From Lentzea guizhouensis (lineage in GTDB: Bacteria; Actinomycetota; Actinomycetes; Mycobacteriales; Pseudonocardiaceae): a stretch of DNA of 64,000 nt. The DNA lies in the NCBI RefSeq assembly GCF_001701025.1, contig NZ_CP016793.1:2232001-2296000 (forward strand), given 5' to 3'. The translations under genes and the position numbers were made by a program. Of the stretch, positions 1-64,000 are shown in pieces (the stretch's first letter is position 1; the number at the start of each line of letters is the position of its first letter). Under the pieces are notes generated by a model that saw nothing but the letters and a program-made list of their open reading frames with translations, ran no database searches and was not told the DNA's origin.

Positions 1-336
1 GCCGCGCAGACGTTGCTGGAGCAAAAGGATCCGGCGACGCGCTCGTCCAGTCTGGACAGCCTGCGGACCGTGCTGAAGCACGGCCCGGAGAACCGCACGC
101 ACGTGCTGGGCTGGTGGCGCGGGGTGCAGAGGCTCAAGGCGAGCCTGCCGCCCGGTGTCTACGACGACATCGGCGCCTGGGTGGCGTTCGACGTCCAGGG
201 CAAGGAGCTGCTGTCGCTCGGGCCGGAGCAGGTGATGGCGTGGTCGCCGCGACCACGGCGTGGCCTGTTCTTCGACAGGTTCGAGCACTCGCGGCCGCAG
301 GTGATCATCCCGTTCGACACGGGAGAAGTGTCTTGA
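1..336 (+). CDS. C-terminal fragment of a larger protein (FtsK/SpoIIIE-like tail?)
   Basis: Open from the first base of the window, so the true start lies outside; 111 residues are visible, ending at TGA 334-336. The segment has a WW-containing stretch (LGWWRGVQRL), a predicted beta-rich part (IGAWVAFDVQG) and a terminal RRGLFFDRF...QVIIPFD stretch. From memory this resembles the C-terminal extension of actinomycete FtsK/SpoIIIE-domain ATPases, but no Walker motif is in the window, so the call is only a resemblance. The next two genes follow on the same strand and may form one operon with it. It could equally be an unrelated large protein. Confidence 0.4.
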   Translation, partial: AAQTLLEQKDPATRSSSLDSLRTVLKHGPENRTHVLGWWRGVQRLKASLPPGVYDDIGAWVAFDVQGKELLSLGPEQVMAWSPRPRRGLFFDRFEHSRPQVIIPFDTGEVS

Positions 337-430
337 ACCCGGCACAGCGCCAGGTCGCACCTATGGCTCATTGCCTCGTATCTGGGATTGGCAACCTCGC
401 CACAGCGGGTACACGTCAACTGGAGGTTCG

Positions 431-874
431 ATGAACCCGACGACGACGGCCATGTTCGAGTCGGTTCCGGCTCAACGCCAGAGCGAGGAGGTGATCGAGG
501 TGCCGGCGCTCTCCGCGGTCGAGCGCTACAAGGAGATCATCGCCATCGCCACCGAAGCGGCGGCCAGGCAGCGCAAGCTGGACGAGGTGCGGTGTGCCGA
601 GCTCGCCGACCGGATCGCGGCGACGCAGCACGAGATCGCCGAGGTGCGCGACCGCGAGCGGGTGGTGCGGATGGGGGCCGCGCTGCACTGGGAGGCCGCC
701 GTCGAGCAGCTGTGGAACGAGCGCTGGCTGCAGATGGTCACGCCGCCGCAGCCCGACGAGTCGGTGCCACCGCGGCCGCAGGGCGAGTACAACCGGGCGA
801 TGGACCTCGCGTACCAGGCGCTGGAGGAGTCGCTGGCCAAGCGCACCCTGTTGCGCCGCAAGCAGAAGGACTGA
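431..874 (+). CDS. Small hypothetical protein with coiled-coil region
   Basis: Encodes 147 residues from ATG 431, chosen because GGAGG at 422-426 sits at the right distance; the reading frame is open 20 codons further upstream but without a ribosome binding site. The middle (about residues 25-75) is rich in A, E, R, K and I in heptad-like order and should form a helical coiled coil; the C-terminus is basic (RRKQKD). No catalytic motif or membrane segment is visible and I do not recognise a family. It abuts the GNAT gene directly (TGA 872-874, GTG 875), so the two are translationally coupled. Confidence 0.7.
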   Translation: MNPTTTAMFESVPAQRQSEEVIEVPALSAVERYKEIIAIATEAAARQRKLDEVRCAELADRIAATQHEIAEVRDRERVVRMGAALHWEAAVEQLWNERWLQMVTPPQPDESVPPRPQGEYNRAMDLAYQALEESLAKRTLLRRKQKD

Positions 875-1588
875 GTGCGCCGCTTACGCACCACCGCCGA
901 CGTGCTCGACGCCTGCGCGGACCCGCTGGTCCGGTGGGCGGCTCAGGCGTTGTCGTCGGGTGGTGCGGCCTGGGAGCACCGCGGTGCGGTCGCGGTGCAC
1001 GCCCCTGAGCTGACCCGGCGGCGCCGGCTGGTGCTGTCAGGGCCGAGCGAGGGCGTGGCGTCGTTGCTGGCCGCGCACGGGCGAGGGGTCGCGTTGCGGC
1101 CGTTGCTGGAGCGGTCGGTGGCCGCCGAGGTGCGGGAGCTGATGCCCGAGCCGTGGGTGGAGGACCAGCCGTTCGGGTGGATGGACCGGTCGGGTTCGCT
1201 GGAGGCACCGTCCGGCGTGTGCTGGTTGCCGTCTGCCGATGGGGTGGAACCGTTGCTGCACAAGGCTTTGCCGACGTCGTGGGCGTGGCCGGGCGACCGG
1301 GGCGTGCGTCGCTGGGCCGGTGTGGTCGAAAGCGGCGCGCTGGTGGCCACGGCGGCGGAGGCGTGGTCGTCGGTGAACGTGGGTTTCATGATGGGCGTTG
1401 CGGTGCACCCGTCCTACGCGCGCTGTGGTTTAGGTCTGCGCGTGTGCCAGTTCGTGGCGTCATCGCTGTTGGACCTCTACGGCACATGCGCGCTCTTCGT
1501 CGAAAACTTCAACGCGCCGGCCATCGCCCTGTACCGCAAGCTGGGCTTCGCGTACCGGGACGTGACGACCCTGCTGCCTGCGAGCTAG
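875..1588 (+). CDS. GNAT-family N-acetyltransferase
   Basis: A 237-residue protein whose C-terminal third is a GNAT acetyl-CoA-binding fold: VGFMMGVAVHPSYARCGLGLRVCQ (beta4 plus the acetyl-CoA loop, in place of the usual R/QxxGxG/A) followed by LFVENFNAPAIALYRKLGF, the beta5/alpha4 NxxAxxLYxKxGF signature. The N-terminal 150 residues have no obvious motif and may be a degenerate second GNAT half or a substrate domain. GTG at 875 follows the upstream stop without a gap. The substrate cannot be inferred; GNAT enzymes acetylate amines of small molecules or proteins in the cytoplasm. Confidence 0.8.
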   Translation: MRRLRTTADVLDACADPLVRWAAQALSSGGAAWEHRGAVAVHAPELTRRRRLVLSGPSEGVASLLAAHGRGVALRPLLERSVAAEVRELMPEPWVEDQPFGWMDRSGSLEAPSGVCWLPSADGVEPLLHKALPTSWAWPGDRGVRRWAGVVESGALVATAAEAWSSVNVGFMMGVAVHPSYARCGLGLRVCQFVASSLLDLYGTCALFVENFNAPAIALYRKLGFAYRDVTTLLPAS

Positions 1589-1590
1589 CT

Positions 1591-1618
1591 CACAAAGCGG
1601 AATGGTTATCCGTTTGTG
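1591..1618. terminator. Stem-loop after the GNAT gene
   Basis: CACAAAGCGGA at 1591-1601 pairs with TCCGTTTGTG at 1609-1618, with one bulged G and a 7-nt loop. It lies 3 bases after the stop codon. There is no U-tract, so it is a probable actinobacterial-type terminator or possibly an operator for the next gene. Confidence 0.45.
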
Positions 1619-1669
1619 GGGCGTTGTGCCGGGTACACCCCCTCACACCTGGATGGAGATGGTTCGACC

Positions 1670-2677
<1,008 letters not shown>

Positions 2678-2692
2678 TCGCTCCAAGCTGAC

Positions 2693-2730
2693 GCAGGGGT
2701 CCCCTCCAAGGGGTCCCCTGCTTTTATTCT
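2693..2730 (+). terminator. Intrinsic terminator of the NADP oxidoreductase gene
   Basis: Arms 2693-2705 and 2709-2721 (GCAGGGGTCCCCT / AGGGGTCCCCTGC) pair over 13 positions with one mismatch around a 3-nt loop and are followed by TTTTATTCTT. It lies between convergent genes. Confidence 0.85.
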
Positions 2731-2758
2731 TCCAGGTGACACCGACAATTTTGCGGCC

Positions 2759-4321
2759 TCAGAGCAGCTTGCCGGGGTTGAGGATGCCGGTCGGGTCCAA
2801 CTGAGCCTTCACCGCCCGCAGCACGTCGACGCCGATCGAGCCGATCTCGTTCTCCAGCCACGGCTGGTGGTCGCGGCCCACGGCGTGGTGGTGGGTGATC
2901 GTGCCGAGCCGGGAGATCGCGTCGGAAGCGGCGACCTTCGCCCGTGCCCACTGGCCCACCGGATCCTCGAGACTCCGCGGCACCAGCACCGTGAAGTACA
3001 GCGAAGCCCCGGTCTCGTAGGCGTGCGAGATGTGGCACATGACCACGGCATCTCCCAGCTCAGCCAGCAAAGCCGAGCGCACGGCGTCCCGCAGCTCCGA
3101 CACCCTCGACCAGTGCGTGGCGGTCTCCAGCGTCTCCACACACACGCCAGCGTCCAGCAGCGCATCGCGTTGACGCGGCCCGTTGTACCGGCCGTGCAGC
3201 CAAGAAGCACCCATCGCACGACCCAGGCGCACGACCCGATGGCCGCTCAACGAGCTCATGGTCGCCGACCGAGAACGGCACTCCCAGCCCAGGATCACGA
3301 GGCAGGGCTTGGCAACGCCGCGGAAGCGCAAGTACCGCGTGACCACAGAAGCCTTGCTACCGGCCAACGCCAGCGCGACCTCGGTTTCGTGCTCATCGGA
3401 CAGACGCGTGATATCGGCCAGAACGCCGTCCTGGGCCAACGAACGCACAAGTGAAACGCCCGCTTCCCAGCCGTCGACCACGAACCCCTCATACCGCGGT
3501 CCGTACGGGCGAGGCCGCACCCGCAGCGACACCTCGGTGATCACGCCGAACTGGCCCTCGGAGCCGATGACCAGCTGCTTCAGGTCCGGACCGGCCGCGG
3601 ACGCGGGCGCGGCGCCCACCACCCACTCGCCCACCGGGGTGGCCAGGCGGACCGACTCGACCATGTCCTCGAAGCGACCGTAGCCCGACGAGGCCTGGCC
3701 GGCGGAGCGGGTGGCGGCGAAACCGCCGATCGTGGCCCGTTCGAAGGACTGCGGGAAGTGGCCGAGGGTGAAGCCGTGCTCGCCGAGGAGGCGTTCGGCT
3801 TCCGGGCCGGTGATGCCCGCCTGCAGCACGGCGACGCGGGAGAGCGGGTCGACCGACACCAGCGAACCCAGACCGGCCAGGTCGAGGGCCACGACCGCGG
3901 ACTTCGGGCCACGCAGGGCCTCCACGCCGCCCACGACCGAGGTGCCGCCGCCGAACGGGACCACGGCCACGTCGTGTTCGACGCACACGCGCAGGACCTC
4001 GGCGACCTCCTCGGGGGACGCCGGGGCGACCACGGCGTCGGGGACCGGGAGGTCGCCGTGGCCGCGGTGGCGCAGCAGGTCGAGGTAGGAGAGGCCGCCG
4101 GCGTGTTCCAGGCGGTCGGCGTCGAGGAGGCTGACCGTGCAGACGGCCTCCAGGGCCGTGAAGGCGTCCTCGGAGAGCGCGGCCGGGGGTGCCTGCACCG
4201 GCGCGGGCTGGAGGGGTTCGCCGAGGCCCACGCGGGCGCTCAGCCAGGCCAGCGCGTGTGGCGGCAGCGGAGTGGTCTCGGTGGTCCAGCGGGCCCTAGT
4301 CACTGCTACAGTGTTACACAT
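2759..4321 (-). CDS. FAD-binding oxidase resembling alkyldihydroxyacetonephosphate synthase
   Basis: About 520 residues. It has a PCMH/VAO-type FAD domain: VPFGGGTSVVGGVEAL (pyrophosphate loop), FERATIGGFAATRSAGQASSGYGRFEDMV and IGSEGQFGVITEVSLRVRP. The C-terminal cap contains HISHAYETGASLYFT and GTITHHHAVGRDHQPWL, the Tyr/His-rich segment characteristic of alkyl-DHAP synthase. That enzyme swaps the acyl chain of acyl-DHAP for a fatty alcohol in ether-lipid synthesis; in bacteria many homologues have unknown substrates. Start ATG 4321 overlaps the divergent tetR ATG by two bases; GTG 4303 is an alternative. The neighbouring tetR-glpD supports a role around glycerol/DHAP phosphates (inference). 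Confidence 0.8.
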   Translation of the reverse strand: MCNTVAVTRARWTTETTPLPPHALAWLSARVGLGEPLQPAPVQAPPAALSEDAFTALEAVCTVSLLDADRLEHAGGLSYLDLLRHRGHGDLPVPDAVVAPASPEEVAEVLRVCVEHDVAVVPFGGGTSVVGGVEALRGPKSAVVALDLAGLGSLVSVDPLSRVAVLQAGITGPEAERLLGEHGFTLGHFPQSFERATIGGFAATRSAGQASSGYGRFEDMVESVRLATPVGEWVVGAAPASAAGPDLKQLVIGSEGQFGVITEVSLRVRPRPYGPRYEGFVVDGWEAGVSLVRSLAQDGVLADITRLSDEHETEVALALAGSKASVVTRYLRFRGVAKPCLVILGWECRSRSATMSSLSGHRVVRLGRAMGASWLHGRYNGPRQRDALLDAGVCVETLETATHWSRVSELRDAVRSALLAELGDAVVMCHISHAYETGASLYFTVLVPRSLEDPVGQWARAKVAASDAISRLGTITHHHAVGRDHQPWLENEIGSIGVDVLRAVKAQLDPTGILNPGKLL

Positions 4322-4886
4322 GACGTCTCAACGTCACACTGAAGAGGACCTGCTGGACGCGACCCGTGAGTGCGTGCTGGAGGTGGGGGTGCGCCGCACG
4401 ACCCTCACCGACGTGGCGAAACGGGCCGGCGTGAGCCGCATGACGCTCTACCGGAGGTATCCCGACGTGGACCACCTGGTGCGGGCGTTGATGACGCGTG
4501 AGTTCGCGGCGTTGCTCGAACGGACCAGCGGGCGGGGCAACGCGCGGGAGCAGCTCGTCAGCAGGGCCGTGGACGCGATCAAGCTGATGGGCGCGAACCC
4601 GCTCATGCAGCGGGTGCTGCAGCTCGACGCCGAGCTGATGCTGCCGTACCTCGTCGACCGGCTGGGCAGCACGCAGCGGCTGGTGGAGGAGTTCCTGATC
4701 GCGCAGATCGAGGCCGGGCACGTCGACGGGTCGATCCGGTTCGGGGACGCCAAGACGCAGGCGCGGGTGGTGTTGCTGACGACGCAGGGCATGGTGCTGT
4801 CGACCCGGCCCGCGACGTCGGGGCTCGACTTCACCTCGTTGCTGGACGAGCTCGCCAAGCAGCTGGACGGAGCGCTGAAGCCGTGA
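4320..4886 (+). CDS. TetR-family transcriptional regulator
   Basis: A 188-residue repressor. The N-terminal helix-turn-helix is TTLTDVAKRAGVSRMTLYRRYPDVDHLVRAL (about residues 27-57), the TetR signature; the rest is an all-helical ligand domain. ATG 4320 follows a TACAGT -10-like hexamer at 4306-4311 with no room for a ribosome binding site, so the mRNA is probably leaderless. The gene overlaps glpD by GTGA and starts divergently from the FAD oxidase, so it likely controls itself, glpD and the oxidase through the palindrome at 4321-4336. Confidence 0.85.
   Translation: MTSQRHTEEDLLDATRECVLEVGVRRTTLTDVAKRAGVSRMTLYRRYPDVDHLVRALMTREFAALLERTSGRGNAREQLVSRAVDAIKLMGANPLMQRVLQLDAELMLPYLVDRLGSTQRLVEEFLIAQIEAGHVDGSIRFGDAKTQARVVLLTTQGMVLSTRPATSGLDFTSLLDELAKQLDGALKP
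4321..4336. promoter_or_regulatory. Candidate TetR operator between the FAD oxidase gene and tetR
   Basis: TGACGT-CTCA-ACGTCA is a perfect 6-bp inverted repeat covering the first codons of tetR. It is nested in a longer imperfect repeat, CAGTGT at 4309-4314 and ACACTG at 4336-4341. A site spanning both start codons would block both divergent transcripts. Confidence 0.5.
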
Positions 4887-6280
4887 ACTCATCCCTGAAC
4901 GCCGCTCGCCGCCAGGAAGACCTCGAAGCAGCACAACGGGAAGTCGTCGACGTGCTGGTGGTCGGCGGCGGTGTCACCGGAGCCGGGGTCGCCCTCGACG
5001 CGGCCTCGCGCGGGCTCAGCACAGTGTTGCTGGAGGCGCACGACCTGGCGTTCGGGACGTCGCGGTGGTCGAGCAAGCTCGTGCACGGCGGGCTGCGGTA
5101 CCTGGCGCACGGCGACGTAAAGCTCGCCCACGAGAGCGCGGTCGAGCGCGGCATCCTGATGACCAGGACGGCACCACACCTGACCCGCACGCTGCCGATG
5201 CTGTTCCCGTTGCACGACAAGGCGAACAACTTCGTCATGGCCGGGCTCAAGGCGGGCAACGCACTGCGCATCGCCGCCGGCACCCCCTCCACCGTCCTGC
5301 CGCGACCGCGCCGGGTGCCGAAGCACGAGGCGCTGGCACTGGTCCCCGGCCTCAGCGCGGACAACCTGGTCGGCGGCCTGCTCAGCTACGACGGCCAGCT
5401 GGTCGACGACGCGAAGCTCGTGGTCGCGCTCGCCAGGACCGCGGCCGGGTACGGCGCGCGGATCATCACCCGCGCGAAGGTCACCGCGCTGCAGGGCGAC
5501 GGGGCAGAGGCGACGGACACCCTCACCGGCACCGCCTTCACCATCAGGGCCAGGGCCGTGGTCAACGCGACCGGCGTCTGGGCGGGCACGCTCGCACCGG
5601 TGCGGCTCCAGCCGTCCCGCGGTTCACACCTGGTGGTCGACGCGAAGAACGTCGGCCTGGCGGGAACCGCCGTCATGATCCCGGTGCCCGGCGAACGCAA
5701 CCGCTACGCCTTCCTGCTCCCCCAGGCGAACGGCCGCGCCTACCTCGGTCTCACCGACGAGCCGGTCGACGACATCCCGGACGTGCCGACCGTTCCCGAG
5801 TCCGATGTGGACTTCCTGCTCACGACCGCTTCCCACGTGCTGCAAAGGGAACTGACGAGACAGGACGTCATCGGCAGCTACGCCGGACTGCGACCGCTGC
5901 TCGGAGCCGAGGGCAAGACCGCTGACCTGTCCCGGAACCACACCGTCCACAAAGCACCCAACGGCGTGCTCACGATCGTCGGCGGCAAGCTCACGACCTA
6001 CCGCAAGATGGCGGCGGACGCGGTGAACGCGACCGGTCTGACACGAATCCCCTGTCGCACCAAGGACATCAGGCTGGTGGACGACCGCCCGCACCCCACC
6101 ACGCCCATCGCACCCGGTGTGACGGAGGCCGACGTCTTGCACGCTGTCCAGCACGAGGGCGCGCTGACCGTCGACGACGTGCTCGACCGGCGCACCCGCA
6201 TCGGCCTGGTGCCGCAGGACCGCGCGAAGGCCGAACCCATGATCGCGAAGCTCTTCGCCGCCGCGCCCACCGCGACGTGA
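4883..6280 (+). CDS. glpD: Glycerol-3-phosphate dehydrogenase (FAD-dependent)
   Basis: A 465-residue DAO-fold flavoprotein. DVLVVGGGVTGAGVALDAA (about residues 23-41) is the FAD dinucleotide-binding site; TSRWSSKLVHGGLRYLAHGD, SYDGQLVDDAKLV and RNHTVHKAPNGVLTIVGGKLTTYRKMA are GlpD signatures. It oxidises sn-glycerol 3-phosphate to DHAP at the membrane and passes electrons to quinone. The C-terminal region is shorter than in the roughly 500-570-residue relatives, with only a stub of the helical cap (VLDRRTRIGLVPQD). GTG 4883 overlaps the tetR stop, so the genes are co-translated. The pairing with an alkyl-DHAP-synthase-like oxidase links both to the DHAP/G3P pool. Confidence 0.9.
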   Translation: MNSSLNAARRQEDLEAAQREVVDVLVVGGGVTGAGVALDAASRGLSTVLLEAHDLAFGTSRWSSKLVHGGLRYLAHGDVKLAHESAVERGILMTRTAPHLTRTLPMLFPLHDKANNFVMAGLKAGNALRIAAGTPSTVLPRPRRVPKHEALALVPGLSADNLVGGLLSYDGQLVDDAKLVVALARTAAGYGARIITRAKVTALQGDGAEATDTLTGTAFTIRARAVVNATGVWAGTLAPVRLQPSRGSHLVVDAKNVGLAGTAVMIPVPGERNRYAFLLPQANGRAYLGLTDEPVDDIPDVPTVPESDVDFLLTTASHVLQRELTRQDVIGSYAGLRPLLGAEGKTADLSRNHTVHKAPNGVLTIVGGKLTTYRKMAADAVNATGLTRIPCRTKDIRLVDDRPHPTTPIAPGVTEADVLHAVQHEGALTVDDVLDRRTRIGLVPQDRAKAEPMIAKLFAAAPTAT

Positions 6281-6282
6281 AA

Positions 6283-6333
6283 GGGCGTCTGCAAGTACTA
6301 CCAACTCGAAGTCGGTGGTACTTGCAGACGCCC
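6283..6333. terminator. Long stem-loop between convergent genes
   Basis: Arms 6283-6302 and 6314-6333 (starting GGGCGTCTGCAAGTACTACC) pair at 19 of 20 positions around an 11-nt loop, directly after the glpD stop and 21 bases before the end of the opposing gene. Probably a bidirectional terminator; there is no U-tract. Confidence 0.7.
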
Positions 6334-6354
6334 TCGAAGCGCAAGGAACGCGGG

Positions 6355-8061
6355 TTACTCGCCGATGACGGGCTTCGCGGCCTTGGGCGGGTCGACCAGG
6401 GCGTCGCCCTCGATCCGCACCTTCCGCTTGTGCTCGTTGGAGCCGCCCTGCTGACCGGCCGCGCCGGCCATCGGAGCGCCACCCATCATGCCGCCCGCGG
6501 CACCACCGCCGCCGCCACCGCCACCACCGGCGGGAACGGCGCCACCGACGGCACCACCGCGCGGTCGGCATGACACCGGCCGCGCCACCGTGCATCGTGG
6601 TCGCACCGCGCCACCACCGCCGGCCGGGCCGCCACCGAAGGCACCGGCCGGGAGCCGCCCGCCGCCCATGCCCTTGGGGATGCCGCCGCCACCGCCACCG
6701 CCGCCCGCGGAGGACGTGGACGAGTTCGACGACGTGGACGACGTCGGGGGCTCGACGGCCGGGCGGTACCAGTCACCCGTGCTCGGCGTGCCGATCGACG
6801 GCGGCCTGGTCCCGGTGTTGCCACCGGCCGTGGTCGTCGTGTCGTACTCCCAGTGACCCGGCACCCACCGGCCGGGACCCTGCCCGCCGGTGCCCCCGGA
6901 GCCGCCACCCGGTCCCTGGGGGTAGCCGGGGTAGCCGCCGGAGCCGCCACCGGGGCTGGGCACGTAACCACCCGAGCCGCCGGAACCACCGCCGGGGCCG
7001 GGAACCCACTGACCGCCCTGGCCCTGGCCGGGAGGCGTGTACGGCGGCCGGACGACCGGACCGCCGGTGCCGGACGTGCCCGTGTTGCCGCCACCGGAGC
7101 CGACGGGGACGCCACCGGGGTTGTAGACCGGCTGGACCTGCGGGCCGCCGCTGCCGCCACCGGGGCCACCGCGGTAGCCGCCCTGGTCGTGCGAGTACTG
7201 GCCGTTGGCGCCGCCGGACGCGCGGTCCAGGTGGCCCGCGTCGATGCCGAGACCGCCGGAGGACGGCCGGGTCACGCCACCGCCACCGCCTCCCGCGCCC
7301 TTGTGCGCCATGGCGGAGATCGCGTTGATGACCTGCTCGGCCATCTGGGCGATCTGCTGGACGCTCTTGACGAGGTTCATCAGCTTCTGCAGCGAGCCGG
7401 CGAGCTTCTGCAGGAAGTCGGCCAGCTTCTTCGCGTACTTCACCGCGGTGGTCACGATGTCCGCGATCGCGCCCGCGATGGCCGCGCCGAAGGTCAGGAA
7501 CGAGGCCGCGAGCCACTGGATGATCTTCATGACCATGTCCGACACGGCCTGGCTGATCATGTCCATGATCATCTTGCGGACCGTGCCCACCAGCTGGCCC
7601 GCACCCTCGACGGCGCCCGCGATGCCGTTGGCGGCCTTGGACAGCGACTCGAGGCCGCCGGCGTGCTTCTGGGCGGCCGCGCGGTACCCGTCAGCGGCCT
7701 TGCCCTCCCACTCGCGGGTCTGCTCGACGCAGAGCTTCTTGTACTCGGTCGCGATGTCCTGGACCTGCTTGCCCGCCGACCGGAACGACTGGGCCATCTT
7801 GCCGATGGCCTCCGGGTTGCCGAGCAGCACGTCGAACGGCTCGCGCAGGAAGTCGACGTGGTTCATCGCCCAGCTGAAACCGGCGGAGAGGAAACCGCTC
7901 AGCGGGTTGGACGCCATGCCGACGATGCCCATCGCCGTGTTCGCGATGCCGAGGCCGCCCTGGACCCAGTCGCCGCGCTCGATGGCGTTGTAGGTGTTCG
8001 AGATCGTGCTGATCAGCTGCTGCGGATCGGTTCCCTTGGCCTGGGTGGCGGGCGCGTTCAT
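6355..8061 (-). CDS. WXG100/PPE-like secreted-type protein with Gly/Pro-rich C-terminal half
   Basis: 568 residues from ATG 8061, which overlaps the upstream stop by ATGA. Residues 1-260 are helical and contain EQTREWEGKAADGYRAAA, a WxG turn between two helices as in WXG100/Esx-type substrates, then a hydrophobic helical stretch (MIMDMISQAVSDMVMKIIQWLAASF) with heptad-like KLADFLQKLAGSLQKLMNLV. From about residue 265 the chain is almost only G, P, S, T and Q, with repeats such as GPGGGSGG and YPGYPQGPGGGSGG. Known ESX substrates in Pseudonocardiaceae have this layout. Near 6560-6610 the low-complexity tail briefly turns Arg/Cys-rich, and a neighbouring frame reads more naturally there (see finding). 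Function unknown. Confidence 0.75.
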   Translation of the reverse strand: MNAPATQAKGTDPQQLISTISNTYNAIERGDWVQGGLGIANTAMGIVGMASNPLSGFLSAGFSWAMNHVDFLREPFDVLLGNPEAIGKMAQSFRSAGKQVQDIATEYKKLCVEQTREWEGKAADGYRAAAQKHAGGLESLSKAANGIAGAVEGAGQLVGTVRKMIMDMISQAVSDMVMKIIQWLAASFLTFGAAIAGAIADIVTTAVKYAKKLADFLQKLAGSLQKLMNLVKSVQQIAQMAEQVINAISAMAHKGAGGGGGGVTRPSSGGLGIDAGHLDRASGGANGQYSHDQGGYRGGPGGGSGGPQVQPVYNPGGVPVGSGGGNTGTSGTGGPVVRPPYTPPGQGQGGQWVPGPGGGSGGSGGYVPSPGGGSGGYPGYPQGPGGGSGGTGGQGPGRWVPGHWEYDTTTTAGGNTGTRPPSIGTPSTGDWYRPAVEPPTSSTSSNSSTSSAGGGGGGGGIPKGMGGGRLPAGAFGGGPAGGGGAVRPRCTVARPVSCRPRGGAVGGAVPAGGGGGGGGGAAGGMMGGAPMAGAAGQQGGSNEHKRKVRIEGDALVDPPKAAKPVIGE

Positions 8062-8366
8062 CCTCGGCCCTTTCCGGTGAAGCCGAACATGTTGTCGAGG
8101 TCGACCTGCTCGTACTGCTCGATGGTCTCGCGGAGCCCGATGCCCATGTCCATCAGCGAGTTGGCGGCCTTGCCGAGACCGTCCTGCGACATACCGGCGG
8201 TCTTGAGGATGTACGAGGCCAGGAAGCCCGCGAACACGCCGAACGCCTCGGTCGTGAGCGAACCGGGATCGCACGTCTCGGTGGCCTTGCGCATCCGATC
8301 GGTCAGCCGGTCCACGCTCGCGGCGTGGCGTCTGAGCTCGTCGAGATCGAGATTGAACTGGCTCAT
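8058..8366 (-). CDS. EspC-like (DUF2580) small helical protein
   Basis: 102 residues, no signal peptide, almost entirely helical: FNLDLDELRRHAASVDRLTDRMRKA then a Gly/Phe-rich middle and a second long helix. This is the pattern of the ESX-1 secretion-associated protein EspC family, 100-residue helical hairpins produced next to WXG100-like partners. It overlaps the downstream WXG-like gene by 4 nt and follows the YbaB-like gene by 20 nt, so the three are one operon. Partner binding is inferred from layout, not shown by sequence. Confidence 0.7.
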   Translation of the reverse strand: MSQFNLDLDELRRHAASVDRLTDRMRKATETCDPGSLTTEAFGVFAGFLASYILKTAGMSQDGLGKAANSLMDMGIGLRETIEQYEQVDLDNMFGFTGKGRG

Positions 8367-8386
8367 GCCTTAACCCCCTCCTGCAC

Positions 8387-8839
8387 TCAGGCCATGACGT
8401 CGGGCGGGTTGGTGAAGTACTCGTCGTCGGGCCGCGTGTCCTTGCGCTCCAACTCCGACTTCGGTTCTTCCTCGTCGGTTCCGTCGCCCGCGTATCCGTT
8501 CGGCATCTGTTGCTTCACGAAGTCAAGCGCGGGGCTCTCACCGACGAAGTCGGTCATGATCTGCACGACCCGCCCGGAGGCCTCACGCTGCGCCTTCGAG
8601 GACGCGGCGAGGATCTCGGAGGCGATCTGACCGGGGTCCATGCCGCGGGCTTCCGGCTTGATGCGGAGATCTGTCAACACCCCGGTGGCGTTGACGGTCA
8701 CCGTGATCATCCCGTCCGGCGAGCTGGCGCTCCCGCCCACGCCTCCGAGCTGGTCGCGGGCCTGCTCGGCCTGCTGCTTGGCCTGCTCGATCTTCGCCCC
8801 GTACTGGGCGAGCCACTGGTCTGGCTCGATGGGCTGCAT
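8387..8839 (-). CDS. YbaB/EbfC-family nucleoid-associated protein
   Basis: 150 residues from ATG 8839, preferred over GTG 8845 because GGGGG lies at the right distance upstream of the ATG. The N-terminal amphipathic helix (WLAQYGAKIEQAKQQAEQARDQL) precedes a beta-rich core, GMITVTVNATGVLTDLRIKPEA, and IASEILAASSKAQREAS, matching the YbaB dimer fold. The C-terminal 45 residues are acidic. YbaB proteins bind DNA non-specifically; in Actinobacteria paralogues commonly open type VII-substrate operons, as here. Confidence 0.8.
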   Translation of the reverse strand: MQPIEPDQWLAQYGAKIEQAKQQAEQARDQLGGVGGSASSPDGMITVTVNATGVLTDLRIKPEARGMDPGQIASEILAASSKAQREASGRVVQIMTDFVGESPALDFVKQQMPNGYAGDGTDEEEPKSELERKDTRPDDEYFTNPPDVMA

Positions 8840-8968
8840 GGTCACCCCCGTTGAGTGAATCAGTCGTTCGTTCGATTCGCCGTAGACGCCCGTATCGTTT
8901 CACCCGTTCCCTGCTCATCGATACTTTGAGCCCGATTACCGCCATCCGGGCTAACGAAGGGGTGCACT

Positions 8969-9877
8969 GTGCCTGAGGGCGTGCTGGAGATCGACGCGGT
9001 CTCCAAGCGCTACGGAGAGGTCGTCGCCCTGCGGGACATGTCGTTCGACGTGCGTGCGGGCGAGCTCTTCGGGTTCGTCGGCAGCAACGGCGCCGGGAAG
9101 ACCACGACCATGCGGATCGCGCTGGGCGTGCTCGCGGCCGACTCCGGCGAGGTGCGGTGGAACGGCAGAGCCGTCGACCTCGACACCCGGCGGCGGATCG
9201 GCTACATGCCGGAGGAACGCGGGCTCTACCCGCGGATGAGGGTGCTCGACCAGCTCGTCTACCTGGCCGAGCTGCACGGCCTGAGCACCAATGACGCGCA
9301 CCGCAACGCCGAGAACTGGATCGCCCGGCTCGGGCTGCGCGACCGGCGCACCGACGAGGTGCAGCGGCTCAGCCTCGGCAACCAGCAGCGCGTGCAGCTC
9401 GCCGCGGCCCTGGTGCACGACCCGGACGTGCTGGTGCTCGACGAGCCGTTCTCCGGCCTCGACCCGGTCGCCGTGGACGTGATGAGCGGCGTGCTGCGCG
9501 AGAAGGCCTCCGCCGGGGTGCCCGTGGTGTTCTCCAGCCACCAGCTCGACCTGGTGGAACGGCTGTGCGACCGGGTCGGCATCGTGAGTGCCGGTGCGAT
9601 GGTCGCCGTGGGAACGGTGGATGAACTCCGGTCCGGCGGGGTGCCGAGGCTCGTCGTCGAATCGCCGACGACCGACTGGGCTGCCACGCTGGGTGGTGTG
9701 CGGGTGATCGAGAAGAACGGGACGCGCTGCGTGCTGGAGCTCGCGGACGACGTCGACGACCAGGCCGTGCTGAAGGCGGCGCTGTCGGCGGGTCCCGTGC
9801 ACGAGTTCTCCCGCCAGCGCCCGTCGCTGACCGAGCTCTTCCGCAACGTCGTCAGCACCGGGGAGAGGACCGCATGA
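8969..9877 (+). CDS. ABC transporter ATP-binding protein (NatA-like)
   Basis: 302 residues. Walker A GSNGAGKTTTM (about residue 38), Q-loop region YMPEERGLYPRM, signature LSLGNQQRVQLAAAL, Walker B VLVLDEPFSGLDP and switch His in VVFSSHQLD. The C-terminal 80 residues form the DUF4162-type extension found in NatA/CcmA-like exporters. GTG 8969 has AAGG upstream. It overlaps the permease gene by ATGA (9874-9877), so both make one exporter. Related systems expel Na+ or peptides; the substrate here is unknown. Confidence 0.9.
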   Translation: MPEGVLEIDAVSKRYGEVVALRDMSFDVRAGELFGFVGSNGAGKTTTMRIALGVLAADSGEVRWNGRAVDLDTRRRIGYMPEERGLYPRMRVLDQLVYLAELHGLSTNDAHRNAENWIARLGLRDRRTDEVQRLSLGNQQRVQLAAALVHDPDVLVLDEPFSGLDPVAVDVMSGVLREKASAGVPVVFSSHQLDLVERLCDRVGIVSAGAMVAVGTVDELRSGGVPRLVVESPTTDWAATLGGVRVIEKNGTRCVLELADDVDDQAVLKAALSAGPVHEFSRQRPSLTELFRNVVSTGERTA

Positions 9878-11052
9878 CCTCCACCAGGGCGGTGGGCCTG
9901 GTGGCGCGGCGCGAGTTCGTCACGAAGGTGCGCACCAGGTCGTTCCTGATCGGCACCGCCGTGATCATCGCGGTGCTCGCCGGGTACGTGGTGCTGCAGT
10001 CGGTGCTCTTCGACGACCGGCAGCGCAGCGTCGTCGGCCTCTCCGGCCAGGCGACGCAGCTCGCGGAACCGTTGCGGGAGAAGGCGAAGTCGTTCGGCGT
10101 CGAGCTGGAGACGCGGGACGTGACCGACTCCAACGCCGAGCAGCTGGTGCGCGACGGCGCACTCGACGCGCTGGTCACCGGCGCGCCGCCGGAGCTGCGG
10201 ATGATCGTCAAGGGCTCCGGCGACGAGGTGCTCGTCACGGCGCTGAACGACGTGCTGCGCCAACAGGTCCTGGTCGCGCAGCTCGCCGAGGCCGGTATCA
10301 CGCCGCAGCAGGTCGCGGAGAACCTGGCGAACGTGCGGGTGGGCGTGACGGCGCTGGAACCCGTTGACCCGCAACGAGGTCAGCGCCTCGCCATCGGGTT
10401 GGTGGTGGCCGCGCTGCTGTACTACTCGTTGCTGGTCTACGGGACGATGGTCGCCCAAGGCGTGGTCGAGGAGAAGTCCAGCCGGGTCGTGGAGATCCTG
10501 CTCGCGACCGTGCGGCCGTGGCAGTTGTTGCTGGGCAAGGTGATCGGCCTCGGCGCGGTCGGGTTGCTGCAGCTGCTGGTGATCTCCACGGTCGGGCTCG
10601 CGCTGTCGTCGGCGTTCGACGTCGTCGACGTCGGTTCCGTCGGCGGCGCGGCACTCGCGACCGGCGTCCTCTGGTACCTGCTCGGCTTCTTCCTGTACGC
10701 CACCGTGTTCGCGGCGGCGGCGTCGCTGGTGTCGCGGCAGGAGGAGCTGCAGTCGGTGCTGACGCCGATCAGCATGACGATCATCGTGGCGTTCGTGGCC
10801 GGCATCAACCTGATGATCAGCAACCCCTCCGGGCAGACCGTGACGATCCTGTCGCTGCTGCCGCCGTTCGCGCCGATCCTGATGCCGGGCCGGATGGCGA
10901 TGGGGGTGGCGCCCACGTGGCAGGTGGTGCTGGCGGTCGTGCTGGCGCTGGCGGCCATCGCGGCGATCACCTGGCTGGGCGGCAAGGTCTACGCGAACGC
11001 CGTGCTGAGGACCGGCGCTCGCGTCAAGCTCCGCGAGGCGCTCAGGACTTGA
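9874..11052 (+). CDS. ABC-2 type permease (NatB-like)
   Basis: 392 residues. One N-terminal membrane helix (SFLIGTAVIIAVLAGYVVLQSVLF), an external domain of about 130 residues, then a block of about five helices from LAIGLVVAALLYYSLLVYGTMVAQGVVEEKSSRVVEILLATV, the typical ABC-2 EEKxxRVxEIL coupling helix. Partner of the preceding ATPase. Its last 11 bases overlap the convergent photolyase gene. Confidence 0.88.
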   Translation: MTSTRAVGLVARREFVTKVRTRSFLIGTAVIIAVLAGYVVLQSVLFDDRQRSVVGLSGQATQLAEPLREKAKSFGVELETRDVTDSNAEQLVRDGALDALVTGAPPELRMIVKGSGDEVLVTALNDVLRQQVLVAQLAEAGITPQQVAENLANVRVGVTALEPVDPQRGQRLAIGLVVAALLYYSLLVYGTMVAQGVVEEKSSRVVEILLATVRPWQLLLGKVIGLGAVGLLQLLVISTVGLALSSAFDVVDVGSVGGAALATGVLWYLLGFFLYATVFAAAASLVSRQEELQSVLTPISMTIIVAFVAGINLMISNPSGQTVTILSLLPPFAPILMPGRMAMGVAPTWQVVLAVVLALAAIAAITWLGGKVYANAVLRTGARVKLREALRT

Positions 11053-12286
11053 TGGCCTGGTAGCGGTCGAGCGCGACCAGGCGTTCGACCGCGTGGTCGA
11101 CGATCGGCGTGATGTCCGGTGAGTCCGGCGCGTACCTCCGGACGTACGCGCCGTCCGGGTCGAACTTCTTGGCCTGCGTCATGGGGTTGAACACGCGGAA
11201 GAACGGCGCCGCGTCCGTGCCGCTGCCGGCGACCCACTGCCAGTTGTGCTGGTTCGACGCGAGGTCGCCGTCGATCAGGTGCTCCATGAAGTGCCGCGCA
11301 CCCCACCACCACGGCAGGTGCAGGTCCTTGACGAGGAAGCTCGCCACGATCATGCGCACCCGGTTGTGCATGAAGCCTTCTTCGAGCAGCTGCCGCATGC
11401 CCGCGTCGACGATCGGGTAGCCGGTGCGTCCCTGCTTCCAGGCCTCGAACAGCTCCAGGTCGTCGTCGTGCTCCATCCGGTCGAACTTGCGGTCGAGGTT
11501 CTGCCGCGCGGTCTCCGGCTTGTGCCACAACACGTCCGCGTAGAACTCGCGCCACGCGAGCTCGTTGCGGTAGGTGCCGTCGCACTCCCGCAGGAGCGTG
11601 CGCGGGTGCAGCACGCCCCAGCGCAGGAAGGCCGACATCCGGCTGGTGGCGTCGAGGTCGGGGCGGTTGCGGGTCTTGTCGTAGTCCGGGAGCCGTTCGT
11701 CGCGGAACTTCTCCCAGAGCTTGAGCGCGTCCGGGAGATTTTCTTTGACGGCAGGTATCTCGTCAGTGCGCTCCGGCTTCATCCAGTCCACAGTGGAGGC
11801 GTCGGTGTCGGCGGGCCCGCGCCAGCCGTGGTCGAGCCAGGCGTTGCGGAACGGCGTGAAGACCTTGAACGGCGTGCCGTCGCCCTTGAGCACCCGGCCG
11901 GGCGCGACGGCGTAGGGCGAGCCGGAACGGACCAGCTCGACGTCTCCGAGCGCTTCCTCGACGGCCTCGTCCCGGCGGCGCCCGTACGGCGCGTAGTCCG
12001 CGGAGATGTGGACGCTGCCCGCGCCGATCTCCCTCGCGATGCGCGGAACGGTCTGCACCGGGTCACCGTGCACGACCATCAGCCGGCCGCCGAGCTCGTC
12101 GGTCAGGGCGTGCAGACAGCGGTGCAGGAAATCGATTCGCGGCTGTCCCGACGGTTTCAGCAACCGGTCGTCGAGAACGAATAATCCGAGTGCGCGGGGA
12201 GAACGTTCCGCGGCGGCGAGAATGGCCGGGTGATCGGATGTCCGCAAATCACGGCGGAACCAGACGATCGAGGGGGAAGAACTCAC
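11042..12286 (-). CDS. phrB: Deoxyribodipyrimidine photolyase
   Basis: 414 residues. N-terminal alpha/beta antenna domain beginning IVWFRRDLRTSDHPAI; C-terminal FAD domain with RTGYPIVDAGMRQLLEEGFMHNRVRM, WWWGARHFMEHLIDGDLASNQHNWQWVAGSGTDAAPFFRVFNP and the conserved NPM region, all class I CPD-photolyase signatures. It splits UV-induced pyrimidine dimers using blue light and FADH-. It is somewhat shorter than the 470-residue E. coli enzyme, as in many actinomycetes. Single gene after gltA, from which it is separated by a strong stem-loop. Confidence 0.93.
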   Translation of the reverse strand: MSSSPSIVWFRRDLRTSDHPAILAAAERSPRALGLFVLDDRLLKPSGQPRIDFLHRCLHALTDELGGRLMVVHGDPVQTVPRIAREIGAGSVHISADYAPYGRRRDEAVEEALGDVELVRSGSPYAVAPGRVLKGDGTPFKVFTPFRNAWLDHGWRGPADTDASTVDWMKPERTDEIPAVKENLPDALKLWEKFRDERLPDYDKTRNRPDLDATSRMSAFLRWGVLHPRTLLRECDGTYRNELAWREFYADVLWHKPETARQNLDRKFDRMEHDDDLELFEAWKQGRTGYPIVDAGMRQLLEEGFMHNRVRMIVASFLVKDLHLPWWWGARHFMEHLIDGDLASNQHNWQWVAGSGTDAAPFFRVFNPMTQAKKFDPDGAYVRRYAPDSPDITPIVDHAVERLVALDRYQAIKS

Positions 12287-12306
12287 GGACCGACGCTAAG
12301 ACGAAC

Positions 12307-12335
12307 GGGGCGCGCCTGCATGACAGGCGCGCCCC
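12307..12335. terminator. Stem-loop between gltA and phrB
   Basis: GGGGCGCGCCTG at 12307-12318 and CAGGCGCGCCCC at 12324-12335 form a perfect 12-bp stem with a 5-nt loop. It follows gltA on the minus strand; there is no U-tract. Confidence 0.65.
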
Positions 12336-12368
12336 GCACGGGTGAAGCTGCTATCGACTAGCCCGTGA

Positions 12369-13682
<1,314 letters not shown>

Positions 13683-13906
13683 TCAAGTCCCTCTCAACGC
13701 TCGGACGGGGTGGCGGCAGGTCGCACGGCCTGCCGTCGTCTCGGACCACCCCGTTGGGATCTGAGTCTTCAAGTTCACTCACGCTAGTCGGCGGAAGGCC
13801 CGCCTCGCAGCAGCGGTGTGAACCGATTCTGTGAGATGGGACCGGCATCACACCCGTAATGCCAGGTTTCTAGCGCGGCAACACCACGGTAGTCCGGTTC
13901 TCCGGT

Positions 13907-14845
13907 TTATCCACCCAACGCGGCGGTGAGTTCGCTCGCAAAGGGAGGTTCGGCACCCGCCCGTGAACATGTGATCGCGGCGGCGGCACCGGCGTAGGTC
14001 AAAGCGGCGGTCCATTCCTCGCGGGAGAGCGCTCGCACCTTCGCCACGTCGAGCGCGTCGTGGTCGCGCAACCACGCGAGCAGGGCGCCCTGCACCGTGT
14101 CGCCGGCCCCGATCGTGTCGACCACGTCCACCTTCACCGGTGGCACGTCGACCTGGTCCGTGGCGGTGATCACCGAGAGACCGTCACCACCCTTGGTGAG
14201 CACGACGGCCGCCGGTCCCTGTGAAATCCACGTCCGTGCGATCTCGATCACGTCGCCGTCCTCGGCGTCGGCGAGCCAGCGCGCGTCCTCCACGGAGAGC
14301 TTCAGCAGCCCGACGTCCGGCAGCCACGACGCGAACCGCTCGCGGTAGGCGCCCGGATCGTCGATGAGCCCTGCCCGGATGTTGGGGTCCAGCGCCGTGA
14401 GCAACCGCTTGCTCTCGCGCCGCAGCACCTTCTCGTAGACCGACGCACCGGGTTCGAGCACCAGCGACAGCGTGCCGAACGAGACGGCTTCGGTGCCCTC
14501 GGCCAACGGCCCGGGGTCCTCGACGAGCCGGTCGGCGGTGCCCTCGACGTAGAACGCGTACCGCGCGCTGCCGTCCTCGGCCAGCCCCACGACGGCGAGC
14601 GTGGTGTTCTCCGGTCCACGTTGGACCAGACCGGTCTCCACGTCCGACGCCCGCAGCCGCTTCACGAGCTGCTCGCCGAAGTGGTCTGTCGAGATCCGCG
14701 ACAGGAACGCGGCCGGCACGCCCAGCCGCCCGAGGGCGACGGCGACGTTGTACGGTCCGCCACCCAGCTTGGGCGCGAGCGGCGTCAGCTCGTCGTCCCC
14801 CACCGGCACCATGTCGACCAGTGCCTCACCAGCAACCACGATCAC
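13907..14845 (-). CDS. PfkB-family sugar kinase (fructokinase-like)
   Basis: 312 residues. Ribokinase fold with LGGGPYNVAVALGRLG near residue 30 and VDVVDTIGAGDTVQGALLAWL with the GAGD catalytic motif near residue 255. It phosphorylates a sugar or nucleoside with ATP; fructose is the most common substrate for this subgroup but cannot be fixed from sequence. GTG 14845 lies 6 bases after the tetR stop, so the gene is probably co-transcribed with that regulator. Confidence 0.88.
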   Translation of the reverse strand: MIVVAGEALVDMVPVGDDELTPLAPKLGGGPYNVAVALGRLGVPAAFLSRISTDHFGEQLVKRLRASDVETGLVQRGPENTTLAVVGLAEDGSARYAFYVEGTADRLVEDPGPLAEGTEAVSFGTLSLVLEPGASVYEKVLRRESKRLLTALDPNIRAGLIDDPGAYRERFASWLPDVGLLKLSVEDARWLADAEDGDVIEIARTWISQGPAAVVLTKGGDGLSVITATDQVDVPPVKVDVVDTIGAGDTVQGALLAWLRDHDALDVAKVRALSREEWTAALTYAGAAAAITCSRAGAEPPFASELTAALGG

Positions 14846-14851
14846 AGCGTC

Positions 14852-15442
14852 TTACTCCCTTTGGGCGGCTCCGGTCCTCTGCAGCCCATCCAACAGCAGT
14901 TCCCCCAGCGCGGTGAACGCCTCAGCGTCGGAAACACCTGCCCGTTTGGTGAGGACTCCGGTCTGGATGCTCTCGATGAGGAGCCCGGCCATCTCGGCGA
15001 AGAGCGTGGCGTGCACCTCGCGGAAGACGTGCAGCTCGACGCCGTCCTGGATGAACGCCTTGATGCGCTCGGCGGCGGCGCGGGCGTTGCGCTCGTAGGT
15101 CGCGCGCGTGGGCGGGAAGTCGGCGACGTCGGCGATGAACGCGGCCGAGGCCTTGTTCAGCTCCTCCGCCGCGCCCGCGAGGTAGCCGCCGATGCGTTTG
15201 CGCACGTCGGACAGGCCCGCGACACGCTTCTCGATGCGCTCGGCCGCACCCTTGAAGTACCGGCCGACGACCCGCACGGCGAGCTGTTCCTTGCTGCCGG
15301 CGAGCGCGTAGAGAGTCGATTTCGAGCAGTGCAGCCTGCTCGCGATGTCATCCAGCGTGAGATGACCGAAGCCCTCGTCCAGGAAGAGGGACTCCAACCG
15401 GGTGAGCAGCTCGGCCTGCCGCTGCGTGAGAGCCCGCGTCAT
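14852..15442 (-). CDS. TetR-family regulator, probably of the divergent acyl-CoA dehydrogenase
   Basis: 196 residues from ATG 15442 (ATG 15460 is a possible upstream start). HTH: LTLDDIASRLHCSKSTLYALAGSKEQLAVRVV. The C-terminal domain is of the large helical type (TetR_C). It reads away from an acyl-CoA dehydrogenase gene, and the inverted repeat at 15471-15498 lies between the two starts. Family precedent (FadR/KstR-like) and this layout suggest control of fatty or branched acyl-CoA oxidation, with an acyl-CoA ligand (inference). Confidence 0.85.
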   Translation of the reverse strand: MTRALTQRQAELLTRLESLFLDEGFGHLTLDDIASRLHCSKSTLYALAGSKEQLAVRVVGRYFKGAAERIEKRVAGLSDVRKRIGGYLAGAAEELNKASAAFIADVADFPPTRATYERNARAAAERIKAFIQDGVELHVFREVHATLFAEMAGLLIESIQTGVLTKRAGVSDAEAFTALGELLLDGLQRTGAAQRE

Positions 15443-15470
15443 GTGACGACCCTGCCACATTGACTGGCCG

Positions 15471-15498
15471 GTGTACTGCGGTACGTCCTACAGTACAC
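15471..15498. promoter_or_regulatory. Inverted repeat operator between tetR and acyl-CoA dehydrogenase
   Basis: GTGTACTG at 15471-15478 and CAGTACAC at 15491-15498, a perfect 8-bp inverted repeat with a 12-bp spacer. A further half copy, CCAGTACTC, follows at about 15502-15510. A likely binding site for the neighbouring TetR regulator. Confidence 0.65.
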
Positions 15499-15524
15499 CT
15501 ACCAGTACTCACCGGAGGTCGACG

Positions 15525-16664
15525 ATGCCCGCCGAGCGGTTGCTCCCCACCCAAGAGGCCGAGGACCTGATCGCGCTGGTCAAGGAGATCGCGCGGGACG
15601 AGCTGAAGCCCCACGCCGCGGACGCCGAGGAGAACGAGAAGTTCCCCCGCGAGGCGTTCCGCCTGCTGGGCCGGTCCGGCCTGCTCGGCCTGCCGTACCC
15701 GGAGGAGTTCGGCGGCGGCGCGCAGCCCTACGAGGTGTACCTGCAGGCCCTCGAAGAGGTCGCCTCGGCGTGGATGACGGTCGCCGTCGGGCTCTCCGTG
15801 CACGTGATGTCCTGCTACGGCCTCGCGACCTTCGGCACCCGTGAACAGCAGGACCGTTGGCTGCCGGAAATGCTGGAGGGCGAACTGCTCGGCGGCTACG
15901 CGCTGTCCGAGTCGCAGGCGGGCTCCGACCCGGCCGCGATGTCGACACGCGCGGTCCGCAAGGGCCCCGAGTACGTGGTGAACGGCACCAAGGCGTGGAT
16001 CACGCACGCCGGCGCCGCCGACTTCTACACGCTGATGGCCCGCACGTCCCCCGACGGCGGCCGCGGCATCTCCTGCTTCCTCGCCCCCGGCGACACCCCC
16101 GGCCTCTCCGCGTCCCCCGCCGAACGCAAGATGGGCCTCACCGGCTCGATCACCGCGCAGCTGTCGTTCGACGACGTGCGCTTCGGCACCGACCGCCTCA
16201 TCGGCTCCGAGGGCGACGGCCTCAAAATCGCACTGTCCGCTTTGGACTCAGGCCGCCTCGGCATCGCCGCCTGCGCCGTCGGCCTGGCCCAAGCCGCCCT
16301 GGACGAGGCCGTGGCGTACGCCAAGACCCGCACCCAGTTCGGCCGCCCGATCATCGAGTTCCAGGGCCTGGAGTTCCTGCTCGCCGACATGGCCGCCGCC
16401 GTGGAGTCAGCCCGCGCCACCTACCTGATGGCCGCCCGCCGCCGCGACGCCGGCCTCCCGTTCCGCCAGCAGGCGTCGATCGCCAAGCTCGTCGCCACGG
16501 ACGCGGCGATGAAGGTGACGACCGACGCCGTGCAGGTCCTCGGCGGCGCGGGCTACACCCGCGACTTCCCGGTCGAACGCTACATGCGCGAGGCCAAGGT
16601 GCTGCAGATCTTCGAAGGCACCAACCAGATCCAGCGCCTCGTGATCGGCCGCGGCCTGCGCTAG
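15525..16664 (+). CDS. Acyl-CoA dehydrogenase
   Basis: 379 residues from ATG 15525, with GGAGG at 15514-15518. Typical features: GYALSESQAGSDPAAMSTRAV (flavin/substrate loop), VKAWITHAG-like region (TKAWITHAG), YAKTRTQFGRPIIEFQ, GGAGYTRDFPVERYMREAKVLQIFEGTNQIQRLVIGR, with the catalytic-base Glu in the IFEGT segment as in short-chain enzymes. It introduces the alpha,beta double bond into acyl-CoA thioesters and passes electrons to ETF. Chain-length preference cannot be told. Likely repressed by the divergent TetR. Confidence 0.92.
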   Translation: MPAERLLPTQEAEDLIALVKEIARDELKPHAADAEENEKFPREAFRLLGRSGLLGLPYPEEFGGGAQPYEVYLQALEEVASAWMTVAVGLSVHVMSCYGLATFGTREQQDRWLPEMLEGELLGGYALSESQAGSDPAAMSTRAVRKGPEYVVNGTKAWITHAGAADFYTLMARTSPDGGRGISCFLAPGDTPGLSASPAERKMGLTGSITAQLSFDDVRFGTDRLIGSEGDGLKIALSALDSGRLGIAACAVGLAQAALDEAVAYAKTRTQFGRPIIEFQGLEFLLADMAAAVESARATYLMAARRRDAGLPFRQQASIAKLVATDAAMKVTTDAVQVLGGAGYTRDFPVERYMREAKVLQIFEGTNQIQRLVIGRGLR

Positions 16665-16695
16665 TTCCGCTCGTTCGACCAGTCCGCTCGTTGCG

Positions 16696-17910
16696 CTAGT
16701 TCTGGTTCTCGCGGTAGAAGGGATCGGCGACGGTCCCTTCTCCCTTGCGCTCGTCGAACTCGTAGACCTTCCGCCCCTGGATGAAGACGTGCAGGGCCCG
16801 GCTCATCACGTCCAGCGGGTCACCGGACCAGATCACCACGTCCCCGTCCAGCCCCGGCTTCAACGCCCCGACGCGGTCCTGCAACCCCATGATCTTGGCC
16901 GGGTTGACCGTCAACGACCTGATGGCCACCTCGGGGTCAAGACCTTCCTTCACCGCGAGCGTCGCCTGGTGCACCAGGAAGTGGATCGGCACCACCGGGT
17001 GGTCCGTGGTGATCGCCAGCTCCACTCCGGCCCGCGCCAGGATCCCCGGGTTGCGCAGCCCCCGGTTGCGAACCTCCACTTTGGACCTGCTCGTGAACAG
17101 CGGCCCGATGATGACCGGAATACCTTTCGCCGCAATGAGATCCGCGATCAGGTGCCCTTCGGTGCCGTGGTTGAGGATCAGCTTGTACCCGAACTCCTCC
17201 GACAACCGGATGGCCGTGGCGATGTCATCCGCCCGGTGCGCGTGCTGACACCACGGCAGCTCCCCCTGGAGCACCTTGGCGAGGACCTCCTGCGTGTTGT
17301 TGCGCTCGAAGGGCTTGCCTTCCTTCTCCGCATCGGCCTTCTTCGCCAGGTAGTCCTGCGTCTTGGTGAGCTCGTCCCGAATGACCGCCGCCACCCCTTG
17401 GCGCGTCGACGGCAGCTTCCCCTTCTCGCCGTACACCCGCTTCGGGTTCTCCCCGAGCGCGCTCTTGACGCTCACCGGCTCCTTGACCAGCATCTCGTCG
17501 ACCGTGCGCCCCCAGCACTTCACGGCCACCGTCTGCCCGCCAATGGGGTTGCCCGACCCCGGCTTGATGACCGCAGTGGTGACCCCACCACTCAACGCGT
17601 CCTGAAAGCCCAGGTCAGCAGGGTTGATCGCATCCAACGCCCGCATCCGCGCCCCAACGGGGTCGGTCATCTCGTTGGTGTCCTGCCCAGCCCACCCCTC
17701 GGCCTCCTCGTGGACACCGATGTGCCCGTGCGCCTCGACAAAGCCGGGCAACACCCAAGCCCCGTCAGCGTCAACGACCTGCACCCCGTCCGGAATGTCG
17801 ACGTCCGCGCCGACCGCAACGATCTTCCCGTCCTGGATCAGAACAGTGCCGCCGTCGACAGGCTCCCCGTCGACGGGCACGACGTAGCCCCCGGTGATCG
17901 CGATGTTCAT
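16696..17910 (-). CDS. Amidohydrolase (imidazolonepropionase-like)
   Basis: 404 residues from ATG 17910; TTG 17919 would add three codons. VLPGFVEAHGHIGVHEE carries the HxH metal motif; further ligands are probably the His in QHAHRADD and LNHGTEG, and the Asp in AITTDHPVVP. C-terminal beta-sandwich with LKPGLDGDVVIWSGDPLD. These metal-dependent hydrolases cleave amide or cyclic amide bonds; substrate unknown. A TAGCGT -10-like hexamer 8 nt before the ATG, with no ribosome binding site, suggests a leaderless transcript. Confidence 0.85.
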   Translation of the reverse strand: MNIAITGGYVVPVDGEPVDGGTVLIQDGKIVAVGADVDIPDGVQVVDADGAWVLPGFVEAHGHIGVHEEAEGWAGQDTNEMTDPVGARMRALDAINPADLGFQDALSGGVTTAVIKPGSGNPIGGQTVAVKCWGRTVDEMLVKEPVSVKSALGENPKRVYGEKGKLPSTRQGVAAVIRDELTKTQDYLAKKADAEKEGKPFERNNTQEVLAKVLQGELPWCQHAHRADDIATAIRLSEEFGYKLILNHGTEGHLIADLIAAKGIPVIIGPLFTSRSKVEVRNRGLRNPGILARAGVELAITTDHPVVPIHFLVHQATLAVKEGLDPEVAIRSLTVNPAKIMGLQDRVGALKPGLDGDVVIWSGDPLDVMSRALHVFIQGRKVYEFDERKGEGTVADPFYRENQN

Positions 17911-17911
17911 G

Positions 17912-17926
17912 GTTAGCAACGCTAAC
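17912..17926. promoter_or_regulatory. Palindrome at the amidohydrolase start
   Basis: GTTAGC-AAC-GCTAAC, perfect 6-bp arms, one base upstream of the ATG on the minus strand and overlapping the presumed -10. It could be an operator for an unlinked repressor. Confidence 0.4.
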
Positions 17927-18202
17927 GGTTCCGGAACGCGCTCGCCAGCCCTCCCTAACGCCTCCCAGCCCTCCTCAGGCCTCTGAAGCGAGCCCAGGCG
18001 CCACCCGATCGAGTGAAGGTTGTCCTGATGCGTCCCCTATGACGTCTATCAGGCATGTCACGAACACCTGACCTCGAACGCCTGCGAATAAGGAAACGCG
18101 AGCACCGCACCCCGCACCATTTTTCCGATGCCGCCCACCGCCCAGCTCTTGATCGAGCCGAAGGCGACCCGAAAAGCAAACGCACCCAACTCAAGCGGCC
18201 CC

Positions 18203-18346
18203 GCGGTGGGTGGCTTCCCCGTCTAGCGCTCCGATCGTTTGCCGGGCCTGGGAGGGAATGTCAACCGGGCACGCTTTTCGCCCGGTTGACATTCCCTCCC
18301 AGGTCTGGCGCGCTCTGGTGCGCTGGACGGGGAAGCCACCCACCGC
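18203..18346. repeat. 144-nt near-palindromic element
   Basis: Outer arms 18203-18229 and 18320-18346 match at 26 of 27 positions (begin GCGGTGGGTGGCTTCCCCGT). Inner arms 18247-18270 and 18280-18303 match at 24 of 24 (begin CCTGGGAGGGAATGTCAACC), around a 9-nt loop ACGCTTTTC. The 16-17 nt between outer and inner arms are diverged but alignable. As RNA or ssDNA the whole element folds into one long hairpin. It is not flanked by an obvious target duplication. Confidence 0.85.
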
Positions 18347-18347
18347 A

Positions 18348-18551
18348 ACGCAACCACCAACGCACCAGGCAGCCGCCCAACGCAACCGGCGTGCCATCAA
18401 CCCGCGAACGGCGCTGGCCCAGGCTTCTTTGGGAGTGTCGGGGTCTGGGGCAGCGCCCCAGGAAAAAACCGCCGGACGACCACCCGACGCAACCCACCTA
18501 CGAACTCACAACCGCCACCCGCCAACGCAACCGGGAGACGACCTACGCAAC
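18348..18551 (+). repeat. Five dispersed ACGCAAC heptamers
   Basis: Copies start at 18348, 18380, 18487, 18525 and 18545, all in the same orientation. Spacing is irregular (32, 107, 38 and 20 nt), so this is neither a CRISPR nor a simple tandem repeat. It could be a cluster of protein binding sites or just C/A-rich drift. Confidence 0.4.
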
Positions 18552-18574
18552 TCACGCGCCGCCGCGAAGCGGCC

Positions 18575-19480
18575 TCAGCCCAACGGCCGAATCCCCCACC
18601 GAGCCCCCCAAGACTCCCCCGGCGCAACCCAAATCAAATCCACCCCAGAATTCAACGCATCCGGCGGACAGGTCATCGGCTCCACGGCCACCGCCCGCCC
18701 CCTCCCCGGATAAGCATTCGGCGTATAAACCTGCACCCACCGAAAATCCGGATCGGCCCACACCTCAACGCCACCCCCGCCGCCATCGTCATCGCCCCCA
18801 GCGACCAACGTGTGCCGCACCAGCCCATCCGCCCCCGCCTCACACCCCCCGAACGGCGTGTCCAACGAAACCCCAGCCAGCCCACGCCCAGAACGGAAGT
18901 CGAACTCCGTCCCCTCCACCGGCACCGCCGGCCCCACCGGCACCATCCGCTCCCGATCCAACGGCAGCACCGTCGTCGCCGCCAACGTCAACGTGCACGA
19001 GTCCGTGGAAGCGTTCCCAGCCCGCGGATAGGGATGCGTCCCCACCCCGAACGGCGTCGCCACCTCACCCACGTTCATGACCCGATGGGCAACGGTGAGC
19101 CCGCGATCGTCCAGCGCGTACGACACGGTCGTCCGCAACGCCGCGGGCCATCCCGGCTGCGACTCGACAACCGTCTCCAGCGTCACCAGCGACCCCGTGT
19201 GCTCCAGCACCGACCAGGGCCGCCGCCGCACCAGGCCGTGGATCGCGTTCCCGCGGGCCGGCTCGGTGACCTCGAGCTTCTGGACCACCCCGTCCAGCGT
19301 CCAGCACGCGCCGGCCGTGCGGTTCGGCCACGGCACCAGCACCGCGCCCGCGGACATCGGAGGTTTTTCGTCCGGGCCGAATGTCTCCACGTACGGGACG
19401 CCGTCCACTTCGAATGACCGCAGGCCCGCGCCTACAGTCGTGATCACAGCGGTGGCACCCTCGTACGAGATCCCCAACAT
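18575..19480 (-). CDS. Aldose 1-epimerase family protein
   Basis: 301 residues. VLVPWPNRTAGACW (about residue 50), GNAIHGLVRRRPW (catalytic-type His), FGVGTHPYPR and AVEPMTCPPDALNSG are the galactose-mutarotase-like signatures, including the Glu of the terminal motif. It interconverts alpha and beta anomers of a hexose in the cytoplasm. It stands alone on its strand; the MBL gene starts divergently 38 bases away, so the two share a promoter region. Confidence 0.88.
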   Translation of the reverse strand: MLGISYEGATAVITTVGAGLRSFEVDGVPYVETFGPDEKPPMSAGAVLVPWPNRTAGACWTLDGVVQKLEVTEPARGNAIHGLVRRRPWSVLEHTGSLVTLETVVESQPGWPAALRTTVSYALDDRGLTVAHRVMNVGEVATPFGVGTHPYPRAGNASTDSCTLTLAATTVLPLDRERMVPVGPAVPVEGTEFDFRSGRGLAGVSLDTPFGGCEAGADGLVRHTLVAGGDDDGGGGGVEVWADPDFRWVQVYTPNAYPGRGRAVAVEPMTCPPDALNSGVDLIWVAPGESWGARWGIRPLG

Positions 19481-19518
19481 GAGGCTGAAGCCTACGGGGC
19501 CAACGGAAGGATTTGCCC

Positions 19519-20295
19519 ATGAAGGTCCATCACCTCAACTGCGGTTCGATGCGGCCGCCGCTGGTGCCCGGCGGCATCGTGGCGCACTGCCTGCTGATCG
19601 AGACCGACGACGGGCTGGTGCTGGTCGACACGGGCTTCGGCACGCACGAGGTGACGGATCCGGCCCAGACGATCGACGGGCTCAGCCGCAGGCTGCTGCG
19701 GCCGTTGCTCGACATCAACGAGACCGCGGTCAGCCAGGTCGAGAAGCGCGGATACGCACCAGGCGACGTGCGGCACATCCTGCTCACGCACCTCGACATG
19801 GATCACGCGGGCGGGCTCAGGGACTTCCCGAACGCCACCGTGCACGTGCTCGACGAGGAGCTCGAAGCCGCGACCAACCCGCGCTCGACCAAGGACAAGA
19901 TGCGGTTCCCCAAGGCGCAGCGTGAAGGGGTCACGTTCCAGACGCACACCGCGACCGGCGAGGAGTGGTTCGGGTTCGAAGCCGTGAAGAACCTCCCCGG
20001 GCTGCCGGAGGACGTCCTCATCGTGCCGCTGATCGGGCACACCCGCGGGCACAGCGGGATCGCCGTGAGATCAACCAACGGGTGGTTGCTGCACGCCGGC
20101 GACGCGTACTTCTACCGCGGTGAGGTGGAGACGCCGCCGAGCAACATCTTCGCGCTCAAGATGACGGCCAGGCAGACCGAGACGATCCGGGCGCAGCGGT
20201 TGTCCAATGTGGAGCGGTTGAAGGAGCTCAAGGCACGAGGCGACGTCGAGGTCTTCTGCGCGCACGACCCGGTCGAGCTGGCCAGGCTCGGGTGA
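19519..20295 (+). CDS. Metallo-beta-lactamase-fold hydrolase (lactonase-like)
   Basis: 258 residues from ATG 19519 with GGAAGG 9 bases upstream. Metal ligands are visible in order: LTHLDMDHAGG (HxxxDH type), IGHTRGHSG, HAGDAYF and CAHDP. It resembles AttM/AhlA-type or generic MBL hydrolases; substrate not assignable. Its stop overlaps the start of the AAA ATPase pseudogene by GTGA, so the two were co-translated. Confidence 0.85.
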   Translation: MKVHHLNCGSMRPPLVPGGIVAHCLLIETDDGLVLVDTGFGTHEVTDPAQTIDGLSRRLLRPLLDINETAVSQVEKRGYAPGDVRHILLTHLDMDHAGGLRDFPNATVHVLDEELEAATNPRSTKDKMRFPKAQREGVTFQTHTATGEEWFGFEAVKNLPGLPEDVLIVPLIGHTRGHSGIAVRSTNGWLLHAGDAYFYRGEVETPPSNIFALKMTARQTETIRAQRLSNVERLKELKARGDVEVFCAHDPVELARLG

Positions 20296-21016
20296 CGATG
20301 ACGTTCATCCGTGAGATCCGGCTGGACGCACAGCACGACACGCGCCGTTATCCGTTCACGCTGCCGGTGGTCAGGCACCTCATCCGGAACCCGATCGGCC
20401 TCCGCACCCCGGTCACCTTCCTCACCGGTGACAACGGCGCGGGCAAGTCGACGCTGGTCGAGGCGCGGTGGCGGCCGGGTTCAACGCGGAGGGCGGGTCG
20501 CAGTCGTTCCGGTTCGCCACCAAGGCGACGGAGTCGTCGCTGGGCGACTACCTCACCCTCAGCTGGGGCACGAAGAAGCCGCGGACCGGGTACTTCCTCA
20601 GAGCGGAGTCGTTCTACAACGTCGCCACGGAGATCGACCGGATCGGCGGGGGCATCCACCGCTCGTACGGCGGCAGGTCGTTGCACGAGCGGTCGCACGG
20701 CGAGAGCTTCATCGACCTGATGACGCACCGGTTCGGCGGGCGCGGGCTCTACGTGCTGGACGAGCCGGAGGCGGCGCTGTCCGTCAGGGGCTGTCTGAGC
20801 ATCTTGAAGCGCATGCAGGAGCTGACGGACGAAGGCTCGCAGTTCATCGTCGCCACGCACTCACCGATCCTGCTCGCAGCCCCAAGAGCAACGATCCTCG
20901 AGATCGACGCGGACGGTGAGATCGGCGAAGTCTCCTACGACACAGCGGAACCGGTCGCGCTCACCCGCAACTTCCTGGGCGAGCCCGACCGGTTCCTCAA
21001 GCACCTGCTGGAGTGA
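20292..21016 (+). pseudogene. AAA-type ATPase (SMC/RecF-like, predicted nucleotide-binding), frameshifted
   Basis: Frame 1 (20292-20465) encodes TFLTGDNGAGKSTLVEA with an intact Walker A. The rest of the protein is in another frame from about 20465 to 21016: VAAGFNAEGGSQSFRFATKATESSL, ESFIDLMTHRFGGRGLYVLDEPEAALS (Walker B plus signature) and QFIVATHSPILLA. Homologues as I remember them read ...VEAIAVAAGFN..., so four bases (one Ile codon plus one) appear lost at about 20465. Intact, it would be an about 242-residue single-domain ATPase. Either a genuine lesion or a consensus error. Confidence 0.8.
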
Positions 21017-21026
21017 AACCCGGAAA

Positions 21027-22421
21027 CTACTTCGACAGCTTCTGCGGGTCGATCTCCACCTTGCCGTGCAGCACCCGGTTGATGCCCCACAGCACGAGAC
21101 CGGCCAGCAGCAGGTAGCCCGCGATCACGTAGTCGTCCCACGGCCGGCCCGACGTGAACGGCAGCGCCAGGTAGGCGCAGGTGATCGCGCCGAGCACCGG
21201 GGCCCACGTCGGTGCGCGGAAGTGCTGGTGCTCGGACTTCTCCCGGCGCAGCACCAGGCACGCGATGTTGACGATGGTGAAGACGATCAGCAGCAGCAAC
21301 GACGTCGTGCCGCCGAGCTTGCCGATGTCCGCGGTGGACACCAGGATCACCGCGATGCCGGTGGTGAAGACGATGGAGATCCACGGCGTGCGGCGGAACG
21401 GGTGCACGGTGCCGAAGAACCGCGGGATGATCCGTTCGTTCGCCATGCCGTACAGCAACCTCGACGCCATCAGCATGTTGATCAGCGCCGAGTTGATGAC
21501 GGCCAGCAGGCCGATCAGGGCGAAGATCCACAGCGGGAAGCCGGGGGCGCCGACCGCGACGACCCTCAGCAGGGCGCCGCTGCCCGCCTTGGCGAGCTCG
21601 TCGGACGGGATGAGCAGCGACGAGGTGACGGCGACCAGCACGTAGATCAGGGCCGCGATGCCCATGCCCCACAGCATCGCGCGCGGGAAGATCTTGACCG
21701 GGTTGCGGCACTCCTCCGCCATGTTCACCGAGTCCTCGAACCCGACCATCGCGAAGAACGCGAGCGCCGTCGCGGAGGTGACCGCGAGCAGCACGCTGGA
21801 GCCGGACGGGGTGTGGATCTCGGTCAGCCGCGAGGGCTCGCCGTCGCCGACCGCGATCGCGTACGCGCCGATCGCGATGATGATGACCAGGCCGGACAGC
21901 TCGATGCAGGTCAGGACCACGTTGGTCTTGACGGACTCGGACACGCCGCGGAAGTTGATGACCGCGAGCGCCGCGATGAACACGATCGCGATGCCGGTGA
22001 TCACCAGCGACTCCGGGCTGAGCGCGACGTCGAAGAACTCCACCAGCAGCTGCCGCAGGTACGTGCGGCCGAACGCCAGCGCGGCGCTCGACGCGGACGT
22101 GATGCCCGACGACATGACGGCGAACGCGACCATGAACGTCAGGAAGTGGATCTTGAACGCTTTGTTGGTGTAGAGCGCGGCACCCGCCGCTCTCGGGTAC
22201 TTCCCGACCAGCTCCAGGTAGCTGAACGCGGTCAGGAACGCGACCAGGAACGCGAGCAGGAAGGGCAACCAGAGCGCGCCGCCGATCTTGCCGGCGACGT
22301 TGCCGGTCAGCGCGTAGATTCCGGTACCGAGGATGTCGCCGACGACGAAGAACAACAGCAGCTTGGGCCCGATTGCCCGATGTAGCCCTGGTTGCTCCGT
22401 TTGTGGAGTCGCTTCAGCCAT
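21027..22421 (-). CDS. APC-superfamily amino acid permease
   Basis: 464 residues from ATG 22421; the frame is open 64 codons further but that part is low-complexity. About 12 membrane helices, the first being LLLFFVVGDILGTGIYALTG, with the Gly-rich unwound helix-1 motif of APC transporters; the helix-6 region is ALAFFAMVGFEDSVNMAEECRNP, as in cationic/aromatic amino acid permeases. Imports an amino acid or amine by cation symport or exchange. Substrate unknown; monocistronic. Confidence 0.88.
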   Translation of the reverse strand: MAEATPQTEQPGLHRAIGPKLLLFFVVGDILGTGIYALTGNVAGKIGGALWLPFLLAFLVAFLTAFSYLELVGKYPRAAGAALYTNKAFKIHFLTFMVAFAVMSSGITSASSAALAFGRTYLRQLLVEFFDVALSPESLVITGIAIVFIAALAVINFRGVSESVKTNVVLTCIELSGLVIIIAIGAYAIAVGDGEPSRLTEIHTPSGSSVLLAVTSATALAFFAMVGFEDSVNMAEECRNPVKIFPRAMLWGMGIAALIYVLVAVTSSLLIPSDELAKAGSGALLRVVAVGAPGFPLWIFALIGLLAVINSALINMLMASRLLYGMANERIIPRFFGTVHPFRRTPWISIVFTTGIAVILVSTADIGKLGGTTSLLLLIVFTIVNIACLVLRREKSEHQHFRAPTWAPVLGAITCAYLALPFTSGRPWDDYVIAGYLLLAGLVLWGINRVLHGKVEIDPQKLSK

Positions 22422-22524
22422 GCCGTGAGATTGTGCCCGCTCTGTGTGACGACCAGCACTAACGGCAGGTTTCCTCACCCGTATGGTGTAACCGGTACGC
22501 TCGTTCCGAACTGGGGGTTTCCCG

Positions 22525-23310
22525 ATGAAGCGCGCGGTCCTGCTGGTCTTGGCCGCGGCGCTGACGGCCTGCACCTCCACGTCGCCACCACCCGAGCCCG
22601 GCGCGCAGCGCAAGGACGTGGCGAGCCTGGTGTCGGCCGTGACGCGTGCCGTGGCGGAGAAGCCGAGCTACCGCTTCACCGTCACCGCCCCGGTCGCCGC
22701 CGGCGTCACGGCCACCGCCACCGGGGTCGCGAAGCTCAACGGTGACACCGCGACCATCGACGCCACCACCAACCGCCCGGTGCAGACCGGCGGCAACCCC
22801 GAGAAGCTGCACTACGTCTCGACCACGCAGGACAGCGCGTTCGTCGAGCTGCCGCCGGTGTTCGGCCTGGCCGCCGACAAGCCGTGGGTGAAGCTCACCC
22901 GCGCGGACACCGACGAGTTCACCGACACCATGCTCGGCTTCTACGACCTGATCTACCAGCAGGCCGTCTTCACCCGGTACCACCTGCCGATCATCGCGGC
23001 GGGCGGCACGCTGCGGCTGTCCGGTCAGATCGCCGGCCGCACGCTCTACACGATCGACATCGACCACCAGAAGGCCTACGACGCGCTGCCGGACGGCTTC
23101 CTCAAGGACGAGGTGAAGCTCGCCCTGGACCAGAACGTCAAGACGTCGGTCGCCGAGGTCGAGCTCGACAACGCCGGGCTGCCGTCCCGGTTGAGGGTCA
23201 CCCGGCCGGTCGGTCAGGGCCAGATCGTCGACGACGCCCAGTTCTCCGACTGGGGCACCTCGGCCGCGGTCACCGAGCCCGCACCGGCCGCGGTCAGCCA
23301 GCGGAACTGA
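22525..23310 (+). CDS. LppX/LprAFG-type lipoprotein
   Basis: 261 residues. Type II signal peptide MKRAVLLVLAAALTAC with lipobox LTAC, so Cys16 is the lipidated residue. The mature part has the beta-rich pattern of LppX_LprAFG proteins (SYRFTVTAPVAAGVTATATGVAKLNGDTATI...), which carry lipids across the envelope of mycobacteria and relatives. Its 3' end overlaps the convergent MFS gene by 17 bases. Confidence 0.8.
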   Translation: MKRAVLLVLAAALTACTSTSPPPEPGAQRKDVASLVSAVTRAVAEKPSYRFTVTAPVAAGVTATATGVAKLNGDTATIDATTNRPVQTGGNPEKLHYVSTTQDSAFVELPPVFGLAADKPWVKLTRADTDEFTDTMLGFYDLIYQQAVFTRYHLPIIAAGGTLRLSGQIAGRTLYTIDIDHQKAYDALPDGFLKDEVKLALDQNVKTSVAEVELDNAGLPSRLRVTRPVGQGQIVDDAQFSDWGTSAAVTEPAPAAVSQRN

Positions 23311-24556
23311 CGCGGTAGCGCCAGATCGCGGGCAGCAACACCACCGCCACGACCGTCGTCACGACCACCAGCACGCCGCCCACCGACACCGCCGCCGCAG
23401 TGCCGAACGCCGCGCCACCCGTGCCGTGCAACAGGTCCGCGAGCCGCGGCCCGCCCGCCACGACCACGATGAACACGCCCTGCATCCGGCCGCGCATCTC
23501 GTCGGTGGCCGCCGACTGCAGGATCGCCCCGCGGAACGCCATCGACACCATGTCCGCGGCACCGGCCAGCGCGAGGAACCCCGCCGCCACCCACAGGTTC
23601 CCGGTCAGTCCGAACCCGGCGATCGCCACGCCCCAGGCGACCACCGACCAGACGACCGCCGCGCCGTGCCTGCTGACCTTCGCGATCCACCCGGACGTCA
23701 GCCCGCACAGCACCGCGCCGATCGGGATCGCCGCGAACAGCACGCCCAGCGCGAACCCGCCGCCGGGCGGGTCGCCGAACGTGTGCTGGGCCATCTCCGG
23801 GAACAACGCCCGCGGCATCCCGAACACCATCGCGATGATGTCCAGCAGCATCGACGCGAGCAGCACCTTCTGCGCCCACAGGTACACGAACCCGGCCAGC
23901 ACGTCCTTCAGGCCGGCCCGCCGCACCACCCCGTCGAGCGGCGGCATCGGCGGCAGCTTCCACACCGCGTAGACGGTGACCACCAACGCGATCGCGTCCA
24001 CCAGGTACAAGGTGGACAGTCCGATGACCGGCATCAGCGCGCCCGCGAGCAACGGCCCGAGCACCGCGCCGAACTGCATGACCGTCGAGCCGAGCGCGCC
24101 CGCCGAGGGCAGCAGCTCCGCCGGCACGAGCCGGGCGATCGACGCCGACCGCGCGGGTGCGTTGGCCGCGAAGAAGACCTGCTGCAGGCCGAGCAGTGCG
24201 ATGACCAGCCACACCGAGTTGATGTTCAGCGCCGCCTGCACCCACAGCAGCACCGACGAGACCGCGATGCCGATGTTGGTGACCAGCAGCAGCTTGCGGC
24301 GGTCGACGGTGTCCGCGATCGCGCCGCCCCACAGCCCGAAGACCAGCAGCGGGACCAGCGCGACACCGGCGGCGATGCCGACCCACGCCGACGAGCCGGT
24401 GAGGTCGAAGACCTGCTTGGGCACGGCGACGGCGGTGAGCTGGGAGCCCACCGCCGTCACGATCGTGGAGAGCCAGAGCCTGCGGTACGCGACGATCTTC
24501 AACGGTCGGGTGTCGATCACGAACGTCGAGCGCGCGGTTCTCCCCACAGTGGCCAC
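23294..24556 (-). CDS. MFS exporter (EntS-like)
   Basis: 420 residues, about 11-12 helices. Motif A between helices 2 and 3 reads GLWGGAIADTVDRRKLL, typical of MFS exporters of the DHA3/EntS subgroup; NAPARSASIARLVPAELLPSAGAL and [21 protein letters not shown] are also conserved there. EntS exports enterobactin, and relatives export drugs or macrolides. No siderophore genes are nearby, so the substrate is open. Confidence 0.85.
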   Translation of the reverse strand: MATVGRTARSTFVIDTRPLKIVAYRRLWLSTIVTAVGSQLTAVAVPKQVFDLTGSSAWVGIAAGVALVPLLVFGLWGGAIADTVDRRKLLLVTNIGIAVSSVLLWVQAALNINSVWLVIALLGLQQVFFAANAPARSASIARLVPAELLPSAGALGSTVMQFGAVLGPLLAGALMPVIGLSTLYLVDAIALVVTVYAVWKLPPMPPLDGVVRRAGLKDVLAGFVYLWAQKVLLASMLLDIIAMVFGMPRALFPEMAQHTFGDPPGGGFALGVLFAAIPIGAVLCGLTSGWIAKVSRHGAAVVWSVVAWGVAIAGFGLTGNLWVAAGFLALAGAADMVSMAFRGAILQSAATDEMRGRMQGVFIVVVAGGPRLADLLHGTGGAAFGTAAAVSVGGVLVVVTTVVAVVLLPAIWRYRVSSAG

Positions 24557-24615
24557 ATGGTTAGCCTATGGCAACTAACAAGCCCGTCACGTGGAGGTGT
24601 CGCCAAGACCACTCG

Positions 24616-26550
24616 TCAGAGGCGGACCGGGTACACCGGCTCCGGCACCTTCGGCGTGATCCGGCCCTCGACGAAGATCCCGTGCCAGATCATGAAGCAC
24701 AGCACGGACCACAGCTGGCGCGACCGGTCGAACTGCTCGGACCTGTGCTCGGCCAGCAGGTCGAGCACGGCGTTCTTGTCGAGCAGGTGGCCGGTCTGCG
24801 AGTCGTTGATGATCCCGCGCGCCCAGTCGTACATCTCGGCGCGCAGCCAGTGCCGGATCGGGACCGGGAAGCCGAGCTTGGGCCGGTTCAGCACGTGCGG
24901 CGGGATGATCTTCGCGAGCGCCTTGCGCAGCGCGTACTTGGTCGTGCCCTCGGTGAGCTTCTGCTCCAGCGGCACCTCGGCGGCCACCCGGAAGACCTCG
25001 GGGTCGAGGAACGGCACCCGCAGCTCGATCGAGTTGGCCATGGTCACCTTGTCGGCCTTGACCAGGATGTCGCCGCGCAGCCAGGTGTAGAGGTCGATGT
25101 GCTGCATGCGCGCGACCGGGTCCCAGCCCTCGGACTCGCGGTACCAGGGCGCGGTCACGTCCTGGAAGCCGACGCCCTCGACGTAGCCGGGGAACACCGC
25201 CCGCACCTGCTCGTCGCTGAAGTTGCGCGCGTTGCCGTAGTAGCGCTCCTCCAGCCGCAACGAGCCGCGCCGCAGCAGGTCCTTGCCGCGCACGCCCTCG
25301 GGAATGGTCTTGGACACCGCGCCCATCAGCTTGCGGACACCGCCGGGCACCTTCTCGAACGGCGAGAGCGACAGCGGCTCGTGGTAGATCACGTACCCGC
25401 CGAACAGCTCGTCCGCGCCCTCACCCGACAGCACGGCCTTGACGTACTTGCGCGCCTCCTTCGCGATGAAGTACAGCGGCACCAGCGCCGGGTCGGCGAC
25501 CGGGTCGTCGAGGTACCACAGGATCAGCGGCAGCTCGTTCATCATCTCGTCCGCCGAGACCGTCCTGACGACGTGCCGCACGCCGATGGCCGCCGCCGTC
25601 TCGGCCGCGACGTCCACCTCCGAGTACCCCTGGCGGTCGAAGCCGCTGGTGAACGCGATGAGGTTCGGGTTGTGCAGCTTGGCGAGCGTCGCCGTCGCGG
25701 TGGAGTCGATGCCGCCGGAGAGGAACGCGCCGACCGTGACGTCCGGGTCGGAGATCATGTGCTTGGCCACCGAGTCGCGCATGACCTCGGCGATCCGCTC
25801 GTGCAGCGCCTCCGCCTCGTGCGCGCCGTTGACCGGACGCGGCGCGAACACCGGCTTGAAGTACCGGTTGAACAGGACCTGCCCGCCCGGCGTGACGCGG
25901 AACGACGTGCCGGACTCGACCCGGCGGATGGCCTTGTGCAGCGACTCGGGCTCCGGCACGTACTGCAGCACCAGGTAGTGCTGCAGCGCGGTCTGGTCGA
26001 GCTCCTGGCTGATCCCGAGGGTGCCGGTGAGCTGCAGCAGGCTCTTCTTCTCCGACGAGAACGCCACGCCGCCGGGCCCGTACGCCCAGTACAGCGGCTT
26101 GATCCCGAACGGGTCGCGAGCGCCGAAGACGACGCGTTCCTGGGCGTCCCAGATCATGAACGCGAACATGCCGCGCAGCCGCTTGACCGAGTCGGCGCCC
26201 ATGTAGTGGTAGGCCGCGACGATCGACTCGCCGTCGCCCTGGGTGCGGAACTGCGCGCCGTACCGCAGGGCCAGCTCGGCCCGCAGCTCCTTGTAGTTGT
26301 AGATCTCGCCGTTGAAGTTGAGCGTGTACCTGGTCGGGTTCTCCGGCGGGCCCCAGACCAGCGGCTGGTGCGAGTGCTCGAGGTCGATGAAGCCCAGGCG
26401 GTTGAAGCCGTAGACGACCTCGGCGTGCGCCCAGGTGTCGCTTTCGTCAGGACCGCGGTGCCGCTGGCAGCGCAGCGCCGCGGCCACCGACCCGCGCGCG
26501 GAGGCGGCGGCGGCTTCGGTGGGGCAGATGAGTCCGAGCACTCCGCACAC
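24616..26550 (-). CDS. asnB: Asparagine synthase (glutamine-hydrolysing)
   Basis: 644 residues. Cys2 after the initiator (start MCGVLGLIC) is the class II glutaminase nucleophile; RHRGPDES and LNFNGEIYNYKELR are the amidotransferase core. The synthase domain shows VGAFLSGGIDSTATATLA (PP-loop SGGxDS) and LSGEGADELFGGY. It makes Asn from Asp, Gln and ATP. In actinomycetes a second copy may act on wall peptides or antibiotics, but nothing nearby says so. Start GTG 26550 is fixed by the need for Cys at position 2. Confidence 0.93.
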   Translation of the reverse strand: MCGVLGLICPTEAAAASARGSVAAALRCQRHRGPDESDTWAHAEVVYGFNRLGFIDLEHSHQPLVWGPPENPTRYTLNFNGEIYNYKELRAELALRYGAQFRTQGDGESIVAAYHYMGADSVKRLRGMFAFMIWDAQERVVFGARDPFGIKPLYWAYGPGGVAFSSEKKSLLQLTGTLGISQELDQTALQHYLVLQYVPEPESLHKAIRRVESGTSFRVTPGGQVLFNRYFKPVFAPRPVNGAHEAEALHERIAEVMRDSVAKHMISDPDVTVGAFLSGGIDSTATATLAKLHNPNLIAFTSGFDRQGYSEVDVAAETAAAIGVRHVVRTVSADEMMNELPLILWYLDDPVADPALVPLYFIAKEARKYVKAVLSGEGADELFGGYVIYHEPLSLSPFEKVPGGVRKLMGAVSKTIPEGVRGKDLLRRGSLRLEERYYGNARNFSDEQVRAVFPGYVEGVGFQDVTAPWYRESEGWDPVARMQHIDLYTWLRGDILVKADKVTMANSIELRVPFLDPEVFRVAAEVPLEQKLTEGTTKYALRKALAKIIPPHVLNRPKLGFPVPIRHWLRAEMYDWARGIINDSQTGHLLDKNAVLDLLAEHRSEQFDRSRQLWSVLCFMIWHGIFVEGRITPKVPEPVYPVRL

Positions 26551-26672
26551 GTGAAGTCACACCTCGTAGTTCGCTGTGGCTGAGCGCCCAGTATGCCGAG
26601 GCATGAATCGGGCACTTAGGTCAGCCTGAGGACGTGCGGGGTGGCCTGGGGGTTCCGTGACCGGCGCAACGC

Positions 26673-26707
26673 AAAAAGGGGCGCCTCCCGCCCACAGGAG
26701 ACGCCCC
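26673..26707 (-). terminator. Intrinsic terminator of pdxH
   Basis: On the minus strand GGGGCGTCTCC pairs with GGAGGCGCCCC (10 of 11) across 26678-26707 and is followed by TTTTT (26677-26673). It lies just after the pdxH stop. Confidence 0.8.
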
Positions 26708-26724
26708 ATCGCGAAAGCTCGGTG

Positions 26725-27381
26725 CTACGGCGCTACTCGCTCGATCTGCCAGCCGTCGCGGCCGTCGCGGAACCGCAGCCGGTCGTGCATGCGGTCGCGC
26801 CGGCCCTGCCAGAACTCGACCTCCTCCGGCCGGATCCGCCAGCCGCCCCAGTGCGGCGGGACGGGGATCTGCTCGGTGTCGGCGAACTGGCGCTCGATCT
26901 TGTGCAGCGCGGAGTCCAAAGTGGAGCGGCCGCTGACCACACGCGACTGCGGCGAGGCCCACGCGCCGATCTGCGACCCGCGCGGGCGCGAGTTCCAGTA
27001 CTCGGCGGTCTCCACGGGCCCGACCTTCTCGACGGTCCCGCGCACGTGCGCCTGGCGCTGCATCGCGAACCACGGGAAGGTGGCGGACGCGTAGCGCGTC
27101 GCCATCAGGTCGTGCGACTTGTTCGACGTGTAGTTGGTGAAGAACACCACACCACGCTGGTCGAGTCCCTTGAGCAGCACCGTGCGCGAGGACGGGCGGC
27201 CCTGGGTGTCGGTGGTCGCGAGGACCATCGCGTTGGGCTCCGGCAGGCCCGCGCCGGCAGCCTGGTCGAGCCACAGCTGGAGCTGTTCGTGCCAGGTGGC
27301 GGCAAGCTCCGACTCGGCGAGCGAGCCCTGCTCATAAGACACGCGCATCGCGGGTAGAGCGATGTTCGTGGTCTCCGTCAT
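26725..27381 (-). CDS. pdxH: Pyridoxamine 5'-phosphate oxidase
   Basis: 218 residues from ATG 27381, preceded by GGGAGG. FMN/PLP-binding motifs: NAMVLATTDTQGRPSSRTVLLKG, GVVFFTNYTSNKSHDL, AEYWNSRPRGSQIGAWASPQS and the C-terminal PPHWGGWRIRPEEVEFWQGRRDRMHDRLRF. It makes PLP from PNP or PMP with O2. PLP is the cofactor of SerC encoded downstream, but the genes are not linked in an operon. Confidence 0.95.
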   Translation of the reverse strand: MTETTNIALPAMRVSYEQGSLAESELAATWHEQLQLWLDQAAGAGLPEPNAMVLATTDTQGRPSSRTVLLKGLDQRGVVFFTNYTSNKSHDLMATRYASATFPWFAMQRQAHVRGTVEKVGPVETAEYWNSRPRGSQIGAWASPQSRVVSGRSTLDSALHKIERQFADTEQIPVPPHWGGWRIRPEEVEFWQGRRDRMHDRLRFRDGRDGWQIERVAP

Positions 27382-27537
27382 CGGCGAACCTCCCAGCACA
27401 GCGCAGAACTCGTGGTCCCTGGACCCGCGACCATACGCACGGGCGCGCGATCACGAAACCGCCTGCGCGGTGATGACCACCACCTGAACAGTGACTGTCC
27501 GTGGTTTGAACGGATCTGGATCGAATACGGGATCGAG

Positions 27538-28239
27538 TCAGATGGCGTCGAGCACACGTGTGACGGTGACCACGTCGTCCCCCAGTGCGGTGACGAGGGA
27601 TCCGCCTGCCGCCAACGGAACGACGTTCCACCACTCACCGCCGCCGGCCGGGCGTGGCACCGAGTCCAGGAGCACCTGGCTGCCGAGCACGCGCTTGCCG
27701 GCCAGGCCCGCGGCGGAGCCGTCCACCGCGGGGTCGCCGACGACGAGCTGCTGGTGCAACAACGGCCTGCCGCAACGGGTTGCGCGCACCGAGGTGGACA
27801 ACGCGCCGGGTTTCTCGCCGGTCCGGCCGAGCACGAGGACCTCCCGCAACGACAACTCCGCGTGACCGTCCAATTCGGCCTCCACCACTGCGGTGTGATG
27901 GGCCCGGCTCGTCACGACCGTGGGTTCCGGCAGATACCTGACGGCGCCCTCGATCGTGAACCGCAGCACCGAGGAGGACTCCGCACCGGACGGGCCGGGC
28001 AGCGCCAGCGTGGCCGCCACCCCGCGCAGGTCCAATGACGCTCCGGGGCCGACCTCGACGTCGAGCTCGAGCGCGTCTCCACCGAGCGGTGAGGTCACCG
28101 AGCTGACGAGGTGCACCAGCGCGACCGGGCCGGTGCGCCGGTGCGGCACCAGCGTCAGGGGTGCCTGGGACCGCAGCACCCGCACGACGCTGTTGCCGTG
28201 CGGGTCCAGCGTGACGACCAACCGCGCGGACGCCCTCAC
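27538..28239 (-). CDS. ureD: Urease accessory protein UreD
   Basis: 233 residues from GTG 28239, which overlaps the ureG stop by GTGA. UreD/UreH pattern: [55 protein letters not shown] and [27 protein letters not shown]. It forms the UreD-UreF-UreG complex that delivers nickel to apo-urease. Last gene of the operon; a UreE gene is absent, as is common in actinomycetes. Confidence 0.9.
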
Positions 28240-28898
28240 AGCTGCGCCAGCACCCACTTCGCGACCTCGGGGGCGTCCGGGGTGTCGACCAGGGACTGCG
28301 CGATCACCGGCAGCTCGCCGCGCATCCGGTGCGCGTCGGAGGTCATCACGTCCAGGTCGGCGCCGACGAGCGGGGCGAGGTCGGTCTTGTTGATCACCAG
28401 CAGGTCCGCGGTGGTGACGCCGGGACCGCCCTTGCGCGGCACCTTGTCACCGCCTGCCACGTCGACGACGAAGATCTGCTTGTCGACCAGGCCGCGGGAG
28501 AACACCGCGGTCAGGTTGTCGCCGCCGCTCTCGATGATCACCAGGTCCAGGTCGGTGAACCGGTGCTCCAGGCGTTCGACGGCGTCGAGGTTCGCGGTGA
28601 TGTCGTCGCGGATCGCGGTGTGCGGGCAGCACCCGGTCTGCACGGCCTCGATGCGCGCCGGGTCCAGCACGCCCGCGCGGCGCAGGAAGTCCGCGTCCTC
28701 GGTCGTGTAGATGTCGTTGGTGACGACCGCCAGCTCCAGCTGGGAGCCCAGCGCCCGGCACAGCGCGGCGGTCAGCGCGGTCTTGCCGCTGCCGACCGGG
28801 CCGCCGATGCCGATCCGCGGTGCCTTGCCGTGGTGGTGGTCGTGCGGATCGGGTCCGTGGTCAGCTCCCAAAGAGACGCACCCCTTCACGTCGGACAT
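28236..28898 (-). CDS. ureG: Urease accessory GTPase UreG
   Basis: 220 residues. His-rich N-terminus ([12 protein letters not shown]) that can bind nickel, possibly compensating for the lack of UreE; P-loop [31 protein letters not shown]; metal site [13 protein letters not shown] (CPH motif); [31 protein letters not shown] hydrolysis drives nickel insertion into UreC. ATG 28898 overlaps the end of ureF by 38 bases with a GGCGGAAG ribosome site. Confidence 0.95.
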
Positions 28899-29467
28899 GA
28901 GCTTCCGCCAAGAGGTCCAAGGCGGGGGAACCGAGAGCGGGCAGCTCCTTCGCCGCCCGCGTGGCGACGTCCTCGACCGGGAGCGTCGCGACGATCGCGT
29001 TGACCCCGAACGGGTCCAGCCCGAGCAACCGCACCGCCGCCGACGCCGGTCCGCTGACCGCGAGGTAGGCGCACGTCAGCGCGGCCTCGAAGGGATCACC
29101 GGTGAGCACGCCGATCACCAGCGGCTGGTGCGGGTTCGGTGGCAGGTCGTGCAGACGCGCGGACGGCCACGCCCGCCGGGCCGCTCGCAGCATGCCGCGG
29201 CCCTGGCCGCGAGGCCTCGCGCTGGGCGGGTGACGGCGTGCGGGCGTCGAGCTCCGCGTCCAGCGTCGTGAGGTCCTCACCGCGGGCCGCGGCGGCGGCG
29301 AACCCGGCCGCCAGCAGCCCGGCGGTCTGCAACCGCCCGTGCAGGAACGACCGCAGCGACGGCTCGTCGTGCACGAGCCTGCGCGCGGCTGCCTCCTCCA
29401 GTCCGCCGGAGTGCACGTGCCCGCCGCCGGGGAAGCGGGAGTCGGCGAGGATCAGCGCGGTCAGCAT
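28861..29467 (-). pseudogene. ureF: Urease accessory protein UreF, interrupted by a frameshift
   Basis: The N-terminal half (from ATG 29467, sharing one base with the ureC stop) reads LILADSRFPGGGHVHSGGLEEAAARRLV...DARTPSPAQREASR in one frame. The C-terminal half continues as QGRGMLRAARRAWPSARLHDL...[34 protein letters not shown] in another frame to TGA 28861. The switch is at about 29206: one extra base, or two missing within the GC-rich run. Both halves are well conserved, so the lesion is either very recent or a consensus error. UreF is needed for nickel loading, so a true break should reduce urease activity. Confidence 0.85.
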
Positions 29468-31149
29468 CAGAACAGGAAGTACCGCTGGGCCATCGGCAGC
29501 TCGGCGACCGGTGCCGGTTCGACCAGGTCGCCGTCCACGTGCACGGCGAAGCTGTCCGGGTCGACCCGCACGTCCGGCATCGCGTCGTTGAGGACCATGT
29601 CCGCCTTGGTGACCGAGCGGGTGTTGGTCACCGGCAGGACGCGGCGCGCGTACCGGTCGCCGATGCCGGCCTCGACCGCCTCCGGCGCCACGAAGAACAC
29701 GCTGGAGGCCGCACCGGCCGTGGCACCGAACATCGGCCGGGCCCACACCGGTTGCGGCGTCGGGATCGAGGCGTTCGCGTCACCCATGGCGCCCCACGCG
29801 ATGAAGCCGCCCTTCAGCACGACCGACGGCCGCACGCCGAAGAACTTCGGTTCCCACAGCACGAGGTCGGCGAGTTTGCCCACTTCGACCGAGCCGACCT
29901 CGTCCGCGATGCCGTGCGCGATCGCCGGGTTGATCGTGTACTTGGCGACGTACCGCTGGGCGCGCAGGTTGGCGTCGAGGGTGTGGCGCTTCGACATCAC
30001 GTGCGCGGTCTGCCAGGTGCGGATGATCACCTCGCCGACCCGGCCCATCGCCTGCGAGTCGGAGCTGATCATCGAGATCGCGCCCAGGTCGTGCAGCAGG
30101 TCCTCGGCGGCGATCGTGGTCGGCCGGATGCGCGACTCGGCGAACGCGAGGTCCTCGGGCACCGACGGGTTGAGGTGGTGGCAGACCATCAGCATGTCGA
30201 GGTGTTCCTCAAGCGTGTTGACGGTGTGCGGGCGGGTCGGGTTGGTCGACGACGGCAGCACGTTCGGCAGCGAGACGACCCGGATGATGTCCGGTGCGTG
30301 CCCGCCGCCGGCGCCCTCGGAGTGGTAGGCGTTGATCGACCTGCCGCCGATGGCGTCCACAGTGGACTCCAGGAAGCCGGCCTCGTTCAACGTGTCGGTG
30401 TGGATGGCGACCTGGACACCGGACTCGTCCGCTATGCGCAGGCAGGCGTCGATCGCGGCGGGCGTGGTGCCCCAGTCCTCGTGCAGCTTGAACCCGCCCG
30501 CGCCGCCCCTGAGCTGTTCGCGGAGTCCTTCTTCGCTGACCGTGTTCCCCTTGCCCAGCAACAGGACGTTGACCGGCATGTGGTCCATCGACGTCAGCAT
30601 CCGGTCGAGGTACCAGGCGCCGGGCGTGACCGTGGTGGCCTTCGTGCCCTCCGCCGGGCCGGTGCCGCCGCCGACCAGCGTGGTCAGGCCGGACGCCAGC
30701 GCCTCGTCGACGATCTGCGGGCAGATGAAGTGCACGTGGCAGTCGATGCCGCCGGCGGTGAGGATCTTCCCGTTGCCGGACAGGATCTCCGTCGACGGGC
30801 CGATGACCAGGTCGGGGTGGACGCCGTCCATCGTGTCCGGGTTGCCCGCCTTGCCGATCGCGACGATCCGGCCGTCCCGCACGCCGACGTCGGCCTTGAC
30901 CACACCCCAGTGGTCCAGCACCACCGCACCGGTGATCACCAGGTCCGGCGCACCCTCGGCACGGGTCGCGATCCCCTGCCCCATCGACTCGCGGACGACC
31001 TTGCCGCCGCCGAAGATCACCTCGTCACCGGAGCCTGCACCGCGGCTGCGGTCCTCGGTCACCTCGATGAACAGGTCGGTGTCGGCCAGCCGGATCCGGT
31101 CGCCGACGGTCGGTCCCAGCAGCTCGGCGTAACGCTCGCGGTCGATCAT
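29467..31149 (-). CDS. ureC: Urease subunit alpha
   Basis: 560 residues. Catalytic motifs: [13 protein letters not shown] (Ni-ligand His pair), [10 protein letters not shown] (carbamylated Lys bridging the nickels), [50 protein letters not shown] (flap Cys-His) and [11 protein letters not shown] (Asp ligand). It hydrolyses urea to ammonia and carbamate. ATG 31149 overlaps the ureAB stop by ATGA. Confidence 0.96.
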
Positions 31150-31745
31150 CGCTGCAACCCCCGGACGATCCGCAACCCGGCCAGTGGAACGAGCACGACC
31201 TCGCGCTCGACGCCGGGCTCGAAGCGCGTCGCTGTCCCCGCCGGGATGTCCAGCCGGTAGCCGAACGCGGCCTCCCGGTCGAACTCCAGCCCGGTGTTGA
31301 CCGACGCGAAGTGGAAGTGCGAGCCGACCTGCACCGGCCGGTCCGCGGTGTTGACCACCGTCAGCGTGACCCGCGGCCGGCCGGGGTTGAGCTCGACGGG
31401 GCCGGAGCCCACGACGACCTCGCCCGGTGCCGGTCCCGCGGACGGCGCGATCGGGTGGTGGACGGTGACGAGCTTGGTGCCGTCCGGGAACGTCGCCTCG
31501 GCCTGCACCGAGTCGATCATCTCCGGCACGCCGCGCATGACCTGCTCCGGTGCCAGCACCGTGCGGCCGCTCTCCATCAGCTCGCTGACCGTGCGGCCGT
31601 CCCGCGCGCCCTCCAGCACGTGGTCGGTGATCAGCGCGACGGCCTCCGGGTAGTTGAGGAGCACTCCGCGTTCGAGCCTGCGCCGCGCCACGTCGGCAGC
31701 GACGTGCACGAGGAGCTTGTCCCGTTCATGCGGCGTCAGGTGCAC
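31146..31745 (-). CDS. ureAB: Urease fused gamma/beta subunit
   Basis: 199 residues combining gamma (residues 1-100: [38 protein letters not shown]) and beta (from about 105: [41 protein letters not shown]). Fused A/B subunits occur in Helicobacter (UreA) and in several actinomycetes. First gene of the operon; GTG 31745 start with a weak ribosome site. The promoter should lie in 31746-31943, shared with the divergent ABC exporter. Confidence 0.93.
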
Positions 31746-31808
31746 CGGCCCGTTCTACCACTCGAAAGCTCACTCTCGCGGAGTGGAAACACGCCCGAAA
31801 CACGAGTC

Positions 31809-31859
31809 ACGCGGGAGTCCCGCGTTCCCCTGAGGGTCACGCAGGGCCCCCGCGTGACC
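31809..31859. promoter_or_regulatory. Two adjacent hairpins in the ureAB / ABC exporter divergent region
   Basis: ACGCGGGAGTCCCGCGT at 31809-31825 is a 17-nt near-palindrome, followed by GGTCACGC 31835-31842 and GCGTGACC 31852-31859, a perfect 8-bp inverted repeat. These are the only structured elements in the 198-bp intergenic region and are candidate regulator sites. Confidence 0.4.
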
Positions 31860-31943
31860 ACCGGTGTCCACCGATCGGATGACAGGTGGGGTCGGCGGGG
31901 CGGTCGTCCCGGGCGGAGGGGGTGGAGAAGCAGGATTCGGGTC

Positions 31944-32768
31944 ATGAACGCGATTCGGGTGAGGGGCCTGCAGAAGGCCTACAAGGGGCACCAGGCGGTG
32001 GCCGGGGTGGACCTCGACGTCGCCCGCGGGGAGGTGTTCGCGGTCCTCGGGCCGAACGGCGCCGGCAAGACGACCACGGTGGAGATCCTGGAGGGTCACC
32101 GAGACCGGGACGCGGGCGAGGTGAGCGTGCTCGGCGGTGACCCGGCCAAGGCGGGGCGGGTGTGGCGGTCGAAGCTCGGCATCGTCCTGCAGAGCGCGAC
32201 CGACGCCGCGAACCTCACGGTCCGCGAGGCCGTGCGGCACTACACCGGGTACTACGCGAACCCGCGTGACCCGGAGGAGGTCATCGAGCTCGTCGGGCTC
32301 GCCGAGAAGGCGAAGTCCCGCGCCGGCACGCTGTCGGGGGGTCAGCGGCGCCGGCTGGACGTGGCGCTCGGCATCATCGGGCGGCCCGAGCTCGTGTTCC
32401 TGGACGAGCCGACCACCGGGTTCGACCCGGAGGCGCGCCGGCAGTTCTGGGGCCTGGTCCGGCTGCTGGCGGCCGAGGGCACCACGATCCTGCTGACCAC
32501 GCACTACCTGGACGAGGCGGAGGCGCTCGCCGACCGGGTGGCCGTGCTCGCGGGCGGGCGGATCGTCGCCGAGGGCACGCCGCAGACGCTCGGTGGCCGG
32601 GCGCACGCCGACGCCACCGTGCGGTGGATGAGCGACCGCGGCTACACCGAGGTCAAGACCTCCGAGCCCACCAAGACCATCGCCGAGCTGTCCCGCCACG
32701 GCGAGCTCGCCGAACTCACCGTCTCCCGTCCGTCGCTGGAAGACGTCTACCTGGAGCTGATCAAATGA
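31944..32768 (+). CDS. ABC transporter ATP-binding protein (drug exporter type)
   Basis: 274 residues. Walker A GPNGAGKTTTVEIL (about residue 38), Q-loop IVLQSATDAANLTV, signature LSGGQRRRLDVALGI, Walker B LVFLDEPTTGFDPEARR and switch TTHYLDEAEALADR. Belongs to the DrrA/LnrL class. ATG 31944. Overlaps the permease gene (ATGA). With the two-component genes that follow, it looks like the linearmycin-resistance (lnr) gene arrangement of Bacillus, i.e. an exporter sensed and induced by membrane-active compounds (inference). Confidence 0.9.
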   Translation: MNAIRVRGLQKAYKGHQAVAGVDLDVARGEVFAVLGPNGAGKTTTVEILEGHRDRDAGEVSVLGGDPAKAGRVWRSKLGIVLQSATDAANLTVREAVRHYTGYYANPRDPEEVIELVGLAEKAKSRAGTLSGGQRRRLDVALGIIGRPELVFLDEPTTGFDPEARRQFWGLVRLLAAEGTTILLTTHYLDEAEALADRVAVLAGGRIVAEGTPQTLGGRAHADATVRWMSDRGYTEVKTSEPTKTIAELSRHGELAELTVSRPSLEDVYLELIK

Positions 32769-33562
32769 CCACGGCCGTTCTTCCCGGAACGCTGCAGCTC
32801 GGTCTCGCGAGGGGTGCGACCGAACTGAGGGAGTTCTTCCGGCAGAGGGAGAACCTCATCTTCACGGTGTCGCTGCCGGCGCTGCTGATGCTGTTGCTCG
32901 GCACCGTGTACGTCAAGGAGCCCGCCGCGGCACAGATGTTCGCGGCCAGCATGATCGGCGCCGGCATCATCTCGACGTCGTTCGTGGGGCTCGGCATGAG
33001 CGTCGTGGCCGACCGCGAGGACGGCACCTTGAAGCGCCTGCGCGGCACGCCGATGCCGTTCACGTCCTACTTCATCGGCAAGATCGTCCTGGTCTTCGTG
33101 TCGAGCCTGTTCGAGGCCGTGCTGCTGGTCGCGGTGGGCGTGCTGCGGTTCGACCTGGAGCTGCCGACGTCCGCGGCGAAGTGGGGCACGTTCGCCTGGG
33201 TGTTCGTGCTCGGTGTGGTCTCGTGCTCGCTGATCGGTGTCGCGATCAGCTCGATCGCGACCTCGACCCGCAGCGCGGCGGGTGTGCTGAACCTGCCCTA
33301 CATCGTGCTGCAGTTCCTCAGCGGTGTGTTCATCATGCAGTCAGAGCTGCCCGAGTCGCTGCGCACGGTGGGGTCGTTCTTCCCGCTGAAGTGGGTGTGC
33401 CAGGGTTTCAGGTCCGTGTTCGCACTGGACGACAGCTACGCGGTCATGGAGGCGGCGGGATCATGGGAGCTCGGCAGGACCGCGCTGGTGCTCGGGGCGT
33501 GGACGCTGGTGGGTCTGGTGCTCGTCAGCCGGACCTTCAGGTGGACCAACACGACTCGCTGA
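32765..33562 (+). CDS. ABC-2 type permease (DrrB/LnrM-like)
   Basis: 265 residues with six predicted helices. TELREFFRQRENLIFTVSLPALLMLLLGTVY at the N-terminus, the cytoplasmic coupling segment VVADREDGTLKRLRGTPMPFTSYFIGKI, and the helix-5 region LPYIVLQFLSGVFIMQSELPESLRTVGSFFPLKWVCQGFR, all ABC2_membrane signatures. Only one permease gene is present, so it probably acts as a homodimer. It overlaps the histidine kinase gene by 22 bases. Confidence 0.88.
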   Translation: MTTAVLPGTLQLGLARGATELREFFRQRENLIFTVSLPALLMLLLGTVYVKEPAAAQMFAASMIGAGIISTSFVGLGMSVVADREDGTLKRLRGTPMPFTSYFIGKIVLVFVSSLFEAVLLVAVGVLRFDLELPTSAAKWGTFAWVFVLGVVSCSLIGVAISSIATSTRSAAGVLNLPYIVLQFLSGVFIMQSELPESLRTVGSFFPLKWVCQGFRSVFALDDSYAVMEAAGSWELGRTALVLGAWTLVGLVLVSRTFRWTNTTR

Positions 33563-34596
33563 TCACCTGGTACGTGCTCTTCGCGGTCACCCAGGCCACC
33601 GCACTGGTGCTGATCCTGATCGACAACAACACCCTCGCCGACCGCCTGTCGGCGGCGGGGTTGTTGTGCTTGAACGCGCTGTGGTTCCTGTTCTACGGCA
33701 GGCGGTTGGTGCGGCGCAGGACCGAGGACCGGCAGGGGTTCGTCTACGTCGCAGGCTCGCTCGCGACGTTCGCGCCGGCGGTGTGGTTCAGCGGCAACGC
33801 CACCTTCGCGTTGTTCGGCCTGGTGCCGCAGATCTACATGGTGCTGCCGGTCGCGTGGGCGTTCGTCCCGATGGCGCTGTTCGTGTTCACGCCGCAGATC
33901 CTGACCTGGGCCGCGGGTGCCGTGCCCGCACTGCCGTGGCCGGCCGCGTTGCTGATCATCGGCTTCTCGCAGGCCTTCGGGTGGGCGATCAGCCGGATCT
34001 CGCAGCAGAACGCCCAACGCGGTGAGCTGCTGCAACGCATCGAGGCGCTGACCCTGGAAGCCGAGCGGGCGCGCTGGTCGGCCGAGATCCACGACACGCT
34101 GGCGCAGGGCTTCACGTCGATCATCACGCTGCTGCAGGGCGCGCAGCCGAACGTGGAGCTGGCACTGGCCACGGCACGGGAGAACCTGCGCGAGGCACGG
34201 GCTCTGGTCGCGTCGAACGCACCGTCGCCTTTGGACGGTTCGTCGTTGGAGGACGCGTTGCGGCGCCTGGCGTCCGGGATGTCCCTGCCGTCCTCCTTCC
34301 GGGTGATCGGGGACCCGGTGCCGTTGCCGACCTCGGTCGAGGTGGTGCTGCTGCGGACGGTCCAGGAGGCGCTGACCAACGTGCTGCGGCACTCGGGAGC
34401 GTCCAGGGTGGACGTGGTGATGAGGTTCGACGCGGACGGTGTCTCGCTGGAGGTGCGCGACGACGGCCGCGGCTTCGGCGACGCACCGGAGGGTTTCGGC
34501 CTGCGGGGCATGCGTGCTCGCCTGGAACAGGTGGGTGGCACGCTGTCCCTGTCGTCGGACGAGGGGGCGTCGGTGCTGGTGGAGGTGCCGCTGTGA
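33541..34596 (+). CDS. NarL-class sensor histidine kinase
   Basis: 351 residues from GTG 33541, inside the permease 3' end. Six hydrophobic N-terminal helices with almost no external domain (an intramembrane-sensing kinase), then HisKA_3: ARWSAEIHDTLAQGFTSIITLLQ (phospho-acceptor His) and HATPase: LLRTVQEALTNVLRHSGAS (N box) and LEVRDDGRGFG / GFGLRGMRARLEQVGG (G boxes). The layout, exporter then intramembrane kinase, points to sensing of a membrane-perturbing substrate. Confidence 0.88.
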   Translation: MDQHDSLITWYVLFAVTQATALVLILIDNNTLADRLSAAGLLCLNALWFLFYGRRLVRRRTEDRQGFVYVAGSLATFAPAVWFSGNATFALFGLVPQIYMVLPVAWAFVPMALFVFTPQILTWAAGAVPALPWPAALLIIGFSQAFGWAISRISQQNAQRGELLQRIEALTLEAERARWSAEIHDTLAQGFTSIITLLQGAQPNVELALATARENLREARALVASNAPSPLDGSSLEDALRRLASGMSLPSSFRVIGDPVPLPTSVEVVLLRTVQEALTNVLRHSGASRVDVVMRFDADGVSLEVRDDGRGFGDAPEGFGLRGMRARLEQVGGTLSLSSDEGASVLVEVPL

Positions 34597-35195
34597 TCAG
34601 GATCCTGCTGGTGGACGACCACCCGGTGGTGCGCCAGGGGCTGCGCGGCATGCTCGTGGCCGCCGACCTGGAGGTGGTCGGCGAGGCGGGTTCCGGCGTG
34701 GAGGCCGTCTCCGAGGCAGCGCGCTTGAAGCCGGACGTCGTGCTGATGGACCTGCGCATGCCGGAGATGGACGGCGTCGCGGCCACCGCTCGGATCGCCG
34801 GGACCGGGCCCCGCGTCCTGGTGCTCACGACCTACGAGACCGATTCCGACATCCTTCGCGCGGTGGAGGCGGGCGCGTCCGGCTACCTGCTGAAGGACTC
34901 GACGACCGAGGACCTGATCGCGGCCATCCGGGCAGCCGCCCGCGGGGAGACGGTGCTGGCGCCGTCGATGGTCGCCAAGGTGGTCGGGCAGGTGCGCACG
35001 CCGCCGTTGTCGGCGCGGGAGGCGGAGGTGCTGCGGCTGGTCGCGAAGGGGCTGTCGAACGTCGAGATCGGGCGGACGCTGTTCATCTCGGAGGCGACGG
35101 TGAAGACGCATCTCCTGAGGGTGTTCAACAAGCTCGGGGTGTCCGACCGGACGGCGGCGGTCACCACGGCGATGGAGCGCGGGATGCTCCGGTGA
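34593..35195 (+). CDS. NarL/LuxR-family response regulator
   Basis: 200 residues. Receiver ILLVDDHPVVRQGLRGML with DVVLMDLRMPEMDG (phospho-Asp at about 53) and LLKDST; C-terminal LuxR HTH LSAREAEVLRLVAKGLSNVEIGRTLFISEATVKTHLLRVFNKL. ATG-less GTG start at 34593 overlaps the kinase stop by GTGA. Presumed activator of the upstream ABC exporter. Confidence 0.92.
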   Translation: MIRILLVDDHPVVRQGLRGMLVAADLEVVGEAGSGVEAVSEAARLKPDVVLMDLRMPEMDGVAATARIAGTGPRVLVLTTYETDSDILRAVEAGASGYLLKDSTTEDLIAAIRAAARGETVLAPSMVAKVVGQVRTPPLSAREAEVLRLVAKGLSNVEIGRTLFISEATVKTHLLRVFNKLGVSDRTAAVTTAMERGMLR

Positions 35196-35347
35196 CGCGC
35201 TGAGTTCACTCGTTTAGTGCATGTCAGTGAAACGAACCGCCATCCGAGTGTCGCCTCCCGGCGAACTGCAAAACGCGGCAACAATCAGTTCATTCGACTC
35301 TCACGGGCAGTCATCGGCACTGTTCGCAACATCAGTCGGGGGGACAG

Positions 35348-36025
35348 GTGCTGCGGAGGTGGGACCGGGATGCGGAGCAACGTGAGCTGGAAATGCTCAG
35401 ACAGCTGGTGTCCCGATATTGCAACCACATAGACCGGGCTCGTCCCGCGTTCCAGGTGGTCGACTGGGACGAGGAGGTGGACATCAACCGGCGAGGGGAC
35501 GCACTCGACCAAGTGCAGGTCAGGCTGCGGGTTCTGCAGCCTGACCTGTTGTTCGCCAGGTTCCGCTTCGACTGCAACTGGACTCAGCCGCTCCGCCTGC
35601 GCGAACAGGTGGAGCTGACCGTGCGCAATCTGCAGGTTGACGGCTCGCCTGGCATAAAGCTGCACACCACGTCCAATTGGGTCAAAGACTCGTCAATGGA
35701 TGTGATCGTGCACTTTCCTGCACCACAAAAAGAGAACACCGAGGTTTCGTTCGCGATCAACCTGAACTGGCCGAGGCGGTTCAAACCCCTGGTGGAGCGG
35801 ACACCGGACAGGTTGACCGTCTCTTTCAAGCGGCCCACCGGTCACGTCGTGTCCAAGCTGGTCCTGCCGGCGGGCACCGATGCCTTCGCGGAACCGGTCG
35901 GGGATCCGGCGCTGGTCAAGGTGATTCCGGGCGAGGACGAGAGCGGCAGGAAGACGGTGACGTTCGAGTCGTTCAACCTTCCCGCGCGTCAGCCCGCCGG
36001 AGTGCGGCTGGAGCTGAAGGGCTAG
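35348..36025 (+). CDS. Orphan protein of unknown function, lower G+C than neighbours
   Basis: 225 residues from GTG 35348 with GGGGGGACAG upstream. No signal peptide or membrane segment. The N-terminus is helical and charged (RRWDRDAEQRELEMLRQLVSRYCNHID); the rest looks beta-rich with alternating hydrophobic residues (DQVQVRLRVLQPDLLFARFRFDCNW, LTVRNLQVDG, MDVIVHFPAP, EVSFAINLNWPRRF), possibly an immunoglobulin-like sandwich. I do not recognise the family. The coding sequence and 150 bp upstream are visibly less G+C-rich than flanking genes, which suggests acquisition. It ends against a possible small minus-strand ORF. Confidence 0.65.
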   Translation: MLRRWDRDAEQRELEMLRQLVSRYCNHIDRARPAFQVVDWDEEVDINRRGDALDQVQVRLRVLQPDLLFARFRFDCNWTQPLRLREQVELTVRNLQVDGSPGIKLHTTSNWVKDSSMDVIVHFPAPQKENTEVSFAINLNWPRRFKPLVERTPDRLTVSFKRPTGHVVSKLVLPAGTDAFAEPVGDPALVKVIPGEDESGRKTVTFESFNLPARQPAGVRLELKG

Positions 36026-36028
36026 GGG

Positions 36029-36094
36029 TCAGTCCTCGTCCTCGTCGTCCCAAGTGCCGCCCTGACCACCACGAATCCCGAACACACGCACCAC
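36029..36094 (-). CDS. Possible 21-residue acidic-tailed peptide
   Basis: GTG 36094 to TGA 36029 reads VVRVFGIRGGQGGTWDDEDED. AAAGGA about 8 bases upstream is a fair ribosome site. The Gly-rich middle with one Trp and a run of seven D/E residues is not typical of random high-G+C translation, but the tail comes from a CTCGTC microrepeat. No maturation enzyme lies next to it, so a RiPP precursor cannot be claimed. It may be a chance ORF. Confidence 0.25.
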   Translation of the reverse strand: MVRVFGIRGGQGGTWDDEDED

Positions 36095-36232
36095 TTGAAC
36101 GTCCTTTCGCGACGTTGCGTCAACAGTGATGACGGATCGTAGTTGATCAAGATCACCAATGGCACGCGGGTGGGCGAAGTGACCCAGGACACCCGCCTGT
36201 CACCTGTCGGCCACCGGCCTGCAACACTGTGA

Positions 36233-37420
<1,188 letters not shown>

Positions 37421-37424
37421 CAGC

Positions 37425-37477
37425 CGCACGCGGGGAGCTTTCGCACTCACAGGGAGTGCGAAAGCTCCCCGCGTGCG
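37425..37477. terminator. Perfect 24-bp stem-loop between serC and the FtsX-like permease gene
   Basis: Arms 37425-37448 and 37454-37477 are perfectly complementary over 24 bp (left arm starts CGCACGCGGGGAGCTTTCGC) around a 5-nt loop. It starts 4 bases after the serC stop and ends 1 base before the permease stop, so it serves as terminator for both convergent genes. Confidence 0.8.
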
Positions 37478-37478
37478 T

Positions 37479-38624
37479 TCAGGCGAGTGCTTCGGTGGGC
37501 GACTGGCGTGCCGCCCGCACCGCCGGATACACGCCGGCGATGGCGCCGATGAGGACCGCCGACCCCACTCCCCCGAGCAGGGCGGGCCACGGCAGTGCCG
37601 CCGGCCACCGCTGGCTGATCGAATATCCGGCCGTGACCGCGATTCCCACGATCACGCCGACCAGCCCGCCGAGACCGGACAGCAGCACCGACTCGGTGAG
37701 GAACTGCCACCGGATCTGCCGCCGGGTCGCCCCGAGCGCCCGCCGCAGACCGATCTCCCTGCGGCGTTCCAGCACCGAGATCACCATCGTGTTCGCCACG
37801 CCGACGCCTCCCACCAACAACGCGACCCCGCCCAAACCCAGGAACAGCGCGTTGTAGGAGCTCTCCGCCAGCTGCTGGGCCTCCAGCGCCTCCGACGGCC
37901 TGGACACCTTGACCTCGTTGGACTTCTGCGGGTTCAGCGTCGGGCCGAGCAGGCTGCGGACGTTGTCCACCTGGTCGGGCGTGGTGCGCACGTAGACCGT
38001 GCCGGCGTGGCCCTCGAACCCGAACGCCTCCTTCGCCGCCTCCCACCCGACGAGCGCGGACCTGTCGATCTCCGGCGAGAGCGGCAACGGCCCGAGGATC
38101 CCCACGACGGTGAACCACTGGCCGTCGATCCACAGCTGCACACCGGGCCTGTCCACGCCCAACCGGGACGCCGCGGTGCCCCCGAGCACCACCGACTTCT
38201 CCCCCGGCGACAGCCACCGGCCGGCGCGGACCTCGGCGTTCAGCACCTTCAGCAGGTCCTGCTCGGCAGCCTGCACCTGCAACCCGAGCGTGTCGCTCGA
38301 CGGCACCAGGTCGTTCTTGCGGACGCTCGCGGAGAGCTTGCCCGTCGCGCTCGCCGCCGACACCGCACCGATCCGCTTGGCCATCGGCACCGCGGTCTCC
38401 GGCAGCTTGGCGTCCTGGCCGAAGAAGTCCTGGCCCGGCGCGGCGGTGAGCAGGTTGGTGCCCAGCTTGGCCATCTTCTCCTGCAACGCGGCGGCGCTGG
38501 AGGCGGGGATGCCGACGACCGCGACGACGGCGGCGATGCCGATCGCGATGCCCAACGCCGACAGCACGGCGCGGATCGGACGGGTCTTCATGCCGAAGAA
38601 CCCGAGGCGCAGCAGGTCGATCAC
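37479..38624 (-). CDS. MacB/FtsX-like ABC permease
   Basis: 381 residues from GTG 38624, preceded by GGAGG. N-terminal helix GFFGMKTRPIRAVLSALGIAIGIAAVVAVVGI, a periplasm-facing MacB_PCD domain of about 200 residues, then three helices from YNALFLGLGGVALLVGGVGVANTMVISVLERRREIGLRRALGATRRQI, the FtsX signature. Partner of the ATPase at 39515-40165 and adaptor at 40162-41214. Between it and the ATPase gene lies a TnpB remnant, so its transcription from the operon promoter may be disturbed, although its own ribosome site is intact. Confidence 0.9.
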   Translation of the reverse strand: MIDLLRLGFFGMKTRPIRAVLSALGIAIGIAAVVAVVGIPASSAAALQEKMAKLGTNLLTAAPGQDFFGQDAKLPETAVPMAKRIGAVSAASATGKLSASVRKNDLVPSSDTLGLQVQAAEQDLLKVLNAEVRAGRWLSPGEKSVVLGGTAASRLGVDRPGVQLWIDGQWFTVVGILGPLPLSPEIDRSALVGWEAAKEAFGFEGHAGTVYVRTTPDQVDNVRSLLGPTLNPQKSNEVKVSRPSEALEAQQLAESSYNALFLGLGGVALLVGGVGVANTMVISVLERRREIGLRRALGATRRQIRWQFLTESVLLSGLGGLVGVIVGIAVTAGYSISQRWPAALPWPALLGGVGSAVLIGAIAGVYPAVRAARQSPTEALA

Positions 38625-38639
38625 GACAACCTCCGATCC

Positions 38640-39514
38640 AGACCCTGCGTCGAGTTCGTGCAGTCGACACCAGTGGGCTGGTTTGTGTGCGAACGGCCTA
38701 CAAGTGCCGGGCCCACCCGAACCCTGAACAAGCCGCGGCCCTGTCGCGGACTTTCGGATGTGTACGTCTTGTCTGGAACAAGACGTTGAACGACCGGAAT
38801 CGTCGCTACAAAACGGAAAACAAGGGAACGTCGTATCGGGAAACAGATGCCACGCTCACCATCTGGAAGCGAAGTGACGTTCTCGGTTTCTTGTCGGAAG
38901 TGTCCTGCGTGCCCCTGCAACAGACGTTGCGCCACCAACACTCGGCGTTCCAGAACTTCTTCTCGAGACGCTCTCGCTACCCGCGGTTCAAGTCCCGCAC
39001 CGGCAGGCAGAGCGCGCACTGCACTCGATCGGCGTTTCGCATGCGAGGCGGTTCGCTGACGCTGGCGAAGATGAGCACCCCGTTGCCGTTCACCTGGTCG
39101 TTCACCGGAGTGGACGTTGGTGAGCTGAACCCGGCGACGGTCATCGTCTCCCGCGAACCCGACGGCCGCTGGTACGTGTCCTTCGCCGTGGACGTCCGAG
39201 ATTCTGCAGCTGCCCGGCCCGCGAACCGTGAGATCGGGCTCGACCTCGGGCTGAGGAACTTCGTGACGACCAGCGACGGGACACGGGTGCCCAGACCTCG
39301 AAGCATGGACCGCAAAGCGCGAAACCTCGGCTGCCGCACCCGGCACGACCGGGATCTCAACGCGGCGAAGAACATTCTTGCGGCTGGTCGAGCCGTAGCC
39401 CGGGGTTTCTCGGGCGATGCCTGTGGAGCTGATGTCAGACGGCAAGGGCCTTCCCTTCCGCTGTCGGCCGTGAACCAGGAAGCACACGCCGAGACACTCG
39501 GTTCGTGAGCGCAG
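38640..39514 (+). mobile_element. Decayed IS605/IS1341-type insertion inside an efflux operon
   Basis: Approximate extent: the DNA between the permease ribosome site and the ATPase stop codon is essentially one tnpB-like ORF, oriented against the operon. No tnpA is present. Ends cannot be placed from sequence alone. The tnpB stop lies only 6 bases from the ATPase stop, so the right end must overlap, or have replaced, the last codons of the ATPase gene. Confidence 0.65.
38687..39508 (+). pseudogene. TnpB (IS200/IS605 OrfB) with internal in-frame deletion
   Basis: 273 residues versus about 380-400 for full-length relatives. N-terminal OrfB_IS605 region is complete: AYKCRAHPNPEQAAALSRTFGCVRLVWNKTLNDR, FLSEVSCVPLQQTLRHQHSAFQNFF, RYPRFKSRTGRQSAHCTRSAFRMRG. 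RuvC-I is present (REIGLDLGLRNFVTTSDG). After RPRSMDRKARNLG the chain jumps to CRTRHDRDLNAAKNILAAG, so the segment with RuvC-II Glu and the first half of the zinc ribbon (about 120-125 residues) is gone, while the RuvC-III Asp-containing DRDLNAAKN remains. The frame is preserved across the junction. No cleavage activity is expected; decay or a nuclease-dead derivative are both possible. Confidence 0.85.
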
Positions 39515-40165
39515 TCAAACGATCACCCCGTCCCGGACCTCGATCTTGCGCGGCGCCCAGGCCGCGATGTCGCGGTCGTGCGTGATCATCACGATCGTCG
39601 TGCCGTCGGAGTTGAGGCTCTCCAACAGCTCCAGCACCCCCGCGCCGTTCTTCGTGTCCAGGTTCCCCGTCGGCTCGTCGGCCAGCAGGATCCCCGGCGT
39701 GTTCACCACGGCCCGCGCGATCGCGACCCGCTGGCGTTCACCGCCGGACAGCTCGTGCGGCTTGTGCAGCGCCCGGTGGATCAGGCCGACCCTGTCCAAA
39801 GCGGACATCGCGAGCGCCCGTCTCTTCGACCGCGGCACGCCGGCGTAGACGAGGCCGGAGGCCACGTTCTCGATCGCGGACAGGCCTTCGGTGAGGAAGA
39901 ACTGCTGGAACACGAACCCGATCGTGCGCGCCCGCAGCGCCGACAGGGCGTTGTCCGACAACGAGGAGACGTCGTGGCCGTCGATCTCGACGCGGCCCGT
40001 CGTGGGCTTGTCGAGCGTGCCCATCAGGTGCAGCAGCGTCGACTTCCCCGAGCCGGACGGTCCCACGACCGCGAGCATCTCCCCGCCCCCGACGGTCAGG
40101 GAGACGTCGCGCAACGCCTGCACGCCACCGGGGTACGTCCGGCTCGCGTGGTCGACGGTGATCAC
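39515..40165 (-). CDS. MacB/LolD-type ABC ATPase
   Basis: 216 residues from GTG 40165, overlapping the adaptor stop by GTGA. Walker [22 protein letters not shown]-loop GFVFQQFFL, signature [16 protein letters not shown], Walker [17 protein letters not shown], switch [10 protein letters not shown]. The chain ends EVRDGVIV, a few residues shorter than most relatives, exactly where the TnpB remnant begins, so the C-terminus may have been clipped by the insertion. Confidence 0.9.
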
Positions 40166-41214
40166 TCGGTGGTCACCACCTTCATGCCCTCGCGCAGGCC
40201 GTCGCCCTGGACCTCGACCTGGCCCTTGGCGAAGATGCCGACGGTGACCGGGACGGTCCTGCCGTCGTCGGTGACGACGCCGTAGCCGCCCTCGTTCAAC
40301 GCGAGCAGCGCGCCGATCGGGACCGCGAGCACGTTCTGCTTCTCCGACACGGTGAACAGCGCCGTGACGTTGGCGGTCTCCAGGCCCTCCGCGGCCGTGG
40401 GGTCGTCGACGGAGATCGTCAGCACGATCTTGGCCTTCTGCCCCTGGTTCGGGTCGCCCGCCGTGCGGGTGATGCCGGTGATGGTGCCCGTCGTGGGCTT
40501 GCCGCCGGTGATCGACAGCTCGACCTTCTCGCCCTGCTTGGCGAGGCGCTGCTTGGCCGTGTCCAGCTCGACGGTCACCGCGCGCTCGGTGCCGGTGACC
40601 TTCATCAGGTCGCCGCCGGCGGGGGCGCCGAGCTGGGCGGTGAGCGAGGCGACCCGGATGGCGCCCGGCTGGACCACGACGTCGCCGGAACCGAGCTTCC
40701 CGGTCTGCTCCAGGCCGTTCGCCTTCTGCCACTTCTTCAGCGCCGTGGCGGTGTAGTAGGTGAACTTCTCGTCAGGTGTGCCGAAGTCCTTGTACCCCAG
40801 GGCGGCGAGGTTCTCCTCGACCACCTTGACGTCGGGGCCGTTCGACATGCCCGACTCGAGGTCGCGGTAGAGCGGCAGCGAACCGTAGAAGAGCGGCACC
40901 GGCTTGGCGTCCGCGTGGAACACCGGCTTGCCCTGCTCGATGACGGAGCCGGCGTTCGGCAGCCCGGTGACGGTGCCGCCCTTCCGGCTCGACAGACCGC
41001 GTTCCGCGCCGAAGCCGAGCTGGCCGGTCATCTGCTGCTGGTCGGCGAGGTTCGTCTTCTTCACCGGCGCCGTCTTCGCCGGGTCGTTCTGCAGCGGTGC
41101 GGCGTTGGCCTGGTTCGACGCGACTCTCGTCAGGACCACGACCCCGCCGGTGCCGAGCACCACCGCGGCGACGAGTGCGGCGACGACGACCTTCCGGTTC
41201 ACGCGGCGCTTCAT
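40162..41214 (-). CDS. Efflux periplasmic adaptor (HlyD/MacA-like) with peptidoglycan-binding domain
   Basis: 350 residues. N-terminal membrane anchor [24 protein letters not shown], a lipoyl-like hairpin ([35 protein letters not shown]), an inserted PG-binding-1 helix bundle at about residues 120-170 ([43 protein letters not shown]), then beta-barrel and membrane-proximal domains. In Gram-positive bacteria such adaptors couple a MacB exporter to the wall. ATGA overlap with the upstream lipoprotein gene. Confidence 0.87.
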
Positions 41215-41693
41215 CCGACGGGCCTCGCCGCAACCATGCCCTCACCGAGGCCGCAGTCCTTCATGTCCTGCTTGACCTTGTCGTTCTCCATGTCGGGCAG
41301 CTCGATCGCCTCGGCGGTGCCGCCGCCGTCGAACTTCGGGTCCGGCCAGTTGTACCCCCTGTCCCGCATGCACTTCGCCTGCTGGCGCAGCTTGTCCTGC
41401 TCCTCCGGCGACGGCGGCTTGAACTCGCCGCCGTTGGGCAGGTGCTCCTTGCAGGCCTCGTGGGCGGTCTTCATCTTGTCCTGGTCGAGAGGAACACCGT
41501 CCTCGCCGCCGATCGCGACGCCGAGGCGACCGTCCTCCTCCGGGTCCGGCATGTCGATGCCGTTCTCCCGCATGCACTGGGCGAACTTGACCATGTCGCC
41601 CTTCTCGTCCTTCTGGGCGGCCGGCTGGTCCTTCGACCCGCAGGCGGTGAGCGCCAGGAGCAGGCCCAGCAGCACAGCGATGGTGGGTTTCAT
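41211..41693 (-). CDS. Lipoprotein with paired Cys-Met motifs
   Basis: 160 residues. Signal peptide II MKPTIAVLLGLLLALTAC, lipidated Cys18. Mature part has two similar blocks, FAQCMRENGIDMPDPEEDG and KCMRDRGYNWPDPKFDG, plus further Cys (HEACKEH, MKDCGLG), a pattern common in lipoproteins opening actinobacterial MacAB operons. The repeated Cys pattern suggests disulfides. Function unknown; presumably an outer-face partner of the exporter. Confidence 0.8.
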   Translation of the reverse strand: MKPTIAVLLGLLLALTACGSKDQPAAQKDEKGDMVKFAQCMRENGIDMPDPEEDGRLGVAIGGEDGVPLDQDKMKTAHEACKEHLPNGGEFKPPSPEEQDKLRQQAKCMRDRGYNWPDPKFDGGGTAEAIELPDMENDKVKQDMKDCGLGEGMVAARPVG

Positions 41694-41724
41694 GGCGACA
41701 GGTCTACGGAGGGCGTCATTCGCC

Positions 41725-41760
41725 GGCGTTAAGCGAAAGGCTTTATCCGGCGCTTATGCC
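41725..41760. promoter_or_regulatory. Inverted repeat in the divergent exporter / two-component promoter region
   Basis: GGCGTTAAGCG at 41725-41735 and CGCTTATGCC at 41751-41760 face each other across 15 bp. Sites of this sort, TTAAGC/TTATGC half-sites about two helical turns apart, fit an OmpR-family regulator binding between the operons it controls. Confidence 0.45.
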
Positions 41761-41782
41761 CCGTTCGCGGAAACTAGGCGTC

Positions 41783-42440
41783 ATGCGTGTGCTGGTGGTC
41801 GAGGACGAACGGTTGCTCGCGGACACGGTCGCCGAGGGCCTGCGCCGGTTCTCGATGGCGGTCGACGTCTGCTACGACGGGGAGGCGGCCCTGGAACGCG
41901 TGGGCGTGCACGCCTACGACGTGGTGGTGCTCGACCGCGACCTGCCGCTGGTGCACGGCGACCAGGTGTGCGAGGCCGTGCACGCGAACGGCGGCGAGGC
42001 GCGGGTGCTGATGCTCACCGCGGCGGCCGGGGTGGACGACCGGGTGGCCGGGCTCGGGCTCGGTGCCGACGACTACCTGACCAAGCCGTTCGCGTTCGCC
42101 GAGCTGGTGGCACGGGTGCAGGCGCTGGGCCGGCGCGCGGCCCGCGTTGCCGCCGGTGCTGCGGCGCGCGGGGGTGACGCTGGACCTGCCGCGGCACCAG
42201 GCGTCGCGGGACGGGCGGTTCCTGCCGCTCTCGCCCAAGGAGTTCGCGGTGCTGGAGGTGCTGATGCGGGCGGAGGGCACCGTGGTGAGCGCGGAGGAGC
42301 TGCTGGAGAAGGCGTGGGACGAGCACGCCGACCCGTTCACCAACGCCGTGCGGGTGGCGGTGATGACGCTGCGCCGCAAGCTGGGCGCGCCGCAGGTCAT
42401 CGAGACCGTGCCCGGTGCCGGCTACCGGTTCGGCCCGTGA
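41783..42440 (+). pseudogene. OmpR-family response regulator, frameshifted between domains
   Basis: Receiver (41783 to about 42139): VLVVEDERLLADTVAEGL, VVVLDRDLPLVHGDQV (phospho-Asp), MLTAAAGVDDRVAGLGLGADDYLTKPF. The winged-helix DNA-binding domain is in another frame, about 42138-42440: RPALPPVLRRAGVTLDL...LPLSPKEFAVLEVLMRAEGTVVSAEELLEKAWDEHADPFTNAVRVAVMTLRRKLG...VPGAGYRFGP. A two-base loss in a CG run (GGCGCGCGG) explains it; repaired length is 219 residues. In the unrepaired frame the receiver runs on into the kinase frame, an artefact rather than a fusion protein. Stop overlaps the kinase GTG by GTGA. Confidence 0.85.
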
Positions 42441-43582
42441 AGCTCCGCACCAGGCTGACGGCCTGGTACGCCGGGGTGTTCCTGATCGCGGGCATCGCGC
42501 TCGTCGGGCTGAACTACTGGTTGCTGGCCGACTGGTTCCCGCCGGCCGACGGTGTCGCGGTGGCCTCGCAGGGCGCGGTGGCGCGCACGGTCCCCATGGA
42601 CCGGCTGCAGACGCTGGACGTGGCCACGCTGCCCATGGACGCCGTCGTCATGACGGCCACGGCGGTCAAGATCGACGTCATGAGCACGGTGCTCTGGCAG
42701 TCCGCGATCGCGCTGGTGGTCGCGGCGGTCCTCGCGGTGTGGCTGGGCTGGGTGGTGGCCGGGCGGGTGCTCGCGCCGTTGCACGAGATCACCACGACCG
42801 CGCACCGGCTGGAGGCCACGCGCCTGGACCAGCGGATCGAGCTGGACGGGCCGCCGGACGAGCTGAAGGAGCTCGCCGACACCTTCGACGGGATGCTCGA
42901 CCGGCTCGCGTCGTCGTTCGACAGCCAGAAGCGGTTCGTCGCGAACGCCTCGCACGAGCTGCGCACGCCGCTCGCGGTGCAGCGGACGCTGATCGAGGTG
43001 GCGCTCGCGGACCCGAAGGCGACGGACGAGACCCGGCGGCTCGGCGCGCACCTGCTCGACACCAACGAGCGCAGCGAGAAGCTGATCGACGGGCTGCTGG
43101 TGCTCGCGCGCAGCGACCGCGGGCTCACCACGCGTGAGCTCGTGTGGCTGGACGAGGTCGTCGAGGACGAAGTGGAGTCCTGCGCGGCACTCGCTTCGGA
43201 GAAAAAGGTCACGTTTGCGGTTCGGACTCGCCGGTATCTGGTGGACGGTGATCCGGTCCTACTTGCCCAGCTCGTCGGCAACCTGTTGCGCAACGCCGTC
43301 CTCTACAACGAGCCCGGCGGGTCGGTGTCGATCATGCTTGATCAAGAGCTCACCGTCACCAACACCGGCCCCACCGTCCCTGCCCAGGCGGTACCCGGTT
43401 TGTTCGAGCCCTTTCGACGTCTGCGCGACCGCACCGGGACCGCCGGATCGGGCCTCGGACTGTCGATCGTGCAGTCCGTCGCGAAGGCCCATCAGGGCTC
43501 GGTGAAGGCTCGTCCGAACGGGGGAGGCGGCCTGGTGGTCCAGGTGAACCTTCCGGAAACCGGCGTGCGACAGGCCTCGTGA
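42437..43582 (+). CDS. OmpR-class sensor histidine kinase
   Basis: 381 residues from GTG 42437. Two membrane helices (AWYAGVFLIAGIALVGLNYWLLA and ALVVAAVLAVWLGWVVAGRVLAPL) flank a short external loop; HAMP; HisKA RFVANASHELRTPLAVQRTLIEV (H box); HATPase N box LVGNLLRNAVLYNEPGG and GSGLGLSIVQSVAKAHQGSV. Partner of the preceding regulator and presumably controls the divergent MacAB-like operon. Confidence 0.9.
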   Translation: MKLRTRLTAWYAGVFLIAGIALVGLNYWLLADWFPPADGVAVASQGAVARTVPMDRLQTLDVATLPMDAVVMTATAVKIDVMSTVLWQSAIALVVAAVLAVWLGWVVAGRVLAPLHEITTTAHRLEATRLDQRIELDGPPDELKELADTFDGMLDRLASSFDSQKRFVANASHELRTPLAVQRTLIEVALADPKATDETRRLGAHLLDTNERSEKLIDGLLVLARSDRGLTTRELVWLDEVVEDEVESCAALASEKKVTFAVRTRRYLVDGDPVLLAQLVGNLLRNAVLYNEPGGSVSIMLDQELTVTNTGPTVPAQAVPGLFEPFRRLRDRTGTAGSGLGLSIVQSVAKAHQGSVKARPNGGGGLVVQVNLPETGVRQAS

Positions 43583-43683
43583 ACTGGCAAGATCACGTTG
43601 AGATATCGGCGAGTCTCCCACTGAAGGACGGCTCGTTGTCCTAACGTTGTCTGCTGGCGAGGTGCGAATTCAGGGAGGCCACG

Positions 43684-44625
43684 ATGCGAGCGCTGCGAGT
43701 CATCGGGCTCGACGAGGACGGCAAGTCCGTCATCCTCGAGGACCCCGAAAACCGCGGCGAGCGCTTCAAGCTCCCCGCCGACGAGCGCCTGCGGGCGGCA
43801 CTGCGCGGTGACCTGGCCCGTCTCGGCCAGATGCAGATCGAGTCCGGCGAGGCCCAGATGCGGCCGCGCGAGATCCAGGCCCGCATCCGCGCCGGTGAGT
43901 CGATCGACCAGGTCGCCGCCGCCGCCGGGCTGCCCACGCACCGCGTCGAGCGCTTCGCCTACCCCGTGCTCCTGGAGCGGTCGCGCACGGCCGACATGGC
44001 CCAGCGCGCGCACCCGGTGCGCGAGGACGGACCGGACGTGCAGACGCTCGGCGAGGTCGTCGCGCACTCCTTCGGGCTGCGCGGCCACGACCTGAGCGAC
44101 ACGTCGTGGGACTCGTGGCGCGGTGACGACGGCCGCTGGATCGTGCAGCTGCACTGGAAGACCGGTCGCTCGGACAACCGGGCGCACTGGGCGTTCCACC
44201 CCGGTGCGCAGGGCGGCACGGTCACGGCGCTGGACGAGGCCGCGGTCGACCTGATGGACCCGAACCCGAACCGCACGCTGCGCACGGTGCGGCCGGTGAC
44301 GCAGCTGGCCAGGCAGGCGCTGGAGACGACCCCGGTGCTCACCGCCCCCGTGGCGGAGGAGCCGGTCGCGCCACCGCCTCCCGTGGCTCCCGCGCCACCG
44401 CCCGCGGTGGTGGAGAAGCCGGTGCAGGAGGAGCCCGAGCCGGAGCCCGCACCGGTTCCGGCCCAGGCGACCGCTCCCGCACCTGCTCCAGCGGCGGAGC
44501 CGGAGCCGGCACCCGCGGCGGAGAAGCCGGTCCGCAAGGACCCTCCGCCCAAGAGGGGGAAGAAGAACCACCCCATCGTGCCGTCGTGGGAAGACGTTTT
44601 ACTCGGCGTGCGGTCGAACCGCTGA
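43684..44625 (+). CDS. sepH: Septation protein SepH
   Basis: 313 residues. DUF3071 N-terminal domain MRALRVIGLDEDGKSVILEDPENRGERFKLPADERLRAAL, with the helix-turn-helix LRPREIQARIRAGESIDQVAAAAGLPTHRVERFAYPVLLER region, then a long P/A/E-rich linker (residues 215-290) and a basic/aromatic C-terminus (RGKKNHPIVPSWEDVLLG). SepH binds FtsZ and promotes its assembly in streptomycetes and mycobacteria. ATG 43684, GGGAGG upstream. Confidence 0.93.
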   Translation: MRALRVIGLDEDGKSVILEDPENRGERFKLPADERLRAALRGDLARLGQMQIESGEAQMRPREIQARIRAGESIDQVAAAAGLPTHRVERFAYPVLLERSRTADMAQRAHPVREDGPDVQTLGEVVAHSFGLRGHDLSDTSWDSWRGDDGRWIVQLHWKTGRSDNRAHWAFHPGAQGGTVTALDEAAVDLMDPNPNRTLRTVRPVTQLARQALETTPVLTAPVAEEPVAPPPPVAPAPPPAVVEKPVQEEPEPEPAPVPAQATAPAPAPAAEPEPAPAAEKPVRKDPPPKRGKKNHPIVPSWEDVLLGVRSNR

Positions 44626-44644
44626 CTGAGACGGCGACGCCATC

Positions 44645-44989
44645 ATGGGACGTCGTGTCGCGCTGGCTGCCGGAGTGGGTGCACTCCTCGGGCTGGTCTG
44701 GTGGGGAGTGTTCGGACTCATCGCATCAGGCGCTGTCTGCACGAAGGACGACTACGGGTGCCTCGGCACCGCGGTCATGACCGTGCCGATCTTCACGGTG
44801 GTGGCCGCGGTGGCGGGGTGGCTCGCGCTGCGGGCCGCGAAGGTGCCGCGGCCCTGGCTCGCCGTGCCCGCGACGCTCATGGCCGTGGCGACGACGGTGT
44901 TCTTCGCGCTCGGGTACTTCTGGGCCGCGGTTCCGATCTTCGCCGTGCTGTACGCGCTCGCCGCTGTGGTGACGACGCCGCGTTCGTGA
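44645..44989 (+). CDS. Small membrane protein (cluster member 1)
   Basis: 114 residues, four predicted helices: LAAGVGALLGLVWWGVFGLIA, TVPIFTVVAAVAGWLALRAA, WLAVPATLMAVATTVFFALGYFW and IFAVLYALAAVVTTPRS. An external loop CTKDDYGC contains two Cys. Follows sepH by 19 bases. Unknown function; the last helix resembles those of the next membrane genes. Confidence 0.75.
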   Translation: MGRRVALAAGVGALLGLVWWGVFGLIASGAVCTKDDYGCLGTAVMTVPIFTVVAAVAGWLALRAAKVPRPWLAVPATLMAVATTVFFALGYFWAAVPIFAVLYALAAVVTTPRS

Positions 44990-45053
44990 AGGTGTTGTAG
45001 AGGTTCTGTGCACAACGGCCTGGTCAGGGCCTTGATCAGGTAGTTGTGGGCGC

Positions 45054-45428
45054 ATGGTGGTGCGCGTGGTCGTGGGGGCGGTGACCGGAGGGGTCGTCGG
45101 CGCGGGTTTTCTGGTGACGTTGCACCAGCTGCCGTCCAGGGGCCCGGCCCACCTGGTGTTCGCGGCGATCCCGGTGCTGTTCGCGTTCTGGATGTTCGTG
45201 GCCGGCGTGCTGATCGCCGGCGGGTTCCGGCTGGGGCGGCAGGAACGCGGCTTGTGGGCGACCGGGATCGGCAGCGGGCTGTGGGTCGTGGTGGTCGTGT
45301 CGCTGGTGATGGCGCGGACGTTCTCGAAGCACGCCCACCCGCAGTACGCCGAGGCCGCGTTGATCCTCGTGCCGTGCGTGGCCTACGCGCTCGCGGCGCT
45401 CTTCACCTCGCGGAGGCGGGTCGTATGA
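45054..45428 (+). CDS. Small membrane protein (cluster member 2)
   Basis: 124 residues, four predicted helices, ending HAHPQYAEAALILVPCVAYALAALFTSRRR. ATG 45054. Overlaps the next gene by ATGA at 45425-45428. The C-terminal HA..AEA..AYALAALF pattern recurs in member 4 (RHHAEALLAAVAYGLVALFTFKK), showing they are paralogous. Confidence 0.75.
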   Translation: MVVRVVVGAVTGGVVGAGFLVTLHQLPSRGPAHLVFAAIPVLFAFWMFVAGVLIAGGFRLGRQERGLWATGIGSGLWVVVVVSLVMARTFSKHAHPQYAEAALILVPCVAYALAALFTSRRRVV

Positions 45429-45829
45429 CGTTGTTGGTGCGGGTGCTGACCGGGATCGTCGCCGGGGTGCTCGGAACGGCCGTCACGTGGGCGTGCCACT
45501 CCGCCCTGCACTTCCTCGGCCCGTGGATGTGGTTGCTCCTGCTCCAGCTCGGGATTGCCGGCACCGCCCTGTTGTACGGCTGGCTGCTCCAGCTGACCCG
45601 GCAGCCGCGACCGTGGTCGGTGGTCGGGCCGGCGGTGTTGCTCATGGTCGTGATGGTGGTGTGGGGAGGCCTGGTCTGGGGGTACTTGTCGTTCGTGATC
45701 CCGGTGGCCGGGTGCGTGCTGGCCGGGGTGGTCACCCCGCCGGTGCCCCGCTGGCGGGTTTTCCGGGTCCCGACGAGCGATTACGGTGGCATGCGTGACG
45801 GAACAGAGCACCGCGGGCAAGACGGGTAG
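45425..45829 (+). CDS. Small membrane protein (cluster member 3)
   Basis: 134 residues from ATG 45425; four predicted helices (LLVRVLTGIVAGVLGTAVTW, WMWLLLLQLGIAGTALLYGWLL, VGPAVLLMVVMVVWGGLVWGYL, PVAGCVLAGVVTPP). The C-terminal tail after PRW is hydrophilic and overlaps member 4 by 35 bases. No recognised family. Confidence 0.72.
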   Translation: MTLLVRVLTGIVAGVLGTAVTWACHSALHFLGPWMWLLLLQLGIAGTALLYGWLLQLTRQPRPWSVVGPAVLLMVVMVVWGGLVWGYLSFVIPVAGCVLAGVVTPPVPRWRVFRVPTSDYGGMRDGTEHRGQDG

Positions 45830-46214
45830 GACGGGACGACGACTGCTGCTGCGCGTCCTCCTGTCGATGGCCGTCGGCGCCGGGCTCGTGCTCGGCTGGA
45901 CGTGGGCCTACGAGGGCGGCGTGCTGAAGTCGTGGCTCGACAGCCAGTCGATGTCGGAGTTCCTGCTGCTGGTCCTGATCGGACTGCCGATCGCACTGGT
46001 GTCGTCGCTCGTGCTCGCCGGGCCGGTCCTGTGGGTGTTCGGCGTGCGGCCCGTGTGGCCGATCATCCTGCTCGGACCGGTGGTGCTCGGGGTCGGGCTC
46101 TACTTCAAGGTGCACGAGCCGTTGCTCGGGTGGTTCAGCAACCGGCACCACGCCGAGGCGCTGCTCGCGGCCGTGGCCTACGGCCTGGTGGCGTTGTTCA
46201 CGTTCAAGAAGTAG
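45795..46214 (+). CDS. Small membrane protein (cluster member 4)
   Basis: 139 residues from GTG 45795, with ACGGTGG upstream; GTG 45786 would add three residues. A basic N-terminus (GKTGRTGRRLLLR) then four helices, with SEFLLLVLIGLPIALVSSLVLAGPVLWVFG central. Paralogous to member 2 at the C-terminus. Role unknown; co-transcription with sepH is possible. Confidence 0.72.
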   Translation: MTEQSTAGKTGRTGRRLLLRVLLSMAVGAGLVLGWTWAYEGGVLKSWLDSQSMSEFLLLVLIGLPIALVSSLVLAGPVLWVFGVRPVWPIILLGPVVLGVGLYFKVHEPLLGWFSNRHHAEALLAAVAYGLVALFTFKK

Positions 46215-46232
46215 CCCAGGAGCGAACCCGGT

Positions 46233-46463
46233 TCAGGGCGACGGCACGTCGTCCAGCAGGTGCAGGTCCCAGCCCTCCCGCTCGCACCAGTCCTCCGCCT
46301 CCTCGCGGGAGACGGACATGGCGTGCTTGAGGCGTTGTCCGGCCAGGTGGTCCCAGCCGTCCGGCGCGAGGACGTAGTTCACCCCATCGCGTGAGGCGAT
46401 GAGCCGTCCGTGTGGAAACGCCATCGTCTGCTCGGTCCGCAGAAACCGCGTCATGGTGGTCAT
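46233..46463 (-). CDS. Small hypothetical protein
   Basis: 76 residues: RTEQTMAFPHGRLIASRDGVNYVLAPDGWDHLAGQRLKHAMSVSREEAEDWCEREGWDLHLLDD. Compact alpha/beta look, no membrane segment. Start may be ATG 46463 or the in-frame ATG 46454. Convergent with member 4 of the membrane cluster. Unknown function. Confidence 0.55.
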   Translation of the reverse strand: MTTMTRFLRTEQTMAFPHGRLIASRDGVNYVLAPDGWDHLAGQRLKHAMSVSREEAEDWCEREGWDLHLLDDVPSP

Positions 46464-46579
46464 CGTGCCCTTGACCTCGACCTAAGTCGAGCCAAGAGGC
46501 TCCGGGGAGCGGAAAAACCGGATGCTGAGTGTCGGTGCTCCTTCGTACTGTCGAGGAACACCAAGAGGGGGCTCATCGC

Positions 46580-48352
46580 GTGAGCGATCAACGGAACTCG
46601 ACGATCAGGACGCTGCGGAGGTTGTGGCCGTACGTGCGGCCGCACCGCGCGCGGATGAGCGTCGTGCTGTCGGCGACGATGCTCGCGATGCTGTGTGGAC
46701 TCGGCATCCCGTTGCTCACCCAGCGCATCGTCGACGGACCCATCCAGAACAAGGAGACCGCGGTCCTGCCGTGGCTGATCCTGGGCGTGCTGGCGCTCGG
46801 GCTCGGCGAGGCAGGCCTGTTCTACGTGCGGCGCAAGCTCGCGGCGCGACCCGCCGCCGAGGTCGAGGCCAGCATGAGGGCCGACCTCTACCAGCACCTG
46901 CAACGGTTGCAGGTCTCGTTCCACGACCGGTGGCAGTCCGGTCAGCTGCTCTCCCGCGCCACGAACGACCTGAGCACGATCAGGCGGTTCGTGGCGTTCG
47001 CCATCGTGTTCCTGATCGTCAACAGCGTGGTCGTGGTGATCGGGATGGGCATCATCGCCTTCCTGTCGCCGTGGCTGCTGATCGTGTCGCTGTGCGGTGC
47101 GCTGCCGTTGATCGTCATCTCGTACTTCTTCGAGGCGAAGTTCAAGGTCGTCGCGCGCCGGGCGCAGGACCAGGCGGGCGACCTGACCACGACGGTCGAG
47201 GAGTCGGTGCTCGGCATCCGGGTGCTCAAGGCGTTCGGGCGCGGACCCGAGCTGTCGAAGCGGTTCCTCGCACAGGCCCGTGAGCTGCGCGAAACCGAGC
47301 TGAAGAAGGTCTCGATCCTGGCCGCGCTGTGGTCGGTGCTGATCGTGCTGCCGGAGCTCTCGATCGCGGGCATGCTCGCGGTCGGTGCCATCGGCATCGT
47401 CAACGGCTGGCTCACGGTGGGTGCGCTGGTCGCGGCGGTGGCGGTCAGCGCGTACCTGCGGTGGCCGATCGACTCGATCGGGTGGCTGCTGGCCGAGACG
47501 AACCAGGCGGCGTCGGCGGCCGAGCGGTACTGGGAGGTCCGCGACGTCGAGGTGACGATCGCCGACCCCGCCGCGCCGGTGTCGCTGCCCGCGCCGATCC
47601 GCGGCCACGTGCGGTTCGAGGACGTGCGCTTCGCGTTCGAGGATGGTCGCGAGGTGCTCACCGGGATCGACCTCGACCTGCGGCCGGGCGAGACGCTGGC
47701 GCTGGTCGGCGCGACGGGTTCGGGCAAGACGACGCTGACGGCGCTGGTGCCGCGGCTGGCGGACGTGACCGGTGGCCGCGTGACGATCGACGGCGTGGAC
47801 GTGCGGGACCTGTCGCTGGAGGACCTGCGGCGGGTGGTCGGCACGGCGTTCGAGGAGCCGGTGCTGTTCTCCGCGTCGGTGACCGAGAACGTGGCGCTGG
47901 GCGTGCCGGACGTCGACGAGGCGCGGGTGCGCGAGGCGTTGCGGGTGGCGAAGGCCGAGGAGTTCGTGGACGCGCTGCCGTGGGGCCTCGCGACGCGGAT
48001 CGGCGAGCAGGGCCTGTCGCTGTCCGGTGGTCAGCGGCAGCGGCTGGCGCTGGCCCGCGCGGTCGTCGGGCGGCCGGCGGTGCTGGTGCTGGACGACCCG
48101 CTGTCGGCGCTGGACGTGCACACCGAGGCCGAGGTCGAGGGTGCGTTGCGGCGGGTGCTGCGCGGGGTGACGGCGCTGGTGGTCGCCCACCGCCCGTCGA
48201 CGGTGCAGCTGGCCGACCGGGTGGCGATGCTGGTCGACGGCAAGATCGCCGCGGTCGGGTCGCACCGGGAGTTGCTGGACACCAACGACGAGTACCGCCG
48301 GCTGCTGTCCAGCATGGACGACGAGCTGATCGAAGAGGAGGTGGCGTCGTGA
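46580..48352 (+). CDS. ABC exporter half-transporter A (type IV, heterodimeric)
   Basis: 590 residues from GTG 46580, with AGAGGGGG upstream. Six-helix exporter domain (about residues 20-310), then the nucleotide domain: Walker A LVGATGSGKTTLTALVPRL, signature LSLSGGQRQRLALARAVV, Walker B VLVLDDPLSALD. The residue after Walker B is Asp not Glu (DDPLS), and switch AHRPSTV retains His, so this is the half with a degenerate catalytic site, as in BmrC/TM287-like heterodimers. GTGA overlap with the second half. Confidence 0.9.
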   Translation: MSDQRNSTIRTLRRLWPYVRPHRARMSVVLSATMLAMLCGLGIPLLTQRIVDGPIQNKETAVLPWLILGVLALGLGEAGLFYVRRKLAARPAAEVEASMRADLYQHLQRLQVSFHDRWQSGQLLSRATNDLSTIRRFVAFAIVFLIVNSVVVVIGMGIIAFLSPWLLIVSLCGALPLIVISYFFEAKFKVVARRAQDQAGDLTTTVEESVLGIRVLKAFGRGPELSKRFLAQARELRETELKKVSILAALWSVLIVLPELSIAGMLAVGAIGIVNGWLTVGALVAAVAVSAYLRWPIDSIGWLLAETNQAASAAERYWEVRDVEVTIADPAAPVSLPAPIRGHVRFEDVRFAFEDGREVLTGIDLDLRPGETLALVGATGSGKTTLTALVPRLADVTGGRVTIDGVDVRDLSLEDLRRVVGTAFEEPVLFSASVTENVALGVPDVDEARVREALRVAKAEEFVDALPWGLATRIGEQGLSLSGGQRQRLALARAVVGRPAVLVLDDPLSALDVHTEAEVEGALRRVLRGVTALVVAHRPSTVQLADRVAMLVDGKIAAVGSHRELLDTNDEYRRLLSSMDDELIEEEVAS

Positions 48353-50199
48353 GTGAAGCTGTTGTGGCACAAGGAGCTGTCGCAGAGGAAGAGGAGTGGC
48401 GCGGCGTCGCCGCGGAGGAGATCGAGGAGCTGTCGCACTCGACGGGCCTGCGGCTGCAGGCCCGTTCGCGCCGGCTGCTGGGATCGTTGCTGCGCCCGCA
48501 CGTCGCCCGCGCGTCGCTCGCGGTGGCGTCGGTGTTCGGCGGCAACCTCGCGAACCTCGCGGGGCCGCTGCTGATCGCCGTCGCCATCGACCAGGGCATC
48601 CCGGCCGCGATCGACGGCGGTGCGTCGATCCTGGCGTGGTGCGTCGCCGGGTACGCGGCGTGCGCGGTGGCGACGACGTTCCTGCGCTGGGCGTTCCTGC
48701 GGATCTCCGGCCGGGTCGGGCAGGACCTGCTGCTGGACCTGCGCGGGCGGATCTTCCGGCACTCGCAGCGGTTGTCGGTCGGCTTTCACGAGTCGTACAC
48801 GTCCGGCAAGGTCATCTCCCGGCTGACCAGCGACGTCGACGCGATGCAGGACCTGCTGGAGGAGGGGCTCGACAGCCTCTTCAACGCGGCGCTGTCCGTG
48901 GTGGGCATCGCGGTGATCCTGCTGTGGCTCGACGCGCCGCTGGCCTCGGTCGTGCTGGCGGGCTTCCTGCCGGCGTACCTGATCTGGCGCTGGTTCCGCC
49001 GCCGTTCGATGGAGGCCTACCGCGGCACCCGCGGCGCCATCGCCAAGATCATCGTGCAGATCGTCGAGTCGATGAACGGCATCCGCGCGGTGCAGGCGTT
49101 CCGCCGCCAGCCGCGCAACGAGCAGATCATGACGGGCCTGAACGCCCAGTACCGCGACGCGAACACGGACGCGCTGGGCGTGATGGCGGCGTTCACCGCG
49201 ACGATCCGCATCATCGGCAACGTGTCGCTGGCCGTGGTGCTGGCGTGGGGCGCGTACCGGGTGACGTCCGGTTCGCTGGAGCTCGGTGTGCTCGCCGCGT
49301 TCACCCTGTACCTGCGCCGCTTCTACGACCCGTTCGACGAGCTGGCGATGTTCGCGAACTCGTACTCCGCGGCCGCGGCGGCCCTGGAGAAGATCTCCGG
49401 CGTCCTGGAGGAGGAACCGTCGGTCCCGGAGCCGGTCTCGCCGGTGCCGTTGGCGCACGCGCGGGGCGCGGTGCGGTTCGCCGGCGTCGAGTTCCGCTAC
49501 CCGTCGACCTCGCGGGTGGTGCTGCCGTCGTTCTCGCTGGACGTCCCGGCAGGCCAGACCGTGGCCCTGGTCGGCGCGACCGGCGCCGGCAAGACCACGC
49601 TGGCCAAACTGGTGGCCCGCTTCTACGACCCGTCGTCGGGTGCGGTGCTGCTCGACGGCGTCGACCTGCGCTCGGTGGCCGACGTGGACCTGCGCCGCGC
49701 CGTGACGATGGTGACGCAGGAGAACTTCCTGTTCTCCGGCTCGGTCGCCGACAACATCGCCCTGGGCCGGCCCGGCGCGTCCCGTTCCGAGATCGAAGCC
49801 GCCGCCGCCGAGGTGGGAGCCCACGAGTTCATCGCCGCCCTCCCCGCCGGCTACGACACCGACGTCCGCAAACGCGGCGGCCGCCTCTCCGCGGGCCAAC
49901 GCCAGATGGTCGCCTTCGCGCGCGCCTTCCTGGCAAATCCCGCGGTCCTGGTCCTCGATGAGGCAACATCATCCCTCGACGTCCCCACCGAACGCGCCGT
50001 GCAGTCCGCCCTGGAAACCGTCCTGGCCGACCGAACGGCGTTCATCATCGCCCACCGCCTGTCCACGGTCCTGATCGCAGACCGCGTCCTGGTCCTGGAT
50101 GGTGGCATTGTGGTGGAAGACGGCTCCCCGGAGGAGCTGATCGGTGAGCGGGGCCGGTTCGCGGCCCTGCACACGGCCTGGCGCGACTCGCTCGCGTAG
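48349..50199 (+). CDS. ABC exporter half-transporter B (type IV, heterodimeric)
   Basis: 616 residues from GTG 48349. Acidic N-terminal extension (EEEEWRGVAAEEIEEL), six helices, then Walker A LVGATGAGKTTLAKLVARF, signature RLSAGQRQMVAFARAFL (SAGQ in place of SGGQ), Walker B VLVLDEATSSLD with the catalytic Glu, and AHRLSTV. The asymmetry with the first half (Asp versus Glu) indicates one consensus and one degenerate ATP site. Likely a drug or lipid exporter. Confidence 0.9.
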   Translation: MSEAVVAQGAVAEEEEWRGVAAEEIEELSHSTGLRLQARSRRLLGSLLRPHVARASLAVASVFGGNLANLAGPLLIAVAIDQGIPAAIDGGASILAWCVAGYAACAVATTFLRWAFLRISGRVGQDLLLDLRGRIFRHSQRLSVGFHESYTSGKVISRLTSDVDAMQDLLEEGLDSLFNAALSVVGIAVILLWLDAPLASVVLAGFLPAYLIWRWFRRRSMEAYRGTRGAIAKIIVQIVESMNGIRAVQAFRRQPRNEQIMTGLNAQYRDANTDALGVMAAFTATIRIIGNVSLAVVLAWGAYRVTSGSLELGVLAAFTLYLRRFYDPFDELAMFANSYSAAAAALEKISGVLEEEPSVPEPVSPVPLAHARGAVRFAGVEFRYPSTSRVVLPSFSLDVPAGQTVALVGATGAGKTTLAKLVARFYDPSSGAVLLDGVDLRSVADVDLRRAVTMVTQENFLFSGSVADNIALGRPGASRSEIEAAAAEVGAHEFIAALPAGYDTDVRKRGGRLSAGQRQMVAFARAFLANPAVLVLDEATSSLDVPTERAVQSALETVLADRTAFIIAHRLSTVLIADRVLVLDGGIVVEDGSPEELIGERGRFAALHTAWRDSLA

Positions 50200-50754
50200 G
50201 TCTGGGTCGCGTTCGCGCCAATGGGGATCTGGCGCGAACGCGATCCACGATGGAGCCTGAACGGCACTTGCCGGTAGCGCCTAGACGGCGGGTTCACACC
50301 GTGGTCGATCACCTTGGCACCGGGGTTGAGCGGGCACTGGCCGAAGTTCTGGAGTTCATCGCCGCTTCGCGACGACAGCGATTGGGGCTGTACCGCTGCC
50401 TGTCGCTGAAGGTCGAAAAGCCTCGCCTTCGGCTCGATCAGGCTCGCCTGGGGTGCTTGCTTCTCGTCTCGCTTCGCTCGATGACTCAGCCAGGCGCGGC
50501 TTTGCCGTGCCTGGCACCGCCCACCGTCCATCGGGGCTTCGAAACTGTCAGACCTGCTCGGTACGTTGGGTCGCGGGGGAACCAGGTGCGAGGGGGGACC
50601 CCTGCGGAAGCCTGCGTGGCGAGCCCAGGGCGGTGCCGTGGCGGGCCGCGGAAGGTCGTGGGGCGTGTGTGGAGCCGAAGCTGAGCTGTGCAACTCGTTC
50701 TCCCTCCCAGCCACGTCCGATAGGTTTTGCGCTACGACACCCGGAGGAGGGTCT
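50200..50754. other. Gene-free stretch of about 555 bp
   Basis: Apart from the stem-loop at 50204-50246 and the promoter region of the next gene, nothing here looks coding: open frames on both strands are Arg/Ser/Pro-rich and match no family. The stretch includes the reverse copy (50423-50440) of an 18-mer also in the other gene-free region (18150-18167) and a short hairpin GGCGCGGC-TTT-GCCGTGCC. It may be a decayed gene or a dispersed intergenic repeat. Confidence 0.6.
50204..50246 (+). terminator. Stem-loop after the ABC exporter operon
   Basis: Arms 50204-50220 and 50230-50246 pair at 16 of 17 positions (right arm TGGCGCGAACGCGATCC), loop 9 nt, five bases after the stop codon. No U-tract. 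Confidence 0.7.
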
Positions 50755-51360
50755 GTGGAGTTGCGAGTTCGGGACGGCCGCGCCGTGCTCGCCGGGGAGG
50801 ACGAGACCGGCGAGCGTGAGGTCGACCCGCACAGCCTGCCCCTCGGCGCTGATCTGGCCGAGGCCTTGCACGAGTGGGCGAAGGTCGCGGATGCCGTTGT
50901 GCGCACCGAGACGCCTGCTGACGGGGTGGCCAGTGCTCTGGTCAGGAGGCGGGGGAAGCAGCTCGCGGGCAGACTTGCGGCCGTCATGAACGCTCCGGTG
51001 CGGTACACGGACCCCGTCAGTGGCGAGTTGGTCAGTGTGGACGCGCCGGAGGAGGTGGAGCGTGCGGCCGTTCAGACGGTGGTGGGAGAGGAGCAGGAAG
51101 TTGAGCCGACGCCTTGGGGGACGGGGCTCACGGTCAGCTTCATCACGGCGGCCATCGTCACGGTGACGGTGGTGTCGTTGTCGCTCGGGCTTGGTGAGAC
51201 CAGCAGGTGGTTGGCGCTCATCGCGAACGTGTTGGTCGTGGGTGGGCTGGCGCCGAGTGTGTGGCTCGGGCGCAAGGTGCCTGTGTGGCGGTGGGTGTCG
51301 TACGGCGTGGTGACCGGGGTGCTGGTGGCCTGGGTCGTGTTGATCCTGACGCTGCTCTAG
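50755..51360 (+). CDS. DUF2537 family membrane protein
   Basis: 201 residues from GTG 50755, with GGAGGAGG at 50743-50750. N-terminal soluble part ELRVRDGRAVLAGEDETGEREVDPHSLPLGADLAEALHEWAKVADAV...RRRGKQLAGRLAAVMNAPVRYTDPVSGEL, then three membrane helices. Matches the actinobacterial DUF2537 pattern. Function unknown. It is convergent with the methyltransferase gene, 3 bases apart. Confidence 0.8.
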   Translation: MELRVRDGRAVLAGEDETGEREVDPHSLPLGADLAEALHEWAKVADAVVRTETPADGVASALVRRRGKQLAGRLAAVMNAPVRYTDPVSGELVSVDAPEEVERAAVQTVVGEEQEVEPTPWGTGLTVSFITAAIVTVTVVSLSLGLGETSRWLALIANVLVVGGLAPSVWLGRKVPVWRWVSYGVVTGVLVAWVVLILTLL

Positions 51361-51363
51361 CCC

Positions 51364-52146
51364 TCAAAGAAGCGCGTAGAAGGCGACGGCGCCGGCGGTG
51401 GCGACGTTCAGGGAGTCCACGCCTGAGGACATCGGGATGCGGACGGCCAGGTCGGCGGCGGCGATGGCCTCGTCGGTGAGGCCGGGGCCTTCCGAGCCGA
51501 GGAGGACGGCCACGCGGCGGCCGCGCAGACCGGCGTCCGCAAGGTGCAGGGCGGACGGGTGCGGGGTGAGGGCGGCAACCGTATAACCCTTTTGCCGCAA
51601 CATGTTCAGCGTCGCGGGCCACTGATCTGTGGTAGCGAACGGCACGCGCAGGACGTGTCCCATGGAGACGCGGACGCTGCGACGGTACAGGGGGTCGCTG
51701 CAGCCGGGGCCCAGGATGACGCCGTCCACGCCCAGGGCGGCGGCGTTGCGGAAGATCGAACCCAGGTTCTCGTGGTCGCCCACGCCCTCCAGCACGGCGA
51801 GGCGCTGGGCGGTGTCCGTCAGGGCGTCCAGGTCGACGGCCGGGGCCCTGTCGGCGGCGGCCAGTACACCCCGGTTCAAGTGGAAACCGACGACCGACGC
51901 CATAACCTCTGCTGACGTCACGTAAGCAGGAACGTCCAGCTCAGAGAGGTCGAGCGCCTCAACTCGGCGGCGCACGCCGAGCAGTCCGCGGACCGGGTAC
52001 GGGGAGGCCAGCAGGCGTTCCACCACGACCACGCCCTCGGCGATGACGAGACCGCGTCCGCCCGGCCGGTCGGGCCTGCGGTCGGCCGTCGACAGGTCGC
52101 GGAAGTCGTCCAGCCGGGGGTCGGCCGGGTCGTTGATCTCGATCAC
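51364..52146 (-). CDS. SpoU/TrmH-family RNA 2'-O-methyltransferase
   Basis: 260 residues from GTG 52146, with GGAG 8 bases upstream; GTG 52155 is an alternative. N-terminal substrate-binding domain (RGLVIAEGVVVVERLLAS), then the knotted SAM domain: LEGVGDHENLGSIFRNAAALGVDGVILGPGCSDPLYRRSVRVSMGH, LLGSEGPGLTD and IPMSSGVDSLNVATAGAVAFY, the three SpoU motifs. Methylates a ribose in rRNA (or tRNA); exact site unknown. Confidence 0.92.
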   Translation of the reverse strand: MIEINDPADPRLDDFRDLSTADRRPDRPGGRGLVIAEGVVVVERLLASPYPVRGLLGVRRRVEALDLSELDVPAYVTSAEVMASVVGFHLNRGVLAAADRAPAVDLDALTDTAQRLAVLEGVGDHENLGSIFRNAAALGVDGVILGPGCSDPLYRRSVRVSMGHVLRVPFATTDQWPATLNMLRQKGYTVAALTPHPSALHLADAGLRGRRVAVLLGSEGPGLTDEAIAAADLAVRIPMSSGVDSLNVATAGAVAFYALL

Positions 52147-52364
52147 TGTTGCCACTCCGGAAGTTTTGCACCCGGCCTGAGGTGGAACAGGCCGGGTAGT
52201 CCGGAGGGCGGAACGCCACACGCCCGACCAGCGGATGATCGCTGGTTGTCACCCCGGCGTGACAGAGAGCACCGATTTGGGCGATGTCAACGTGGTTACC
52301 GCTGTGTCAAGTTGGGCGTTCCGCCTGGCCCGCGCCCACCGGCGCCGAGCGAAGGGGTAGCGGC

Positions 52365-53861
52365 ATGGGAAGCGAAGTGTCCAGCCGCACGTTCACCAGA
52401 GACGATCGTCAGCACTACCGCTCCAAGATGCAGCGCAGCCTGGACGCCCTGGCGACGATGCTCGCAGAGGACACGTTCTCCTTTCCCCGTCGGCAGATGG
52501 GACTCGAGATCGAGCTGAACCTCGTCGACGACGCGATGCGTCCGGCGATGGCGAACTCCGAGGTGCTGGAGAAGATCGACGACCCCTCCTACACACTGGA
52601 ACTGGGACAGCAGAACCTCGAGATCAACGTCCCGCCGCGCGAGCTCGCCGGCGGTGAGATGCTCGGCCTGGAAGAGGAACTGCGCCAGTCGCTCGACAGC
52701 GCGGACGCCAAGGCCAACGACGTGGGTGCGAACCTCGCGATGATCGGCGTGCTGCCCACGTTGCGGGAGCGGCACTTCGACCGGAAGTGGCTCTCCGACG
52801 CGCCGCGGTACGCGCTGCTCAACGACACCATCTTCGCCGCGCGGGGCGAGGAGATGGTGCTGCACATGGAAGGTCCGGCGATGCCGGGCAAGGGCCCCGA
52901 GAAGCTGCTGAGCTACGCGGAGTCGATCCTCCCGGAGGCCGCCTGCACGTCCGTGCAGCTGCACCTGCAGGTCGAGCCGACCGACTTCGCCGCGCACTGG
53001 AACGCCGCCCAGTGCCTGGCCGGGGTCCAGGTGGCGATCGCCGCGAACTCCGCGTTCCTGCTGGGCAAGGCGCTCTGGCACGAGACGCGGATCCCGTTGT
53101 TCCAGCAGGCCACCGACACCCGCCCGGACGAGCTCAAGAACCAGGGCGTCCGGCCGCGCGTGTGGTTCGGTGAACGCTGGATCACGTCGATCTTCGACCT
53201 GTTCGAGGAGAACGTCCGCTACTTCCCCAGCCTGCTGCCCGAAACCGACGACGAGGACCCGATCGAGGCCCTCGAAGCCGGTGGCGCGCCTCGTCTTTCG
53301 GAGCTGCGCCTGCACAACGGCACGATCTGGCGCTGGAACCGCCCCGTCTACGACGTCGTCGACGGTGTGCCGCACCTGCGCGTGGAGAACCGGGTCCTGC
53401 CCGCGGGTCCCACCGTCCTCGACACGATGGCGAACGCCGCGTTCTTCTACGGCGCCCAGCGCGCGCTGGCCACCCAGGAACGTCCACTGTGGACGCAGAT
53501 GTCGTTCCAGGCGGCCGAGGAGAACCTCTACACCGGCGCCCGGCACGGGATGAACGCCCAGCTGTACTGGCCGGGCATCGGCTGGATCCCGCCGGACGAG
53601 CTGGTGCTGCGCCGCCTGCTGCCGATGGCGCACGACGGCCTGCGCGAGTGCGGCGTCTCCGACGAGGCCCGCGAACGCTACCTCGGCGTGATCGAACAGC
53701 GCTGCCTCGCCCGCCGCACCGGGTCGTCGTGGCAGCGGGAAACCGTTGCGCTGCTTGAGGATCGCGGCATGTCCCGGGACGCGGCGCTGTCCGGGATGCT
53801 CAAGCGGTACATGGAGCTGATGCACGCGGGCGAGCCCGTGCACACCTGGCACGTCGGCTGA
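52365..53861 (+). CDS. Glutamate-cysteine-ligase-like protein (GCS2-type fold)
   Basis: 498 residues from ATG 52365, GAAGGGG upstream. GLEIELNLVDD (about residues 45-55), LELGQQNLEINVPPRELAG, DTIFAARGEEMVLHMEGP, CTSVQLHLQVEPTDFAAHWNAAQCLAGVQVAIAANSAFLLGKALWHETRIPLF and LRVENRVLPAGPTVLDTMANAAFFYGA follow the GCS2/YbdK pattern of carboxylate-amine ligases. Many actinomycetes have this about 500-residue member; its product is not established. It is not the EgtA or MshC type by sequence. Confidence 0.82.
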   Translation: MGSEVSSRTFTRDDRQHYRSKMQRSLDALATMLAEDTFSFPRRQMGLEIELNLVDDAMRPAMANSEVLEKIDDPSYTLELGQQNLEINVPPRELAGGEMLGLEEELRQSLDSADAKANDVGANLAMIGVLPTLRERHFDRKWLSDAPRYALLNDTIFAARGEEMVLHMEGPAMPGKGPEKLLSYAESILPEAACTSVQLHLQVEPTDFAAHWNAAQCLAGVQVAIAANSAFLLGKALWHETRIPLFQQATDTRPDELKNQGVRPRVWFGERWITSIFDLFEENVRYFPSLLPETDDEDPIEALEAGGAPRLSELRLHNGTIWRWNRPVYDVVDGVPHLRVENRVLPAGPTVLDTMANAAFFYGAQRALATQERPLWTQMSFQAAEENLYTGARHGMNAQLYWPGIGWIPPDELVLRRLLPMAHDGLRECGVSDEARERYLGVIEQRCLARRTGSSWQRETVALLEDRGMSRDAALSGMLKRYMELMHAGEPVHTWHVG

Positions 53862-53864
53862 CGG

Positions 53865-54710
53865 TCAGCGGCCCAGCCCGGTGAGGAACTCCTGCCAGAT
53901 CGTCCTGGACAGGTCGGTGTCAACGGCGCCGCCGGCCTCGTCCACGAACACCCCGACCGCGAGCTCCGGCGTGTGGCCGGCCGCCCACGGGGACGCGGCG
54001 AGCACGCACGCCGTTCCGCCGCACCCGTTGTTCTCCTTGAGCCGCGCGGTGATCCGCTCCGCGACCGCCGGGTCGACCGCGAGGTCGGCGACGCCGATCA
54101 CCCGGTACAGCACCGAACCGTCCGCGGCGGTGACCGAGGTGATGAAGTGCGTCCTGCGCTGGACACCTCCGGCGGCGAGGGCGGCGTACGCGGCCGTCAC
54201 GTCGAGCAGCCTCATCCGCGGCTGGGTCAGGGTCGTCAGACCTGCCTCGGTGAACGGCCGGGTGAGCTCCGGTCCCAGCGCGACGGACTCGCCGCCCGCC
54301 AGGTCCTTGAGCCGATCGAGGTTCAGGTAGGTCCGCACACCGCCGGACTCGGGATCGACGGCGGTCACCGCGGCGCCCAGTCCCTTCGGCGCGGCCAACC
54401 GGCCCACAGCGGCGGCGGCCGCGGTCTGCGCCTTCACGTCGACCGTCGTGCGGACGACGGCACCGGCGGGTTCGAGCTGCTCGAGCGACGTTCCCGCCTC
54501 GTCCAGCGCCGCGACCAGCCGCCGCACGAGGTCGGGCCGCGGCCCACCGTCCCTGCTGCCCCACAGCCTCGTGCCGTCCGCGTACTGCAGAACGACTTCC
54601 TTCGGCGGCACCGGAGCCGGCCGCGGCGGTTCAGGCCTCAGCCACACCACGGCGCCGACGAGCACCGCGACCAGAACGAGCGCACCGAGACGCGGCACGA
54701 AACGCTTCAC
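53865..54710 (-). CDS. Penicillin-binding-protein-like transpeptidase relic without visible catalytic motifs
   Basis: 281 residues from GTG 54710, GGGGGAG upstream. One N-terminal membrane helix (LGALVLVAVLVGAVVWL). Parts align by eye to class A PBPs: AVTAVDPESGGVRTYL, TQPRMRLLDVTAAYAALAAGGVQRRTHFITSVTAADGSVLY and WAAGHTPELAVGVFVDE. The SxxK, SxN and KTGT motifs of the active site are not recognisable; ACVLAASPWAAGHTPEL stands where KTGT...FVGYTPQL would be. About 280 residues rather than 700. A regulatory or scaffold pseudo-PBP is possible; a decayed gene is not excluded. Confidence 0.65.
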   Translation of the reverse strand: MKRFVPRLGALVLVAVLVGAVVWLRPEPPRPAPVPPKEVVLQYADGTRLWGSRDGGPRPDLVRRLVAALDEAGTSLEQLEPAGAVVRTTVDVKAQTAAAAAVGRLAAPKGLGAAVTAVDPESGGVRTYLNLDRLKDLAGGESVALGPELTRPFTEAGLTTLTQPRMRLLDVTAAYAALAAGGVQRRTHFITSVTAADGSVLYRVIGVADLAVDPAVAERITARLKENNGCGGTACVLAASPWAAGHTPELAVGVFVDEAGGAVDTDLSRTIWQEFLTGLGR

Positions 54711-54760
54711 GACTCCCCCGAATCGCCGTCTCCCCGGGGTGTCCGGCCCAGGGTGTGGCC

Positions 54761-54887
54761 CTAGTGCGGTGACCACGAACCTTTGCCGCGTTTCCCGGCG
54801 GTCAGACGGGTGCATAGTGGGGCCGGCCCCACGAGGTGCCCTGCTGAGCGTCGGGAAACACGGTGAAGATTGTGGTCACCGCACTAG
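54761..54887. mobile_element. 127-nt near-palindromic MITE-like element
   Basis: Terminal inverted repeats CTAGTGCGGTGACCAC (54761-54776) and GTGGTCACCGCACTAG (54872-54887) are perfect over 16 bp. The two halves remain similar through most of their 63-64 nt (GCGTTTCCCG facing CGGGAAACAC), and the centre is a perfect GTGGGGCCGGCCCCAC palindrome. Each end is C-TA-G, as expected of an element duplicating a TA target (IS630/Tc1-like). It encodes nothing. It separates the PBP-like gene from the 136-residue ORF, whose stop codon lies in its right end. Confidence 0.75.
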
Positions 54888-55294
54888 CGGCGACGACCCG
54901 CTTTCAGCGGTGCCACGTCCGCGCCGTCGTGCGAGATCCGGCACTCGTCCGGCGTCACCGCCTCGACGGCCAGCGTCAGCTCGCCCTTCACGCCCGTGTA
55001 GATCGACTCGCCGCGCGAGGCCAGTGAGGCGTGCACGCGGTTGGAGTCGGTGAAGTCGCGTTCGTCCTTGACCCGCTTCTTGCCGGTCTCCTCCGGGCGC
55101 GTGGCGCTGCGCAGGTTGACCTCGAGCCACGCGGCCACCTCGGCCGGAGAGGTCAGCACCTCCTCAGGCGTGCGCTCCAGGCGGACCTGGCGAGGAGAGG
55201 CGTGGTCGAGCGAAGTGTGCTCCACGTAGGCGTGCCAGTGGGTGTTGCGCATCGACCAGGTCTGTTCGACCGGCCAGTCCTCCTCGGTGGTCAT
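54884..55294 (-). CDS. Hypothetical protein, stop codon within the palindromic element
   Basis: 136 residues: WPVEQTWSMRNTHWHAYVEHTSLDHASPRQVRLERTPEEVLTSPAEVAAWLEVNLRSA...RVHASLASRGESIYTGVKGELTLAVEAVTPDECRISHDGADV. No membrane segment; I do not recognise the family. ATG 55294 overlaps the ABC-F stop by ATGA, so it is the second gene of that operon. TAG at 54884-54886 is part of the inverted repeat of the element at 54761-54887, so the last residues may be altered by insertion. Confidence 0.7.
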   Translation of the reverse strand: MTTEEDWPVEQTWSMRNTHWHAYVEHTSLDHASPRQVRLERTPEEVLTSPAEVAAWLEVNLRSATRPEETGKKRVKDERDFTDSNRVHASLASRGESIYTGVKGELTLAVEAVTPDECRISHDGADVAPLKAGRRR

Positions 55295-56943
55295 GCTCCA
55301 TATCTTCCACCCTTAGCGCGTGGAAACGTGAGGAGGTCGCGCACGTTGATCTCGTGGTCCACCCGCACGGCCGAAGCGAGCCTCCGATCGTGCGTGACCA
55401 GCAGCAACGTTCCCTCGTAGGTCTCCAGGGCCTGTTCGAGCTGGTCGATAGCCGGCAAATCCAAGTGGTTGGTCGGTTCGTCGAGGACCAAACAGTTCGT
55501 GCCGCGCGCTTGCAGCAGCGCCAGGCCCGCTCGGGTGCGTTCGCCCGGCGAGAGCTCACGGGCGGGGCGCAGCACGGCGTCGGCGCCGACCCGGAACTTC
55601 GCCAGCAACGTGCGCACCGCGACCTCCTCCAGGCCCGTCGCGGCCGCCACGATCCGCACGACCGGCTCGGCGGAGCTGAACTCCGCCCGCAACTGGTCGA
55701 CCTCGCCGACCACGACTCCCGGCCCGATCGAGCGTTCGCCGGACTCCAGCGGGATGCGGCCGAGCAGCGCGCCCAGCAACGTCGACTTGCCGGTCCCGTT
55801 CGCGCCGGTGATCCGCCACCGCTCCCCCGCGCCGATCGTGAGGTCGACCGGGCCCAGCGACACGTCGCCGCGGCTGACCACGGCCTGGCGCAACGTGAAC
55901 GCGACCGAGCTGCCCCGTCCCGCGCTCGGCAGGGTCAGCCGCAGCTCCCAGGCCTCACGCGGCTCGTCGACCTCCCCCAGCCGCGCCAGCTGACGGTCCA
56001 CAACGGACGCCTTGGCGCCGAGCGACTCCGCGGCGCGCTTGCGCCCGGCTCGGACGTTGCGGCCCGGTTCGTCGTTGAGCGCCTTGGCGTTCGTGGCCTT
56101 CCGCACGCCCTTGCGCGACCACTCCTTTGTCTGCCGCGACCGCTGGGCGAGCGAGTCGCGCTTGGCCGCGTAGGTCTCGTACTCCTCGTGCGCACGGCGG
56201 TCCGCGTTCGCCTTCTCCTCGACGTAGGCGTCCCAGCCGCCACCGAACACCGTGATGCCGTGGGTGAACTCGTCGAGCTCGGCGATCGCGGTCGTGGTGC
56301 GCGCGAGGAACTCCCGGTCGTGGCTGACCAGCACGATTGCGCCGGGGTAGCCGCGCACGTGCGACTCCAGGAGGTCGAGACCGGCCACGTCGAGGTCGTT
56401 CGTCGGCTCGTCGAGCAGCAGCACGCCTGCGCGGGTGAGCAGCACGGCCGCCAGCCGCAGCCGGGCCTGCTGGCCGCCGGAGAGCTGGTCCGGCGCGCGG
56501 CCGTCGAGCAGGTCGGCGGGCAGGCCGAGGCGGTCGCAGACGGCTTCCGCGCGTTCGTCGAAGTCACCGGCACCGATGGCGGTCCAGTGGTCGAGTGCGT
56601 CCGGGTAGTCCTCGCCGCCGCCTTCCGCGAGCGCCTCCGCCGCGCGTTGCAGCCGCGCCTCGGCCGCGCCGACGCCGGTGCGGCGGGCGAGGTGGTCGCG
56701 CAACGACTCCCCGGCGAGGTGGAGGGTCTCCTGCGTCAGATGGGCCACGGTTGCGGTGCTGGAGATCGTTCCGGTCTCCGGGACCAGCTCTCCGGCCAGC
56801 AGCCGCAGCAACGTGGACTTGCCGACGCCGTTCGGCGCGATCAGGCCGACGCGTTCACCAGGCGAAACATCGAGATCTACCTCCGCGATCACGGTCCTCG
56901 GACCGAACGACAGCGAAATATTCCTGGCTGTCAGCACGGACAC
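55291..56943 (-). CDS. ABC-F family ATPase
   Basis: 550 residues, two nucleotide domains and no membrane part. Domain 1: Walker A LIAPNGVGKSTLLRLLAGEL, signature QLSGGQQARLRLAAVLL, Walker B VLLLDEPTNDLD. Interdomain linker about residues 225-320, rich in R/K/E helices (HEEYETYAAKRDSLAQRSRQTKEW). Domain 2: ITGANGTGKSTLLGALLG, LSPGERTRAGLALLQ, LVLDEPTNHLDLP. ABC-F proteins act on the ribosome, some giving antibiotic resistance (ARE), others being translation factors; the subtype is not fixed. GTG 56943 or 56937. Confidence 0.9.
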   Translation of the reverse strand: MSVLTARNISLSFGPRTVIAEVDLDVSPGERVGLIAPNGVGKSTLLRLLAGELVPETGTISSTATVAHLTQETLHLAGESLRDHLARRTGVGAAEARLQRAAEALAEGGGEDYPDALDHWTAIGAGDFDERAEAVCDRLGLPADLLDGRAPDQLSGGQQARLRLAAVLLTRAGVLLLDEPTNDLDVAGLDLLESHVRGYPGAIVLVSHDREFLARTTTAIAELDEFTHGITVFGGGWDAYVEEKANADRRAHEEYETYAAKRDSLAQRSRQTKEWSRKGVRKATNAKALNDEPGRNVRAGRKRAAESLGAKASVVDRQLARLGEVDEPREAWELRLTLPSAGRGSSVAFTLRQAVVSRGDVSLGPVDLTIGAGERWRITGANGTGKSTLLGALLGRIPLESGERSIGPGVVVGEVDQLRAEFSSAEPVVRIVAAATGLEEVAVRTLLAKFRVGADAVLRPARELSPGERTRAGLALLQARGTNCLVLDEPTNHLDLPAIDQLEQALETYEGTLLLVTHDRRLASAVRVDHEINVRDLLTFPRAKGGRYGA

Positions 56944-56998
56944 GCTTTCGACGGTACGTGCCTCCGCAACTGGTTAACTCGTGCTTGTTGCTAGTAAG

Positions 56999-57021
56999 TT
57001 GCAAGTACCAAGCGATTGCAA
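56999..57021 (+). promoter_or_regulatory. Two TTGCAA palindromes upstream of sodA
   Basis: TTGCAA at 56999-57004 and again at 57016-57021, in an A/T-rich patch 14-36 bases before ATG 57035. The second overlaps ATTGCAAT just ahead of the GGGGAGA ribosome site. A possible operator for a metal- or redox-responsive regulator. Confidence 0.35.
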
Positions 57022-57034
57022 TTGGGGAGATATC

Positions 57035-57658
57035 ATGGCCCAGTACGTGCTGCCGGATCTCGACTACGACTACGGCGACCTGGAGCCGGCGATCATCGGC
57101 GAGATCAACGAGCTGCACCACGGCAAGCACCACGCGGCTTACGTCAAGGGCGCGAACGACACGCTGGAGCAGATCGAGGAGGCCCGCGACAAGGAGTCCT
57201 TCGGCTCCATCGTCGGCCTCGAGACGACGCTGGCGTTCCACCTGGCCGGCCACGCGCTGCACCAGGTGTGGTGGAAGAACCTCAGCCCGAACGGTGGCGA
57301 CAAGCCGGTCGGCGAGCTGGCCGCCGCCATCGACGAGCACTTCGGCTCGTTCGACAAGTTCCGCGGCCAGCTGAACGCCGCCGCGTCCTCGATCCAGGGT
57401 TCCGGCTGGGGCGTCCTCGCCTGGGAGCCGATCGGCCAGAAGCTGGTCACGCTGCAGCTCAAGGACCACCACTCGAACCTGTCGATCGCGACCACGCCGC
57501 TGCTCGCGTTCGACATCTGGGAGCACGCGTACTACCTGCAGTACCGCAACCTCAAGGCGGACTACATCAGCGCGCTGTGGAACGTCGTCAACTGGGAGGA
57601 CGTCTCCGCCCGCTTCGAGGCCGCCCGCGCGGGTCAGAACGGCCTGCAGCTCGGCTAG
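57035..57658 (+). CDS. sodA: Superoxide dismutase (Fe/Mn)
   Basis: 207 residues from ATG 57035. [37 protein letters not shown] (first metal His), [21 protein letters not shown] (second His), and [28 protein letters not shown] (Asp and His ligands). Gly-Gly plus the local sequence resemble mycobacterial SodA; the metal cannot be decided. Dismutes superoxide. Monocistronic, with terminator at 57724-57757. Confidence 0.95.
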
Positions 57659-57723
57659 TCCCGGCTGGTCCGGCGAAGTCTTCGGCGGTGGATGCTCCGA
57701 CAAGCTCCCGCTGCCGGACACGA

Positions 57724-57757
57724 CGAGGCCCCCGCTCTGCCCAGAGCGGGGGCCTCG
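57724..57757. terminator. GC-rich hairpin terminator after sodA
   Basis: Arms 57724-57739 and 57742-57757 (CGAGGCCCCCGCTCTG and its complement) are perfect over 16 bp; the loop closes with the innermost pair open. It lies between the convergent sodA and fetB. Confidence 0.75.
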
Positions 57758-57802
57758 TCCGTTCCCGAACTGACTGCCGCTCCCACCACGAAGCGACGAG
57801 AC

Positions 57803-57821
57803 TTAGGTTAGCCTAACTTCT
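57803..57821. promoter_or_regulatory. IdeR/DtxR-type iron box at the 3' end of fetB
   Basis: TTAGGTTAGCCTAACTTCT matches 15 of 19 positions of the IdeR/DtxR consensus as I know it (TTAGGTTAGGCTAACCTAA); on the other strand GTTAGGCTAACCTAA matches its last 15 positions exactly. It includes the last codons and TAA stop of fetB and is downstream of sodA, so it is a promoter of neither gene. TAACTT inside it (57814-57819) is a possible -10 for a rightward antisense transcript. Confidence 0.6.
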
Positions 57822-58567
57822 CCTTCTTGGGAAGCCCTGCGCACCAGACCCCTCGCGACCAGCTCGACCACGGTCGCGACGGCGGCCACCTCCACCGCGA
57901 GCAGGGCCAGCAGCACCAGCAGCTGCAACGCACCCGCCTGCCAGACTGGCGCCCCGCCGAGCAGCATCCCGACAAAAGCACCCGGAAGGGTGACCAGCCC
58001 GACCGTCCTGGTCTGGTCGAGCGGCGGCAGCAACGCCTCGGCGGCCGGCTTGCGGACGAGGAACCTCGCCGCCACCGGTTCGACGAACCCCAGCGCCAGC
58101 GCGGCCTCGTACTCGCCGTGGCGGTCCTTGAGCGTGTCGAGCGCCCTGCGGACCGACAGCGTCGTGGTGGTCATGGCGCCACCGATGAGGATCCCGCCGA
58201 TCGGGACCAGCGCGATCCCCTTGATCGGCACGAGCCCCAGCCCGATCAGCAGCCCGAGCGCCGGCACCGTGCCGATCAGCACGGCCACGCCCACCCAGGC
58301 CCCCTGCCAGCCGGTCTCCGTGCGCCTGGCCGCGGTCGCCGTCGCCACGGTCGCCATCACCACCAGGAACGCACCGGTGAGCCCCAGGTGGGCGAGGACG
58401 AACGTGATCACCGCGCTGACGGCGGCGAGCTGCAGCACCGCGCGGACGGCGGCCTTGAGGAACGGGAGGGGCCTGGTGAGATCGGTGGCCCACGCGACTC
58501 CGGCGGCGGCTGCCGTGAAGACGACGCAGACGATCAGCAGCCGGACCCAGTCGGTGGTGATGACCAT
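57803..58567 (-). CDS. FetB/YbbM-family (UPF0014) ABC permease
   Basis: 254 residues, about seven helices. VLQLAAVSAVITFVLAHLGLTGAFLVVMATVATATAARRT and LVPIGGILIGGAMTTTTLSVRRALDTLKDRHGEYEAALALGFVEPVAARFLVRKPAAEALLPPLDQTRTVGLVTLPGAFVGMLLGGA are the UPF0014 signature. E. coli FetAB relieves iron stress and is proposed to export iron. The ATPase partner (FetA) is not adjacent here. The stop codon lies within an iron box. Confidence 0.88.
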   Translation of the reverse strand: MVITTDWVRLLIVCVVFTAAAAGVAWATDLTRPLPFLKAAVRAVLQLAAVSAVITFVLAHLGLTGAFLVVMATVATATAARRTETGWQGAWVGVAVLIGTVPALGLLIGLGLVPIKGIALVPIGGILIGGAMTTTTLSVRRALDTLKDRHGEYEAALALGFVEPVAARFLVRKPAAEALLPPLDQTRTVGLVTLPGAFVGMLLGGAPVWQAGALQLLVLLALLAVEVAAVATVVELVARGLVRRASQEGEVRLT

Positions 58568-58577
58568 GCAGGGGGAT

Positions 58578-59339
58578 TTACCACCGGTCGCGGTGCTCAG
58601 CCACGAATGCCTCGAACGATGTGGCCGGACGCCCTGTGACGTCCTCGACAGTGGTGGTCACGCGGTCCTCCGCGCCGTTCGCGATGCCCTCGTCGAGCGC
58701 GGCGAGCAGGGCGGCGAACTGGGCCGGCACGTGGCTTTCGAGGCGCTCGGCCAGTTCGGCCGCGCTGATCGAGCGGTGCCGGACCTCGACGCCGGTGTGC
58801 TCCGTGATGATCGCGGCAGCTTCGGCGTAGCTGATCGCCCGCGGCCCGGTGATCACGTGCTCGGTGTTGTGCGGCTCCCCGGTGAGCGCTCGTGCTGCCA
58901 CCGCTGCGATGTCGTCGGCGTCCACGAAGGCGACGCGGCCGTCACCCGTGGCCGTGACGATCTCGCCCTGCCTGATGCCCTGTGCGACGGCGTGGTCGCC
59001 CACGAAGTTCTGCATGAACCACGACGGGCGCAGGACCGTCCACTCCGGAAGCTGCTTGACGAGCTGGGCGTTCGGGTCGTGCGGCAGCGCGGACGAGCTG
59101 AGCAGCACGACCCTGCGGTCACCCGACGCGTCGAGGAAGCGCTGGACGTGCGGCGCCGGGTCGATCTCGCCGACGGGCGGGATGAGGTAGACGGCCGTGG
59201 TGCCGTCGAGCGCGGGTTCGTAGGTCTCCGGGCGGTACCAGTCGAACCCAGTGCGGCGCGAGGCGATGCGCGGGTGGTCGAGCCGTTGCGCGACGCGGCT
59301 GCCGGTCGTGCCGGTGCCGCCGATGACGAGGACGGTCAC
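58578..59339 (-). CDS. NmrA-like NAD(P)-binding protein
   Basis: 253 residues from GTG 59339 (overlapping the SnoaL-like stop by GTGA). VTVLVIGGTGTTGSRVAQRLDHP is the GxxGxxG Rossmann motif; LLSSSALPHDPNAQLVKQLPEWTVLRPSWFMQNFVGD and ITGPRAISYAEAAAIITEHTGVEV are typical of NmrA/atypical SDR proteins. It may act as a redox sensor or reductase. Paired with a SnoaL-like protein and a divergent TetR. Confidence 0.87.
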   Translation of the reverse strand: MTVLVIGGTGTTGSRVAQRLDHPRIASRRTGFDWYRPETYEPALDGTTAVYLIPPVGEIDPAPHVQRFLDASGDRRVVLLSSSALPHDPNAQLVKQLPEWTVLRPSWFMQNFVGDHAVAQGIRQGEIVTATGDGRVAFVDADDIAAVAARALTGEPHNTEHVITGPRAISYAEAAAIITEHTGVEVRHRSISAAELAERLESHVPAQFAALLAALDEGIANGAEDRVTTTVEDVTGRPATSFEAFVAEHRDRW

Positions 59340-59710
59340 GCCAGCTCCCCTGCGGCGAGCGGGTTCCAGTAGTCGCGCCACTCGACGATCTGCCCGTCCC
59401 GCGCGGTGATCACCACGATGTACCGGTAGCGGTACGGCTTGCCGGTCGCGACCACCTGGCCCTCGAGGTCGAACTCGGCCACCGTGACGTCCGGGTCGGC
59501 CGTCACGTGCACCTTCCGCCAGGGGATGTCCTGGACGTCGATCATCTTCGGGTAGTCGCGCAGGTAGTCGTGGATCGCTTGGCGGCCGCTGACCTCTTGG
59601 GGCCAGCCTTCGGGCGCGAACGGGAACTCCATCCGCCCGTCCTCGGCCCACAGGCCGGCGAACCCCGCCATGTCCTTCTTGAGCAACAGGTCGAGCGCTT
59701 GGTCGATCAT
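59336..59710 (-). CDS. SnoaL/NTF2-like protein
   Basis: 124 residues. Cone-shaped NTF2 fold pattern: FAGLWAEDGRMEFPFAPEGWPQEVSGRQAIHDYLRDYPKM, DVTVAEFDLEGQVVATGKPYRYRYIVVITARDGQIVEWRDYWNP. Family members are isomerases, cyclases or non-enzymatic pockets. First gene of the NmrA operon. The 85-bp divergent region holds the operator at 59729-59783. Confidence 0.85.
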   Translation of the reverse strand: MIDQALDLLLKKDMAGFAGLWAEDGRMEFPFAPEGWPQEVSGRQAIHDYLRDYPKMIDVQDIPWRKVHVTADPDVTVAEFDLEGQVVATGKPYRYRYIVVITARDGQIVEWRDYWNPLAAGELA

Positions 59711-59728
59711 TCCGGACTCCTCCGGTCA

Positions 59729-59783
59729 GGACGATACGGTTACGTCTCGACGTTAGATTAGACGGGACGGGACCGTATCGTCC
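59729..59783. promoter_or_regulatory. Paired operator half-sites between SnoaL-like gene and tetR
   Basis: GGACGATACGGT at 59729-59740 and ACCGTATCGTCC at 59772-59783, perfect 12-bp inverted repeat with a 31-bp spacer. The spacing leaves room for both divergent promoters between the arms. Probable binding sites of the adjacent TetR regulator. Confidence 0.7.
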
Positions 59784-59795
59784 ACACTGCCTTCC

Positions 59796-60380
59796 GTGAC
59801 CAAACGCGCCCCCACCGGAGCAGCCGTCCTGCAGCCGCACGTCACCGCCGCGATCTCCGAGGCCGTGCTGGACGAGCTGGCCTCGTCCGGCTACGGCCGC
59901 CTGTCGATGGAAGCCGTGGCCAAACGGGCGGGCGTCGGCAAGAGCGCGCTGTACCGGCGCTGGCCGTCCAAGCAGGACATGGTGATCGCCGTGCTGGCAG
60001 AGCTGAGCGTGCCGGCCGCCGAGGTCCCGCAGACGGGTTCGTTGCGCGCCGACCTGCGCGCGATGCTGCAGGCGGTGCACGACTGGCTGACGCACCACCG
60101 GATCGCGGCGATCCTGCCGGACCTGATCGCCGAGGGCGGCCGCAACTCGGCGCTGTCCGATGCGATCGCGATCGGCGTGGGCCAGCCGCGGCGCGACATC
60201 GCGTCGGTGACGCTGACGCGGGCGGTGGAGCGCGGGGAGCTGCCGGCGGACCTCAACGTGGACGTGGCGCTGGACGTGCTGGCGGGGCCGATCTACTGGC
60301 GGCTGGTGGTGCGGCGGGCACCGGTGGACGAGGCGTACCTGGACGAGCTGACGGAGTTCCTGCTGAGGTCGCTGGGCTGA
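59796..60380 (+). CDS. TetR-family regulator
   Basis: 194 residues from GTG 59796. HTH RLSMEAVAKRAGVGKSALYRRWPSKQDMVIAVLAEL; the C-terminal domain is of the TetR_C_16-like type (LAGPIYWRLVVRRAPVDEAYLDELTEFLLRSL). Divergent from the SnoaL/NmrA pair, which it most likely represses. Ligand unknown. Confidence 0.87.
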   Translation: MTKRAPTGAAVLQPHVTAAISEAVLDELASSGYGRLSMEAVAKRAGVGKSALYRRWPSKQDMVIAVLAELSVPAAEVPQTGSLRADLRAMLQAVHDWLTHHRIAAILPDLIAEGGRNSALSDAIAIGVGQPRRDIASVTLTRAVERGELPADLNVDVALDVLAGPIYWRLVVRRAPVDEAYLDELTEFLLRSLG

Positions 60381-60636
60381 GAACCACCCATCGCCGACCA
60401 GCACGAAGTACGCGTCAAGCGGCGCGATGGAGCCGATCTGCTGCTGGTGCGAGCCCGACCACCAACGCCCACCGGCACACCGCCGCGATCACCGCTGCCC
60501 GCGCGATGCGTGCGGTGTTCCTGCACGTCGGGCCTGATGCCGTGGGCGAGTGAGCACTTGGGTCGCCTCAGCTGAACGCCGTACGTCCACTCCGGAGAAC
60601 GACGCCCGTCGGCACCGCCACCCGAAGCTGACCGGG
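60381..60636. other. Gene-free 256 bp
   Basis: Between the tetR stop and the DUF2530 stop. No credible reading frame, no strong hairpin and no repeat seen. It may be a remnant of a lost gene. Confidence 0.5.
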
Positions 60637-60900
60637 CTAGGACTCGTCGAGCCCCTGCTGCGCCCCGCGTGACCCTCGCCTCGCCGCCCGGCGTTGCCAG
60701 TAGAAGACTCCGTACCCGATGATCCCGAGCAGACCGCCGCACAGGGTCGTCCAGAGCAGCAGGCTGTTCGCGCGGTCGACCACGAGCACCACGAGAAAAC
60801 CGAGGAACCACAGCGCCGTTCCCCCGAGCACCACAGGCACGGGGTCGGCCAGCCGGTGCGGCAGCGGCGGCGGGCTGGGGGCGGAGTCGCGTTCGGACAC
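60637..60900 (-). CDS. DUF2530 family small membrane protein
   Basis: 87 residues from GTG 60900. Proline-rich start ([35 protein letters not shown]), two membrane helices and a basic tail (WQRRAARRGSRGAQQGL). The LADPVPVVxxGTxxWF pattern is that of DUF2530. Divergent from the purine permease gene, 16 bases between starts. Unknown function. Confidence 0.82.
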   Translation of the reverse strand: MSERDSAPSPPPLPHRLADPVPVVLGGTALWFLGFLVVLVVDRANSLLLWTTLCGGLLGIIGYGVFYWQRRAARRGSRGAQQGLDES

Positions 60901-60916
60901 GGGGTTAGGAGACCAG

Positions 60917-62350
60917 ATGCTGGACGGGTTCTTCAAGATTTCCGAGCGCGGGTCGACCGTGGCGCGTGAGGTGCGCGGCGGTGTCGTGACCTTCTTCACG
61001 ATGGCTTACATCGTGGTGCTGAACCCGTTGATCATCGGCAGCTTCGCTCCGACGGGGCCGGGGGCGCACCCGGACGTGCTGGGCAACATCCTGCCGGTCG
61101 GGCAGGTGGCGGCGGTGACGGCGCTGGTCGCGGGCGTGATGACCATCCTGTTCGGACTGATCGCGAACTACCCGTTCGCGCTGGCCACCGGGCTCGGCAT
61201 CAACTCGTTCGTGGCCGTGAGCGTCGCGGCGAAGGTCAGCTGGCCGGAGGCGATGGGGCTCATCCTCGTCAACGGCCTGGTCGTGCTGCTGCTCGTGGTC
61301 ACCGGTGTGCGGACCGCGGTGTTCAACGCCGTGCCGAACGAGCTGAAGGCCGCCATCGCGGTGGGCATCGGTCTCTTCATCACGTTCATCGGCCTGGTCG
61401 ACGCCGGGTTCGTGCGCCGGCTGCCGGACGCGGCGAACACGACCGTGCCGGTGGGGCTGGGCATCAACGGCTCGATCGCGAGCTGGCCGACGCTGGTGTT
61501 CGTGGTCGGGCTCGTCGTGACCGGTGTGCTGTTCGCGCGCAAGGTGAAGGGCGCGATCCTGATCGGCATCGTCTCGACGGCGATCTTCGCGATCGTGCTG
61601 GAGGCGGTCGTGAAGGCCGGTCCGTCCGCCGGTGTCAACGCCAAGGGCTGGAACCTCGGCTACCCCGCGCTGCCCGACCAGGTCTTCGGCCTGCCGGACC
61701 TGTCGCTGCTGGGCGAGGTGTCGTTCGGCGCGTGGACGCGGCTGCCGGCGCTGGCCGCGGCGTTGATCGTCTTCACGCTGGTGCTCACCGACTTCTTCGA
61801 CACCGTCGGCACGATGACGGGCCTCGGCAAGGAAGCCGGCCTGATCAAGGAGGACGGCCAGCTGCCGAACGTGAGCAAGGCCCTGTTCGTCGACGGTCTG
61901 GGCGCGGTGGCCGGCGGTGCGGCGTCGAGCTCGTCGAACACCGTGTACATCGAGTCGGCCTCCGGTATCGCCGAGGGGGCGCGCACTGGCCTCGCGAACG
62001 TGGTGACCGGCGTGCTGTTCCTGCTGGCGATGTTCTTCACGCCGCTCTACCAGGTCGTGCCGATCGAGGCGGCCGCACCGGCGTTGGTGATCGTCGGCGC
62101 GCTGATGATGATGCAGATCCGCGAGATCGACTTCAGCGACTTCACGGTGGCGCTGCCCGCGTTCCTCACGATCGTGGTCATGCCGTTCACCTACTCGATC
62201 GCGAACGGCATCGGCGCGGGCTTCGTCAGCTACGTGCTGCTCAAGGCCCTCACCGGCCGGGCCCGCGGTGTCCACCCGCTGATGTGGGTCGTGGCCGCCG
62301 CGTTCGTCGTCTACTTCGCACTCGGCCCGATCCAGGGCCTGCTGGACTGA
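60917..62350 (+). CDS. NCS2/AzgA-like purine permease
   Basis: 477 residues from ATG 60917, TTAGGAGA upstream. Begins LDGFFKISERGSTVAREVRGGVVTFFTMAYIVVLNPLII, with NYPFALATGLGINSFVAV, LTDFFDTVGTMTGLGKEAGL, ASSSSNTVYIESASGIAEGARTGLANVVTG and IEAAAPALVIVGALMMM, the AzgA-subfamily signatures. About 12-14 helices. Imports adenine, guanine or hypoxanthine with protons. Confidence 0.92.
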   Translation: MLDGFFKISERGSTVAREVRGGVVTFFTMAYIVVLNPLIIGSFAPTGPGAHPDVLGNILPVGQVAAVTALVAGVMTILFGLIANYPFALATGLGINSFVAVSVAAKVSWPEAMGLILVNGLVVLLLVVTGVRTAVFNAVPNELKAAIAVGIGLFITFIGLVDAGFVRRLPDAANTTVPVGLGINGSIASWPTLVFVVGLVVTGVLFARKVKGAILIGIVSTAIFAIVLEAVVKAGPSAGVNAKGWNLGYPALPDQVFGLPDLSLLGEVSFGAWTRLPALAAALIVFTLVLTDFFDTVGTMTGLGKEAGLIKEDGQLPNVSKALFVDGLGAVAGGAASSSSNTVYIESASGIAEGARTGLANVVTGVLFLLAMFFTPLYQVVPIEAAAPALVIVGALMMMQIREIDFSDFTVALPAFLTIVVMPFTYSIANGIGAGFVSYVLLKALTGRARGVHPLMWVVAAAFVVYFALGPIQGLLD

Positions 62351-62374
62351 CGTTCGGCGAGAAACTATTTCGTG

Positions 62375-62387
62375 AGTTATGCTAACT
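62375..62387. promoter_or_regulatory. Palindrome overlapping the marR promoter
   Basis: AGTTA-TGC-TAACT, perfect, covers a TATGCT -10-like hexamer (62378-62383) six bases before GTG 62390. It fits an autoregulatory MarR operator on a leaderless promoter. Confidence 0.55.
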
Positions 62388-62389
62388 AC

Positions 62390-62815
62390 GTGGCGAACGA
62401 ACCGCACGGCCTGGCGAGCAGGCTTCGGCTTGCCGTCGTCCGCCTCAACCGCCGGCTGCGAGCCCAGCGCACCAACTCGTCGGTGTCGCTGACCCAGGTG
62501 TCCGCGCTGTCCACACTGCACAAGTGCGGCCCGCTGACGCCGGGCGAGCTCGCCGCCAAGGAAGGCGTGCAACCGCCGTCGATGACGCGGGTCATCGCCG
62601 CGCTGGAGGAGTTCGGCTTCGCCACGCGCAGCCCGCACCCCACCGACGGCCGTCAAGCCATCGTCGAGCTGACCGGCGAAGGCTTGTCGTACCTCGAGGA
62701 CGAGATCACCGCGCGCGAGGCGTGGCTGGACAAGCGGCTGGCGGAGCTCCCCCAGGAGGAACGGGAGCTGCTCTCCAAGGCCGCCGAGATCATCGACAGG
62801 ATGGCGGGGCAGTAA
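62390..62815 (+). CDS. MarR-family regulator
   Basis: 141 residues from GTG 62390, chosen because a -10 lies 6 bases upstream (leaderless); GTG 62372 would add six residues but overlaps the promoter. Winged helix: LTPGELAAKEGVQPPSMTRVIAALEEFGFATRSPHPTDGRQAIVELTGEGLSYLEDE. The downstream MFS gene, four bases away, is probably its target, giving an efflux pump with its own repressor. Confidence 0.88.
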   Translation: MANEPHGLASRLRLAVVRLNRRLRAQRTNSSVSLTQVSALSTLHKCGPLTPGELAAKEGVQPPSMTRVIAALEEFGFATRSPHPTDGRQAIVELTGEGLSYLEDEITAREAWLDKRLAELPQEERELLSKAAEIIDRMAGQ

Positions 62816-62819
62816 GGAC

Positions 62820-64000
62820 GTGTCGGGTTACGCGGGTGGTGGAGCGGAGACTTCGTCACCTCGGCGTACCGGAATGTTCTCTTCGCTTCGCATACACAAC
62901 TACCGCCTCTACGCCTCCGGGCAGATCATCTCGCTGGTCGGCGTCTGGATGCAGCGCGTCGCCCAGGACTGGCTGGTCCTGGAGCTGACCAACGGCTCCG
63001 CCGTCGCCTTGGGCATCGCGGCGTCGTTGCAGTTCCTGCCGGTTCTGCTGCTGTCGATGTGGGGCGGCGTGCTCGCGGACCGCCTGGACAAGCGGCGGCT
63101 GTTGCTGTGGCTGGAGTCGGCGCTCGGTGTCTGCGCGTTGGCCTTGGGGCTGTTGGACGTCTCCGGCGTCGTCGAGCTGTGGCACGTATATGTGCTGTGC
63201 TTCCTGCTCGGGTGCTTCTCGGCGGTCGAGACGCCGGTGCGGCAGTCGTTCGTCGTGGAGATGGTCGGCCGGTCGTCCCTGACCAACGCCGTGGCCCTGA
63301 ACTCGATGATGTTCAACCTGGCGCGGATCATCGGGCCCGCTGTCGCCGGCCTGGCCATCGTGGCGATCGGGACCGGGTGGGTGTTCATCGCGAACGCCGT
63401 CAGCTTCGTCGGTGTGGTGCTCGGCGTGTGGCTGATGCGCACCACGGAGCTGCTGCGCTCGGATCCGGTGCCGCGGGCGAAGGGGCAGCTGCTGTCCGGG
63501 CTGCGTTATGTGCGCGGGCGGCCGGACCTCATGACCGTGATGCTGCTGGTCTTCTTCATCTCGACGTTCGGGTTCAACTTCTACCTGACGCTGGCGATCA
63601 TGGCCCGCAACGTGTTCGGCGGGGACGCCGATGCGTACGGGTTGTTGTCGACCCTGATCGCGGTGGGGACGTTGGCCGGGGCGACCTGGGCCGCGCGGCG
63701 GAAGACTCCCCGGATGTCGGTGTTCATCGGGTCCGGGGTGGTGTTCGGGGTGCTGGAGGTCGTGTCCGGTCTCATGCCGACGATGCTGCTGACCGGGCTG
63801 ATGATGATCCCGGTCGGCGTGGCGATGATGACCTTCAACACCACCGCGAACGCGACGATCCAGCTGGCCGTCGAGCCGGAGATGCGCGGGCGGGTGATGG
63901 GGATCTACATGCTGGTCTTCCTGGGCGGGAACCCGGTGGGCGGGCCGTTGATGGGGTGGCTCGGGGAGGTCAACGGGCGAGCGCCGATCATCGTCGGTGG
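62820..64000 (+). CDS. MFS exporter, 3' end outside the window
   Basis: Open to the last base; 393 codons visible from GTG 62820 (the family motif SSLRIHNYRLYASGQIISLVGVWMQRVAQDWLVLELT begins at about residue 20; ATG 62874 is an alternative start). Motif A is MWGGVLADRLDKRRLLL. Further conserved: VETPVRQSFVVEMVGRSSLTNAVALNSMMFNLARIIGPAVAG and QLAVEPEMRGRVMGIYM. A DHA3-type drug/metabolite exporter of about 420 residues. Coupled to the upstream marR. Confidence 0.87.
   Translation, partial: MSGYAGGGAETSSPRRTGMFSSLRIHNYRLYASGQIISLVGVWMQRVAQDWLVLELTNGSAVALGIAASLQFLPVLLLSMWGGVLADRLDKRRLLLWLESALGVCALALGLLDVSGVVELWHVYVLCFLLGCFSAVETPVRQSFVVEMVGRSSLTNAVALNSMMFNLARIIGPAVAGLAIVAIGTGWVFIANAVSFVGVVLGVWLMRTTELLRSDPVPRAKGQLLSGLRYVRGRPDLMTVMLLVFFISTFGFNFYLTLAIMARNVFGGDADAYGLLSTLIAVGTLAGATWAARRKTPRMSVFIGSGVVFGVLEVVSGLMPTMLLTGLMMIPVGVAMMTFNTTANATIQLAVEPEMRGRVMGIYMLVFLGGNPVGGPLMGWLGEVNGRAPIIVG

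Follow-up and report, generated by a model that had tools for sequence, protein, structure and literature searches.

The insert between the ATPase and permease genes of an ABC transporter operon of Lentzea guizhouensis is very probably the decayed remnant, seen in this genome only, of an old TnpB element lodged in the overlap of the two genes. The window analysed (64,000 nt) sits inside one contig of 9,997,872 bases. The minus strand carries, in operon order, a gene with a PG_binding_1 domain (40162-41214, adaptor-like by position), an intact ABC transporter ATPase gene (39515-40165) and an intact MacB/FtsX-type permease gene (37479-38624). The latter starts with a GTG at complement 38622-38624; its closest match among named records was a Lentzea permease, 96% identical. 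Comparison with 14 empty alleles delimited an element of 894 bp on the plus strand (38625-39518), running from the permease GTG to the ATPase gene. It is preceded by the target/TAM sequence TCAC (38621-38624, plus strand), whose complement, GTGA, contains the permease start codon. The original prediction had set slightly different limits (38640-39515), while rightly describing a 273-residue OrfB between the two genes that opposes the operon (plus strand, 38687-39508, 273 codons with a GTG start), its stop codon (39506-39508) lying 6 bases from that of the ATPase (39515-39517).

The TnpB ORF matched HTH_OrfB_IS605 (PF12323; E 1.3e-18, 66.6 bits against a cut-off of 21) and exceeded the NCBIfam guided_TnpB cut-off (NF040570; 132.7 against 100 bits). 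Its match to OrfB_IS605 covered only the first 79 of 120 positions and fell just below the cut-off (30.1 against 30.5). Alignment with relatives bore out the earlier reading that the GLDLGL and DRDLNAAKN motifs are kept. With respect to the closest copy at this locus, 80.6% identical in DNA outside the gap, 387 nt (129 codons) are gone in frame, so that the reading frame is continuous across the deletion, as had been predicted; its junction, at 39331-39332 (plus strand) and movable by a few bases, is present in the window copy only. The missing DNA covers the segment behind RuvC-I together with most of the zinc ribbon and the RuvC-II Glu, the loss of the last two having been proposed earlier. 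Since the RuvC-II Glu, one of the catalytic RuvC residues, has been deleted, the window copy is a degenerate derivative rather than a working TnpB and, lacking its catalytic centre, should have no nuclease activity. Elsewhere, the same genome contains a full-length TnpB cousin of 402 codons and other copies that are more broken or more distant. An Rfam search of the region gave nothing above cut-off but the antisense RNA family Sernc389 (RF02743), named for Saccharopolyspora, on the strand opposite tnpB (38911-39193, minus strand; 92.2 bits, cut-off 74). Sernc389 was also found opposite tnpB in all nine sources searched. In the window the match is partial (model positions 276-558 of 595), and the antisense RNA is putative.

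Inspection of 24 genus genomes, including that of the window, identified the operon in 23, the 24th holding merely a permease with 54% identity. At the ATPase/permease junction of these 23 genomes, five contain a full-length TnpB (401-402 codons, no internal stop), one the deleted copy of the window, two a remnant (100 and 217 bp) and one a different junction; the remaining 14 are empty. The 22 loci other than that of the window were analysed again on named records, with full-length copies found in L. californiensis, L. xinjiangensis, L. flava, L. terrae and Lentzea sp. NBRC 102530, remnants in L. albida and L. jiangxiensis, and 14 empty sites. No TnpB was present at the junction in the five other-genus records examined (L113-L116 and L118, the six most distant loci having been left out). 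Orientation is the same in all eight inserts, each of which follows the permease start codon on one side and meets one and the same ATPase base on the other. Ten of the 14 empty alleles read exactly GATCAC-ACGATC, and the insertion is flanked on its left by TCAC with no target duplication. The deletion breakpoints of the window copy were found in none of the seven other occupied loci (one genome per species), and a conserved truncated form was rejected on this ground. With intact copies present at this very site in related genomes, the window copy looks like decay; the original prediction had favoured a decayed IS, and had named a full-length TnpB at the same locus and the lack of a conserved truncated form among the signs of simple decay. 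The RuvC Asp/Glu/Asp residues are all kept in four of the five full-length locus copies. The fifth (L078; named record L098, L. xinjiangensis) is full-length and has an open frame, but its RuvC-I Asp is replaced by Gly and its HDRD motif reads HGRD; among the locus copies, it is the leading candidate for a nuclease-dead TnpB.

On the operon strand, a typical empty allele reads ATC GTG TGA, and GTGTGATC contains the permease GTG; this 4-nt stop/start overlap is present in 13 of the 14 empty alleles, the start being CTG in the other one. In occupied alleles, the right end of the element, AGTCAA (39513-39518, plus strand in the window), supplies on the opposite strand the TGA of the ATPase (39515-39517) and converts the junction to ATC GTT TGA (GTA TGA in the 217-bp remnant); therefore, the ATPase keeps its last residue and takes its stop codon from the element. 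The last ATPase codon specifies Val throughout, as GTG in empty alleles and as GTT in the window. The empty alleles thus rule out the idea that the right end had replaced the 3′ end of the ATPase gene. At the left end, the element provides a Shine-Dalgarno-like GGAGG (38630-38634, minus strand) that may serve the permease; it lies 5 nt (4 nt in one case) before the permease GTG (ATG in one case) in all eight occupied loci, remnants included. Both remnants and the window copy preserve the left-end CCTCC and the right-end AGTCA. It had also been suggested that the permease may be uncoupled from its ATPase; in the sense of a lost transporter this is unsupported, both ORFs being intact and a GGAGG lying at this distance, although the native 4-nt overlap is lost in the window allele.

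The six TnpBs of the locus formed a single clade (support 100/99 for DNA and 95/94 for protein) relative to 11 other TnpB copies, a subset of those found in the genus. Pairwise dS values were 0.59-1.17 for the locus TnpBs and 0.47-0.79 for the flanking ATPase, while dN/dS was 0.11-0.23 for TnpB, the window copy's constraint before and after its deletion being pooled, as against 0.025-0.052 for the ATPase, calculated over 221 codons of which five lie upstream of its start. The insertion is old; its copies have, as a group, long been under purifying selection, and it is decaying in the window genome. Occupied species were scattered on a species tree based on rpoB, carB and polA (24 genomes, rpoB missing in one), requiring at least seven changes over 22 genomes, and a single clade of occupied species was rejected (p-AU 3.65e-07). 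As the occupied species are not a clade, vertical descent alone would require repeated exact losses or exchange between species; the insert thus had a single origin at the locus, followed by losses or interspecies exchange. In trees of the flanking genes, which have few firm branches, the genomes with full copies, G020 and G009, were paired with the empty G014 and G001, respectively. The species tree does not show these pairings, and they hint that the locus has been exchanged between species. A tree based on rpoB only was poorly resolved, with 10 of its 20 inner branches open. The scatter of occupied species, and the preference of the family for such sites in the genus, would also agree with repeated insertions at this site rather than one event. 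However, the single TnpB clade, the identical boundaries and a short right end common to the locus copies and unlike that of others make independent insertions very improbable, and they were rejected.

Synonymous codon identity over residues 341-400 was 0.82-0.88 among locus copies and 0.83-0.96 among other copies, as compared with 0.48-0.78 and 0.43-0.68, respectively, over residues 1-340. This raised conservation at the 3′ end of tnpB (39332-39512, plus strand, in the window) fits a guide-RNA scaffold, and the 16 nt that follow the right end (39519-39534, plus strand), antisense to the 3′ end of the ATPase gene, would be the native guide, judging from their distance to that end. The 3′ region of the window copy folded no better than shuffled sequences (z -0.82), that of L015 (a hand-typed copy) slightly better (z -2.01), and a consensus fold of the six short right ends showed no covariation (none of nine pairs). 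By eye, longer hairpins between tnpB and AGTCAA were present in all nine non-locus copies inspected and in none of the six locus TnpB copies. A search of the genome with TCAC plus 12 nt of the native guide (16 nt in all, up to two mismatches) found no perfect TAM-plus-guide site. It detected 12 sites, against two for the reversed pattern; one of the 12 is the right flank of the locus itself and two others have a single mismatch. No match to the Y1 transposase TnpA (PF01797) was detected in the window genome (G000), although 11 of the 24 genus genomes contain one. Since TnpB-only elements are known, the missing Y1 transposase limits mobility, not family membership.

The original prediction had raised the alternative of a TldR-type regulator, that is, a dead TnpB that keeps its guide RNA and represses a promoter, perhaps that of the flanking efflux operon. 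Some TldRs, as it pointed out, sit by ABC transporter genes, as does the window copy. The RuvC of the window copy is inactivated by loss of the RuvC-II Glu, its scaffold-like 3′ region persists, L078 at the same locus is full-length with an altered RuvC-I Asp, and mismatched guide sites outnumber those of the reversed pattern. Nevertheless, the truncated form is not shared with any other occupied locus, so no conserved dead form is tied to a host gene; the 387 nt removed included structural parts besides catalytic residues; the right end has none of the longer hairpins seen by eye in other copies; and the one native guide reads the ATPase end, with none of its 12 sites being perfect. The window locus departs from TldRs (PMC13418256) in that its dead form is not shared, no perfect target of its native guide was found and its deletion runs through the RuvC core. 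The prediction of a dead-TnpB regulator was therefore left unsupported, and we consider such a role highly unlikely.

Under the preferred explanation, a decayed TnpB element, the element would have entered the stop/start overlap in antisense orientation, its host at the time being an ancestral Lentzea or a donor from within the genus. Its ends would keep the operon expressed by providing a stop codon for the ATPase and a putative ribosome-binding site for the permease; therefore, the insert would be nearly harmless and would last. The intact copies probably owe their retention to a function as guide-RNA-directed nucleases whose guide, the ATPase 3′ end, matches the empty allele. The window copy has lost its catalytic centre through an unshared deletion and has kept its termini. 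The persistence of intact copies may reflect RNA-guided removal of empty alleles, or inheritance together with recombination. A homing-like process, which is compatible with the decayed-element explanation, would have intact copies last because the guide, always taken from the conserved 3′ end of the ATPase gene, directs cutting of empty alleles, the element being copied in during repair; the window copy would be a degenerate stage. At this one site, alleles that are full or catalytically changed do occur alongside deleted, remnant and empty ones, the locus copies are under purifying selection with raised synonymous conservation over residues 341-400, their distribution is patchy, 11 of the 14 empty alleles read exactly TCAC followed by ACGATCAC, and a TnpB gene drive has been demonstrated on plasmids (PMC11870625). 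However, the tree of the locus clade shows no visible conflict with the species tree, which leaves lateral transfer of TnpB hypothetical, and the locus copies lack the longer right-end hairpins, the putative structure of their short ends having no covariation support. We regard homing-like persistence as plausible but less likely than not.

What is unexpected in these observations is the insertion niche, and that intact copies with no apparent mobility have lasted so long. Another 49 TnpB copies, from inside and outside the genus, were subjected to an overlap test, in which the flanks were rejoined; the frame of the upstream gene, through to its TGA in the overlap, and that of the downstream gene, from its start codon there, both had to be open with a coding-like third-position G+C. 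Left out were L057, L218, L226, L230, L243 and L244 (contig ends, or no TnpB start or right end), the weak or distant L067-L069, L228, L229 and L245-L260, and loci repeating tested copies. One copy (L221) was unplaceable, 10 lacked an AGTCAA end and 38 had one; of these last, 37 also had TCAC or TCAT within 200 nt upstream of tnpB, and 20 passed. Among genus copies sharing 67% identity or more with the 402-codon cousin, 14 of the 19 with AGTCAA passed (11 of 16 distinct sites), or 14 of 23 if four unscorable copies (L221, L223, L225 and L227) are counted as failures; once the window locus is included, the figure for distinct genus sites that have a recognised right end becomes 12 of 17. L239 failed, and L062, located before a precorrin-8X methylmutase gene, fell short of the threshold at 0.79. 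Outside the genus, two of 13 passed and one more was unscorable. In a TnpB lineage with about 50% identity, four of six passed, five of the six being in the genus and all following TCAT, with six more unscorable; the sites of L287, L288, L295 and L298, of this second lineage, are passing ATGA overlaps after TCAT. As a control, 14 of 783 GTGA/ATGA sites in the window passed (7 of 508 for GTGA). At the control rate, 12 of 17 sites would pass with a binomial probability of 6e-18, a figure that overstates the certainty since the left end is the best of several candidates per copy.

According to the protein ends, as judged by reading, the interrupted pairs include LivH/LivM, thiolase/LLM oxidoreductase and TreS/maltokinase, and in others the second member encodes acetaldehyde dehydrogenase, GlgB or chorismatase. 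Junctions shared by two genomes each were L014/L222 (LivH/LivM), L061/L215 and L063/L217. When 10 downstream proteins were compared with NCBIfam, the alignments of L056, L062 and L065 began at residues 1-4 and profile positions 2-6 (best or second-best model) and that of L060 at residue 14 and position 3, the remaining ones leaving the start unfixed. CTCC or CCTCC was located 4-6 nt from the start codon in 28 of the 33 recognised left ends, eight of which are from the window locus, with the full CCTCC in 23 of 33; at the passing sites L059 and L065, the usual CCTCC was not found at 3-8 nt. The apparent preference for overlaps might be survivorship only: insertions after TCAC would be random, those within genes would be purged, and those at a stop/start overlap, which preserve both proteins, would remain. 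The rarity of overlap sites outside the genus agrees with this, and we regard it as a serious contender, albeit one that falls somewhat short of even chances. Against it, intergenic TCAC sites should be harmless too and are commoner (93 of 521 TCAC sites lie outside crude coding-like ORFs, against 7 of 508 GTGA sites passing as overlaps), yet overlaps dominate in the genus. A bolder proposal is a TnpB lineage specialised on antisense insertion into 4-nt operon overlaps, whose ends rebuild the upstream stop codon and provide the downstream gene with a ribosome-binding site, and whose nuclease, with a conserved gene end as its guide, removes empty alleles from its own and other species; this we offer as a speculation more likely wrong than right. 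The niche was not described in the literature searched on TnpB or insertion-sequence insertion at start/stop overlaps, to the extent that these sources were accessible (few subscription journals being covered). Among TnpB matches from other genera, L277, L278, L280, L283, L284, L286, L290, L291, L294 and L297 have one or two in-frame stops inside.

The window element shares with IS200/IS605-type TnpBs (OMEGA systems) the protein family, a 3′ end of tnpB conserved as a guide scaffold would be, and a right end next to the guide; its TCAC target is the TAM measured for AmaTnpB (PMC10278001). It differs in consisting of tnpB only, with no Y1 TnpA match in the genome, in having ends that, at gene overlaps, restore a stop codon and bring in a putative ribosome-binding site, and in that the window copy is without RuvC-II and so does not keep the RuvC Asp/Glu/Asp set. 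Homing endonuclease genes and inteins likewise occupy conserved coding sites, are tolerated by the host gene and occur as intact, degenerate and empty alleles, like the window locus. The window element is instead RNA-guided and lies between genes rather than inside one, and its homing is putative. Should the specialised lineage exist, it would be an RNA-guided counterpart of the intein and homing-endonuclease cycles, with the window copy at the degenerate stage. The window copy itself reflects ordinary decay, but the kind of insertion site could explain how an apparently immobile TnpB lasts without harm to its host, and this one locus, which is intact in some species and catalytically changed, deleted, reduced to a remnant or empty in others, offers a ready-made series for studying what keeps RNA-guided nucleases in genomes.

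Near the operon, a response regulator is split over two frames (41756-42440, plus strand), with a receiver-like part in an ORF from 41756 and a Trans_reg_C domain at 42147-42440, which suggests a frameshift between the two parts, either in the gene or in the sequence.
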